IMG/VR virus record: IMGVR_UViG_3300042466_000453
Coordinates: 1 to 32,408 of that record
Source of the DNA: a virus
Strand: one strand, 5' to 3'
DNA length: 32,408 nucleotides
Part shown: positions 1-32,408 of the stretch, one piece after another
Layout of the letters: every line of letters starts with the position of its first letter
How positions within the stretch are numbered: position 1 is the stretch's first letter
Translations under genes and position numbers: made by a program
Notes under the pieces: model-generated
Told to the model about the DNA's origin: nothing
What the model saw: the letters and a program-made list of their open reading frames with translations, nothing else
The model's database searches: none

Positions 1-378
1 AGTTACAGCATTGGTATTAATCTTTATAGTAGTAACTGCAGAGTCAGCAAGTTTAGCTGTAATGATACCTAAGTCTTTTACACGAAGAGTATCAGCATTA
101 ATTTCAATAGTAGCATTATCTACATTGACGTCAAGAGTTACCTCATCACCGTCAGGAGTATAGGTAGCAGTAAGACCGCTACCACCAATTACACTACGAA
201 GATCACCTGATACATCTACCCACGCAGTACCGTCCCAAAAATAAATACGAACGTCTGTAGTGTTGAAGTAAATTTGACCGGCTACAGGTGATGCCGGAGC
301 CGAAGCCAGATTCTGTAACGCTACGTTCAGTATCTGATTTTTGGCGAGGTCTAGGTTAGTTAAAAACTTTTTTGCCAT
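1..378 (-). CDS. Tail-fibre-like protein, N-terminal part (runs off the window)
   Basis: An open frame of 126 codons starts at an ATG at 378 and is still open at position 1, so only the N-terminus is visible. It begins MAKKFLTNLDLAKNQILN and continues with GQIYFNTTDVRIYFWDGTAWVDV. That segment, where a short Tyr/Phe-rich strand precedes a 'DGTAW' turn, is typical of phage tail-fibre and receptor-binding proteins. The next protein has the same design (VVVYDSTLDTFFAWNGNTW). The remainder is Thr/Val/Asp-rich, as in beta-structured fibres. It lies at the distal end of the virion block. The exact role (fibre, baseplate or adhesin) is not resolved. Confidence 0.75.
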   Translation of the reverse strand, partial: MAKKFLTNLDLAKNQILNVALQNLASAPASPVAGQIYFNTTDVRIYFWDGTAWVDVSGDLRSVIGGSGLTATYTPDGDEVTLDVNVDNATIEINADTLRVKDLGIITAKLADSAVTTIKINTNAVT

Positions 379-400
379 GGGGATCTAGATTATATATTAA

Positions 401-952
401 TTAATTAAAAAATGCTTTTCCACTAAAAGGAGCTGAAAACTTTATAACAAGCTGTGTATCTGTTACATACTCTACTTCACCAATTACTTCATTGTTAGCT
501 GAGTCAACCACACTAACCGAAGGGAATTTACCCAGATTGTGAGTGATGGTCCACTGTGCAGAAGCACTTGGCTGATTGTGAATATGAGCATACTTGTATA
601 CATCTGCTGTAAAGGTTGCGTCCCTATAGTTTAATGTTATAGTTCTATCTGTGTTTGTACTTGTTACATCCACGCTCATTACTGAACGGTCGTAAGCCTC
701 TCCTATTTTATGAAGATCACTTTGTGTAATACCTATCTGAAGCCAAGTGTTACCGTTCCACGCAAAAAAGGTATCCAATGTACTATCGTATACTACTACA
801 CCTTCATCTGCAGAGTTATAACTAGAAGCAAGAGCAATTCTTTCTGCAGTTGTCACTGGATGCAAACGAGCATTTAAAAGCTGATTTGTACCAAGATCTA
901 AATCATAGTAATACTTAACTGATGTCGGTATAGATGGTATTTCTTCTGACAT
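401..952 (-). CDS. Small tail-fibre-like virion protein
   Basis: 183 residues. The N-terminal third resembles that of the neighbouring partial gene (DLGTNQLLNARL, then VVVYDSTLDTFFAWNGNTWLQIG). The last 50 residues contain a W-x-I-x-H-N-L, P-x-V, G-x-V, I-x-F, P-x-x-GKAFFN pattern. This C-terminal beta domain is common in phage tail tip and fibre proteins, and it is also present in the next protein (952-1551). The start overlaps the upstream stop as TAATG, implying translational coupling. Role inferred: receptor-binding or fibre-associated protein. Confidence 0.7.
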   Translation of the reverse strand: MSEEIPSIPTSVKYYYDLDLGTNQLLNARLHPVTTAERIALASSYNSADEGVVVYDSTLDTFFAWNGNTWLQIGITQSDLHKIGEAYDRSVMSVDVTSTNTDRTITLNYRDATFTADVYKYAHIHNQPSASAQWTITHNLGKFPSVSVVDSANNEVIGEVEYVTDTQLVIKFSAPFSGKAFFN

Positions 953-1551
953 TATGATAAATATGCTTTACCCGCTACAGGGGTGTTAAAATAAATCTTG
1001 ATTCTGTTATTATCTACCACATCTAGTATACCCACTATATCATTACCTTGAGCATCTTCAGTAGTTACATTAGGTATCAGATTCATACCATGATTTATAT
1101 CCCACATTGTAGCAGGCGTAGTCTGGGTATGAACAAATGAGCTGTTTTGGTTTATAGTAATAGCAGGGTTAAGATTAATCCTGGTAATACAACCACCAGA
1201 GTTAATTTCTATAATGTTTTGGCCACCCTGAGCAGCACCACCCATGTAGTTAAGTCCCATAGCTGGAGCCTTACCCTCGTCAGAAACAATAAAGCCCGTA
1301 CCACCTTTAGAGTACAGGACATCATCGTATTTCACACCCAACCAGGTCTTATACTGAATCTTAGTTTCTGAAAGAGCTCCGTCATCTTCATTAGACTCCC
1401 ATTCTACCAACTCCTTACGCATACTGATAAGGTCCTGATCCTGCTCAGGTTTGCAGGAACCAATACCGTAACGCATCTGCTTATACTTGCGATGTATTAC
1501 GTCAGCAAACTGCTTGTAGTATTTAACCTTGTTGGGTAGATAAGTTCTCAT
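952..1551 (-). CDS. Tail-fibre-like virion protein with the same C-terminal domain
   Basis: 199 residues. The C-terminal 50 residues (WDINHGMNLIPNV ... NRIKIYFNTPVAGKAYLS) match the end of the adjacent 183-residue protein in pattern, so the two genes share a domain. The N-terminal half is charged (YYKQFADVIHRKYKQMRYGIG) and has no fibre-like features. The middle contains 'WLGVKYDDVLYSKGGTGFIV', similar to display motifs in tail proteins. It follows the Zn-ribbon gene with a 29-nt overlap. Function inferred from position and the shared domain only. Confidence 0.65.
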   Translation of the reverse strand: MRTYLPNKVKYYKQFADVIHRKYKQMRYGIGSCKPEQDQDLISMRKELVEWESNEDDGALSETKIQYKTWLGVKYDDVLYSKGGTGFIVSDEGKAPAMGLNYMGGAAQGGQNIIEINSGGCITRINLNPAITINQNSSFVHTQTTPATMWDINHGMNLIPNVTTEDAQGNDIVGILDVVDNNRIKIYFNTPVAGKAYLS

Positions 1552-1687
1552 TTGGTGTCTGATTCTGGGTTTTTATCTGCTGCTCATATAAAGCAACACA
1601 GGTACTGCATACTTTCTTTCCATCTGATGCTGTTCTGTCTTGGCATCCGCAGGTAATTTGTGACCCGCAGTTAGGGCATGTTCTCAT
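1523..1687 (-). CDS. Small zinc-ribbon protein
   Basis: About 54 residues beginning MRTCPNCGSQITCGCQD. CPNC, CGC and a later CSTC supply the cysteines for a zinc ribbon. The frame is open up to an ATG at 1738, but that start would add a hydrophobic stretch inside the end of the upstream gene. The ATG at 1687 sits 23 nt after the upstream stop behind an A-rich 'aaaaaccaaaaaccc' leader like those of other starts here, so I prefer it. It lies between two virion genes. Function unknown. Confidence 0.6.
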   Translation of the reverse strand: MRTCPNCGSQITCGCQDRTASDGKKVCSTCVALYEQQIKTQNQTPNENLSTQQG

Positions 1688-1710
1688 GGGTTTTTGGTTT
1701 TTATGTTTAT

Positions 1711-2277
1711 TTAGCAAGTTGAGCAGGAGTCCGAACAAAGATTGTTCGTTATCTTATCCAGCCTCTTCTTGGCATAAAGCAAAAGCTCCATACCGGCTTC
1801 CGGATCATGGCAGTATTCCACTTTAGCTTTGGCAGCTTCAATAAAGCTCTTGATAAGTCTTAGTTCCTTAAGCTGCTCTTTTACATCAGCATCAGGCTCA
1901 CAGGCTGCCATTTCTAGTTCACACAAAAGATTATGATAACGGTTGTTGGTCTGGGTCACACGGAGGTGATTGTACTCAACAAACACAGAAGTATTAGGAG
2001 ATACAGAATACCTAATTGTATAAATACCATCAGGTAAAGCTTGTACAGCTTCAGAACAACCGGTCTTTTGTAGACCAAGTGTACAGGCTGTAAGTGTAGA
2101 ATTAAACCCAGGCAGGATCTCAATGTTTACAGGCAGGTTAAAACCTGGAGAAGTGATGCTTAAAACACCACAGTCTTTACCAACACCATTAGCGTAGATA
2201 CTGGTGTCGAATATGCGTAAAACCTTGATATTGTTAGTATCAGGCAGCTCTAAACTTAGCTGGTGTTTGCTTGCCAT
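1711..2277 (-). CDS. Conserved Cys-rich virion-region protein, unknown function
   Basis: 188 residues. The first ~110 residues look beta-rich (LSLELPDTNNIKVLRIFD, LPDGIYTIRYSVSPN), as in a small Ig-like or tail-associated domain. The last ~75 are helical (NRYHNLLCELEMAACE, EQLKELRLIKSFIEAAKAKVEYC) and end in CSDSCSTC. The cysteines could bind metal or form a disulphide. It is the first gene after the terminator at 2355-2399 and has its own promoter-like sequence at about 2318-2337. I recognise the type from Bacteroidota phages but not a named function. Confidence 0.6.
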   Translation of the reverse strand: MASKHQLSLELPDTNNIKVLRIFDTSIYANGVGKDCGVLSITSPGFNLPVNIEILPGFNSTLTACTLGLQKTGCSEAVQALPDGIYTIRYSVSPNTSVFVEYNHLRVTQTNNRYHNLLCELEMAACEPDADVKEQLKELRLIKSFIEAAKAKVEYCHDPEAGMELLLYAKKRLDKITNNLCSDSCSTC

Positions 2278-2317
2278 CTGGGTAAACTTTAAGAATTTAT
2301 AGGAGTAAAAGAACAGA

Positions 2318-2337
2318 GGTTCTCAATAATAATATAC
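2318..2337 (-). promoter_or_regulatory. Candidate late promoter (GTATATT...TTG type)
   Basis: Read on the minus strand this gives GTATATTATTATTGAGAACC, about 40 nt before the ATG at 2277 and just downstream of a terminator. Similar GTATATT(W/T)n..TG-AGAA sequences occur upstream of the genes starting at 9050 and 19587. The recurrence in intergenic DNA suggests a promoter. The sequence is AT-rich, so the match alone is not decisive. Confidence 0.45.
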
Positions 2338-2354
2338 TGATTTTTTGGGAGTTC

Positions 2355-2399
2355 TCCAAAAAACAAAAGGGAGGGGACACTAAGTCCGCCTCCCGTTTT
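2355..2399 (-). terminator. Rho-independent terminator after the 448-residue virion gene
   Basis: On the minus strand, GGGAGG-c-GGAC, a short loop, GTCC and CCTCCC form a GC-rich hairpin, followed by TTTTGTTTTTT. It lies about 20 nt after the stop at 2420. A second inverted repeat, TTTTTTGG-n7-CCAAAAAA (2341-2363), follows directly and could strengthen it. Confidence 0.8.
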
Positions 2400-2419
2400 G
2401 TATAAGGTATCTAGATTGC

Positions 2420-3766
2420 TTAGAAGCTCTCCAAAGCAACTGCATTACCGGCAGCAGTACAGCTGTTGATTACGAAGTTAGTAATGCTAGCAGTAGCAGT
2501 TCCAGCAGGAACATGAAGTACTAACAAATACTGATCGTTATCAAATGTACTAGTTGGGTTGTTGAAACGAGGCACATTGTGCAAGATCAACACCTGATCG
2601 TACAAACCGTTACGGTTTACGGTAGCCAAAGCAGGATCTGCTTCGATCTCACGCATACGTAAGCTGTCTACACGAGAACTGTCAGGGTATGCATTCTGAA
2701 GGTAACGACCATCTAAGATCAATTCACGAAGTACAGTCTCACCAAGACCAGATACTTGTGTAGGAACTTGAGACTCAGAAACTGAGATGCACTCTACTTT
2801 GCAAGGATCACCAGACTCGTCAACTACAGAAGCGTAGATAAACAAAGGCTCTAAGCCATAAAAATCAGTAGGAGTAAAAGTACAGTTACCGAAAGTTGTG
2901 TCTACATAAGCAGCAATAATGTCCATGTGGCTATTTACATTGCCTAAGCTAGAAGTAGCAGGAACATATGTTGCAGATGCAGCAGGATCAAAAATAGCTG
3001 CGTTAACGTTTGTAGAAGAAGTAGCAGCACGGCTAAGAACTACGTTAGCGTTACCAGTAGAAGCTGAATCAGCAGCACCTACAGATACAACAAGTGTATT
3101 AGCAGGGATACCAGCAGCAACCACTTTGTCACCAACTGTGAACTTAGTACGGTCAGCATTAGCTACAACAATAGTTGCAGATGCAGCAGTAGGATCAATA
3201 GCTACACTACCGTGAGCTTCAACCCATACTTTAGCGTCTACAAAATCTTTTAATAAAGGCTCAGAGTTAATCTGATCTGCCCACTTCAAAAGAGCCACAG
3301 TGTGATCAATAGCAGCATTGTTTGCATCACAGCAACCTGTGTAAGCATCCAAAGTTTGATACAACTGATGGTTTAAGAAACGGAGAGCAGGAGAACCTTT
3401 AACATCAAGACGAAGACGTACAGTGCTGTCACAAGCAAGACCTGCACAAGCATTAGCTTCTACTTTGATGATTTGGTTTACAGCAGCCTTACCAGAAACT
3501 TTGATAACGCGGCTTACATACTTAGGGTTGATAGCCTTAGACTTCTTAGACTCTTTGTAACCACCGTGAACGGGGCCAATCTTGTCAGAAGCGAAACGAC
3601 TACCTTCAGCTAGGATAAACGGAGCAGCCTGAGCGGTTACAGTTTGGAAAGTCTTTGCATCAAAGAATCCAATCTGGCCACCAGTCAAATCTGCAGTAGA
3701 TCCAGAGCTAGCAAGAGTTGTGCTCGCAGGCAAAAAACTCTTACGAAACGCATGAGGAAAATACAT
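2420..3766 (-). CDS. Abundant virion protein, possibly tail tube or sheath
   Basis: 448 residues, low in Lys/Glu and rich in Ala, Val, Thr and Ser, with no enzymatic motif. It starts MYFPHAFRKSFLP and contains LTGGQIGFFDAKTF near residue 30. Around residues 195-265 there is an Ala/Val/Thr-rich, Ig-like segment. Strong expression is suggested by its own terminator and by a leader at 3775-3792 that is nearly identical to the one before the major capsid gene. Position after the capsid and connector genes suggests a major tail protein. A capsid decoration protein is the main alternative. I could not match it to a named family. Confidence 0.6.
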   Translation of the reverse strand: MYFPHAFRKSFLPASTTLASSGSTADLTGGQIGFFDAKTFQTVTAQAAPFILAEGSRFASDKIGPVHGGYKESKKSKAINPKYVSRVIKVSGKAAVNQIIKVEANACAGLACDSTVRLRLDVKGSPALRFLNHQLYQTLDAYTGCCDANNAAIDHTVALLKWADQINSEPLLKDFVDAKVWVEAHGSVAIDPTAASATIVVANADRTKFTVGDKVVAAGIPANTLVVSVGAADSASTGNANVVLSRAATSSTNVNAAIFDPAASATYVPATSSLGNVNSHMDIIAAYVDTTFGNCTFTPTDFYGLEPLFIYASVVDESGDPCKVECISVSESQVPTQVSGLGETVLRELILDGRYLQNAYPDSSRVDSLRMREIEADPALATVNRNGLYDQVLILHNVPRFNNPTSTFDNDQYLLVLHVPAGTATASITNFVINSCTAAGNAVALESF

Positions 3767-3774
3767 GGTGTTTA

Positions 3775-3792
3775 GATTTAGGGGTTAATAAA
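3775..3792 (-). promoter_or_regulatory. 5' leader shared with the major capsid gene
   Basis: On the minus strand it reads TTTATTAACCCCTAAATC, 8 nt before the ATG at 3766. The capsid gene has TTTATTAACCCCCTAAATC at 7751-7769, differing by one inserted C. The copies precede the two genes most likely to be highly expressed virion proteins, so a translation-enhancing or transcript-start element is likely. Its mode of action is inferred. Confidence 0.5.
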
Positions 3793-3799
3793 TAAAAAA

Positions 3800-4213
3800 T
3801 TAGCTTAAAAACATTAGTTTATACTTGGTAGAAGCTATCAGACTCTTTATCTCATCTAGCTGATTCACTACTTCTGAGAACGGCATAATACGTTGCAGTT
3901 CTACTATTTCGTTGTACAGCTCCTTCATGTGAGTCAGGGCTTCTTGTACAGAACTGCATTTTACTGCAGCTACTGTAGGATATTCCAGGAGTTTTTCACG
4001 AGCTCCCTGGTATTGCTCGGCTACTTTATCAACAAGACCTGGCATACCTTCATAAAAATCACCCAAAGCTTCATGGGCTGCGTGTGATCCTGGTCCTGTA
4101 ATCTTCAGGTGCAACTGGTGTATTGATACAACCAAAGCCTGAGCATTGGCCACCATAGCTGCTGTTTCAGTACAAGGACCCATAGGGCTCGGTCTGGGTA
4201 TGGTCTTTATCAT
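3800..4213 (-). CDS. Ferritin/Dps-like four-helix protein (DUF5856-like)
   Basis: 137 residues, predicted almost entirely helical. The segment HQLHLKITGPGSHAAHEALGDFYEGMPGLVDKVAEQYQG resembles the Dps/ferritin-like pattern H..W/H...G.....H..L...Y...VD...E, which carries His, Asp and Glu metal ligands. Small proteins of this type (DUF5856, as I recall) recur next to the structural genes of Bacteroidota phages. A role in the virion or in metal/oxidative protection is inference. The start overlaps the upstream stop as TAATG. The family assignment is moderate because it rests on motif memory. Confidence 0.6.
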   Translation of the reverse strand: MIKTIPRPSPMGPCTETAAMVANAQALVVSIHQLHLKITGPGSHAAHEALGDFYEGMPGLVDKVAEQYQGAREKLLEYPTVAAVKCSSVQEALTHMKELYNEIVELQRIMPFSEVVNQLDEIKSLIASTKYKLMFLS

Positions 4214-4914
4214 TAGCTATTCTTTTGTACTTCTTGTGACTGTCTTTGATACTGGTTCATGCTTTCTATGTCACCGGCAAGAATAGCTGCTGCCTGATCT
4301 ACTAAGATTTCAGCAACATCGTCTTTGAACTCACATTCCTGGTTGGCTGTAAAAGCCTGACCTGTAATGGGATTTACACAACCCTGAAACTGTACCTGGC
4401 GTGGAGTCCTGTAGTATACAAGTCCAACGTCTGTGATATTAAACTCACCATTGGTGTATACACGAAGTTTATCTCCTACCAGTGTACTCAAGGTCTCACC
4501 CCATTCAAAGCTAGGACCTTTAGTGTCAGAAGTTAGAAGAACACCCATATTGGCTTCTTCTACCTCATATACAACCATCTTACGTTTATCAGGGCAGCAT
4601 TTACTGTTAGCGTAAACATCTGTCCTTACATAGTATAGATAGTCTGCAGGAAGCGTGGCTTCAAAGAACGTTTGTTTGTCTACTGGTGTCAGATCCTGAG
4701 ATTTCAATATGACCTGCAAATCATCCACCAAACCGGTTGACTGTTCGGTACCTTCTCTACGCGTGTTTAGACCGTACATCATACGACGTACCCACTCCAG
4801 CTGAGCTTTGTTAAATGCTTCCTGGATCTGCCAACATTCTATGTTGTCATAGTCCAGGGAAGCCAGCTTATTCAGCCGCTGTTTGATCTTTATCTGTAGA
4901 AGGTTGTTGTTCAT
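4213..4914 (-). CDS. Head-tail connector / ring protein
   Basis: 233 residues. The N-terminus (QIKIKQRLNKLASLDYDNIECWQIQEAFNKAQLEWVRRMMYG) is helical and matches a conserved connector-type protein of Bacteroidota phages. The middle is beta-rich and ends in VYYRTPRQVQFQGC. A helical tail follows (DDVAEILVDQAAAILAGDIESMNQYQ), a common ending for head-completion proteins of the gp6/ring class. Its position after the capsid genes fits. Exact stoichiometry and name are not known from sequence. Confidence 0.65.
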   Translation of the reverse strand: MNNNLLQIKIKQRLNKLASLDYDNIECWQIQEAFNKAQLEWVRRMMYGLNTRREGTEQSTGLVDDLQVILKSQDLTPVDKQTFFEATLPADYLYYVRTDVYANSKCCPDKRKMVVYEVEEANMGVLLTSDTKGPSFEWGETLSTLVGDKLRVYTNGEFNITDVGLVYYRTPRQVQFQGCVNPITGQAFTANQECEFKDDVAEILVDQAAAILAGDIESMNQYQRQSQEVQKNS

Positions 4915-4920
4915 ATTCTA

Positions 4921-5937
4921 TTAAGCGTTCCAGTATTTCTCTACTTTTTTGGTAAGATCCACCAGAATCTCCTCGTTCAAAGGATTCTTCAGGTATTCCA
5001 CCACATCGGTCGGTGTTCTTCCCATCATAGTACCAGTCTGCATATGATAGATAAACCCGTCAGCTTTAGTAGCTATGAACTTGTAATAAGAACTGTCCTT
5101 TACAATAGTCCGGATCTTTAATGTTTCCATATCCAGATTAGCGGTATCCAGAAATCTCTGGGCAGTCTTACGTTTATCTTTTTCTACAAGGTCTCCGTTA
5201 ATGTACTTATCCATGTTATCATAGATAATATCATTTGGAGTAGACTTTTTGTACTGAGCACTGTTAGGGTCAAGCACCTTTGCTATATACAATAGCTTGT
5301 TCTGATTCTTGTCAAACAATTTCTGAAGTTCAGAAAGAGCTTTGTTACGCAACTTCTTAACCTCTGTTTGTACGGAAGCAGTTTCTTCCAATTTATCGAG
5401 GTAAAACTTAGGAGGAACCGGTTGACGACGGGCTTCTTCTAAAGATTTAGACACGATGGAAAACCCACCAGCCTCGATTGCGTAAAGTCTGATCAGATCA
5501 TAAGGATCTTTTTCAGGCTCCAAGAATACAGGTTCGTTACCACAACGAATCTTTACTTTATCCCAGAAGTCAGCATTGTCAGGTTTCAAGAGTTTGATCT
5601 TGTTCCAGAACTGCTCATCAGCGGGGTCAACCACGTTGGCTGCAAGTTCTTTTTCTAGCTGAGCTACAATCTGACGAATCTGTTTGATCTTGGCTTCTTG
5701 TTCTTCTAACGGAAGTTCTTTTACTTCCGGAGCAAACTCATTTAAGCCAGTAAGGTATCTTTTGATACCGTTGATCTCTAGACAGGCAAGCTGTTCCTCG
5801 TGAAACGCTCCGTCAAAAAGGCTTAAGCCGTACTTCTGTAATCCCATATTGTCCACCATAGGATCAAAAAAGGGACGGATTGCAATACTGCTTCTTTTGT
5901 TTTGTGGGTACTTCTCCACAATGGTAACTGTACTCAT
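4921..5937 (-). CDS. Virion-region protein, probably capsid-associated; start at 5937 preferred
   Basis: 338 residues from the ATG at 5937. The frame extends to a GTG at 6030 (369 residues), but the extra 31 residues are polar and low-complexity. The ATG at 5937 is preceded by 'gaaaaaccaaaaaaaccaaac', the A-rich leader seen at other starts. The body is highly charged and helical, with a coiled-coil-like stretch (LPLEEQEAKIKQIRQIVAQLEKEL) near residue 75. It lies between the major capsid and connector genes. I do not recognise a named family. A minor capsid or assembly role is inferred from position. Confidence 0.6.
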   Translation of the reverse strand: MSTVTIVEKYPQNKRSSIAIRPFFDPMVDNMGLQKYGLSLFDGAFHEEQLACLEINGIKRYLTGLNEFAPEVKELPLEEQEAKIKQIRQIVAQLEKELAANVVDPADEQFWNKIKLLKPDNADFWDKVKIRCGNEPVFLEPEKDPYDLIRLYAIEAGGFSIVSKSLEEARRQPVPPKFYLDKLEETASVQTEVKKLRNKALSELQKLFDKNQNKLLYIAKVLDPNSAQYKKSTPNDIIYDNMDKYINGDLVEKDKRKTAQRFLDTANLDMETLKIRTIVKDSSYYKFIATKADGFIYHMQTGTMMGRTPTDVVEYLKNPLNEEILVDLTKKVEKYWNA

Positions 5938-6069
5938 GTTTGGTTTTTTTGGTTTTTCATAAGTGGCCGCATTTTGCGACCTCATATCAGAACCTGTCGA
6001 GAGTTGCAAGCTCTCCGTCTGATCAGACACGGTGTGCGTACAACAGGTTAGGGGGAAAACTATATAAAG

Positions 6070-6103
6070 ACCTGGGTGCTGTTCTTATGGGAAGCAACCC
6101 AGG
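6070..6103 (-). terminator. Hairpin terminator after the major capsid gene
   Basis: On the minus strand ACCTGGGT-t-GCT pairs with AGC-ACCCAGGT around a 10-nt loop, about 12 nt after the stop at 6116. It is followed by CTTTATATAG, a weak U-tract, so termination may be partial. Partial read-through would give high capsid expression with lower expression of downstream genes. Confidence 0.6.
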
Positions 6104-6115
6104 TACTGTTATAAT

Positions 6116-7741
6116 TTAGAATGAGCCGCCTGTAACAGGGTTTCTCATCACGATCTTAAGAACCTTGGTAGGATCTTTCACCCAGATCGCTGGCATAGTC
6201 TGGCTCATGAACACACGGTAACCGTTGAAGTTTCCAGAAGACTGGAAGCCTTGTGTACGACCCATGTAATCCATTGTACCATTCTGATAGAACCACTTCA
6301 ATTGATTATCCCAGCTTAACTTCAACAAGAAGATGTTGTCGTTAACGTTATCTGTGATATCAAATATGATGAAGTTGTAAGAAGATAATGGGAAACCATC
6401 AATGATTGGGTTCTCAATATCATTGGTGTGGATGTTATCAAACGCAGGGTTCAATACAAACTTAACGTTAGCCAAGAACGGAATAACGTACTGAGTGTAT
6501 GCAAAACCGAAGTTTAGATCCATACCTTTACCAGTGATAGCACCGATTTCAGAAGCATTGATAACAAGACCGCTGTTGATAGCTTCCTTCTTAATTGCTT
6601 CGTTAACCAATTTCATACCACCAAGACCAGTTTGTACAACAAGCTGACGCTTAGGATCTGGACCTTGGAACTCAACCTTACCATTGAAGAAGTTGAAGAT
6701 TTCAGACTTAAACAAGTCAAGATTGAAAGAACCTTTGTTGTAGATACGCTTGTAAGAGTTATCCAACTGCTTCCAAAGACCTACTGACAAACGGATATCA
6801 TCTGGACCGTCTTGCTTAACACGTCCACCTTGTCCCCACATGAGGTAAGTTTCCATGTCGTTAGCAATCTTAGTCAAATGAGCAGCTTCAAGAGTAGTCA
6901 AGAATGTACGAGTCAACTGACCAGACTGGTAAGCTTTCTTTACATAATCTTTACCCATTTTAGAAGCCATGCTTTCAAGAGAAGTAACAGAAGGATCTTT
7001 AAGAGCCTCACTGTCAAAGTTTCTCCAAAGCTCAACTACAGGTACAGTACCGTCAGCTTTCATACCACCTTTCATCATCAAGTCTGCACGAGAGCTGATG
7101 CTGTAGTGTACGTGAGCTTCTGCACCACCTACATAGTTGTAGAATTCGCGGAAACCAGCTGATACGTTACCCAAATCTGAGAAACGCTCACCATATTCAC
7201 CACGGGCAGAACCCTTACGGAATACTTTGGTTCCAACTTTTAAATACTTGTTGTCTAAAAACTTAGCATTGTCATTGTTTACAAGCTGTACTGTGTAGAT
7301 GAAACCGTCACCAGCAGGGATAATATCGTCTGCAGTGATGTACATTTCAACACCGTTGTACTTGTCATAAGTGATGATATCACCATGACCAAAAGAACGC
7401 TTGTTTACTTTGATCTTGAAGCTCTGTCCGTCAATACCTTTAGTGGCATTAGCGGATTCTATATCTTCTGTGATATAGGGTAGATCCTGAGCTACAGGGA
7501 TCTGCCATTTGTACTCACCACGTGCGTTATCTACAGAGATAACGTTCTTTCCTCCAAAGCTGGACATCTGGTACAAAGGCATTTCTACCTTTTGAGCCAT
7601 AGCCCATAGATCTACGGGACCAAGATCAGTTGGTTCCGCACTCTTTAGGAGGTTTGAAAGGTGGTAAGAATCTACGTGTGAGCTAGTTTGATAGCTGGTA
7701 TCTCGTAGAAATATACCATTGTTCAAAACTGGAGTTGCCAT
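6116..7741 (-). CDS. Major capsid protein
   Basis: 541 residues, the size expected of an HK97-fold major capsid protein in large Bacteroidota phages. It lies directly after the acidic scaffold-like gene and the portal in the canonical order. It starts MATPVLNNGIFLRDTSYQTSS. Mixed beta segments follow (ISVDNARGEYKWQIPVA, FRKGSARGEYGERF), then a helical spine-like region (SLESMASKMGKDYVKKAYQSGQLTRTFLTTLEAAHL), and it ends near VMRNPVTGGSF. Its own hairpin terminator and a leader shared with the other abundant virion gene support high expression. The fold assignment is inferred from context and size. Confidence 0.85.
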   Translation of the reverse strand: MATPVLNNGIFLRDTSYQTSSHVDSYHLSNLLKSAEPTDLGPVDLWAMAQKVEMPLYQMSSFGGKNVISVDNARGEYKWQIPVAQDLPYITEDIESANATKGIDGQSFKIKVNKRSFGHGDIITYDKYNGVEMYITADDIIPAGDGFIYTVQLVNNDNAKFLDNKYLKVGTKVFRKGSARGEYGERFSDLGNVSAGFREFYNYVGGAEAHVHYSISSRADLMMKGGMKADGTVPVVELWRNFDSEALKDPSVTSLESMASKMGKDYVKKAYQSGQLTRTFLTTLEAAHLTKIANDMETYLMWGQGGRVKQDGPDDIRLSVGLWKQLDNSYKRIYNKGSFNLDLFKSEIFNFFNGKVEFQGPDPKRQLVVQTGLGGMKLVNEAIKKEAINSGLVINASEIGAITGKGMDLNFGFAYTQYVIPFLANVKFVLNPAFDNIHTNDIENPIIDGFPLSSYNFIIFDITDNVNDNIFLLKLSWDNQLKWFYQNGTMDYMGRTQGFQSSGNFNGYRVFMSQTMPAIWVKDPTKVLKIVMRNPVTGGSF

Positions 7742-7750
7742 AGGGCATCG

Positions 7751-7769
7751 GATTTAGGGGGTTAATAAA
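7751..7769 (-). promoter_or_regulatory. 5' leader of the major capsid gene
   Basis: On the minus strand TTTATTAACCCCCTAAATC lies 10 nt upstream of the ATG at 7741. It is nearly identical to the leader at 3775-3792. There is no Shine-Dalgarno site, as expected for Bacteroidota, so this element may replace it. Confidence 0.5.
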
Positions 7770-7772
7770 ATA

Positions 7773-9050
7773 TTAGCGTTTAAAAATATTCTGAGGTCTA
7801 GCTATTTTTCTAGGTCTTTGATCATCTTCATCCTGGTAAGTAGAACTTTGTTTACGGCTCTGCTCAGTCTTGAGTTGGCGTACGGTTTGTTCTACTGCTT
7901 GGTTCTTTCCTTGCTTTACTAGGTTCTGACGATATTCATCAGGGTTAGAAAGTAACCAAAGAGCTTCTGCAATAAGTGGGTAGTCAGGTTCAACAAACTG
8001 GTACTTCTCTAAAAGATGACCGAGTAAGTTGGTTGGACGACCACTGATGGATGGATACTGAGGTTGTACAAGACCACTATAAAGTTGTGCTTGGGTTTTC
8101 TTGTCAAGTTTTAGACCGTTGATCTCTGCCGGACGAAGGGCTTCAAACACATTCTGCATATAAGCCTGTGCAGCTTGTTCCTGCTGCTGCTTTCTAGCTT
8201 CCTGTTCTACCAGCTGAGATTGCACGATTTCTTCCTGCATCTGATCCAACTTTGGTTTGAACTGCTTAGCTTTCTTTTCTAGCACTCCAAGGTCTTTCCA
8301 GGTATTTACTTCTTCTTCAATCTCCTCTTCTGTACCAAAACCGGTAGCACTGAGGTAAGATCTTACAATACCTTCTTGGTCTCCTTCGTCAGCAGGGTTC
8401 AAAGAACGAACCTGCTCAACCTGAGCCAGAGCTTGGAACAAACCTTTAAGGTCTTGTCCACCATCCATTACATACTTAGCTGCATATTGCAACTCATCAG
8501 GTAATGACTCAAAGAACTCTTTTGGAGTCTTGGCTGCTACTTCTTGCTTGAGGTTATCAACGTTAGCTTGCCAGAGCTCCTCTATATCTTTCTCTCCAAG
8601 ACCACCAAGGTAGTCATCAAGAGATTGTTTACTTTCGTCAAAGTCATCAAAGGCAAACATTTCCTTTGACTCTATGCGTTTTTTTAGAAACTCTACTAGA
8701 CCAGACTTTTCTGTACGAGGACGACCACCTTTGGTCTTCTTTTCCTCATCTTCTGTTTCCTCTTTACCTAGCTCGTCAAATACGTTACCAGATGTTTCAC
8801 GGGAAACTAGGGGTTCTGTGTCCTTTTTATCTTCTCCTGCAGGCTCATCTTTGTTTTCTTCTTCATCGTCTTTATCAATGAAGCTGAGATCTACAGCTTT
8901 TGCAGAAAAGATGTTAGGTTTTGTTTCTGCTTTCTTGGTATCAGCAGCTGTTGGGGTTACGATACTATCTGCACCGGGGGCTCCAAGCCAGCTGTCTATG
9001 TCAAGATCTACTTGCTGTACAGAAGTCTGTACATTGTTCTGATTTTCCAT
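7773..9050 (-). CDS. Capsid scaffolding protein
   Basis: 425 residues, strongly acidic. The N-terminal ~110 residues are disordered and Asp/Glu/Lys-rich (DKDDEEENKDEPAGEDKKDTE), with a basic GGRPRTEKSG patch near 110-120. The centre is helical with a coiled coil (LDQMQEEIVQSQLVEQEARKQQQEQAAQ, about 275-300). The basic C-terminus (RPRKIARPQNIFKR) is typical of scaffolds that contact the capsid. It sits between portal and major capsid, the usual place. No Ser-His protease motif is seen, so I call scaffold rather than protease. The start follows an 'aaaaaaccaatataacct' leader. Confidence 0.7.
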   Translation of the reverse strand: MENQNNVQTSVQQVDLDIDSWLGAPGADSIVTPTAADTKKAETKPNIFSAKAVDLSFIDKDDEEENKDEPAGEDKKDTEPLVSRETSGNVFDELGKEETEDEEKKTKGGRPRTEKSGLVEFLKKRIESKEMFAFDDFDESKQSLDDYLGGLGEKDIEELWQANVDNLKQEVAAKTPKEFFESLPDELQYAAKYVMDGGQDLKGLFQALAQVEQVRSLNPADEGDQEGIVRSYLSATGFGTEEEIEEEVNTWKDLGVLEKKAKQFKPKLDQMQEEIVQSQLVEQEARKQQQEQAAQAYMQNVFEALRPAEINGLKLDKKTQAQLYSGLVQPQYPSISGRPTNLLGHLLEKYQFVEPDYPLIAEALWLLSNPDEYRQNLVKQGKNQAVEQTVRQLKTEQSRKQSSTYQDEDDQRPRKIARPQNIFKR

Positions 9051-9076
9051 AGGTTATATTGGTTTTTTATGGTGTA

Positions 9077-9164
9077 CTTCTACAATAAAAATATACGACT
9101 TTAAACCCTAAAAATTTACTTTGTAGAGCTGAAGGGTACCTGAAGTATGGATAATAGAGCTATA
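9077..9164 (-). promoter_or_regulatory. Promoter region upstream of the scaffold/capsid genes
   Basis: The 134-nt gap between the portal and scaffold genes holds, on the minus strand, TATAGCTCTATTATCCATA (9146-9164), then AGTAAATTT-nn-AGGGTTTAAA, then GTATATTTTTATTGTAGAAG. The second and third parts recur before the gene starting at 19587. The 19-mer recurs exactly at 30254-30272 on the plus strand. This supports a dedicated promoter for the capsid genes. Confidence 0.5.
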
Positions 9165-9184
9165 GTTCTCTACTAACCCAAAGT

Positions 9185-11929
9185 TTAGTTTGACTTTTTA
9201 CCAGGTTTGTCGTACTTATTTTTGTTTTCCCTGGCAATCTGGAGTTGTTTATCAGCTATATCTTTCTGAGCCTGAAGCCTTTCACGCTCAATCTGAAGCT
9301 TAGCACTGCCTTGTTCTTTCTGAGTAAGTGTCTGCTCACGCTTTAGGTTCATCTGATCTTGATAACGTTGTTCATTACGTATTCCTTCAAGAGCATCTTG
9401 AAAATCTGACTGCTGGTTCTGATTGATATCCTGCATAGCTCCATAGCCAGCAGCACGTATCTCAGCTACCGTAATATCTTTTTGGATCATCTTATCATCT
9501 CTATCAGATTGTGCCTGCAGTTCCATAGCCCTTTGTTTTTCTTGGGCCGCCAGCATTTCCTGCTGCATTTGCTGTTGCTGTTGCATCTCAGACTGCTTCT
9601 GTGCCATAGATTTTTCTTCAGCAGACTTAAGAACACCGGTAAGTTCAGCTATAGACTCAGACTTAATTACATTACCCAGGTCATAGATAGATGCACCAGT
9701 TGTGTTGTTGTTAATAGCCAGCTGTTTAAGCTGCTCCATAATGGCACGAGAGTTGGTCTTTGTAGTACAGAAGATATTCAGATCTCTTAATAGAAGATCT
9801 GTACCATTCATCTCAAAGTTTACTTTTTCATCTTTAGAAGTGATATAGGTAAGTCTTACACTAGGTTTCTTAGAATGGTAGTATTGAGCCAAGTCAGTTC
9901 TCATTTGGTGAACTCTTGGCATCAGGTTATCAGAGTGCTGAATAAAATACTGCTCAGTCTGTGCATAGCTGGCACTCATAGCCTGTTCTATACCAGTAGC
10001 AGTTTGCTGCTGAGCAATCTGCTGACCCATGCGTTGTGGGTTAAGACCAATAACCTCAAAGGCCTGGTTCTTAAAATACTGGGCAAGATTAATACGAGAA
10101 AGCAAACGGTTGGTCTGCTCAAGATTTAGCACCTGGTAGTGCTGGAAATTCAGAGCATTCTCTGTATTTGTAATAGTTGTATCCAGCGGTAGCATCTGGA
10201 AGTTCTTCATGGCCACATAGGCTTTGGCCAGATTATTTTTACCCCAGTCTTCTCCCAAAGAGTGACGAGGTAAAGAGTTCTGGTCCAATAGAATAACCGT
10301 ACCTAGCTCATCTACAAGGATGTCAGCTATTTGGTTATTTACAATGTTATAACCTATCTGGTATGGCTTCATGAGATCAACCAGTGAAATACTGCGGGTG
10401 TTACGATCACCAAATACAGAACCTTCCACAGGAAGTTTGCAACCATAAAGAGTAGAATCTCCTTTAAACTGGAATGGAATCCGACCAGGCTTACCCCCAT
10501 TCAAACCTAAATAGATAGGATTGATACCACCAGGGTTATTTTGACCCCAGAAAGCAGGACGGTTAGGTCCAATCTTGATACCACCCCAGGTCTCGTTGAT
10601 CCAGATCCAGTCAATATGTTCACCAAAGATTAAGTTATCCTTGGACTTTTGTTTGTATATAACAGTGTTGTACTCAGGTTTGTCTGTTATCTTATAGGTT
10701 TCGTCTACAATGTCTTGTATAATCTCACCTTCTTCAGTAATCTTGGTAAGATGTCCTACTTTTCTCTGACTCTTCCAGTAGATTGAAGAAACCCTGAGCA
10801 TATGACTTTTACCAAAGTCAATAGTATCTTCTGAGTCAGACATGATCCATTCAACAATATCTCCCGTACCAAATTGTGAGTCATACACAGAAGTAAACTG
10901 GCGGTAGGCCAAAGATGGCATTTGAGTATTCCACTCGTGAGAACGAGTAGGATCGTAATATGTACCATCGTTCTGGTATCCTTCAATAGGATAGCCGGCT
11001 GAACGTACAGGGTAGATAGCTTCCAAAGCTTCTAACTGATCCTGCGTCATCATCCATCCGTACTTGTCAATCACATCTGATACACTCATCAGATCCATTT
11101 TACCCACCCAGTTACCCTGGCTGATATAACGGACATCTGGTGATTTATGATAGAAAGTAAGCAGCGGATTCCAAAGCTCTACCTCATAATCATCTTCCAT
11201 CATACGAAAATGCCAGAACTCTCGGTCTGTAATTAGCATATCACGAAAAGCACGCTCTTCTAGTTCTTGCATCTTAAACCTTTCCTCATCTACACTCATC
11301 TGGTGGGTAGCCCACTCTTCAATCATAGAACGGTAGTCTTTACGGAAGAAGCCTTCTATTTCCGGAAGCTTCTGCAAATTTTCAGGAGCAATGGCTTTTT
11401 GCATTTCTTCAGAGTCTAGCTCTATACCCATGTTCATCATCTGCATCATGACCCTGCGTTCAGCATCCTGAAGCAGTACATTTTCTACCATAGATCTTTT
11501 TTCCTCCATCATTTCGTTGTAGGAAATATCATCTACGGCCTTGAACATAATACGAGAGCTACGCTTAGAAAACTCGTTTGCGAGTACGTTAATTACGTTA
11601 GGAATAATAGGATAGAACTTAAGCTCTAAAGCAGACTGATCTTCTTTAGTAAGAGTATCTATCAGATCCGCCATCTCGTTGTCTTCTTCTACAATGTAGT
11701 CTGCCTTATCTATAATGCCTTTGGCAAGCTTGTAGTTCTTCATCAGCCTACGAGCATTACGCCTAACCTGCTTCATACCCTGCCACTCTAACCAGTCAAG
11801 GTTCCAGGCTCTCCATTCCTCATCCTTTTCCTTCTCAGAAAGAAACTGAATAGGTTGGGTTAGAGTACCCATCTTGTTATAGTCGGCCTTTTTACCAGCC
11901 TTTAGGTCTAGAGCGTTATATATCTGCAT
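9185..11929 (-). CDS. Portal protein
   Basis: 914 residues, long for a portal but usual in large Bacteroidota phages with C-terminal extensions. The N-terminal half has a helical arm (WQGMKQVRRNARRLMKNYKLAKGIIDKADYIVEEDNEMADLI), then PNVINVLANEFSKRS and a DDYEVELWNPLLTFYHKSPDVRYIS segment typical of portal wing/clip regions. From about 770 to the end it is a Gln/Glu/Lys-rich coiled coil (SEMQQQQQMQQEMLAAQ, LQIERERLQAQKDIADKQ), likely pointing into the capsid. It directly follows TerL and a small gene in the operon. Confidence 0.85.
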   Translation of the reverse strand: MQIYNALDLKAGKKADYNKMGTLTQPIQFLSEKEKDEEWRAWNLDWLEWQGMKQVRRNARRLMKNYKLAKGIIDKADYIVEEDNEMADLIDTLTKEDQSALELKFYPIIPNVINVLANEFSKRSSRIMFKAVDDISYNEMMEEKRSMVENVLLQDAERRVMMQMMNMGIELDSEEMQKAIAPENLQKLPEIEGFFRKDYRSMIEEWATHQMSVDEERFKMQELEERAFRDMLITDREFWHFRMMEDDYEVELWNPLLTFYHKSPDVRYISQGNWVGKMDLMSVSDVIDKYGWMMTQDQLEALEAIYPVRSAGYPIEGYQNDGTYYDPTRSHEWNTQMPSLAYRQFTSVYDSQFGTGDIVEWIMSDSEDTIDFGKSHMLRVSSIYWKSQRKVGHLTKITEEGEIIQDIVDETYKITDKPEYNTVIYKQKSKDNLIFGEHIDWIWINETWGGIKIGPNRPAFWGQNNPGGINPIYLGLNGGKPGRIPFQFKGDSTLYGCKLPVEGSVFGDRNTRSISLVDLMKPYQIGYNIVNNQIADILVDELGTVILLDQNSLPRHSLGEDWGKNNLAKAYVAMKNFQMLPLDTTITNTENALNFQHYQVLNLEQTNRLLSRINLAQYFKNQAFEVIGLNPQRMGQQIAQQQTATGIEQAMSASYAQTEQYFIQHSDNLMPRVHQMRTDLAQYYHSKKPSVRLTYITSKDEKVNFEMNGTDLLLRDLNIFCTTKTNSRAIMEQLKQLAINNNTTGASIYDLGNVIKSESIAELTGVLKSAEEKSMAQKQSEMQQQQQMQQEMLAAQEKQRAMELQAQSDRDDKMIQKDITVAEIRAAGYGAMQDINQNQQSDFQDALEGIRNEQRYQDQMNLKREQTLTQKEQGSAKLQIERERLQAQKDIADKQLQIARENKNKYDKPGKKSN

Positions 11930-11934
11930 GATAA

Positions 11935-12234
11935 TTAATTATTTAGGTCGGGTTCAACCTCGGTATTTGTAGTAAAAAAGGAATTAGCCGGTACTACAGT
12001 AGTAGTTCCAGTTCCACCAGTCCAGGTAATTGTTCCACTGCTAATACCTGTTCCATAAGGTTGAATTGGAACAGTCCAAGGTGTTGTAGTACCAGGATTA
12101 AATGTGGACGGAGTAACTTCCTCCTCTTCCTCCTCCTTTAAAAGAACTAAAGCCTCCTCTAAACTGAGTGAGCTTTCCTTTATCAGACGGGAAAGAATAG
12201 TTACTTTCTGTGCATGTAGTGGGGTGTTTTCCAT
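11935..12234 (-). CDS. Small protein between TerL and portal
   Basis: 99 residues. The N-terminal ~40 residues are helical (KVTILSRLIKESSLSLEEALVLLKEEEEEEV). The remainder is Gly/Thr/Pro-rich and probably extended (PGTTTPWTVPIQPYGTGISSGTITWTGGTGTTTVV). The poly-Glu run at residues ~34-39 is notable. It overlaps the TerL stop as TAATG and lies 5 nt before the portal gene, so it is co-translated with packaging genes. Function unknown; a packaging or head accessory role is inferred. Confidence 0.6.
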   Translation of the reverse strand: MENTPLHAQKVTILSRLIKESSLSLEEALVLLKEEEEEEVTPSTFNPGTTTPWTVPIQPYGTGISSGTITWTGGTGTTTVVPANSFFTTNTEVEPDLNN

Positions 12235-14453
12235 TATTTTAGGTTTTTAAAGGGTGATCTGGGTGGTCTCATACCTGCAGAACTCCCTCTGGAAGAACCC
12301 ATATGTCTAAAAGGTCCCCAATTTAATTTACTAAATTTCTGGGAGTTATCCAACTTTTGATCCGTAACTTCTACACGTTTAGCTAAACCTCTATTAGCTT
12401 GCTGTACTTTTGCAAAGGCCACTAAGGCACAAAAAGATACCAAACGGTCCACGTTGACCCCCTCTTGGTAAGCTTGCATCTCTTTTAAAAGCATGACATC
12501 CGGAATTCTTTCTACCCCGTAGATGGTCTTTACAATCTCTCCATCTGCCTTGGTTTCATGATCCAGCTCTTCTTTGAGGAACTCTATCCCGTAAGAGAGC
12601 AGGTTGCCCTTAAAGATGGTCCCTACGTTCTTCCATCCGTATTCTTGGAACACGTTCCGGTTGGCACCCAGGTCTTTTAAAAACAGGATCATGTCTTTTG
12701 GTACAAGGTATCGTTGCTTCTTGCGGCTGATCATGTACTGAATAAACAGGGCCACGTTGTTTTCCACCACGGTCCAGGCGTTGTACCACTCTATGATAAG
12801 CTCTAGGCGTTCATGGGTTTTGTTTAGGTCATCAAACCTACCGCACCAGCTGGCTACAATTCTATCACGTTCTATGGTATTGGTTACCTTTCCGTTACCC
12901 TCGTCTTTAATTACTTCTACAGGATTCTTGTACACGTATATGGCACAAAGAGATTCAGAAGTTGTGGTCTTACCCTCTCCTACTGGATCCACAGAAGCAT
13001 AATACATTCCAAAAGCAGGATCCTTTTGTGGTCTTTCGTACACACAAAGTACCCCCTCTTTATCTTCAGTCTTCTTAGAGATAGGAAATTCCATGATAGG
13101 AATCTTCCTAGATTGTTTATCTATAATCTTTCCCTCTGCGTTTCTGGATAGTTCTAAATATTCTACTGGGTATTCTTTATCCTGAATACGCTGCATTTGT
13201 TTAGACACAAGATGCGGAGGAAAAATAGATTCTTTTCTGGTAGCAAAAGCTTCTTCTATATTTGTTGGCTTCTGTGATATACGAAGCTGGTACTGTTCTG
13301 GTGTAAGGTCACGCTTCCAACGAATACGTTCTTCTACAATGGCTTCTAAAGCTTCTTCTACTTTAGAGTTACCAAACTCATCTATATATGGAGGCATGCT
13401 CCATTGTTCTGGTATAAAAAGACCAGTCGTGCCGATAGTGCCGTTCTTATCTATGAGATTAGAGGGTACAGCATAAATATCATTAGCTTCCGGTTGCAAT
13501 ATCATTAACTTCAAAGGTTCACACTGATCAAGGTCACCAACAGATCCTGCTGCTATAAACATACCGGTAGTTATCATACCACTCTGCATAGCAGGTCGCA
13601 TGTACTCATAAGTCAGGTGCATCTTAGGAGCAATACCAGCTTCCTCGTGAAAGAAATAAGTACAGGGACCACCGACACCATTAGTAGGATCTTTCTCAAA
13701 TGAAGTACCAGTAATGATACTCTTGTTTCCTTTATGGGTATCACGACCGCTAATACGTACCTTAATACGCTGCTGCCAGGAAAATACTTTATCAGGATCA
13801 CTAGGTCTGTACCAGGCAGTATGTTCGTTTAAAAAAGTTCTGTACTCAGTAAGCATACGCCAGGTACCTTTCTCTGAAATATAGTCTTTAAGACTGGCAC
13901 CTATCTTTAATACCGCACCATCTTCAAACCAATACATGTTAATCAGCTTAGCTGCATGAAAATATGATGAGGCTATCTGACGTTTCTTTAAGATAGCAGA
14001 ATGTCTGTAGTGTAGTTCAGCTAATTGCTCGTAAAGAGCCATGTGATACTGGGCATCTCTTACTTTAGCAAAGTCAAACCGTTTTTCTTCTTTGTCATAG
14101 ATAGGAAGAAAGTTTAGCCACATGTAGTAGTCCCGACTGATATACCATACATTAAGTCCGTTTTTGACAATAATGCCTGACTTACACTTCATTTTCTGGT
14201 CATCCCAGTAGTTAATAAAGTCTTTAGTCTTTACAGGAGCAGCACAGTAATATCCGTCTTTCTGAAACTTTTTAGCTTCAGCGTTAAAGATCCGACTGGT
14301 TTCATCAAACTCATATCTTCCCGGTTCTTTAAAACAGGATAATACAAAGTCCCTGAACTCTTCTCTTGAATAAAAAGTAGTTACTGTCCAGTGATCTTTA
14401 TCAAAGGTTGGTATTTCTATATAGTGGTTACTTTTCACGAAATAGTTTTGCAA
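12234..14453 (-). CDS. terL: Terminase large subunit
   Basis: 739 residues. The ATPase half has a deviant Walker A around residues 155-163 (LKKRQIASSYF; no GK[ST], but a Lys before RQ as in many phage terminases) and a Walker B at about 265-273 (TYFFHEEAG). The nuclease half has the RNase H-like pattern: Asp near 489 (YYASVDPVGEGK), a second acidic site near 564 (VVENNVALF) and a late Asp in IPDVMLLKEM. It packages DNA through the portal. It follows a small gene with a 26-nt overlap and is followed by the portal operon. Confidence 0.9.
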   Translation of the reverse strand: MQNYFVKSNHYIEIPTFDKDHWTVTTFYSREEFRDFVLSCFKEPGRYEFDETSRIFNAEAKKFQKDGYYCAAPVKTKDFINYWDDQKMKCKSGIIVKNGLNVWYISRDYYMWLNFLPIYDKEEKRFDFAKVRDAQYHMALYEQLAELHYRHSAILKKRQIASSYFHAAKLINMYWFEDGAVLKIGASLKDYISEKGTWRMLTEYRTFLNEHTAWYRPSDPDKVFSWQQRIKVRISGRDTHKGNKSIITGTSFEKDPTNGVGGPCTYFFHEEAGIAPKMHLTYEYMRPAMQSGMITTGMFIAAGSVGDLDQCEPLKLMILQPEANDIYAVPSNLIDKNGTIGTTGLFIPEQWSMPPYIDEFGNSKVEEALEAIVEERIRWKRDLTPEQYQLRISQKPTNIEEAFATRKESIFPPHLVSKQMQRIQDKEYPVEYLELSRNAEGKIIDKQSRKIPIMEFPISKKTEDKEGVLCVYERPQKDPAFGMYYASVDPVGEGKTTTSESLCAIYVYKNPVEVIKDEGNGKVTNTIERDRIVASWCGRFDDLNKTHERLELIIEWYNAWTVVENNVALFIQYMISRKKQRYLVPKDMILFLKDLGANRNVFQEYGWKNVGTIFKGNLLSYGIEFLKEELDHETKADGEIVKTIYGVERIPDVMLLKEMQAYQEGVNVDRLVSFCALVAFAKVQQANRGLAKRVEVTDQKLDNSQKFSKLNWGPFRHMGSSRGSSAGMRPPRSPFKNLK

Positions 14454-14640
14454 TCTTCTTTACATCACCACCTGTCTTTTGCAATAACTCTAAGAGTGTA
14501 TCAATTGACTTACTGCGTAATACACCGGGAACATTTTGATTACTCCAGTATGCGTTGTACTGGTCACGAGGAATAGCTGCCCAAGTTTTGGTAAACGTGT
14601 TAAAATGAAACACGTAATCATAAAGTATACTTTCTTCCAT
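14428..14640 (-). CDS. Small conserved protein upstream of TerL
   Basis: 70 residues: MEESILYDYVFHFNTFTKTWAAIP, then a helical part (SIDTLLELLQKTGGDVKKIAKLFREK). A YDYVFHFNPF-type small protein of this kind accompanies accessory or packaging genes in many Bacteroidota phages; that is from memory. The 26-nt overlap with TerL suggests coupling. It could be a small terminase partner, but no HTH typical of TerS is evident, so function is left open. Confidence 0.65.
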   Translation of the reverse strand: MEESILYDYVFHFNTFTKTWAAIPRDQYNAYWSNQNVPGVLRSKSIDTLLELLQKTGGDVKKIAKLFREK

Positions 14641-14657
14641 AGAATATAAGTTTATAG

Positions 14658-14728
14658 TTGCGGGGCTTAGAGTCGAACTAAGATTTCTGGGTTATGAGCC
14701 CAGTGTGCTACCATTACACCACCCCACA
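14658..14728 (-). tRNA. tRNA-Met (CAU)
   Basis: A full cloverleaf on the minus strand. Acceptor TGTGGGG/CCCCGCA, D-arm GTG/CAC, anticodon stem CTGGG/CCCAG with loop CTCATAA (anticodon CAT), T-arm CTTAG/CTAAG with loop TTCGACT, discriminator A; CCA is not encoded. The three G-C pairs next to the anticodon loop are an initiator hallmark. The paired U1-A72 and T11-A24 point to an elongator. It could also be an Ile2 tRNA if its C34 is modified to lysidine. It lies just upstream of the packaging genes. Confidence 0.9.
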
Positions 14729-14741
14729 ATATGTTATCAAG

Positions 14742-14898
14742 CTGTAAGGAGAGGAGTCGAACCTCTACGTGGTCTTTAGGAACAGAACAGGATTGATGGT
14801 CAACCTCCACCGAGGACACCCCGATTGTATTCTGTCTTTATCAGATCTTCCACACCCCCGAGACAAGAGGGCACGTCTGCCGGTTTCGTCACCTTACA
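14742..14898 (-). tRNA. Aberrant leucine-type (class II) tRNA-like gene, anticodon GUC, 62-nt insertion in the variable arm
   Basis: On the minus strand TGTAAGG pairs perfectly with CCTTACA 150 nt away. Between them are a TG spacer, a Leu-like D-arm (ACG-AAACCGGCAGA-CGT), an anticodon arm CCCTC-TTGTCTC-GGGGG, a variable stem TGTGG/CCACG and a perfect T-arm AGAGG-TTCGACT-CCTCT. Discriminator is G; no CCA. The anticodon GTC would be Asp, which does not fit a class II body, and position 37 is a pyrimidine. The variable arm is about 85 nt. It contains a direct repeat TAAAGAC bounding 62 extra nt, which can fold (ACAGAA/TTCTGT, CCTC-GGTG-GAGG). It may be an inactivated tRNA, a spliced tRNA or a tRNA-like RNA with another role. 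Confidence 0.55.
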
Positions 14899-14930
14899 TT
14901 TTACACTTTTAGAGCTTTTTACTTTACACT

Positions 14931-15443
14931 TTATTGATCATAAGCTAGATTTTGTCCTCCTCTTACCTGACTTTGTTGTTCTTCTTCAAGGTCACGGAGT
15001 GTACCCTTAAACGACTGACGTATAGCCTCAAACTTGGCAGCAGCGTTGACCAAAGCTGTAATGTTTCCATCGCGGCCATGTTCGATGTCCGTGGTTTCCA
15101 TATACTTTGCAAGCCGGTCAAGCATTGCTTTAATACCCATGTAAGCCCGGTACGTTGGAGTTTCGTAAAGCTTACGGCATAGCTTAAGACCGTTGACAAC
15201 AAGGTCATCATCAGCAGAAAAGTCAGCGTCAACTTCTGCCAGAATAAGTTCTTCTTTATCTTGTTCTGGTACATCAAAAAATGGGTTTAAGTCTGGGTTG
15301 GGACAGGTCATGTAAAACAAGTAGGTGTATATACGAGGAGCTTCATCACCATATTCATCCATTATGTCCTTTAAAAACTTTAGGGTATAGCAGTGTTCAC
15401 TGGGAACTACTTTACCATTTTGTATGTCAAATAATCTTATCAT
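14931..15443 (-). CDS. Conserved phage protein, unknown function
   Basis: 170 residues from the ATG at 15443: MIRLFDIQNGKVVPSEHCYTLKFLKDIMDEYGDE, then YLFYMTCPNPDLNPFFDVPE, and a helical Gln/Glu-rich C-terminus (TLRDLEEEQQSQVRGGQ). The ATG overlaps the upstream stop as ATGA, which supports this start over an in-frame one at 15500. The 'YMTCPNPDLNPFFDV' segment is a strongly conserved phage signature as far as I recall, without an assigned function. Confidence 0.7.
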   Translation of the reverse strand: MIRLFDIQNGKVVPSEHCYTLKFLKDIMDEYGDEAPRIYTYLFYMTCPNPDLNPFFDVPEQDKEELILAEVDADFSADDDLVVNGLKLCRKLYETPTYRAYMGIKAMLDRLAKYMETTDIEHGRDGNITALVNAAAKFEAIRQSFKGTLRDLEEEQQSQVRGGQNLAYDQ

Positions 15444-15631
15444 GTTCTTCCAAATGTTATGTTCTTTTTTGCCCTGATATCCTTGTGTGTAAACTGCCAA
15501 AACTCACCGGTCTCGTTTATGATCACTGTATAAATAGTGTCAGTCTCATGACCATAGTCGGTCACCAACCATATAATGCCGTCTCCTTTTGGAGTAGTTA
15601 CATCTAGCCTATTGGCTGGTTCATAAATCAT
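15440..15631 (-). CDS. Small beta-rich protein
   Basis: 63 residues: ANRLDVTTPKGDGIIWLVTDYGHETDTIYTVIINETGEFWQFTHKDIRAKKNITFGRT. The alternating pattern predicts a small beta-barrel. It overlaps the upstream gene by 11 nt and the downstream gene by ATGA, so it is part of one tightly coupled operon. Function unknown. Confidence 0.65.
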   Translation of the reverse strand: MIYEPANRLDVTTPKGDGIIWLVTDYGHETDTIYTVIINETGEFWQFTHKDIRAKKNITFGRT

Positions 15632-16301
15632 GTTCTTCGTATTCTACTTTTGCAGTTTCATCCCTTAGGCAGAGCTTTTTATATAATTCTTTATCAGTGC
15701 TCCACTCTGTACCAGTCCACCACTCAAACCCATAGAAGTCTGACTTATACAAACAACACTGTTCGTATCCGCCAAGGATGTATACATGTTTGCATCCTAA
15801 AGCTTTTGCAGTCTCGCACTCATAAAGCTGTGCTACTTTACCCAGAGAAAGACTGGGCTCTGCATAATCCCATACGAACTGTGTTGCTACTAAAGCATCC
15901 TCATATTGTTCTATACATGAGTATCCAATGACTTTACCCATTACACTGTACTCAATCATGTAACCTGTAAAGAGTTGCTCCCAGGTAATTGTTCTTAGAA
16001 AACCATGATGAACTAAATAATTTTCGTACAGCTCACGATAAACAGGTTTGTCCTCAAACTTTTGGTACATAAAATCCACAAGCCTTGCTTTCTTTCTTGT
16101 AGTCTCGTGTGGCTTATAGTCACTAAGATTTATTCTTACAGATCTGAGATTATACCATGCATCTTCCCAGGGTATCCAGCCATTAGATAATGCTTCAGAA
16201 GGACTTTCTCCTTCTTCTAAAACACCATGTGGCTGAGAGTAAATAAAATCCTGGTCAGATACTTTACCAAAACCATTGATATGATCAAAGATTACTTTCA
16301 C
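15621..16301 (-). CDS. Aminoacyl-tRNA-protein transferase-like protein (Ate/Bpt family)
   Basis: 226 residues, GTG start overlapping the upstream stop as TAGTG. Family pattern in order: GW (41-42), the 'RSVRINLSDYKPHETTRKKAR' equivalent of the R-transferase R-I..F.PS.SQ+R segment, RELYENYL, then FVWDYAEPSLSLGKVAQLYECETAKALGC (about 142-170), LGGYEQCCLYKSDFYG (176-191) and FEWWTGTEW. These match the C-terminal GNAT-like domain of Ate1/Bpt, enzymes that move Arg or Leu from tRNA to protein N-termini to create an N-degron. The family's N-terminal Cys cluster is absent. Which residue is transferred, and whether it is active, cannot be told. Two tRNA genes lie 0.7 kb downstream. Confidence 0.7.
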   Translation of the reverse strand: MKVIFDHINGFGKVSDQDFIYSQPHGVLEEGESPSEALSNGWIPWEDAWYNLRSVRINLSDYKPHETTRKKARLVDFMYQKFEDKPVYRELYENYLVHHGFLRTITWEQLFTGYMIEYSVMGKVIGYSCIEQYEDALVATQFVWDYAEPSLSLGKVAQLYECETAKALGCKHVYILGGYEQCCLYKSDFYGFEWWTGTEWSTDKELYKKLCLRDETAKVEYEEHDL

Positions 16302-17134
16302 TAATACTTTGGTTTTAGTTTGTGTCTGTTATCTTCCAACCAATGCAAGCATGAAATAACTTCTTGCTTCATATAAGGAAGATCATACTGTACAATATCT
16401 TTTACTACAGGATCACCGTTTGTATCTAGAGCTGTTATAGGATTTCCAAACTTGTCTTTATCTACCTCATCAAACATGATGTGATGAATAATAAGACTCC
16501 CAAACTTTAAACGTGGGTTGTGCTTTAGAATAATAAACATGTATAGTGATAACTGCAATGCATAATGATTCAGGTTACAATCATCAAGATGAGAAACAGG
16601 AGCTAACATCTTTTGTGTAATACCTTCCCAGTTAGTGTACCCTTCTGCTTTAATCTCTTTGTTCGTCTTATAGTCTGTAATGTGTACCTCACCGTTTATT
16701 ACTTCTACTAAATCAGATTGACCACATAGTCCTGCTGACTTTAAATAAACTAAATGTTCAGGATAAACTCCATTCTGAAGCTTTTGGTTTGGAGAGTATT
16801 TAAGACCTTCCTTTTCTATTGGCTTTATTACAGGAACTACATAACCTTGACGTTCCATTGTAGATAGTTCACAGATATCTCTTTCTCTGCAGTTGTGGTA
16901 CCAGGTCCCTAAACTTGTTGCTCTGTTTGCTTCTGACTTCCAGGCTTCTTTAATAGCTTCTGGAGTCATCCCGTGCCATTTTGACTTTTTGTTTTTACTA
17001 GACTTTACAGCAATTGTATCAGCATCAAAAGGTTGTTTAAAGTTTGATATAAACGAGGTTACACTTAACCAGTCAATAGCGTCTGGGTTTATACTGCTGT
17101 ATTTGTGATTTTGTGGGGTGAATGTTAGTATCAT
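16301..17134 (-). CDS. PD-(D/E)XK nuclease (Cas4/RecB-like)
   Basis: 277 residues. Motifs in order: VTSFIS near residue 27, GTWYH with the following Arg/Glu near 75, PEHLVYLKSAGLCGQSDLVEV (catalytic Asp), HITDYKTNKEI (D-x-K with Thr), and HYALQLSLYMFII (QxxxY motif) near 190. This is the RecB/Cas4-type nuclease core used in phage recombination or DNA processing. Its first 62 nt overlap the upstream gene, but no later start would retain the N-terminal helix. It is followed by the transferase-like gene with a 1-nt overlap. Confidence 0.8.
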   Translation of the reverse strand: MILTFTPQNHKYSSINPDAIDWLSVTSFISNFKQPFDADTIAVKSSKNKKSKWHGMTPEAIKEAWKSEANRATSLGTWYHNCRERDICELSTMERQGYVVPVIKPIEKEGLKYSPNQKLQNGVYPEHLVYLKSAGLCGQSDLVEVINGEVHITDYKTNKEIKAEGYTNWEGITQKMLAPVSHLDDCNLNHYALQLSLYMFIILKHNPRLKFGSLIIHHIMFDEVDKDKFGNPITALDTNGDPVVKDIVQYDLPYMKQEVISCLHWLEDNRHKLKPKY

Positions 17135-17456
17135 ATCTGAATCCGATTGGGTTATTCATAGGGGTTGCGGATATAGCTTGGATTATTTCTTGAGGGCTAT
17201 GAAAAGTAGCATAGAACCGTCCTGAAAACTTATCATATATTACGGATCTTTTCTTGCTTATTTGGTTCTTACTGTTTACATACTGTTCTACGGAACTAAT
17301 ACACTCTTTTTTAAACCACTTTTTTACCCTGATTTGTTTGACCAGGACTTCTTTCCGTTCTGGAAATAACTCCCCGCCTTCCATCTTTTGGTAGATAGTT
17401 TTGGTTTTGTAAATAGAATGAACCACACTTAACTCTATGGAATCATGTGGGGTCAC
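17073..17456 (-). CDS. Conserved small basic protein
   Basis: 127 residues with a GTG start that overlaps the upstream stop as GTGA. Lys/Arg-rich (KQIRVKKWFKKECISSVEQYVNSKNQISKKRS), with SVIYDKFSGRFYATFHSPQEII in the second half. It has no recognised motif. It overlaps the nuclease gene by 62 nt, an unusually long overlap for this operon. A nucleic-acid-binding role is possible from charge, not shown. Confidence 0.6.
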   Translation of the reverse strand: MTPHDSIELSVVHSIYKTKTIYQKMEGGELFPERKEVLVKQIRVKKWFKKECISSVEQYVNSKNQISKKRSVIYDKFSGRFYATFHSPQEIIQAISATPMNNPIGFRYDTNIHPTKSQIQQYKPRRY

Positions 17457-17782
17457 AAACCTAACTTCTGGTTTAGTTGATCTTCTTCTTGTTGACTCAT
17501 CTCAGCTTTCCAGTATCCCATAGGACATGCTGAGCTAAGAGAGCGGGTTTTAAACCCAAGAGAACAACCACACCCGCCCATAGTCTGGTTACAACAAGGT
17601 TCAGTACCAGGTACCAAACATCCATTATCTGTTTCGGTATACAGATCACAAGACCGGCAGATACTCATTCTTTCTTTGGCTATCTCTTCTACATCTTCTC
17701 TTTTAAAGATGGAATTAGTTATGCCTTCAATTATCTGATTCTTGTTCTTCCAGATTCTGATTATGTTCTCTTTTAGACTCAT
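17453..17782 (-). CDS. Cys-rich metal-binding protein
   Basis: 109 residues. Cysteines are spaced CRSCDLYTETDNGCLVPGTEPCCNQTMGGCGCSLGFKTRSLSSACPMGYW (about 42-91), consistent with two metal sites. It is preceded by a helical N-terminus (IIRIWKNKNQIIEGITNSIFKREDVEEIAKERMSI). Proteins with this C..C/GGCGC..SACP arrangement recur in Bacteroidota phages as I recall, with no known function. It overlaps its neighbours by 56 nt upstream and 4 nt downstream. Confidence 0.65.
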   Translation of the reverse strand: MSLKENIIRIWKNKNQIIEGITNSIFKREDVEEIAKERMSICRSCDLYTETDNGCLVPGTEPCCNQTMGGCGCSLGFKTRSLSSACPMGYWKAEMSQQEEDQLNQKLGL

Positions 17783-18188
17783 ATGCCGTACGCTTATGCA
17801 TTTTAATAAACTCTGCTCGTTGCTGTTCTTCCCCCATGATCTTCTTTAAGTTTTTTAGATCATAAAGCGTTTCTGCAGTTTTATAACGAGCAGTCATTTG
17901 CTGAAGTCCTTTCAGCTTACTCTTCTCTTCAAACATTTCCAGCATCTGGATCTTATCATCAAGCTTCCAATGCTTAATGGTAAAATCTCCTAGGTTGGTT
18001 AAATGAATTCTTGCATGATGCAAAGAACTCATGCTTTTTCTGACGTTCTCCCAGTAAAACTTAACTATAGCTTCTACTGCTTCAACGGGAACTTCAGTTT
18101 GTTTTACTACTTCAGGTATGAACTCCTTAGCTTTCCTGGGATGCAATTGATAGGAATTTAAAGTCCAACAATACGTTCCCAGCAGCAT
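17727..18188 (-). CDS. IHF/HU-like DNA-binding protein
   Basis: 153 residues. Residues ~22-85 match an HU/IHF-like start: FIPEVVKQTEVPVEAVEAIVKFYWENVRKSMSSLHHARIHLTNLGDFTIKHWKL, i.e. two helices followed by the 'v.l.nLGdF.ik' strand. The canonical beta-arm is replaced by a long helical C-terminus (MLEMFEEKSKLKGLQQMTARYKTAETLYDLKNLKKIM). IHF-like proteins of this form are part of the conserved set of crAss-like phages. It could help DNA bending at attP or genome packaging. The N-terminus overlaps the upstream gene by 62 nt. Confidence 0.65.
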   Translation of the reverse strand: MLLGTYCWTLNSYQLHPRKAKEFIPEVVKQTEVPVEAVEAIVKFYWENVRKSMSSLHHARIHLTNLGDFTIKHWKLDDKIQMLEMFEEKSKLKGLQQMTARYKTAETLYDLKNLKKIMGEEQQRAEFIKMHKRTAYESKREHNQNLEEQESDN

Positions 18189-18498
18189 AGACCTTTAGAT
18201 CAGGATTGATATAGATCTTCTTCTTGTTCTTACCTTCTTTTTTGATAAGATTCTTTTTCTCTGCTTTAGTCAAGCAGTTTCTTACAGATTGTGTTGAAGA
18301 AAATATCTTACGCTCGTGTGCCTTGTTACAGAAACTAGTTAGTTCCTGATCCCCTTCCATTGCTAGAAGAGTAAGACAGTTTAGGTCAGCTTCACTAACT
18401 GGAATGTCATACAAGTAGCAATGCGTAAGGATCTGGTACTTGACTATTTGCCAAGTACTCATCCGTACTCTTTTATCTACTTGGTTTACTATTGCCAT
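18127..18498 (-). CDS. Winged-helix-like conserved phage protein
   Basis: 123 residues. The pattern AMEGDQELTSFCNKAHERKIFSSTQSVRNCLTKAEKKNLIKKEGKNKKKIYINPDLKV fits a small winged-helix (helices, then a basic wing), followed by GNVLLDFKFLSI. It is paired with the IHF-like gene, an arrangement I recall from crAss-like phages. Start overlaps the upstream stop as TAATG. DNA binding is inferred. Confidence 0.6.
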   Translation of the reverse strand: MAIVNQVDKRVRMSTWQIVKYQILTHCYLYDIPVSEADLNCLTLLAMEGDQELTSFCNKAHERKIFSSTQSVRNCLTKAEKKNLIKKEGKNKKKIYINPDLKVYAAGNVLLDFKFLSIASQES

Positions 18499-18929
18499 TA
18501 CAGTTCTATTTTAAAACTCATGTAATCTTCCCCGGTTTTACACCAGTTCTTGTGGGTAAGAACAAGTTCAGCTCCGAGGTTTTCAAAGATGTGCCAGGAT
18601 GCTCCTTTTCTTGCCTCTCCTGTAACGTATTCATAGTTCATGTCTTTGGCCCATTCTATTGCGGTAGAGATCAGGTCGTACCCTAATCCTTTACCTCTAT
18701 GAAAAGGCATAATTGTAAAACTATCTATGTGAGCTACGTTATTAGAGGTCCAGCTAATAAGAGCTTCTGCTATCAGATCTTTTTTTTCTCTGAACCAGAT
18801 ACCTTGGAACTCTTTGTTTTCGGTCAACATAAAAAGCTTATACCGTTCATCCCATCTTAGTTCTTTGGGATGCTCCCGTTCAAACTTCATTGTTTCCCGA
18901 TAGTCTTTTAGTTTGTAGACCGTGTCCAT
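18498..18929 (-). CDS. GNAT-family acetyltransferase
   Basis: 143 residues. The acetyl-CoA motif is HIDSFTIMPFHRGKGLGYDLISTAIEWAKDMNYEYVTGEA (about 68-107), with R-G-K-G-L-G matching Q/RxxGxG/A. The ending HIFENLGAELVLTHKNWCKTGEDYMSFKIEL is the usual 'F.klGF' region. The substrate is unknown; phages use such enzymes to modify host proteins or small molecules. Start overlaps the upstream stop as TAATG. Confidence 0.85.
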   Translation of the reverse strand: MDTVYKLKDYRETMKFEREHPKELRWDERYKLFMLTENKEFQGIWFREKKDLIAEALISWTSNNVAHIDSFTIMPFHRGKGLGYDLISTAIEWAKDMNYEYVTGEARKGASWHIFENLGAELVLTHKNWCKTGEDYMSFKIEL

Positions 18930-19279
18930 TACTTCTTCAGATTTCTTTTACCTTTTGGATTTTCTGAAGGAATGATAACTTCATCACCCACTTTAAGACC
19001 TTGCTCTGCCAGATCAGGATTGTTATCCATGTCTTCTTGAGTTAAAGTATGTGGGGTACCACCCTCATAAGCCGGTTCTTTTTGGCTAGGGTTGGTAAGT
19101 TGAGCAATAAAAGCTAGGGCTTTAAGCTCTTCAGCTCTTCCTACTGCCAGGGCAGTGTTTAGTTCCTGAAGCTCAAGCTGTACTTTCTTTACCTCAATTT
19201 GTTCTTGAAAAAATGCAACGACCTCTTCTTTACTAGGGGCAGTCTTTTCCTGTGTTTCTTGTACGTTCTCTGTACTCAT
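18929..19279 (-). CDS. Coiled-coil conserved phage protein
   Basis: 116 residues. Residues ~15-70 are helical and heptad-like (KEEVVAFFQEQIEVKKVQLELQELNTALAVGRAEELKALAFIAQLT). The C-terminal half is polar and ends basic (ENPKGKRNLKK). The segment EVVAFFQEQIEVKKVQLELQELNT is a conserved type in Bacteroidota phages as I recall. The start has the 'aaaaaccaccacct' leader. Function unknown. Confidence 0.65.
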   Translation of the reverse strand: MSTENVQETQEKTAPSKEEVVAFFQEQIEVKKVQLELQELNTALAVGRAEELKALAFIAQLTNPSQKEPAYEGGTPHTLTQEDMDNNPDLAEQGLKVGDEVIIPSENPKGKRNLKK

Positions 19280-19299
19280 AGGTGGTGGTTTTTATATGG

Positions 19300-19587
19300 T
19301 TAGAAATTCAGATCCTTAGACTCTTTGGTAGAGTCTGAATGGTACATCTGAAAAATAGTCTGGAATTCGTTGTAAGGGGTATCTATGATATAGCTGTCCC
19401 CGTGGTCGGTAAATACTGTGGTGCAGCCAAACGGTAAAAGATCCTCTTCATCAGTAGTAAGCTTGCAAGCTATTACTATATCCATGTGAAAAGCAAAAGG
19501 CAGCCATTTTCCTTTGTCGTCTATTCCCATAAGATCGGCTTTGTCCAGATCCAGGGTGTGGCAGTGGATGTTACAGGTGTGTATCAT
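19300..19587 (-). CDS. Small protein, first gene of the minus-strand accessory operon
   Basis: 95 residues: MIHTCNIHCHTLDLDKADLMGIDDKGKWLPFAFHMDIVIACKL, then GCTTVFTDHGDSYIIDTPYNEFQTIFQMYH. Beta-rich, with several His and Cys in the first 10 residues. The 'TTVFTDHGDSYIIDTPY' segment resembles small OB/SH3-like proteins but I cannot name a family. The start is preceded by 'gaaaaccaaacct' and a promoter-like region. Confidence 0.65.
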   Translation of the reverse strand: MIHTCNIHCHTLDLDKADLMGIDDKGKWLPFAFHMDIVIACKLTTDEEDLLPFGCTTVFTDHGDSYIIDTPYNEFQTIFQMYHSDSTKESKDLNF

Positions 19588-19606
19588 AGGTTTGGTTTTC
19601 GGTTGG

Positions 19607-19667
19607 GTCTACACTTATAATATACTTAATAAGTTTAAACTCTCCAAATTTACTATATAGTTCTACA
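19607..19667 (-). promoter_or_regulatory. Promoter region of the minus-strand accessory operon
   Basis: On the minus strand: TGTAGAACTATAT, then AGTAAATTTGGAGAGTTTAAAC, with about 8 nt to AGTATATTATAAGTGTAGAC. The AGTAAATTT-nn-AGRGTTTAAA and GTATATT parts also occur upstream of the scaffold/capsid genes at 9077-9120, though with different spacing. The rest of the 212-nt gap between 19587 and 19800 is AT-rich and holds no convincing gene. A TTGTAGAAGT copy is at 19747. Confidence 0.5.
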
Positions 19668-19799
19668 TATTATTTAGTGACTTTTCAACAGATGTTAAAA
19701 AGCGTGGAAACCTAAACGTTCTTTTGGACAGTTTAGTTTGTTTTCTTGTAGAAGTAAAAGTTACCGTTTAGTAATAAATAAACAAAAGTTGGTGAGGAA

Positions 19800-20135
19800 C
19801 TAAACAATTTTATCTGTGTAGAGCTTATATGCCTTACTAAAATACTCTAAGGAGTTTTCTATATATGCAAGTAAGGGAAGGCCGGTCGTTGATAGTTTGT
19901 AGGTAACCTTTGGGGGGACTTCGTTATAAGAGATGCGTGTAAGTAACTTTTGAGTCTCCATCCTCTTTAAAGTCTGGGTAAGTACTTTGGCTGAGCAACC
20001 GGGAAGGTTATCATGGATCTCATTAAACCTAAGAGGATCTCCATCCCCCAGTACAAGAATACACTCTATACTCCACTTGTTTTGTAGCAAAGCTCTTTTA
20101 AACTCTATAACTTCCTGTACATCTCTGGTTATCAT
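19800..20135 (-). CDS. HxlR-type winged-helix transcriptional regulator
   Basis: 111 residues, the usual size. The family pattern is clear: NKWSIECILVLGDGDPLRFNEIHDNLPGCSAKVLTQTLKRMETQKLLTRISYNEVPPKVTYKLSTTGLPLLAYI (about 19-92). HxlR proteins bind DNA as dimers and often respond to redox or small molecules. This type is rare in phage genomes. It is separated from the minus operon by 212 nt and diverges from the plus-strand genes. Nested inverted repeats lie directly upstream of its ATG, suggesting autoregulation. It may be the lysogeny switch; that is inference. Confidence 0.9.
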   Translation of the reverse strand: MITRDVQEVIEFKRALLQNKWSIECILVLGDGDPLRFNEIHDNLPGCSAKVLTQTLKRMETQKLLTRISYNEVPPKVTYKLSTTGLPLLAYIENSLEYFSKAYKLYTDKIV

Positions 20136-20138
20136 TCA

Positions 20139-20220
20139 GTTGGCAAGTTACCCTTATGCAGACAGAGTACCAATGATCACCATAAGGTAACCTAATAACC
20201 AATAGGTTCCTATTGCCAAC
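20139..20220. promoter_or_regulatory. Nested inverted repeats upstream of the HxlR-type gene
   Basis: Outer arms GTTGGCAA (20139-20146) and TTGCCAAC (20213-20220). Inner arms TTACCcTTATG (20148-20158) and CATAAGGTAA (20181-20190). All lie between the regulator's ATG and the divergent plus-strand genes. They could be operators for a dimeric regulator or form a long 5'-UTR hairpin. The symmetry is seen directly; the function is inferred. Confidence 0.55.
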
Positions 20221-20238
20221 CATAATCATATATATTAT

Positions 20239-20303
20239 ACCCCCGGGTACTTAACTGACTTAACTAGCCCCCGGGTGTTGTGTACTTCTATGACCCCCGG
20301 TAC
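20239..20303. repeat. Three CCCCCGG(G)T repeats, about 27 bp apart
   Basis: acccccgggtac (20239-20250), gcccccgggtg (20267-20277) and acccccggtac (20293-20303). They stand out as GC islands in AT-rich DNA, directly downstream of a TATATATTATAC sequence that could be a -10 region. The 28- and 26-bp spacing puts them on roughly one helical face every 2.5 turns. Likely protein-binding sites controlling the plus-strand gene that follows. Confidence 0.5.
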
Positions 20304-20416
20304 TACAGAGCTACTTTCGGTTTTGTGAAACTAGTATGTTGGAGGATGTGATTGATGCCCCAACCAACCACCCCTACGGAATGTCTGGCAGGATAAACCC
20401 CCCTGCCTATTATATT

Positions 20417-20701
20417 ATGAACTTCATATTCCAAGCAGGCAACGCACAGTTAGTTGCAACAGGTATCGTACCATCTCAGACTCCTAACCTTGCAAAGGTT
20501 ACATTCTCAAACGGACAGGCAGCAGGCGTGACTATCTCTCCTGCAAAGCTTGAACGCTACTGGAATGTATTAGAAGACGGCAACCTGTCTCCTAAGTTCT
20601 TAACGGCCGAGGGACGCCTTGTTCCTACGTTCGAAGTTAAGAACATTGGCGGCACTCTGATGATTGTCGAAGCGGCTTCTAACCGTCCTATCGTGCTCTA
20701 A
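20417..20701 (+). CDS. Small, probably highly expressed protein of unknown function
   Basis: 94 residues from the ATG at 20417: MNFIFQAGNAQLVATGIVPSQTPNLAKVTFSNGQ, then a mixed alpha/beta remainder ending SNRPIVL. The frame runs back to an ATG at 20336, but that 27-residue extension is Pro/Cys-codon-rich. It also contains a GGCAGG/CCTGCC hairpin (20387-20409 region), so a regulatory leader is more likely. Codons are GC-richer than in neighbouring genes (gcc gag gga cgc; ggc ggc; gtc gaa gcg), suggesting high expression or separate origin. A strong terminator follows within 10 nt. No family recognised. Confidence 0.6.
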   Translation: MNFIFQAGNAQLVATGIVPSQTPNLAKVTFSNGQAAGVTISPAKLERYWNVLEDGNLSPKFLTAEGRLVPTFEVKNIGGTLMIVEAASNRPIVL

Positions 20702-20710
20702 TGCACGGTA

Positions 20711-20729
20711 GGCGGTTCACCGCCTTTTT
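20711..20729 (+). terminator. Rho-independent terminator
   Basis: GGCGG-TTCA-CCGCC followed by TTTTT, 10 nt after the stop of the preceding gene. It would isolate that gene as a single transcript. Confidence 0.85.
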
Positions 20730-20790
20730 AGCTAGCCACATAGCTACCCATTTACGTAGCTGCATTGTTCACTCACTAAATCTATTCACC

Positions 20791-20940
20791 GTGAAAAGAT
20801 CTAAATCTTTGCTATTTAAGACGTGGGAGATGTTCCGTAGCTGGTATAACACCATGAGACTACGGTTCAGTACGCTCAAACTGAGCTACATAAAGTTCTC
20901 TCCGGGTCATAACCCAGTTAAAGTGGTTATAACTTATTGA
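20791..20940 (+). CDS. Small basic protein, GTG start
   Basis: 49 residues: VKRSKSLLFKTWEMFRSWYNTMRLRFSTLKLSYIKFSPGHNPVKVVITY, with GTG read as Met. The start context TTCACCGTGAAAA is almost the same as that of the lipoprotein gene at 21534 (TTACCGTGAAAA). The frame is open from 20701, but that would read through the terminator. Strongly basic and aromatic; could bind nucleic acid or a membrane. A terminator follows directly. Function unknown. Confidence 0.5.
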   Translation: MKRSKSLLFKTWEMFRSWYNTMRLRFSTLKLSYIKFSPGHNPVKVVITY

Positions 20941-20946
20941 TAATCA

Positions 20947-20985
20947 GGTGTGTCTGAGTGATAGCCGCTCAGACCACCTTTCTTT
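20947..20985 (+). terminator. Rho-independent terminator
   Basis: GGTG-t-GTCTGAG pairs with CTCAGAC-CACC around an 8-nt loop, followed by TTTCTTT. It begins 7 nt after the stop at 20940. Confidence 0.8.
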
Positions 20986-21051
20986 AACCTCTTTTATCCG
21001 CTCTTACCTGTAAAGTTTTGCCGCGGATAAGATAGCTATAAACTTATTACT

Positions 21052-21243
21052 ATGATTATTCTACTTGGTTCTAACTACGACAAGAGTACAGAGATATATA
21101 CATTCTTCTATCATAACACTGATACTAATTGGTATTATGATATGGCATGTAGAAACTCATTTGGTACTAGTGATATGAACTCACGTACTCCTAATATGAC
21201 ACGTGAAGAGTTCAAAGTATTAGCAGGTGATAGACTTGCTTAA
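21052..21243 (+). CDS. Small protein of unknown function
   Basis: 63 residues: MIILLGSNYDKSTEIYTFFYHNTDTNWYYDMACRNSFGTSDMNSRTPNMTREEFKVLAGDRLA. Rich in Tyr, Asn and Thr, with a final helix. It lies alone between a terminator and a long ORF-free stretch. The codon use looks phage-like. No recognised domain. Confidence 0.55.
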   Translation: MIILLGSNYDKSTEIYTFFYHNTDTNWYYDMACRNSFGTSDMNSRTPNMTREEFKVLAGDRLA

Positions 21244-21244
21244 T

Positions 21245-21533
21245 ACAAATGTTTCTAGCGGTTGTTAGAAATCCCTTGTTTAACGGACTGTGGGTTAACA
21301 GAACGTCTTAATGTACCATTCTATCTTCCCAAGGGATAGCATATGTAATCAGTGGGAGTCATGACCTAAACATCTACCTTATTAGAGTTTAATAAACTCA
21401 GGTCTAGAGAAATGGATGTATTACATGTGAGTACAGAGGGATCTGAAATAGGTGTTTATCTGTTCTACTTCACAGAATAGAAGCTTTATGGTGAGGCTTA
21501 AACCAAATTTTACTTACCCAAACCATCATTACC
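21245..21533 (+). ncRNA. Candidate structured RNA / long leader
   Basis: A 290-nt stretch with no convincing ORF. Pairings seen: TTTCTA/TAGAAA (21252-21271), CCCTTG (21273) with CAAGGG (21330), GAGTTT/AAACTC (21385-21399) inside GACCT/AGGTC (21363-21404), and ACATC (21370) with GATGT (21415), which would make a pseudoknot with the GACCT helix. No family is recognised and no clear U-tract ends it. It could be a free RNA or the 5' leader of the lipoprotein operon. Confidence 0.4.
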
Positions 21534-21908
21534 GTGAAAAAATTATTAACCCTGGTCATAGTACTGACCAATCTAATGTTATCCTGTAAAGTACAAGGTA
21601 ACAACCAAAATCAGCCTGTTGCCACTATTATCTCTGAAAACGCAGACAAAGAAGGCCGTCCTATGTTTACTGTCAAGCTACCTAATGGTAAAACCTTAGA
21701 GCATATGTATGCAGAAGAAATAGCCCAAGGTTTGCTAGACGGCAAATGGATCTACGATGAAGCTATGACATTGGTACCTGAATCCTGTTATCAGGTTACC
21801 CTGGAACAAGACAGTATCCATATCGTGGACCGTGACCGTCCTGTTGCTGTAGTGAGCTACAAGCAGATCGGTATTTTAGACAGCATATTCACCAAAGACA
21901 ACGAATAA
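21534..21908 (+). CDS. Lipoprotein
   Basis: 124 residues, GTG start with ACC directly before it. The signal peptide MKKLLTLVIVLTNLMLSC has a lipobox ending at Cys18, so a lipidated mature protein of about 107 residues is expected. The body contains ATIISENADKEGRPMFTVKLPNGKTLEHMYAEEIAQGLLDGKW and SYKQIGILDSIF, with no known domain. It is followed after 4 nt by a membrane peptide gene. Phage lipoproteins often block superinfection or act as outer spanins. Either is possible; neither is shown. Confidence 0.7.
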   Translation: MKKLLTLVIVLTNLMLSCKVQGNNQNQPVATIISENADKEGRPMFTVKLPNGKTLEHMYAEEIAQGLLDGKWIYDEAMTLVPESCYQVTLEQDSIHIVDRDRPVAVVSYKQIGILDSIFTKDNE

Positions 21909-21912
21909 ACAT

Positions 21913-22098
21913 ATGAAGTACATACTTAAAATCATGCTATTGAGTATAGCAGTAATCCCATTATTTATATGGCAGGCATTGGTCTACATCTGGACCTTTA
22001 ACAATTCAGGCTATAAAACCCTGAAACAAGACTATAAAGTAACAGTTAAGTCTTACTACCGCAAATTAGGTAAACGTACAGGCCCAACCACATTCTAA
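21913..22098 (+). CDS. Single-pass membrane peptide
   Basis: 61 residues. The N-terminal segment MKYILKIMLLSIAVIPLFIWQALVYIW is one membrane span, followed by a basic tail (LKQDYKVTVKSYYRKLGKRTG). It lies 4 nt after the lipoprotein gene, so the two are probably co-translated. An N-in, basic-tail peptide next to a lipoprotein could be an inner-spanin-like or exclusion partner. Function inferred only. Confidence 0.6.
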   Translation: MKYILKIMLLSIAVIPLFIWQALVYIWTFNNSGYKTLKQDYKVTVKSYYRKLGKRTGPTTF

Positions 22099-22117
22099 AC
22101 CTTCTAATAACTTGTTT

Positions 22118-22321
22118 ATGAAATCAACTAAAATCATGCTTGCTTTTATAGGTACATTTCTTTTAACCTGGTTATTCCTAGGTACCATGAACTACTTACT
22201 TTTCGGTGACTTATCCTTCCGCCAATCCGTTACACATGGTGGCGTAGGTATGATTATGCTCATCTTCGGATGGATTCCGTCAGTTGTAGTATCCATAGAC
22301 CTTGACACCAAACTTTCTTAG
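22118..22321 (+). CDS. Two-span membrane peptide
   Basis: 67 residues from the ATG at 22118 (a TTG two codons upstream is in frame). Two hydrophobic segments: KIMLAFIGTFLLTWLFLGTMNYLLF and GGVGMIMLIFGWIPSVVVSI, joined by a short loop. This layout fits a class II holin-like or exclusion protein, but there is no lysin gene nearby. It follows the previous membrane peptide by 19 nt. Confidence 0.6.
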   Translation: MKSTKIMLAFIGTFLLTWLFLGTMNYLLFGDLSFRQSVTHGGVGMIMLIFGWIPSVVVSIDLDTKLS

Positions 22322-22399
22322 GTACCATGGGTGATACCTAAACATAGTATATTATAGTACTTATACTATATACTATGTTATGGGTACCATGGGTGGTAC
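22321..22399. repeat. 39-nt AT-rich palindrome between direct repeats
   Basis: Direct repeats GGTACCATGGGTGATAC (22321-22337) and GGTACCATGGGTGGTAC (22383-22399) flank a palindrome at 22341-22379. Its 12-nt arms AACATAGTATAT and ATATACTATGTT pair perfectly, and AGTA/TACT pairs further in. It lies between the membrane peptide operon and a small lipoprotein gene. It could be a bidirectional terminator, a protein-binding site or a replication element. Confidence 0.6.
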
Positions 22400-22419
22400 T
22401 TCTGAAACTTAAATAATTA

Positions 22420-22484
22420 CACGGATGGTTAGCCCTGGAGATAACGTCAAAGGGGTACATCTGTATTATTACTAACCACAAAAC
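22420..22484 (+). promoter_or_regulatory. Structured leader before the small lipoprotein gene
   Basis: ACGGATG pairs with CATCTGT (one G-U), or alternatively TGGTTAG pairs with CTAACCA. CCCT/AGGG can form inside. Two mutually exclusive pairings just upstream of a gene is a riboswitch- or attenuator-like layout. No known class is recognised. Confidence 0.35.
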
Positions 22485-22492
22485 TAATTACA

Positions 22493-22603
22493 TTGAAAAA
22501 GTTATTAATTATTACTGCTCTGGTTGCTGTAACAGCAACTAGCTGTGTTGTGTACAATCCACAGCATCCACCAAAAAACTACAAATGTAGTATGGGAAAA
22601 TAA
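22493..22603 (+). CDS. Tiny lipoprotein, TTG start
   Basis: 36 residues: MKKLLIITALVAVTATSC followed by an 18-residue tail (VVYNPQHPPKNYKCSMGK). The TTG is read as Met. The context ACATTGAAAAAG parallels the GTG start of the 124-residue lipoprotein. The lipobox VTATSC predicts lipidation of Cys18 and a mature peptide of 19 residues. Very small phage lipoproteins can block receptors (as T5 Llp does), which is an analogy only. Confidence 0.6.
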   Translation: MKKLLIITALVAVTATSCVVYNPQHPPKNYKCSMGK

Positions 22604-22630
22604 ATTATTCATTTACTTAACCTCAATCAA

Positions 22631-22777
22631 ATGGAAGAAAGTAACGTATTAGATCCGGCACCAGATGAAATAAATCTAGAAACCGGTAAATGTATGTGGA
22701 AGCTTGATGGCTACCGTATATGGGCTGATTCATATCAGCAAGCCTTAGAGATACTTCCTTTTATTCAACAAGCCTAA
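22631..22777 (+). CDS. Small acidic protein
   Basis: 48 residues: MEESNVLDPAPDEINLETGKCMWKLDGYRIWADSYQQALEILPFIQQA. An acidic N-terminus is followed by a compact aromatic segment, WKLDGYRIWADSYQQALEIL. It lies between the tiny lipoprotein and another small gene, with short gaps typical of an operon. No family recognised. Confidence 0.55.
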   Translation: MEESNVLDPAPDEINLETGKCMWKLDGYRIWADSYQQALEILPFIQQA

Positions 22778-22788
22778 AACCTTTCTAT

Positions 22789-22962
22789 ATGAAAGCATTA
22801 CTGACTTGGGTCGGCCTAATCCCCCGAGCCCCCTTTGAAAACCAAAAGACGATCATAAAGATCGCAAAATCCACCTATCCTGAAGACCAACCAACCGAAC
22901 AAGATTGGATCAATGAATTCAGGGTCTCTATCATGTACGGTAAAATAGCTGTACACTTCTAA
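22789..22962 (+). CDS. Small protein of unknown function
   Basis: 57 residues: MKALLTWVGLIPRAPFENQKTIIKIAKSTYPEDQPTEQDWINEFRVSIMYGKIAVHF. No signal peptide cleavage site is evident. The end is predicted to be a helix plus strand. It starts 12 nt after the previous stop behind an 'aaaacctttctat' leader similar to other plus-strand starts. No family recognised. Confidence 0.5.
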   Translation: MKALLTWVGLIPRAPFENQKTIIKIAKSTYPEDQPTEQDWINEFRVSIMYGKIAVHF

Positions 22963-23000
22963 GGACTTGGACCTGTTGGCCTTTATACAACAGGCAGTTT

Positions 23001-23024
23001 ACGGTAATCTACAAACCGTCTTTT
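23001..23024 (+). terminator. Weak hairpin terminator
   Basis: ACGGT-n9-ACCGT followed by CTTTT, about 40 nt after the preceding stop. The stem is short, so confidence is limited. Confidence 0.4.
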
Positions 23025-23054
23025 ATCCTGTTACTAATTATTAAATCCATATTT

Positions 23055-23387
23055 ATGAACAATCAAACTAGATGGTCAGATCCATCAAGACTTGCAATTG
23101 TATCTGAAGAGATACAAAAATCTCCGGATAACCTCAGAAAAGCTTTTGAAAATATTGCCAACCGTATTGGCGGTATTAGTACACACGCTGTATCTCAAGC
23201 TTGGTATAGTTCATTAAGATCTAAATTTAGCCAGTTTCAGACTCAAAGTCCTAAAGTTATCATGTCTAATGTAAAAAACAATCCTCGGACAACAACTAAT
23301 GGACAACCTATTCATCAAACTGTTCTATCGTCTAAGTCTTACGATGGAATGAAAATAGTTACTGTAAGACAGTATTTTGCCTTATAG
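23055..23387 (+). CDS. Myb/SANT-like DNA-binding protein
   Basis: 110 residues. RWSDPSRLAIVSEEIQKSPDNLRKAFENIANRIGGISTHAVSQAWYSSLR (about 6-55) fits the Myb-like 'RW..e...L...i......l..af...A...ggrs..Avs.rWY' helix-turn-helix used by phage and bacterial regulators. The C-terminal half is basic and disordered (SNVKNNPRTTTNGQPIHQT), then SSKSYDGMKIVTVRQYFAL. DNA binding is inferred; the target is unknown. A structured ORF-free stretch follows. Confidence 0.6.
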   Translation: MNNQTRWSDPSRLAIVSEEIQKSPDNLRKAFENIANRIGGISTHAVSQAWYSSLRSKFSQFQTQSPKVIMSNVKNNPRTTTNGQPIHQTVLSSKSYDGMKIVTVRQYFAL

Positions 23388-23389
23388 TA

Positions 23390-23646
23390 TAAACTCGGTG
23401 AGGGTAGCAATAGCTATCATGGGCACGCTCTTGCCCGAACCAATTGGACTCAGGACACTGATCAACCATGAGCTGCTGCAGTTGATAACGACTGCCGTGA
23501 CGGAGGTTTTGAACGCAGAAGCTTACAGTGATTAACTTCACATAAGATAAGTGGAAGCCAGTAATTATATAATACTGAACCTGACAGCATAGCTGTATAG
23601 ACGTAGGAAACTCCAATCAAAACCGGTACGTGAAGCCGGTTTTTTC
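23390..23646 (+). ncRNA. Candidate structured non-coding RNA with terminator
   Basis: About 255 nt without an ORF on the plus strand. Helices seen: GGGCA/TGCCC (23421-23436), ATCAAC/GTTGAT (23461-23486), CCGT-g-ACGG (about 23495), CTTA-ca-GTGA/TCAC-a-TAAG (23522-23546) and CAGTA/TACTG (23559-23577). It ends in AAAACCGG/CCGGTTTTTT (23619-23646), a rho-independent terminator that lies before the next gene's ATG. A series of local hairpins plus its own terminator is what a stable small RNA looks like. No known class is recognised. Confidence 0.55.
23619..23646 (+). terminator. Rho-independent terminator of the candidate RNA
   Basis: AAAACCGG, a 9-nt loop, then CCGGTTTTTT. It stands upstream of the ATG at 23675, so it ends the preceding transcript. 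Confidence 0.75.
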
Positions 23647-23674
23647 TTTATCCAATCATCCTAAAAACCTTTTT

Positions 23675-24274
23675 ATGGTATTAGCAACCAAACAATTCAA
23701 TCATGAGATTGAAAACTTTCATCAAGCTATGGGTATCTCTGATGATACCCGTACCAAATGCAGAGAACGTGTTTTCTTCTCTACAATAAGTAATGTTCTT
23801 CATGTACAAGAACTTTTTGAAGACAAAAATGACGCACCAAAAGAAATGCTTACCGTTACAGGTGACCTTCAGCGTTGTCTGCGTATGATAACTGATCCTT
23901 TAGAGTATGAGTATACCTTAATGATCTTTAACAACGCTCAACGTATGGCTACAGAAACTATGGCTTATTACAAACACATGTTGGAAAGCCAGAACAACAG
24001 GGAAGACCGCGTTAAGATGAAGATCTTGGAACTTATGGAAGAAATCCGTGGTAGCAAAGATGACGATGATGATGAGGATGCAGATGAAGCTCCAGTAGAT
24101 AAACTGAACAAAAAGACTATGGTTAAACGTATCAAACTTATAAAAAACAGTCATTACAACTTTGATACTTATATGAATATGCTCTATAAATGGGCTAATG
24201 GTGAACCTAATAATAACGGTAAACCGGATATAGATGACTTCTTAAGAAATTTATTCTCAGGTAATGAGGATTAG
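23675..24274 (+). CDS. Helical phage protein with an acidic linker
   Basis: 199 residues from the ATG at 23675. A GTG at 23630 is in frame, but that would include the terminator. The N-terminal ~140 residues are helical (RDLQ/MITDPLEYEYTLMIFNNAQRMATETMAYYKHMLESQN). An acidic run, DDDDDEDADE, is near 130-142, followed by a basic helix (KKTMVKRIKLIKNSHYNFDTYMNMLYKWANG). The start has the 'aaaaacctttttATG' leader. No recognised domain; acidic-plus-basic design suggests a protein-interaction role. Confidence 0.6.
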   Translation: MVLATKQFNHEIENFHQAMGISDDTRTKCRERVFFSTISNVLHVQELFEDKNDAPKEMLTVTGDLQRCLRMITDPLEYEYTLMIFNNAQRMATETMAYYKHMLESQNNREDRVKMKILELMEEIRGSKDDDDDEDADEAPVDKLNKKTMVKRIKLIKNSHYNFDTYMNMLYKWANGEPNNNGKPDIDDFLRNLFSGNED

Positions 24275-24292
24275 TTTAGGGTTGGTAAGTAC

Positions 24293-24322
24293 GGGGATCT
24301 GGAAACAGGTCCCCTTTTTTTT
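24293..24322 (+). terminator. Rho-independent terminator
   Basis: GGGGAtCTG-GAAA-CAG-gTCCCC with a GNRA tetraloop, followed by eight T. It lies 18 nt after the stop at 24274. Confidence 0.9.
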
Positions 24323-24330
24323 AAGAATTA

Positions 24331-24370
24331 TTTGTAGAACTCAGAAAAGTTCTCTAATATTGTTCTACAA
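24331..24370 (+). promoter_or_regulatory. Promoter-like box TTGTAGAACTC...TTCTCTAA with inverted GTTCTACAA
   Basis: TTGTAGAACTC-n4-AA-n-TTCTCTAA (24332-24357) matches the box at 31206-31231 at every non-n position. An inverted copy, GTTCTACAA, follows at 24362-24370. It stands right after a terminator and 6 nt before the ATG at 24376, so it probably drives the HTH gene. It is one of several intergenic TTGTAGAAC copies. Confidence 0.6.
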
Positions 24371-24375
24371 TTTCT

Positions 24376-24663
24376 ATGTCATACAATAATCCCAGACTTA
24401 AGAATGGCTTTGGTCAATCTACAAGTACAGTGATGAGAGATCCTGCTGTTAACTTGAATGACAAAGCTATATATGCATATCTATGCACATTTGCTGATAG
24501 TCAATCTAACCAATTACAAGTCAGTGTATTTACTATGGCTGCAGAACTATCGGTTTCTAAACAAACTATCATAAGATCTTTGAAAAGATTGGAATCAAGT
24601 CATATCATCAAACGGGTATTTGTATCTCGTGATGAACCTAAGACTACTATCATACTAAAGTAA
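24376..24663 (+). CDS. Helix-turn-helix protein (HTH_36/replication-initiator-like)
   Basis: 95 residues. The pattern FGQSTSTVMRDPAVNLNDKAIYAYLCTFADSQSNQLQVSVFTMAAELSVSKQTIIRSLKRLESSHIIKRV (about 12-81) is a winged HTH of the type found at the N-terminus of phage replication initiators (DnaD-like) and in stand-alone regulators. There is no C-terminal replication domain, so a regulator is more likely. It has its own terminator-promoter boundary upstream. Confidence 0.75.
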   Translation: MSYNNPRLKNGFGQSTSTVMRDPAVNLNDKAIYAYLCTFADSQSNQLQVSVFTMAAELSVSKQTIIRSLKRLESSHIIKRVFVSRDEPKTTIILK

Positions 24664-24740
24664 TTAAACTTTTTTAACTGACTGTATCAACACCGAGTAA
24701 GTCAAATGGATTCGTCCAGCATTGGTCTGTTACAGTAGTT

Positions 24741-24915
24741 AAAAAACAAAGTCTGATCTCAGGAGCCTGTAAGTAGGTTTTCTGGGTAACCGCAAACGGA
24801 ACAGTAATTGAGTAATGACCGCAGCTAGAGAAAAGGATCCCGGTCCATGAAACGTTGCCACGCTTAGTAGCCTGTTCGATGAGCTCCAAAAGCAGTCCCT
24901 GAGATAGACTTTTTG
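24741..24915 (+). ncRNA. Candidate structured RNA closed by a 15-bp helix
   Basis: AAAGTCT-g-ATCTCAGG (24748-24763) pairs with CCTGAGAT-AGACTTT (24898-24912): 15 pairs with one bulged G, followed by TTTTGT. Inside, GGAGC (24762) can pair with GCTCC (24883), and there are CCG-caaa-CGG and GACCG/CGGTC hairpins. The 272-nt gap (24664-24935) has no plus-strand gene. On the minus strand a 92-codon frame is open (24674-24952), but its start lies inside the NADAR gene. The long helix favours an RNA. No family recognised. Confidence 0.5.
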
Positions 24916-24935
24916 TATTTATAAAAACTAATAAA

Positions 24936-25427
24936 ATGAAGATAACAGACAAATTTGTTTTTTTCTGGGATGGTCCTTACTCCCAATGGTTACAACGTCC
25001 TATGCAAATAGACGGTGTAATGTATTCATGCTGTGAACAATACATGATGGAACAGAAAGCTTTGCTCTTTAATGATAAAGATGCAGCTAAAGCTATTATG
25101 AAAACAACTTACCCTGATGAACAGAAAGCATTGGGTAGACAAGTTAAAAACTTTAACCGAGATGTATGGGATCAGCACTGTATGAATATAGTATTCAAGG
25201 CAAACTATGCTAAGTTTTCTCAGCATCCAGATCTTGAAAAAGAGTTACGTGTAACAGATAACAGAATCATAGTAGAAGCCTCCCCTACTGATAAAATATG
25301 GGGTATTGGTATGCACGAAACAGATCCTGATGTTGAAGATATTACTAAGTGGCGTGGACTTAATCTGTTAGGTCAAGCTATCATGAATGTTCGTGCTGTT
25401 TTAAGATACGAACTATACAACGCATAA
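24936..25427 (+). CDS. NADAR-family protein (YbiA-like)
   Basis: 163 residues with all hallmark motifs: FFWDGPYSQW (9-18), YSCCEQYMMEQKA (30-42), ALGRQV (65-70), KANYAKFSQHPDL, then VEASPTDKIWGIG (113-125) and WRGLNLLGQAIMNVR. NADAR enzymes act on ADP-ribose-linked substrates: YbiA cleaves N-glycosidic bonds of riboflavin intermediates, and others remove ADP-ribose from guanosine in DNA, countering DarT-type toxins. In a phage a counter-defence role is the natural inference. The gene is followed by a small co-transcribed gene. Confidence 0.9.
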   Translation: MKITDKFVFFWDGPYSQWLQRPMQIDGVMYSCCEQYMMEQKALLFNDKDAAKAIMKTTYPDEQKALGRQVKNFNRDVWDQHCMNIVFKANYAKFSQHPDLEKELRVTDNRIIVEASPTDKIWGIGMHETDPDVEDITKWRGLNLLGQAIMNVRAVLRYELYNA

Positions 25428-25428
25428 T

Positions 25429-25584
25429 ATGAAGCTGAAAATCAGTAATCATTTAGACTGTTATTATATACTACCCGGCTTACGGGTGGTATATGATAAC
25501 TTCTACGAAGGAGAGCTGTGCTTTCTTTCTATAGAAATATTCTGGCTCAAGTGGAGCCTAGACTTTATTCTGGTAGACAAATAA
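25429..25584 (+). CDS. Small aromatic protein
   Basis: 51 residues: MKLKISNHLDCYYILPGLRVVYDNFYEGELCFLSIEIFWLKWSLDFILVDK. It starts 1 nt after the NADAR stop, so it is likely co-translated. The second half (CFLSIEIFWLKWSLDFIL) is hydrophobic and aromatic but contains charges, so membrane association is possible rather than certain. No family recognised. It ends 6 nt before the tmRNA. Confidence 0.6.
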   Translation: MKLKISNHLDCYYILPGLRVVYDNFYEGELCFLSIEIFWLKWSLDFILVDK

Positions 25585-25590
25585 TACCAT

Positions 25591-26102
25591 GGGGGTGCCT
25601 GGATTTGACAGGTAGTTAAGTGGTACGTAAACATGCGGACCGTTGGTAGAAGTGGTCCTTAAACAAACTGCAAACAATTAAACGGCAAGACACAGTCTGA
25701 CCGTGTAGCAGAAGGTGAAGCTATCTTAGCTTCTATCTTCGGTGAAGTAGCAGTAGCTGCCTAACCTACGGGGGATCTATCCCTGGCAACAGAAAATAGT
25801 AAACCGTAAGGTAACTTAGTACTGACAGCTCTTTAGGAGTGATGGGTGTGAAACTAAGTTAAATGACTACATCGCCCCAGCCTTACATTGATAAATGGTA
25901 CAGAGTCCTATGATAGCACTTACGTTGCCGGATACTGATGGCGTGCTGACATTTATCAAAGTTCCTGAACTTAAATCAGGTGGTGGAGTCCGACCATATC
26001 GGTTCACCCCCTACGGTGCAGTAGAAATACAGTACTAAGCATGTGATACGTTTTACGTATTGACTTCTATTCTGGACAGGGGTTCGATTCCCCTCACCTC
26101 CA
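25591..26102 (+). ncRNA. ssrA: tmRNA (phage-encoded)
   Basis: The 5' end GGGGGTG..TGGATTTGACAGG and the 3' end GG-AGGGG-TTCGATT-CCCCT-CACCTCC-A form the alanine-tRNA-like domain. The third pair is G-U, the AlaRS identity element. Internal hallmarks are GTAAACATGCGG near the start and TAAGCATGTG near the end, both close to the Bacteroidota tmRNA pattern. CCA is not encoded. A frame without stops begins at GGC 25684, encodes GKTQSDRVAE...FGEVAVAA (26 residues) and ends at TAA 25762. The resume codon is inferred by analogy with AAAC-GGC in Bacteroidota. At ~512 nt it is long, with an extra AACTTAGT/ACTAAGTT stem at 25812-25860. A terminator follows. Confidence 0.92.
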
Positions 26103-26126
26103 CTTTTTCATATGGCAAGCAATCGT

Positions 26127-26154
26127 ACCCCTGGTGTTTCTACACTGGGGTTTT
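26127..26154 (+). terminator. Rho-independent terminator after the tmRNA
   Basis: ACCCC-tg-GTGT-ttct-ACAC-t-GGGGT followed by TTT, 25 nt after the tmRNA 3' end. Confidence 0.75.
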
Positions 26155-26170
26155 AACAATCTTATTTTTT

Positions 26171-26608
26171 ATGGAAGGAAAAATACTATTAAAAACACTT
26201 ACTGAAAAGTCAGTAATCTCTGCCGGCAAGAATGCAGGTTCTACTGTAGCAGAACTCATAATGCGGTCAAAGATCTCACTGATTTACATGTATTTTCATT
26301 ACGGTAATATAACTTTTACCAAGGCTGTTCTTGAACAGCTCAACATCAGAGAAGAAGATTATATACAGAAGCCAGGTAAAGATCCTGAAAAGTTTGACTA
26401 TTATCAGAACAGAAATCTGTATGTATCTACCAAGTCATTAATAAAAACCAAATCTGGTAATAATAAAGAACCTAATAAGGCAGGTATTCTAGCAGCTATG
26501 TCTACTAGATCAAAAGGTTATTTCAGATCTAAGTACAAAGCTCTTATAGAAAGAGAAAGAAAAACCTTTAGTAAAGGAGCTTTACAAAGAATAAACCAAG
26601 GTCACTAA
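26171..26608 (+). CDS. Conserved small basic protein
   Basis: 145 residues from the ATG at 26171. The frame extends upstream only through the tmRNA, so that part is not coding. Sequence features: a helical N-terminus (EGKILLKTLTEKSVISAGKNAGSTVAELIMRSKISLIYMYFHYGNITF), a middle DYIQKPGKDPEKFDYYQNRNLYV and a Lys/Arg-rich C-terminus (RSKGYFRSKYKALIERERKTFSKGALQRINQGH). No recognised domain. DNA or RNA binding is possible from charge. Confidence 0.6.
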   Translation: MEGKILLKTLTEKSVISAGKNAGSTVAELIMRSKISLIYMYFHYGNITFTKAVLEQLNIREEDYIQKPGKDPEKFDYYQNRNLYVSTKSLIKTKSGNNKEPNKAGILAAMSTRSKGYFRSKYKALIERERKTFSKGALQRINQGH

Positions 26609-26632
26609 TCACTTTTAAAACATCACAAGCTT

Positions 26633-26827
26633 ATGAACTTATGCCCTATTTGTAACCAGCCTTATGTGCCGGTAGATGTACATGGTCACGTACAGTGCAG
26701 TATTTGTAAAAGTAATATCCAACCATGCTGTCAGGGAGACACCTGTAACATGGATTATCTAGAAGACAAGGGACCTGCGTATGACTCTGCCGGGTTTCAT
26801 GAAACAGATAGAGATGGAACAAACTAA
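26633..26827 (+). CDS. Small zinc-ribbon protein
   Basis: 64 residues. MNLCPICNQPYVPVDVHGHVQCSICKSNIQPCCQGDTC has CPIC and CSIC as a four-Cys zinc ribbon, with further Cys after. The C-terminus is acidic. Its end overlaps the next gene by 14 nt. Such small Zn-ribbon proteins are common in Bacteroidota phages, without known roles. Confidence 0.7.
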   Translation: MNLCPICNQPYVPVDVHGHVQCSICKSNIQPCCQGDTCNMDYLEDKGPAYDSAGFHETDRDGTN

Positions 26828-27089
26828 CCAATTGTTTATATGCAGCTGTCATAGTACAGAACATCAAATGGTCATGTATAAATCAGATGGAACAGAATGG
26901 TTTCCACCAGAAGTGTATGTACACGTACACCTAGTAAGACGTTCTTTCTGGTACCGTCTCAAGTACGGTCTGAAATACATCTTTGGATATAAATCCAGAT
27001 ACGGTGCATGGGATGAGTTTATACTTGATAACTCTCACGTCAAAGATCTTGAACAAGTAATCCAACATCTAAAAGATGAAACAGTATAA
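26814..27089 (+). CDS. Conserved phage protein with CxC N-terminus
   Basis: 91 residues from the ATG at 26814: MEQTNQLFICSCHSTEHQMVMYKSD, then VYVHVHLVRRSFWYRLKYGLKYIFGYKSRYGAWDEFILDNSHVKDLEQVIQHL. Two in-frame ATGs upstream (26781, 26799) would add residues inside the Zn-ribbon gene. The ICSC.S.EHQ..YHVHL...FW.RLKYGLKYIFGYKSRYG.WDEFIL pattern is a widespread small phage protein type as I recall, with no function assigned. Confidence 0.65.
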   Translation: MEQTNQLFICSCHSTEHQMVMYKSDGTEWFPPEVYVHVHLVRRSFWYRLKYGLKYIFGYKSRYGAWDEFILDNSHVKDLEQVIQHLKDETV

Positions 27090-27660
27090 ACCACTTCCAA
27101 TTCCTAAAGACTCAGCCTGGGAAAGAAACAAATGGTTACGTTATGTACCCATATGGCTTAAACAGTTCTTACAAGGACTGCGTAACATCATTAGATGGAT
27201 GCCAACCATCTACAAAGACAGACACTGGGACCATAGTTTTATAACTGATATACTTCAGAAAAAGCTTGAGTTTACAAGAGAAGAATTAGTAAACGCAAAC
27301 AGATTTGTTGGCGTAGAAGCTGTTAACAAAGACATTACTCTAGCTCTAAACTTATTGGAACGTATTAAACACAGCTACTATGAACTTGAAATGTCTGAGT
27401 ACATCAAAAAGTCATACGACTTTGTACCGGCTGATGTTACTGGTGAGTATGTCACTATGGAATTAACCATCCTAGAAGACAATCTTGAAGACTATCTGGC
27501 TAAATATAAACGTACGGCCAAGAAACTTCGTAAGAAATACAAACTAAAAGTAGCAGATACAGAAAAACTAGCTTTTAGAGTATCTGATTACAACCAACAA
27601 AAGTGTGAGCGTATCTTTTGGAAGCTCATCCATTATAAACTAAACCACTGGTGGGACTAA
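27076..27660 (+). CDS. Conserved helical phage protein
   Basis: 194 residues. It starts KPLPIPKDSAWERNKWLRYVPIWLKQFLQGLRNIIRWMPTIYKDRHWDHSFITDILQKKLEF and ends with the basic helix YLAKYKRTAKKLRKKYKLKVADTEKLAFRVSDYNQQKCERIFWKLIHYKLNHWW. The 'Y..RHWDHSFITDIL..KLEF' portion matches a common phage protein (WWDYRF..ILLK.SLE type). It overlaps the preceding gene by 14 nt. Function unknown. Confidence 0.65.
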   Translation: MKQYKPLPIPKDSAWERNKWLRYVPIWLKQFLQGLRNIIRWMPTIYKDRHWDHSFITDILQKKLEFTREELVNANRFVGVEAVNKDITLALNLLERIKHSYYELEMSEYIKKSYDFVPADVTGEYVTMELTILEDNLEDYLAKYKRTAKKLRKKYKLKVADTEKLAFRVSDYNQQKCERIFWKLIHYKLNHWWD

Positions 27661-27669
27661 ATCAATCTT

Positions 27670-28215
27670 ATGACAGAAGAAAAATATGAAGAGATTAAGA
27701 AAGGATATCTTGACAATATCAAGAGATATATGCTTTCTGTAGGAGATCTATTTCCTCATGTCACCGTATTCGGTGCACATAAAGATGGTAATGATAAAGA
27801 TGCTATCATCCACATCCCCATACCTGACGAGTTTCTAAAGTCAGAAGACATGAAAGATACTTTCGTTGATGTTGTCTTACCTGGTATAGCTGACGGTATA
27901 CATGAAAAGTTTATACCTTATGGTGTGGGCTGGGCAACAGAAGCTTGGGTCAGAACATCACCTAAAAATGATAAACTTCCAGATAACTGGAAGGATCTCC
28001 CAATCAAAAGGGAAGTACTGTTTATCAACCTGGAGTTTGAACACAAGACAGAAGCAATTGTCTATGATATCAAACGGATGGGTAAACAAGTCAACGAAGA
28101 AGGTGACCTAATAGACCAAATTGATCTCATAGAAGATCAGACTATGTCAGGTGCTGATAATATAAGCGGAAGGTTTAGCGGATTACTAAGTAAGTTTGTT
28201 AAAGCTCATTCTTGA
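27670..28215 (+). CDS. Conserved phage protein of unknown function
   Basis: 181 residues: EEIKKGYLDNIKRYMLSVGDLFPHVTVFGAHKD, then KDAIIHIPIPDEFLKSEDMKDTFVDVVLPGI, and VGWATEAWVRTSPKNDKLPDNWKDLPIKREVLFINLEFEHKTEAIVYDIKR (about 94-144). It is alpha/beta with no catalytic motif. It converges on the integrase gene with a 17-nt tail-to-tail overlap and no terminator between them. Confidence 0.65.
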   Translation: MTEEKYEEIKKGYLDNIKRYMLSVGDLFPHVTVFGAHKDGNDKDAIIHIPIPDEFLKSEDMKDTFVDVVLPGIADGIHEKFIPYGVGWATEAWVRTSPKNDKLPDNWKDLPIKREVLFINLEFEHKTEAIVYDIKRMGKQVNEEGDLIDQIDLIEDQTMSGADNISGRFSGLLSKFVKAHS

Positions 28216-29068
28216 TCTTCCTGACTCGTTCCAATTCACGCAACGTTTCATTAACAGCATAATGTTTTTTGGCCATCTGCACAGAGTGAGAGTTATGCTT
28301 AGCTGCCTCTATAAGAGATAGCTCAGATGATACTTCATCTGTATTAAGATGCTTCAAACTATACAGATCTGCTGTAATGTCAAGTTTATCCTTTACATGA
28401 CGTTTCCACCTGCGGGTAACCTGTTCTGGACGAATAGGTTTACCACCAGGTAATAAGCCTATAGAAAATATATAACCGGATATGTGATTACCAATCTGTT
28501 CCCTCCAGAAGGGCAGGGCTATTTCCTTAATTACCTTGGTTACCCAGCGTTTCTTTCGTCCCTTTTTGACAAAGACCTGGTAATATCCTTTATCTAAGTG
28601 TATGTTTTCTATACGTAAATCAAGTAGCTCAGTACGCCTGGCACCAGAGTGAAAGAAGATTTGTATGAATCTTAAGAAGACCGGGTCGGTTTCTTTTAAG
28701 TGTTCTATCAGTAATTTTCTTTGTTCTAGCGTCAGAACGGTACGCACAACCTCATCTTCCTGCTTTTTACGGAGTTGTAATACTGGATTATTTTCTATCA
28801 GTTCGTACTCCATAAGCTGTTCAAACAGCATGCCCAGGTAGGTTCTGTATGCGTTCCAGCTACGAGCAGAAAGATTTCTATCTTGCTCACACTGATCCAT
28901 TATCAAACGAACATGCTTACGCGTTATACGATGTGCTTCTATCTGATTATATCCCAGAGCCCGTATAGAAAGTTGGATATATTTCAATGAAGAAGCCACA
29001 CACTCTCGGGTATGTGGCTCCACTTTTAGCTTTGAAAAAGCGTAATCTAAAGATTTCGTAAGAAACAT
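28199..29068 (-). CDS. int: Tyrosine recombinase / integrase
   Basis: 289 residues. An N-terminal SAM-like core-binding domain (about 1-100) precedes the catalytic domain. Box I HSGARRTELLD has Arg144. Lys168/169 lies in FVKKGRKKRW. Box II is YSLKH at 236-240, with Tyr in place of His and Lys239 where Arg is usual. His261 and the nucleophile Tyr270 (AKKHY) follow. A Lys in box II (YSxKH) occurs in some Bacteroidota integrases as I recall. The gene reads away from attP, which lies 26 bp upstream of its ATG, the common int-attP layout. Confidence 0.9.
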   Translation of the reverse strand: MFLTKSLDYAFSKLKVEPHTRECVASSLKYIQLSIRALGYNQIEAHRITRKHVRLIMDQCEQDRNLSARSWNAYRTYLGMLFEQLMEYELIENNPVLQLRKKQEDEVVRTVLTLEQRKLLIEHLKETDPVFLRFIQIFFHSGARRTELLDLRIENIHLDKGYYQVFVKKGRKKRWVTKVIKEIALPFWREQIGNHISGYIFSIGLLPGGKPIRPEQVTRRWKRHVKDKLDITADLYSLKHLNTDEVSSELSLIEAAKHNSHSVQMAKKHYAVNETLRELERVRKIKNEL

Positions 29069-29093
29069 GGTTAACTTTTTTAGTAGTTATACC

Positions 29094-29191
29094 ACGTAAC
29101 TCATTGATAATCAAGTGGGAGTTGACGGGATCGAACCGCCGACCCTCTGCTTGTAAGGCAGATGCACACGTTGATAATCAATTAGTTACGT
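29094..29191 (-). other. attP: tRNA-Val(UAC) 3' half between inverted arms
   Basis: On the minus strand, 29165-29115 reads GCATCTGCCTTACAAGCAGA..., then a T-arm and AACTCCCAC: the anticodon arm (TAC), T-arm and acceptor 3' strand of tRNA-Val. The 5' acceptor and D-arm are missing, so this is not a tRNA gene. It is flanked by ACGTAACTcATTGATaATCAA (29094-29114) and its inverted copy (29171-29191), 19 of 21 identical. The anticodon stem TCTGC/GCAGA around the 7-nt loop probably marks the crossover. Integration would restore the host tRNA. Confidence 0.85.
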
Positions 29192-29226
29192 AGGCTTATT
29201 AACAGAAAACGTACATGTAAATATAC

Positions 29227-29261
29227 AAAATCTAATAATCCTGTGAAAAGATGTAATTTTG
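29227..29261 (+). promoter_or_regulatory. Promoter of the HTH paralogue gene, Bacteroidota-type -7
   Basis: TAATTTTG at 29254-29261 matches the Bacteroidota -7 consensus TAnnTTTG, 24 nt before the ATG at 29286. CAAAATCTAATAaTCCT (29227-29243) is nearly repeated at 29701 before the second paralogue (CAAAATCTAATATCCT). No clear -33 TTTG is seen. Confidence 0.5.
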
Positions 29262-29285
29262 TTTTGGTCTAAAAAGAAGAACTTT

Positions 29286-29642
29286 ATGGCACACAAACGT
29301 CTTTCACATGATCAGGTAGAACAGATGAAACTGATGGTTAAAAACGGTAATTCTCCTGAAGATATAGCCAAACATTTTGGAGTAGCTATTTCATCCGTAC
29401 ACAATTATAAAGCTAGGTTTAAAGCTGATGGGTTTAAATTCCCTTCAGTTAGAGGTAAACGTCCTACTGGTTCAGTAGAAACAATAAGACCAGTTTCTAA
29501 TGCTACAGGACAAATTAGCTCATCATCTCAACAGATAAATTCTGAAGAGTATAATTTTATAGTTAACGGAACCTCTGTTAAAATATCTGGCCATGCTAAA
29601 AATATTAACATAAATAAAGATAGCATGGAAATCAACTTCTAA
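29286..29642 (+). CDS. HTH protein, paralogue 1
   Basis: 118 residues from the ATG at 29286. An upstream start at 29259 would overlap the -7 element. The N-terminal helix-turn-helix is RLSHDQVEQMKLMVKNGNSPEDIAKHFGVAISSVHNYKARFKADGF. A Ser/Gln-rich linker follows, then a short C-terminal beta segment, FIVNGTSVKISGHAKNININKDSMEINF. The next protein has the same three-part design. Probably a DNA-binding regulator. A terminator follows. Confidence 0.7.
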   Translation: MAHKRLSHDQVEQMKLMVKNGNSPEDIAKHFGVAISSVHNYKARFKADGFKFPSVRGKRPTGSVETIRPVSNATGQISSSSQQINSEEYNFIVNGTSVKISGHAKNININKDSMEINF

Positions 29643-29669
29643 ACTAGTACACATACTAGTTAAAGCAAG

Positions 29670-29698
29670 CCGTGATAAAATATCACGGTTTTTTTTAT
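29670..29698 (+). terminator. Rho-independent terminator
   Basis: CCGTGATA-aaa-TATCACGG followed by eight T, 28 nt after the stop at 29642. Just before it, ACTAGT-acacat-ACTAGT forms a second small dyad. Confidence 0.9.
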
Positions 29699-29721
29699 TT
29701 CAAAATCTAATATCCTAGAAC

Positions 29722-30069
29722 ATGTTTACAAGTAAAGTAGACTCAAACACTCAGCAAGAAGTAAATAAAATGCTGGTTAGTGGTGAAAAACTAAGTGACG
29801 TAGCTTCAGTATCCGGATTAAGTTATGCTCAAGTATCTTATATCCGAAAGAAACTAGTAAAAGCAGGAGCCCTGCAACCGTTGTACAGAACAGCGAGGAA
29901 AAAAAGAGCTACACGTCAAACAAAGACGAACGCAGCAACAAATCAAACTATCGTTAACCCGTCATCTACTAATCAAGGATTTAAACTTATGGTTAACGGA
30001 ACTACACTAGATATTCAAAATGTTAAAAGTGTATACGTATCTCCTGAAGTAGTTGACATTAAATACTAA
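29722..30069 (+). CDS. HTH protein, paralogue 2
   Basis: 115 residues. The HTH part is NTQQEVNKMLVSGEKLSDVASVSGLSYAQVSYIRKKLVKAG. A basic linker (ARKKRATRQTKTNAATNQT) leads to the C-terminal FKLMVNGTTLDIQNVKSVYVSPEVVDIKY, which aligns with FIVNGTSVKISGHAKNININKDSMEINF of paralogue 1. Similar leaders upstream suggest a duplication that included the promoter region. Function inferred as DNA-binding. Confidence 0.7.
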   Translation: MFTSKVDSNTQQEVNKMLVSGEKLSDVASVSGLSYAQVSYIRKKLVKAGALQPLYRTARKKRATRQTKTNAATNQTIVNPSSTNQGFKLMVNGTTLDIQNVKSVYVSPEVVDIKY

Positions 30070-30076
30070 ACACACT

Positions 30077-30247
30077 ATGCTAGAATGGTTGAACAAGCTA
30101 TTTCCGTGGACCAAGGTAAAAGTACTTGAGCAGGAAAACAAAGAGCTCAGGGAAAAACTGGTGGAGAGGCAAGAACACATCAACAAAACTAATGCATACT
30201 GGAAACGTCGTTTCAACGACCTTATGCGTAGTAAAACTACCCACTAA
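30077..30247 (+). CDS. Small coiled-coil protein
   Basis: 56 residues from the ATG at 30077: MLEWLNKLFPW, then a continuous charged helix (KVKVLEQENKELREKLVERQEHINKTNAYWKRRFNDLMRSK) with heptad-like Leu spacing. It starts 7 nt after paralogue 2, so it is in the same operon. Could be a dimerising partner. Function unknown. Confidence 0.6.
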   Translation: MLEWLNKLFPWTKVKVLEQENKELREKLVERQEHINKTNAYWKRRFNDLMRSKTTH

Positions 30248-30253
30248 AAATAT

Positions 30254-30310
30254 TATAGCTCTATTATCCATAGTTCTATTTGTAGACCTTTGGTTATGTT
30301 AGTTCTACAA
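30254..30310 (+). promoter_or_regulatory. Promoter-like region with shared 19-mer and TTGTAGA/GTTCTACAA copies
   Basis: TATAGCTCTATTATCCATA (30254-30272) is identical to the minus-strand sequence at 9146-9164. It is followed by TTTGTAGACC (30280) and the inverted GTTCTACAA (30302-30310). The 95-nt gap has no gene and precedes the ATG at 30342. Confidence 0.5.
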
Positions 30311-30341
30311 GTTAGCTTTATACTAATATAAATGCTAACCC

Positions 30342-30602
30342 ATGCTCTACCAGTTACCAAATGGTAAGGTAATTGAGATAAGCACCGAGCAGTATGTTGA
30401 AATGTCCGATGAAGAACTGGAATATCTTATTGCATATAACTACGGAGACGTCATGGAAGATCCATGGTTTGGATCCGTCCTTAGTAAGAAAGATAACACC
30501 ATATCAGAAGATATATTAGATGTAGCACCGGACTTAACTGACATACCTGATACAGATAAGATATCCTATAGTGATATAGACTATAATCCTGAAGAGGACT
30601 AA
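30342..30602 (+). CDS. Small acidic conserved phage protein
   Basis: 86 residues: MLYQLPNGKVIEISTEQYVEMSDEELEYLIAYNYGDVMEDPWFGSVL, then an Asp/Glu-rich tail (DILDVAPDLTDIPDTDKISYSDIDYNPEED). The 'YQLPNGKVI.i..E.Y..MsDEEL.YLI' segment is a recurrent phage protein start as I recall. The acidic C-terminus may mimic DNA or bind a partner; inference. A terminator follows 25 nt after the stop. Confidence 0.65.
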   Translation: MLYQLPNGKVIEISTEQYVEMSDEELEYLIAYNYGDVMEDPWFGSVLSKKDNTISEDILDVAPDLTDIPDTDKISYSDIDYNPEED

Positions 30603-30627
30603 CTTCTTTATTATTCAAGTAATCAAG

Positions 30628-30664
30628 CCCCTGGGGACTAACTGTCCTTGGGGGTTTTATTTTT
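30628..30664 (+). terminator. Rho-independent terminator
   Basis: CCCC-tg-GGAC...GTCC-tt-GGGG with a short loop, followed by TTTTATTTTT. Confidence 0.85.
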
Positions 30665-30686
30665 TAATCAACTAAAATACCTAACA

Positions 30687-31154
30687 ATGGGTAAAGTAGT
30701 AGTTTCAGCCGATCAAAACGGTAATGTGATTGGCATATCAGAAAACAATCCCGAGTACGGTTACGTACGTGTAGAGCAGACTGGAAGTTTTATCAATGAC
30801 CAAGGTTGGCTCCGTATCAGCAGACGTTCTGCATTAATCAAAGGTCTTGTAAAAGACTTAGTAGAAACCGGTTTTTCTGCAGGCCAGGAAATTCCAGGTA
30901 AGATTGTAGTTATAGAGTCTTTGACTCCATTTAACTCAGAGAATCCTGAAAGAGATCTCAAGATTGCAGGTGATACAGGTGTAATATGCCGCTATGATGA
31001 TCAGCCTATTTATCGTCAAAGCTTCTATACATCTAACTTGAATGCTAATGACCAGTTCATTGTGCATACTAACTCACAGGAAATCAAAGAAGTACAAGCA
31101 GCACAACGTTCTATTTCTGCATTAACCTTAAAAACTGAAGCAGTTCAGTTATAA
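30687..31154 (+). CDS. Conserved phage protein, possibly ssDNA-binding
   Basis: 155 residues from the ATG at 30687. A start at 30648 would lie in the terminator. It begins MGKVVVSADQNGNVIGISENNPEYGYVRVEQ, then GWLRISRRSALIKG, GQEIPGKIVVIESLTPFNSENPERDLKIAGDTG, and CRYDDQPIYRQSFYTSN. The beta-rich, OB-like pattern resembles a conserved protein of Bacteroidota phages, as I recall. ssDNA binding is a guess from fold type, not from a motif. It lies alone between two terminators. Confidence 0.6.
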   Translation: MGKVVVSADQNGNVIGISENNPEYGYVRVEQTGSFINDQGWLRISRRSALIKGLVKDLVETGFSAGQEIPGKIVVIESLTPFNSENPERDLKIAGDTGVICRYDDQPIYRQSFYTSNLNANDQFIVHTNSQEIKEVQAAQRSISALTLKTEAVQL

Positions 31155-31175
31155 TAGTTAGCATAAAAACAACTA

Positions 31176-31204
31176 AAAGCCCGGGAGAAATCCTGGGCTT
31201 TTTT
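31176..31204 (+). terminator. Rho-independent terminator
   Basis: AAAGCCC-g-GGA-GAAA-TCC-t-GGGCTTT followed by further T residues. Confidence 0.9.
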
Positions 31205-31205
31205 C

Positions 31206-31255
31206 TTGTAGAACTCGTATAAATTCTCTAACTTCACCTCTCTAATTTGTAGAAC
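31206..31255 (+). promoter_or_regulatory. Promoter-like region with two TTGTAGAAC boxes
   Basis: The box TTGTAGAACTC-n4-AA-n-TTCTCTAA (31206-31231) matches that at 24332-24357. A second TTTGTAGAAC (31246-31255) abuts the ATG at 31256. It follows a terminator directly. Confidence 0.6.
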
Positions 31256-31771
31256 ATGTACAACCCTAACAAAACCGTTACCGCCAACTCTAAAGGTATT
31301 ATTATATCCTTCAGAGACTGTAACAAGCACAAGTACATACCCTATCAATCCAAAGCTGTACAAGAAATACAGTTAGGAAAGGCTAAGTACCAACAGCTTG
31401 ACAGACCTGTGTTTAATAAAACACAACAAAAACTCTATGCAGAAACCGTTTATGGACTTACGGTACTATCAGCTGAGCAAATTAAGGAACTCTCCCCTAA
31501 ACGTAAACATGAGATTATCTCAGTGTACAAACGTGTACAACATTTCCTTAATAAGCTGAAACAGGAAGTAATAAACGAGCAGGTGAATGCACTATTGTCT
31601 GCATTATTTCACAAGTCATTATTTATTAAACAAATGTGTGAGGTTAAGTCTTACGATCGTGGGTACAAAGATCGTCACACATTTAAAGAATTAGGACTGA
31701 CTCAAGAAAAGATTGCTGAGAAGCTAGTTAATGCTGGCTTATTACCATCAAACTTTTTTGAGTTAGCATAA
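31256..31771 (+). CDS. Conserved phage protein of unknown function
   Basis: 171 residues. ISFRDCNKHKYIPYQSKAVQEIQLGKAKYQQLDRPVFNKTQQKLYAETVYGL (about 17-68), then HEIISVYKRVQHFLNKLKQEVINEQV, and a C-terminal FKELGLTQEKIAEKLVNAGLLPSNFFEL. The layout, with Asn-Leu-x-Lys-Gln in the middle and 'LP.NFF.L' at the end, matches a family seen in many Bacteroidota phages, as I recall. Mostly helical, no enzyme motif. Driven by its own promoter region. Confidence 0.65.
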   Translation: MYNPNKTVTANSKGIIISFRDCNKHKYIPYQSKAVQEIQLGKAKYQQLDRPVFNKTQQKLYAETVYGLTVLSAEQIKELSPKRKHEIISVYKRVQHFLNKLKQEVINEQVNALLSALFHKSLFIKQMCEVKSYDRGYKDRHTFKELGLTQEKIAEKLVNAGLLPSNFFELA

Positions 31772-31784
31772 CTAAATCCGCACT

Positions 31785-32003
31785 ATGGAAACCATATTTA
31801 TAACTAATGGAGATGTACGGCTTGTTCTTGTTCCCAAGAATGAGCTAGATAGAATACTTCTATCCAAACTGACTGAATCAGGTCCTGTATCTCTGGAATT
31901 GATTAGTCAACCTATAGGTATCCTGGGGCAGTCTGTAAAAGATGCCCTGGTTCTTCAACCTAAAATACAGCATGATGCTACTGACAAAAACCAAGATCTG
32001 TAA
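31785..32003 (+). CDS. Small conserved phage protein
   Basis: 72 residues: METIFITNGDVRLVLVPKNELDRILLSKLTESGPVSLELISQPIGILGQSVKDALVLQPK, then a polar tail. The N-terminal 'ITNGD.RLVL.P.ne.d.iLL..L...GPV' is a repeated phage pattern. The end overlaps the HNH gene by about 29 nt. Function unknown. Confidence 0.6.
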   Translation: METIFITNGDVRLVLVPKNELDRILLSKLTESGPVSLELISQPIGILGQSVKDALVLQPKIQHDATDKNQDL

Positions 32004-32364
32004 TGGCTGCAGTCAAAGCAAAGTAATATGGAAATCCCATGGTAAAGACAAGTACTGTAAAGAGTGCTGGTATACTATGGAAAAGCCTAAGTCTATCTCA
32101 CCTGTCTCTAAAAAAAGACGGGGTGAGATGGACGAATATTCCAAAAAACGTGACTTGTTTCTAATAGCCAATCCTACCTGCCATGCTAAACTAGTTGGAT
32201 GTACCAGTAAAGCTACTGATGTACACCATATGATGGGACGTGTAGGAGATAACTATTTAAACATGTCTACCTGGAAAGCACTTTGTAGAAACTGCCACAG
32301 ATGGGTAGAAGAAAACCCAGAAGAAGCTAAGGAACTTGGTTTATCTGATAACAGATTAAACTAA
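31975..32364 (+). CDS. HNH endonuclease with zinc ribbon
   Basis: 129 residues from the ATG at 31975 (31972 is also possible). N-terminal ribbon: ICNGCSQSKVIWKSHGKDKYCKECW. HNH core: ANPTCHAKLVGCTSKATDVHHMMGR, YLNMSTWKALCRNCHRWVEENP, with the VHH, Asn and C..CH positions in place. Phage HNH enzymes serve in packaging, as homing nucleases or in DNA processing. It lies among replication/early genes here, away from terL, so its role is open. Confidence 0.8.
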   Translation: MLLTKTKICNGCSQSKVIWKSHGKDKYCKECWYTMEKPKSISPVSKKRRGEMDEYSKKRDLFLIANPTCHAKLVGCTSKATDVHHMMGRVGDNYLNMSTWKALCRNCHRWVEENPEEAKELGLSDNRLN

Positions 32365-32370
32365 TTATTT

Positions 32371-32408
32371 ATGGAACAAAGACTAATAGGACACGTAGGA
32401 GTAGACTC
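32371..32408 (+). CDS. Start of a gene cut by the window end
   Basis: ATG at 32371 with 12 open codons, MEQRLIGHVGVD, running off the end. It follows the HNH stop by 6 nt behind an 'aattattt' leader. Too short to identify. Confidence 0.5.
   Translation, partial: MEQRLIGHVGVD

Follow-up and report, generated by a model that had tools for sequence, protein, structure and literature searches.

The locus considered here raises the question: "does a phage tmRNA with an apparent tag of 26 residues truly encode it, and what would such a tag do?" The gene lies in a stretch of 32,408 nucleotides (positions 1 to 32,408 of the virus record IMGVR_UViG_3300042466_000453), which is called the window in its entirety. 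Phage tmRNAs as such are known, with 402 carriers among 18,146 phage genomes (PMC9004378) and 79 unique sequences in a 2025 database, which gives 10 aa as the most frequent tag length (PMC11915505).

The gene and the phage that carries it

Searching the window with the Rfam tmRNA model (RF00023) yields a match at 25591-26105 (+) with a score of 79.4 bits (E 1.9e-29; the gathering score is 47 bits), in which the model is aligned completely, from position 1 to 374. The initial annotation had read a phage-encoded tmRNA with tRNA-like ends and a G-U pair at position 3, a reading borne out by this full-length match, by the alanine identity pair G3.U70 (25593.26099) and by the T arm. The features are collected in Table 1. 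ARAGORN makes a single tRNA-Met call on the window and misses the tmRNA, so that routine annotation would overlook the gene. Among annotated phages, the search for nucleotide relatives returns T-arm matches at most.

Table 1. Features of the tmRNA locus in window coordinates
Feature	Position	Strand	Basis
One-piece tmRNA gene (ssrA)	25591..26105	+	RF00023 full model; fold of the entire RNA better than that of dinucleotide shuffles (z -4.35)
Mature end; CCA unencoded (ACTT instead)	~26102-26103	+	sequence
Acceptor stem 5' strand GGGGGUG, contains G3	25591..25597	+	sequence, cmscan
Acceptor stem 3' strand CACCUCC, U70 at 26099	26095..26101	+	RF00023 match
Discriminator A	26102	+	sequence
T arm AGGGG-UUCGAUU-CCCCU, intact	26078..26094	+	RF00023 match
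Resume codon GGC	25684..25686	+	cmscan; indel in relatives; ARAGORN at same site in L121
Tag reading frame GKTQSDRVAEGEAILASIFGEVAVAA (26 aa), stop TAA 25762-25764	25684..25764	+	conservation, pN/pS
Mid-domain stem 5' arm AACTTAGT	25813..25820	+	covariation with L114
Mid-domain stem 3' arm ACTAAGTT	25853..25860	+	covariation with L114
Terminator-like hairpin CCCCTGGTGT-TTCT-ACACTGGGG-TTTT	26128..26154	+	read by eye; not listed by the pattern scanner
51-aa ORF immediately upstream of the tmRNA	25429..25584	+	sequence reading

The phage is classed as crAss-like (Crassvirales or a near relative) on the strength of its predicted crass-type TerL (phrog_6681, 2e-63), portal (phrog_6547, 1e-89) and major head protein (phrog_11589, 6e-30), with a TerL that is 25% identical to that of Culoivirus. 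The tmRNA of the window, one-piece and phage-encoded, belongs to such a phage. Among these phages the gene is an accessory one: a tmRNA match is found in 5 of the 50 records sampled by TerL (two of the five were included as already-known carriers), several contigs of 90-124 kb in the same sample give no match in a search that can miss diverged copies, and no match is found in seven further isolates or assemblies of crAss-like phages, crAss001 and a p-crAss relative among them. As a separate observation, one in-frame TAG is present in the TerL frames of G055, G056 and G057 (the records of L013, L015 and L018), which suggests that these crAss-like phages recode TAG or carry an intron.

The tag frame and the variable mid-domain

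In the covariance alignment, the consensus resume codon GCA of RF00023 is placed on the GGC of the window with high posterior. From there the frame runs without a start codon and stops after the hydrophobic residues VAVAA. Since an open frame of 26 codons arises in 24% of composition shuffles, the frame is unremarkable by itself and it is conservation that decides the case for a long tag. We therefore turn to the relatives, which were found via the tmRNA 5' block, TerL and a conserved segment before the tag. Six crAss-like relatives (L003, L118, L117, L114, L121 and L123) have a tag of 26-27 aa in the same frame. The tag of L118 equals that of the window with two synonymous changes at the nucleotide level, and those of L003, L121, L117, L123 and L114 read AMTQSERVAEGEAILASIFGEVAVAA, GMTQSDRVAEGDAILASLFGEVAIAA, GKTKSDRVAEGEAILASIFYAEAVAA, GKTKSDRVAEGEAILASLFSAPVAIAA and AKTKSQRVEEGASIIAMAFSRVAVAA, respectively; that of L005 shows no difference from the window. 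In its N-terminal half the tag keeps its sequence as well as its length (GK[TN]xS..V).

Across six 26-codon sequences, the variable columns fall 9, 10 and 19 times on codon positions 1, 2 and 3 (permutation p about 0.003, with the columns taken as independent and relatedness disregarded). In the tag frame pN/pS is 0.43, versus 1.01 and 2.38 in the two other frames. Directly 5' of the resume codon there is an indel of one nucleotide, with AATTAAACGGC in the window and AATAAACGGC or similar in the relatives; it moves the upstream frame and leaves the tag frame untouched, which pins the tag start at GGC. ARAGORN, which does find the tmRNA of L121, reports the same long tag frame there. The 26-residue tag from GGC 25684 to TAA 25762 that the initial annotation had proposed is upheld by the cmscan placement, the frame conserved in the relatives and the pN/pS value, and the long tag is a real, conserved feature and not a product of chance.

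The initial annotation had named a short ordinary tag as the outcome that would speak against its reading, and a short frame, GCA-AAC-AAT-TAA, does exist at 25670 of the window. It reads ANN* in the window only; the relatives give ANNKRNDTV*, ANDKRQDTV*, ANTKRQD* and so on, and in six of them the frame continues into unrelated residues, while both the covariance model and, in L121, ARAGORN set the resume codon at GGC. We reject the short tag, and give next to no credence to a resume codon elsewhere.

The additional stem noted earlier is real, but it is a variable element and not an addition unique to the window RNA. Its equivalent in L114 (ACTCTGAT/AGCAGAGT) keeps 7 of 8 pairs with four double compensatory changes, and in L117, L118 and L121 the mid-domain that carries it is either replaced or absent, as a result of which the total length of the tmRNA varies (416 nt in L121, about 513 in the window, about 683 in L118). 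Around the gene, L118 keeps the terminator-like hairpin as CCCTGGCGT/ACGCTGGGG with a compensatory change, as read by eye, and a sequence similar to the 51-aa ORF precedes the tmRNA in L118 and is missing from L121 and L123. A NADAR-domain protein (PF08719, 6e-50) is encoded just upstream of the tmRNA at 24936-25427 (+); the NADAR family is tied to ADP-ribosylation chemistry and possibly to counter-defence.

Tags and tmRNA forms in other phages

The next question is "do other phages carry long tags?" With the window tag, tblastn finds no match in annotated phages. The 35-aa tag shared by L009 and L031 (GKNNSRVVALGANAQIEANMNKVFSLLREEVAVAA, which ARAGORN starts 11 residues late) returns 29 records of Flavobacterium psychrophilum phages with 66% identity over 35/35 residues (E 2e-6). 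Fpv20 (Fipvunavirus; NC_031912.1 84536-84950, complement) has an RF00023 match of 58 bits with the 35-aa tag GNTNNSVVSLEDNAQVEANMNMAFSLIREDVAVAA; this tmRNA sits in a 2.3-kb stretch with no annotated genes, and the gene is unannotated in the records examined. The same kind of tmRNA occurs in 28 further Fipvunavirus-type records. The 35-aa tags of the Fpv20/L009 group have the same pattern of constraint, with a pN/pS of 0.46. Like the window, Fpv20 has a long tag ending in VAVAA and a distantly related crAss-like TerL (25% identity); it differs in the longer middle part of its tag. The Cellulophaga phage phi14:2 (Crassvirales, KC821624.1 4031-4502), also crAss-like by TerL, shares with the window a one-piece tmRNA and a long tag, here of 38 aa (GNDTDNTQLKANMTVVHNILNGSDALIGSSVQKLAMVA), with the resume codon GGA in the context TTTAAAC-GGA; unlike that of the window, its tag ends in LAMVA and its RF00023 score of 46 bits is just under the gathering cut-off. 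This region is annotated as small hypothetical CDSs only.

Other phage tmRNAs were found with a loose 5' pattern and, where there was no clade alignment, the start was set by upstream context (TAAAC or TAAAT before GGC, AAAC before GCA, etc.). Except in the clade of the window and in the Fpv20/L009 group, the tag lengths are uncertain by a few residues; they come to 34-37 aa in several uncultured phages (35 in L015, 37 in L013/L018 and L016, 34 in L026), with shorter ones in L004 (28), L002 (24), L011 (22), L028 (21) and L023 (20). Ordinary short tags are also read, namely GEFNYAIAA in L021 and DDEIDFRMAA in Lak-A2, so the long tags are not an artefact of the method, and they are common in such phages. 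The initial annotation had called a 26-residue tag unusual; it is long, but inside the range of 8-35 aa given in a review (PMC8012679), and it is the relatives with 37-38 aa that lie outside.

The long mycobacteriophage tags invoked earlier as a precedent can be re-read from sequence. A tblastn search with the Bxz1 tag gives no match, while the RF00023 scan of ET08 (Bxz1 group; NC_013650.1 96883-97319) shows exactly the same tag, ATDTDATVTDAEIEAFFAEEAAALV, of 25 aa. ET08 resembles the window in having a complete, phage-encoded one-piece tmRNA with a tag of at least 20 aa (25 versus 26), but it belongs to another phage lineage and host, and its tag is unrelated in sequence and ends in ALV. The Methylophilales phage Melnitz shares with the window a tmRNA carried by an aquatic phage; unlike that of the window, its tmRNA is in two pieces, is of the alphaproteobacterial type and comes with a glutamine riboswitch (PMC9004378). 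Phage tmRNAs and long mycobacteriophage tags are thus known, and the long-tag variant in these crAss-like phages appears to be new: no report of tmRNA in them was found in the literature searched, whose coverage is incomplete and where tag databases may list single sequences.

The gut Suoliviridae (Bohxovirus, cr124_1, cr130_1, cr52_1) are Crassvirales phages with their own tmRNA, as in the window, but theirs is circularly permuted and in two pieces (RF04321), and its tags, of 12-14 aa, are ordinary. The RF04321 scores are 70.6, 63.3 and 54.4 bits for L161 (PV686213), L162 (NC_055899) and L164 (NC_055901), and 41.3 bits, below the cut-off, for the weaker L163 (NC_055888); the permuted tmRNA of cr52_1 is weaker than those of Bohxovirus, cr124_1 and cr130_1. 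The tags in L161, L162, L164 and L163 are GNFNVVDYTCVA, GNVNNIVDYTNVA, DNYNVVDYTHVA and GNTSYVTDYTRLVA. We rejected a description of these gut-phage genes as broken RF00023 matches, as RF04321 shows the permuted order. In the literature the permuted form is assigned chiefly to Alpha- and Betaproteobacteria and Cyanobacteria. A RAGATH-20 RNA (RF03048, 119.6 bits) lies close to the permuted tmRNA of NC_055888, at L163:1910-2012.

Several further RNA elements accompany these genes. Group I introns (RF00028) split the tmRNA T-loop in the long-tag loci L123 (7082-7893, about 0.8 kb, 85 bits) and L016 (2266-2979, complement, about 0.7 kb, 96 bits); the latter contains a LAGLIDADG ORF (Pfam), and the former a 186-aa opposite-strand ORF that looks HNH-like by eye and has no Pfam match above the cut-off. 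Several large tmRNA-bearing phages have a GOLLD RNA near the tmRNA and tRNAs (RF02032, 256-322 bits; about 0.7-2.5 kb from the tmRNA in L002, L021, L023 and L026). Matches to tRNA that are 105-128 nt long and hold large insertions in their anticodon or variable region (L123:246-370 and 522-649, L117:2812-2916, L121:8862-8976) are not called by ARAGORN and are perhaps intron-bearing or degenerate phage tRNAs.

What the extended tag may do

We turn our attention to function. The tmRNA of the window is probably functional, loaded by the host SmpB and adding a degradation tag with an extended N-terminal part. The search for SmpB in 22 tmRNA-bearing phage records finds none, whereas 10 of 10 bacterial controls score, so that the SmpB of the host would have to serve. 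Once expressed and charged with alanine, the RNA would, in infected cells, enter ribosomes that have stalled on broken mRNAs, and the unfinished proteins would receive Ala and the 26-residue tag. The last five to six residues (..VAVAA) would be the usual C-terminal degron that Clp-type proteases recognise, and the conserved, more polar N-terminal extension may offer the protease a longer unstructured handle, give a host adaptor a place to bind, or do both. The phage would benefit by recycling ribosomes and amino acids while host defence or phage nucleases cut mRNA. The long tags in these phages all end in small and hydrophobic residues (VAVAA, VAIAA, VGLAA, AMVA), and such a C-terminus is the part read by Clp-type proteases in known tags (PMC8012679). 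The simplest reading is therefore a proteolysis tag whose spacer has been extended, although the AVAA end in the window departs from the canonical ALAA, and the conserved hydrophobic C-terminus favours ordinary degradation as the likely fate of the tagged proteins.

Could the long tag instead redirect proteins to a different protease, to a phage or host adaptor, to the membrane or into protection? We consider this unlikely, though it is the alternative to ClpXP-type degradation that deserves most attention, as the N-terminal half is conserved in sequence in the way a specific binder would need and long tags recur across several phage groups. Yet the part common to all tags is the degron-like C-terminal end, and the function of the resume codon constrains the start of the frame at RNA level too. 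Moreover, the hydrophobic moments of the extension are no better than those of shuffles, giving no signal of an amphipathic helix, the 35-aa tag has no relative in the PDB, and nothing resembling an adaptor is recognised in the neighbourhood of the tmRNA. The broader proposal, in which the long-tag tmRNAs of phages make up a conserved class whose tag extension is a specific signal for an adaptor or receptor, with truncated proteins sorted differently during infection, seems to us a shade more doubtful still.

Nor does it seem at all probable that the tmRNA works mainly as a decoy, titrating SmpB or tmRNA of the host, the tag being incidental. Such a role is reported for the TLD-only tmRNA of mycobacteriophage DS6A, which is a precedent (PMC4131195, PMC11915505), and the phage records searched hold no SmpB; protein-level constraint on the 26-codon frame and a retained mRNA-like domain are, however, not what a decoy would be expected to show. 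There is an integrase nearby (28199-29068), and the 3' end of ssrA is a frequent integration site of prophages, so the gene might be a host ssrA captured at the integration site. We hold this to be very improbable and reject capture at an attachment site: the gene is complete, the window has no second copy of the tmRNA 3' end, homologues with the same tag occur elsewhere among the phage records of its clade, and related long-tag genes occur in isolated phages.

The finding is one of a tag about 2.5 times the usual length, whose long tail related viruses keep. This crAss-like lineage maintains tags of 26-38 aa under protein-level selection, including in cultured Flavobacterium and Cellulophaga phages where the gene is unannotated, and such long tags are missed or mis-started by ARAGORN. 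Why phages carry a tmRNA of their own, and whether the length or sequence of the tag alters the fate of tagged proteins in infection, can now be put to the test.
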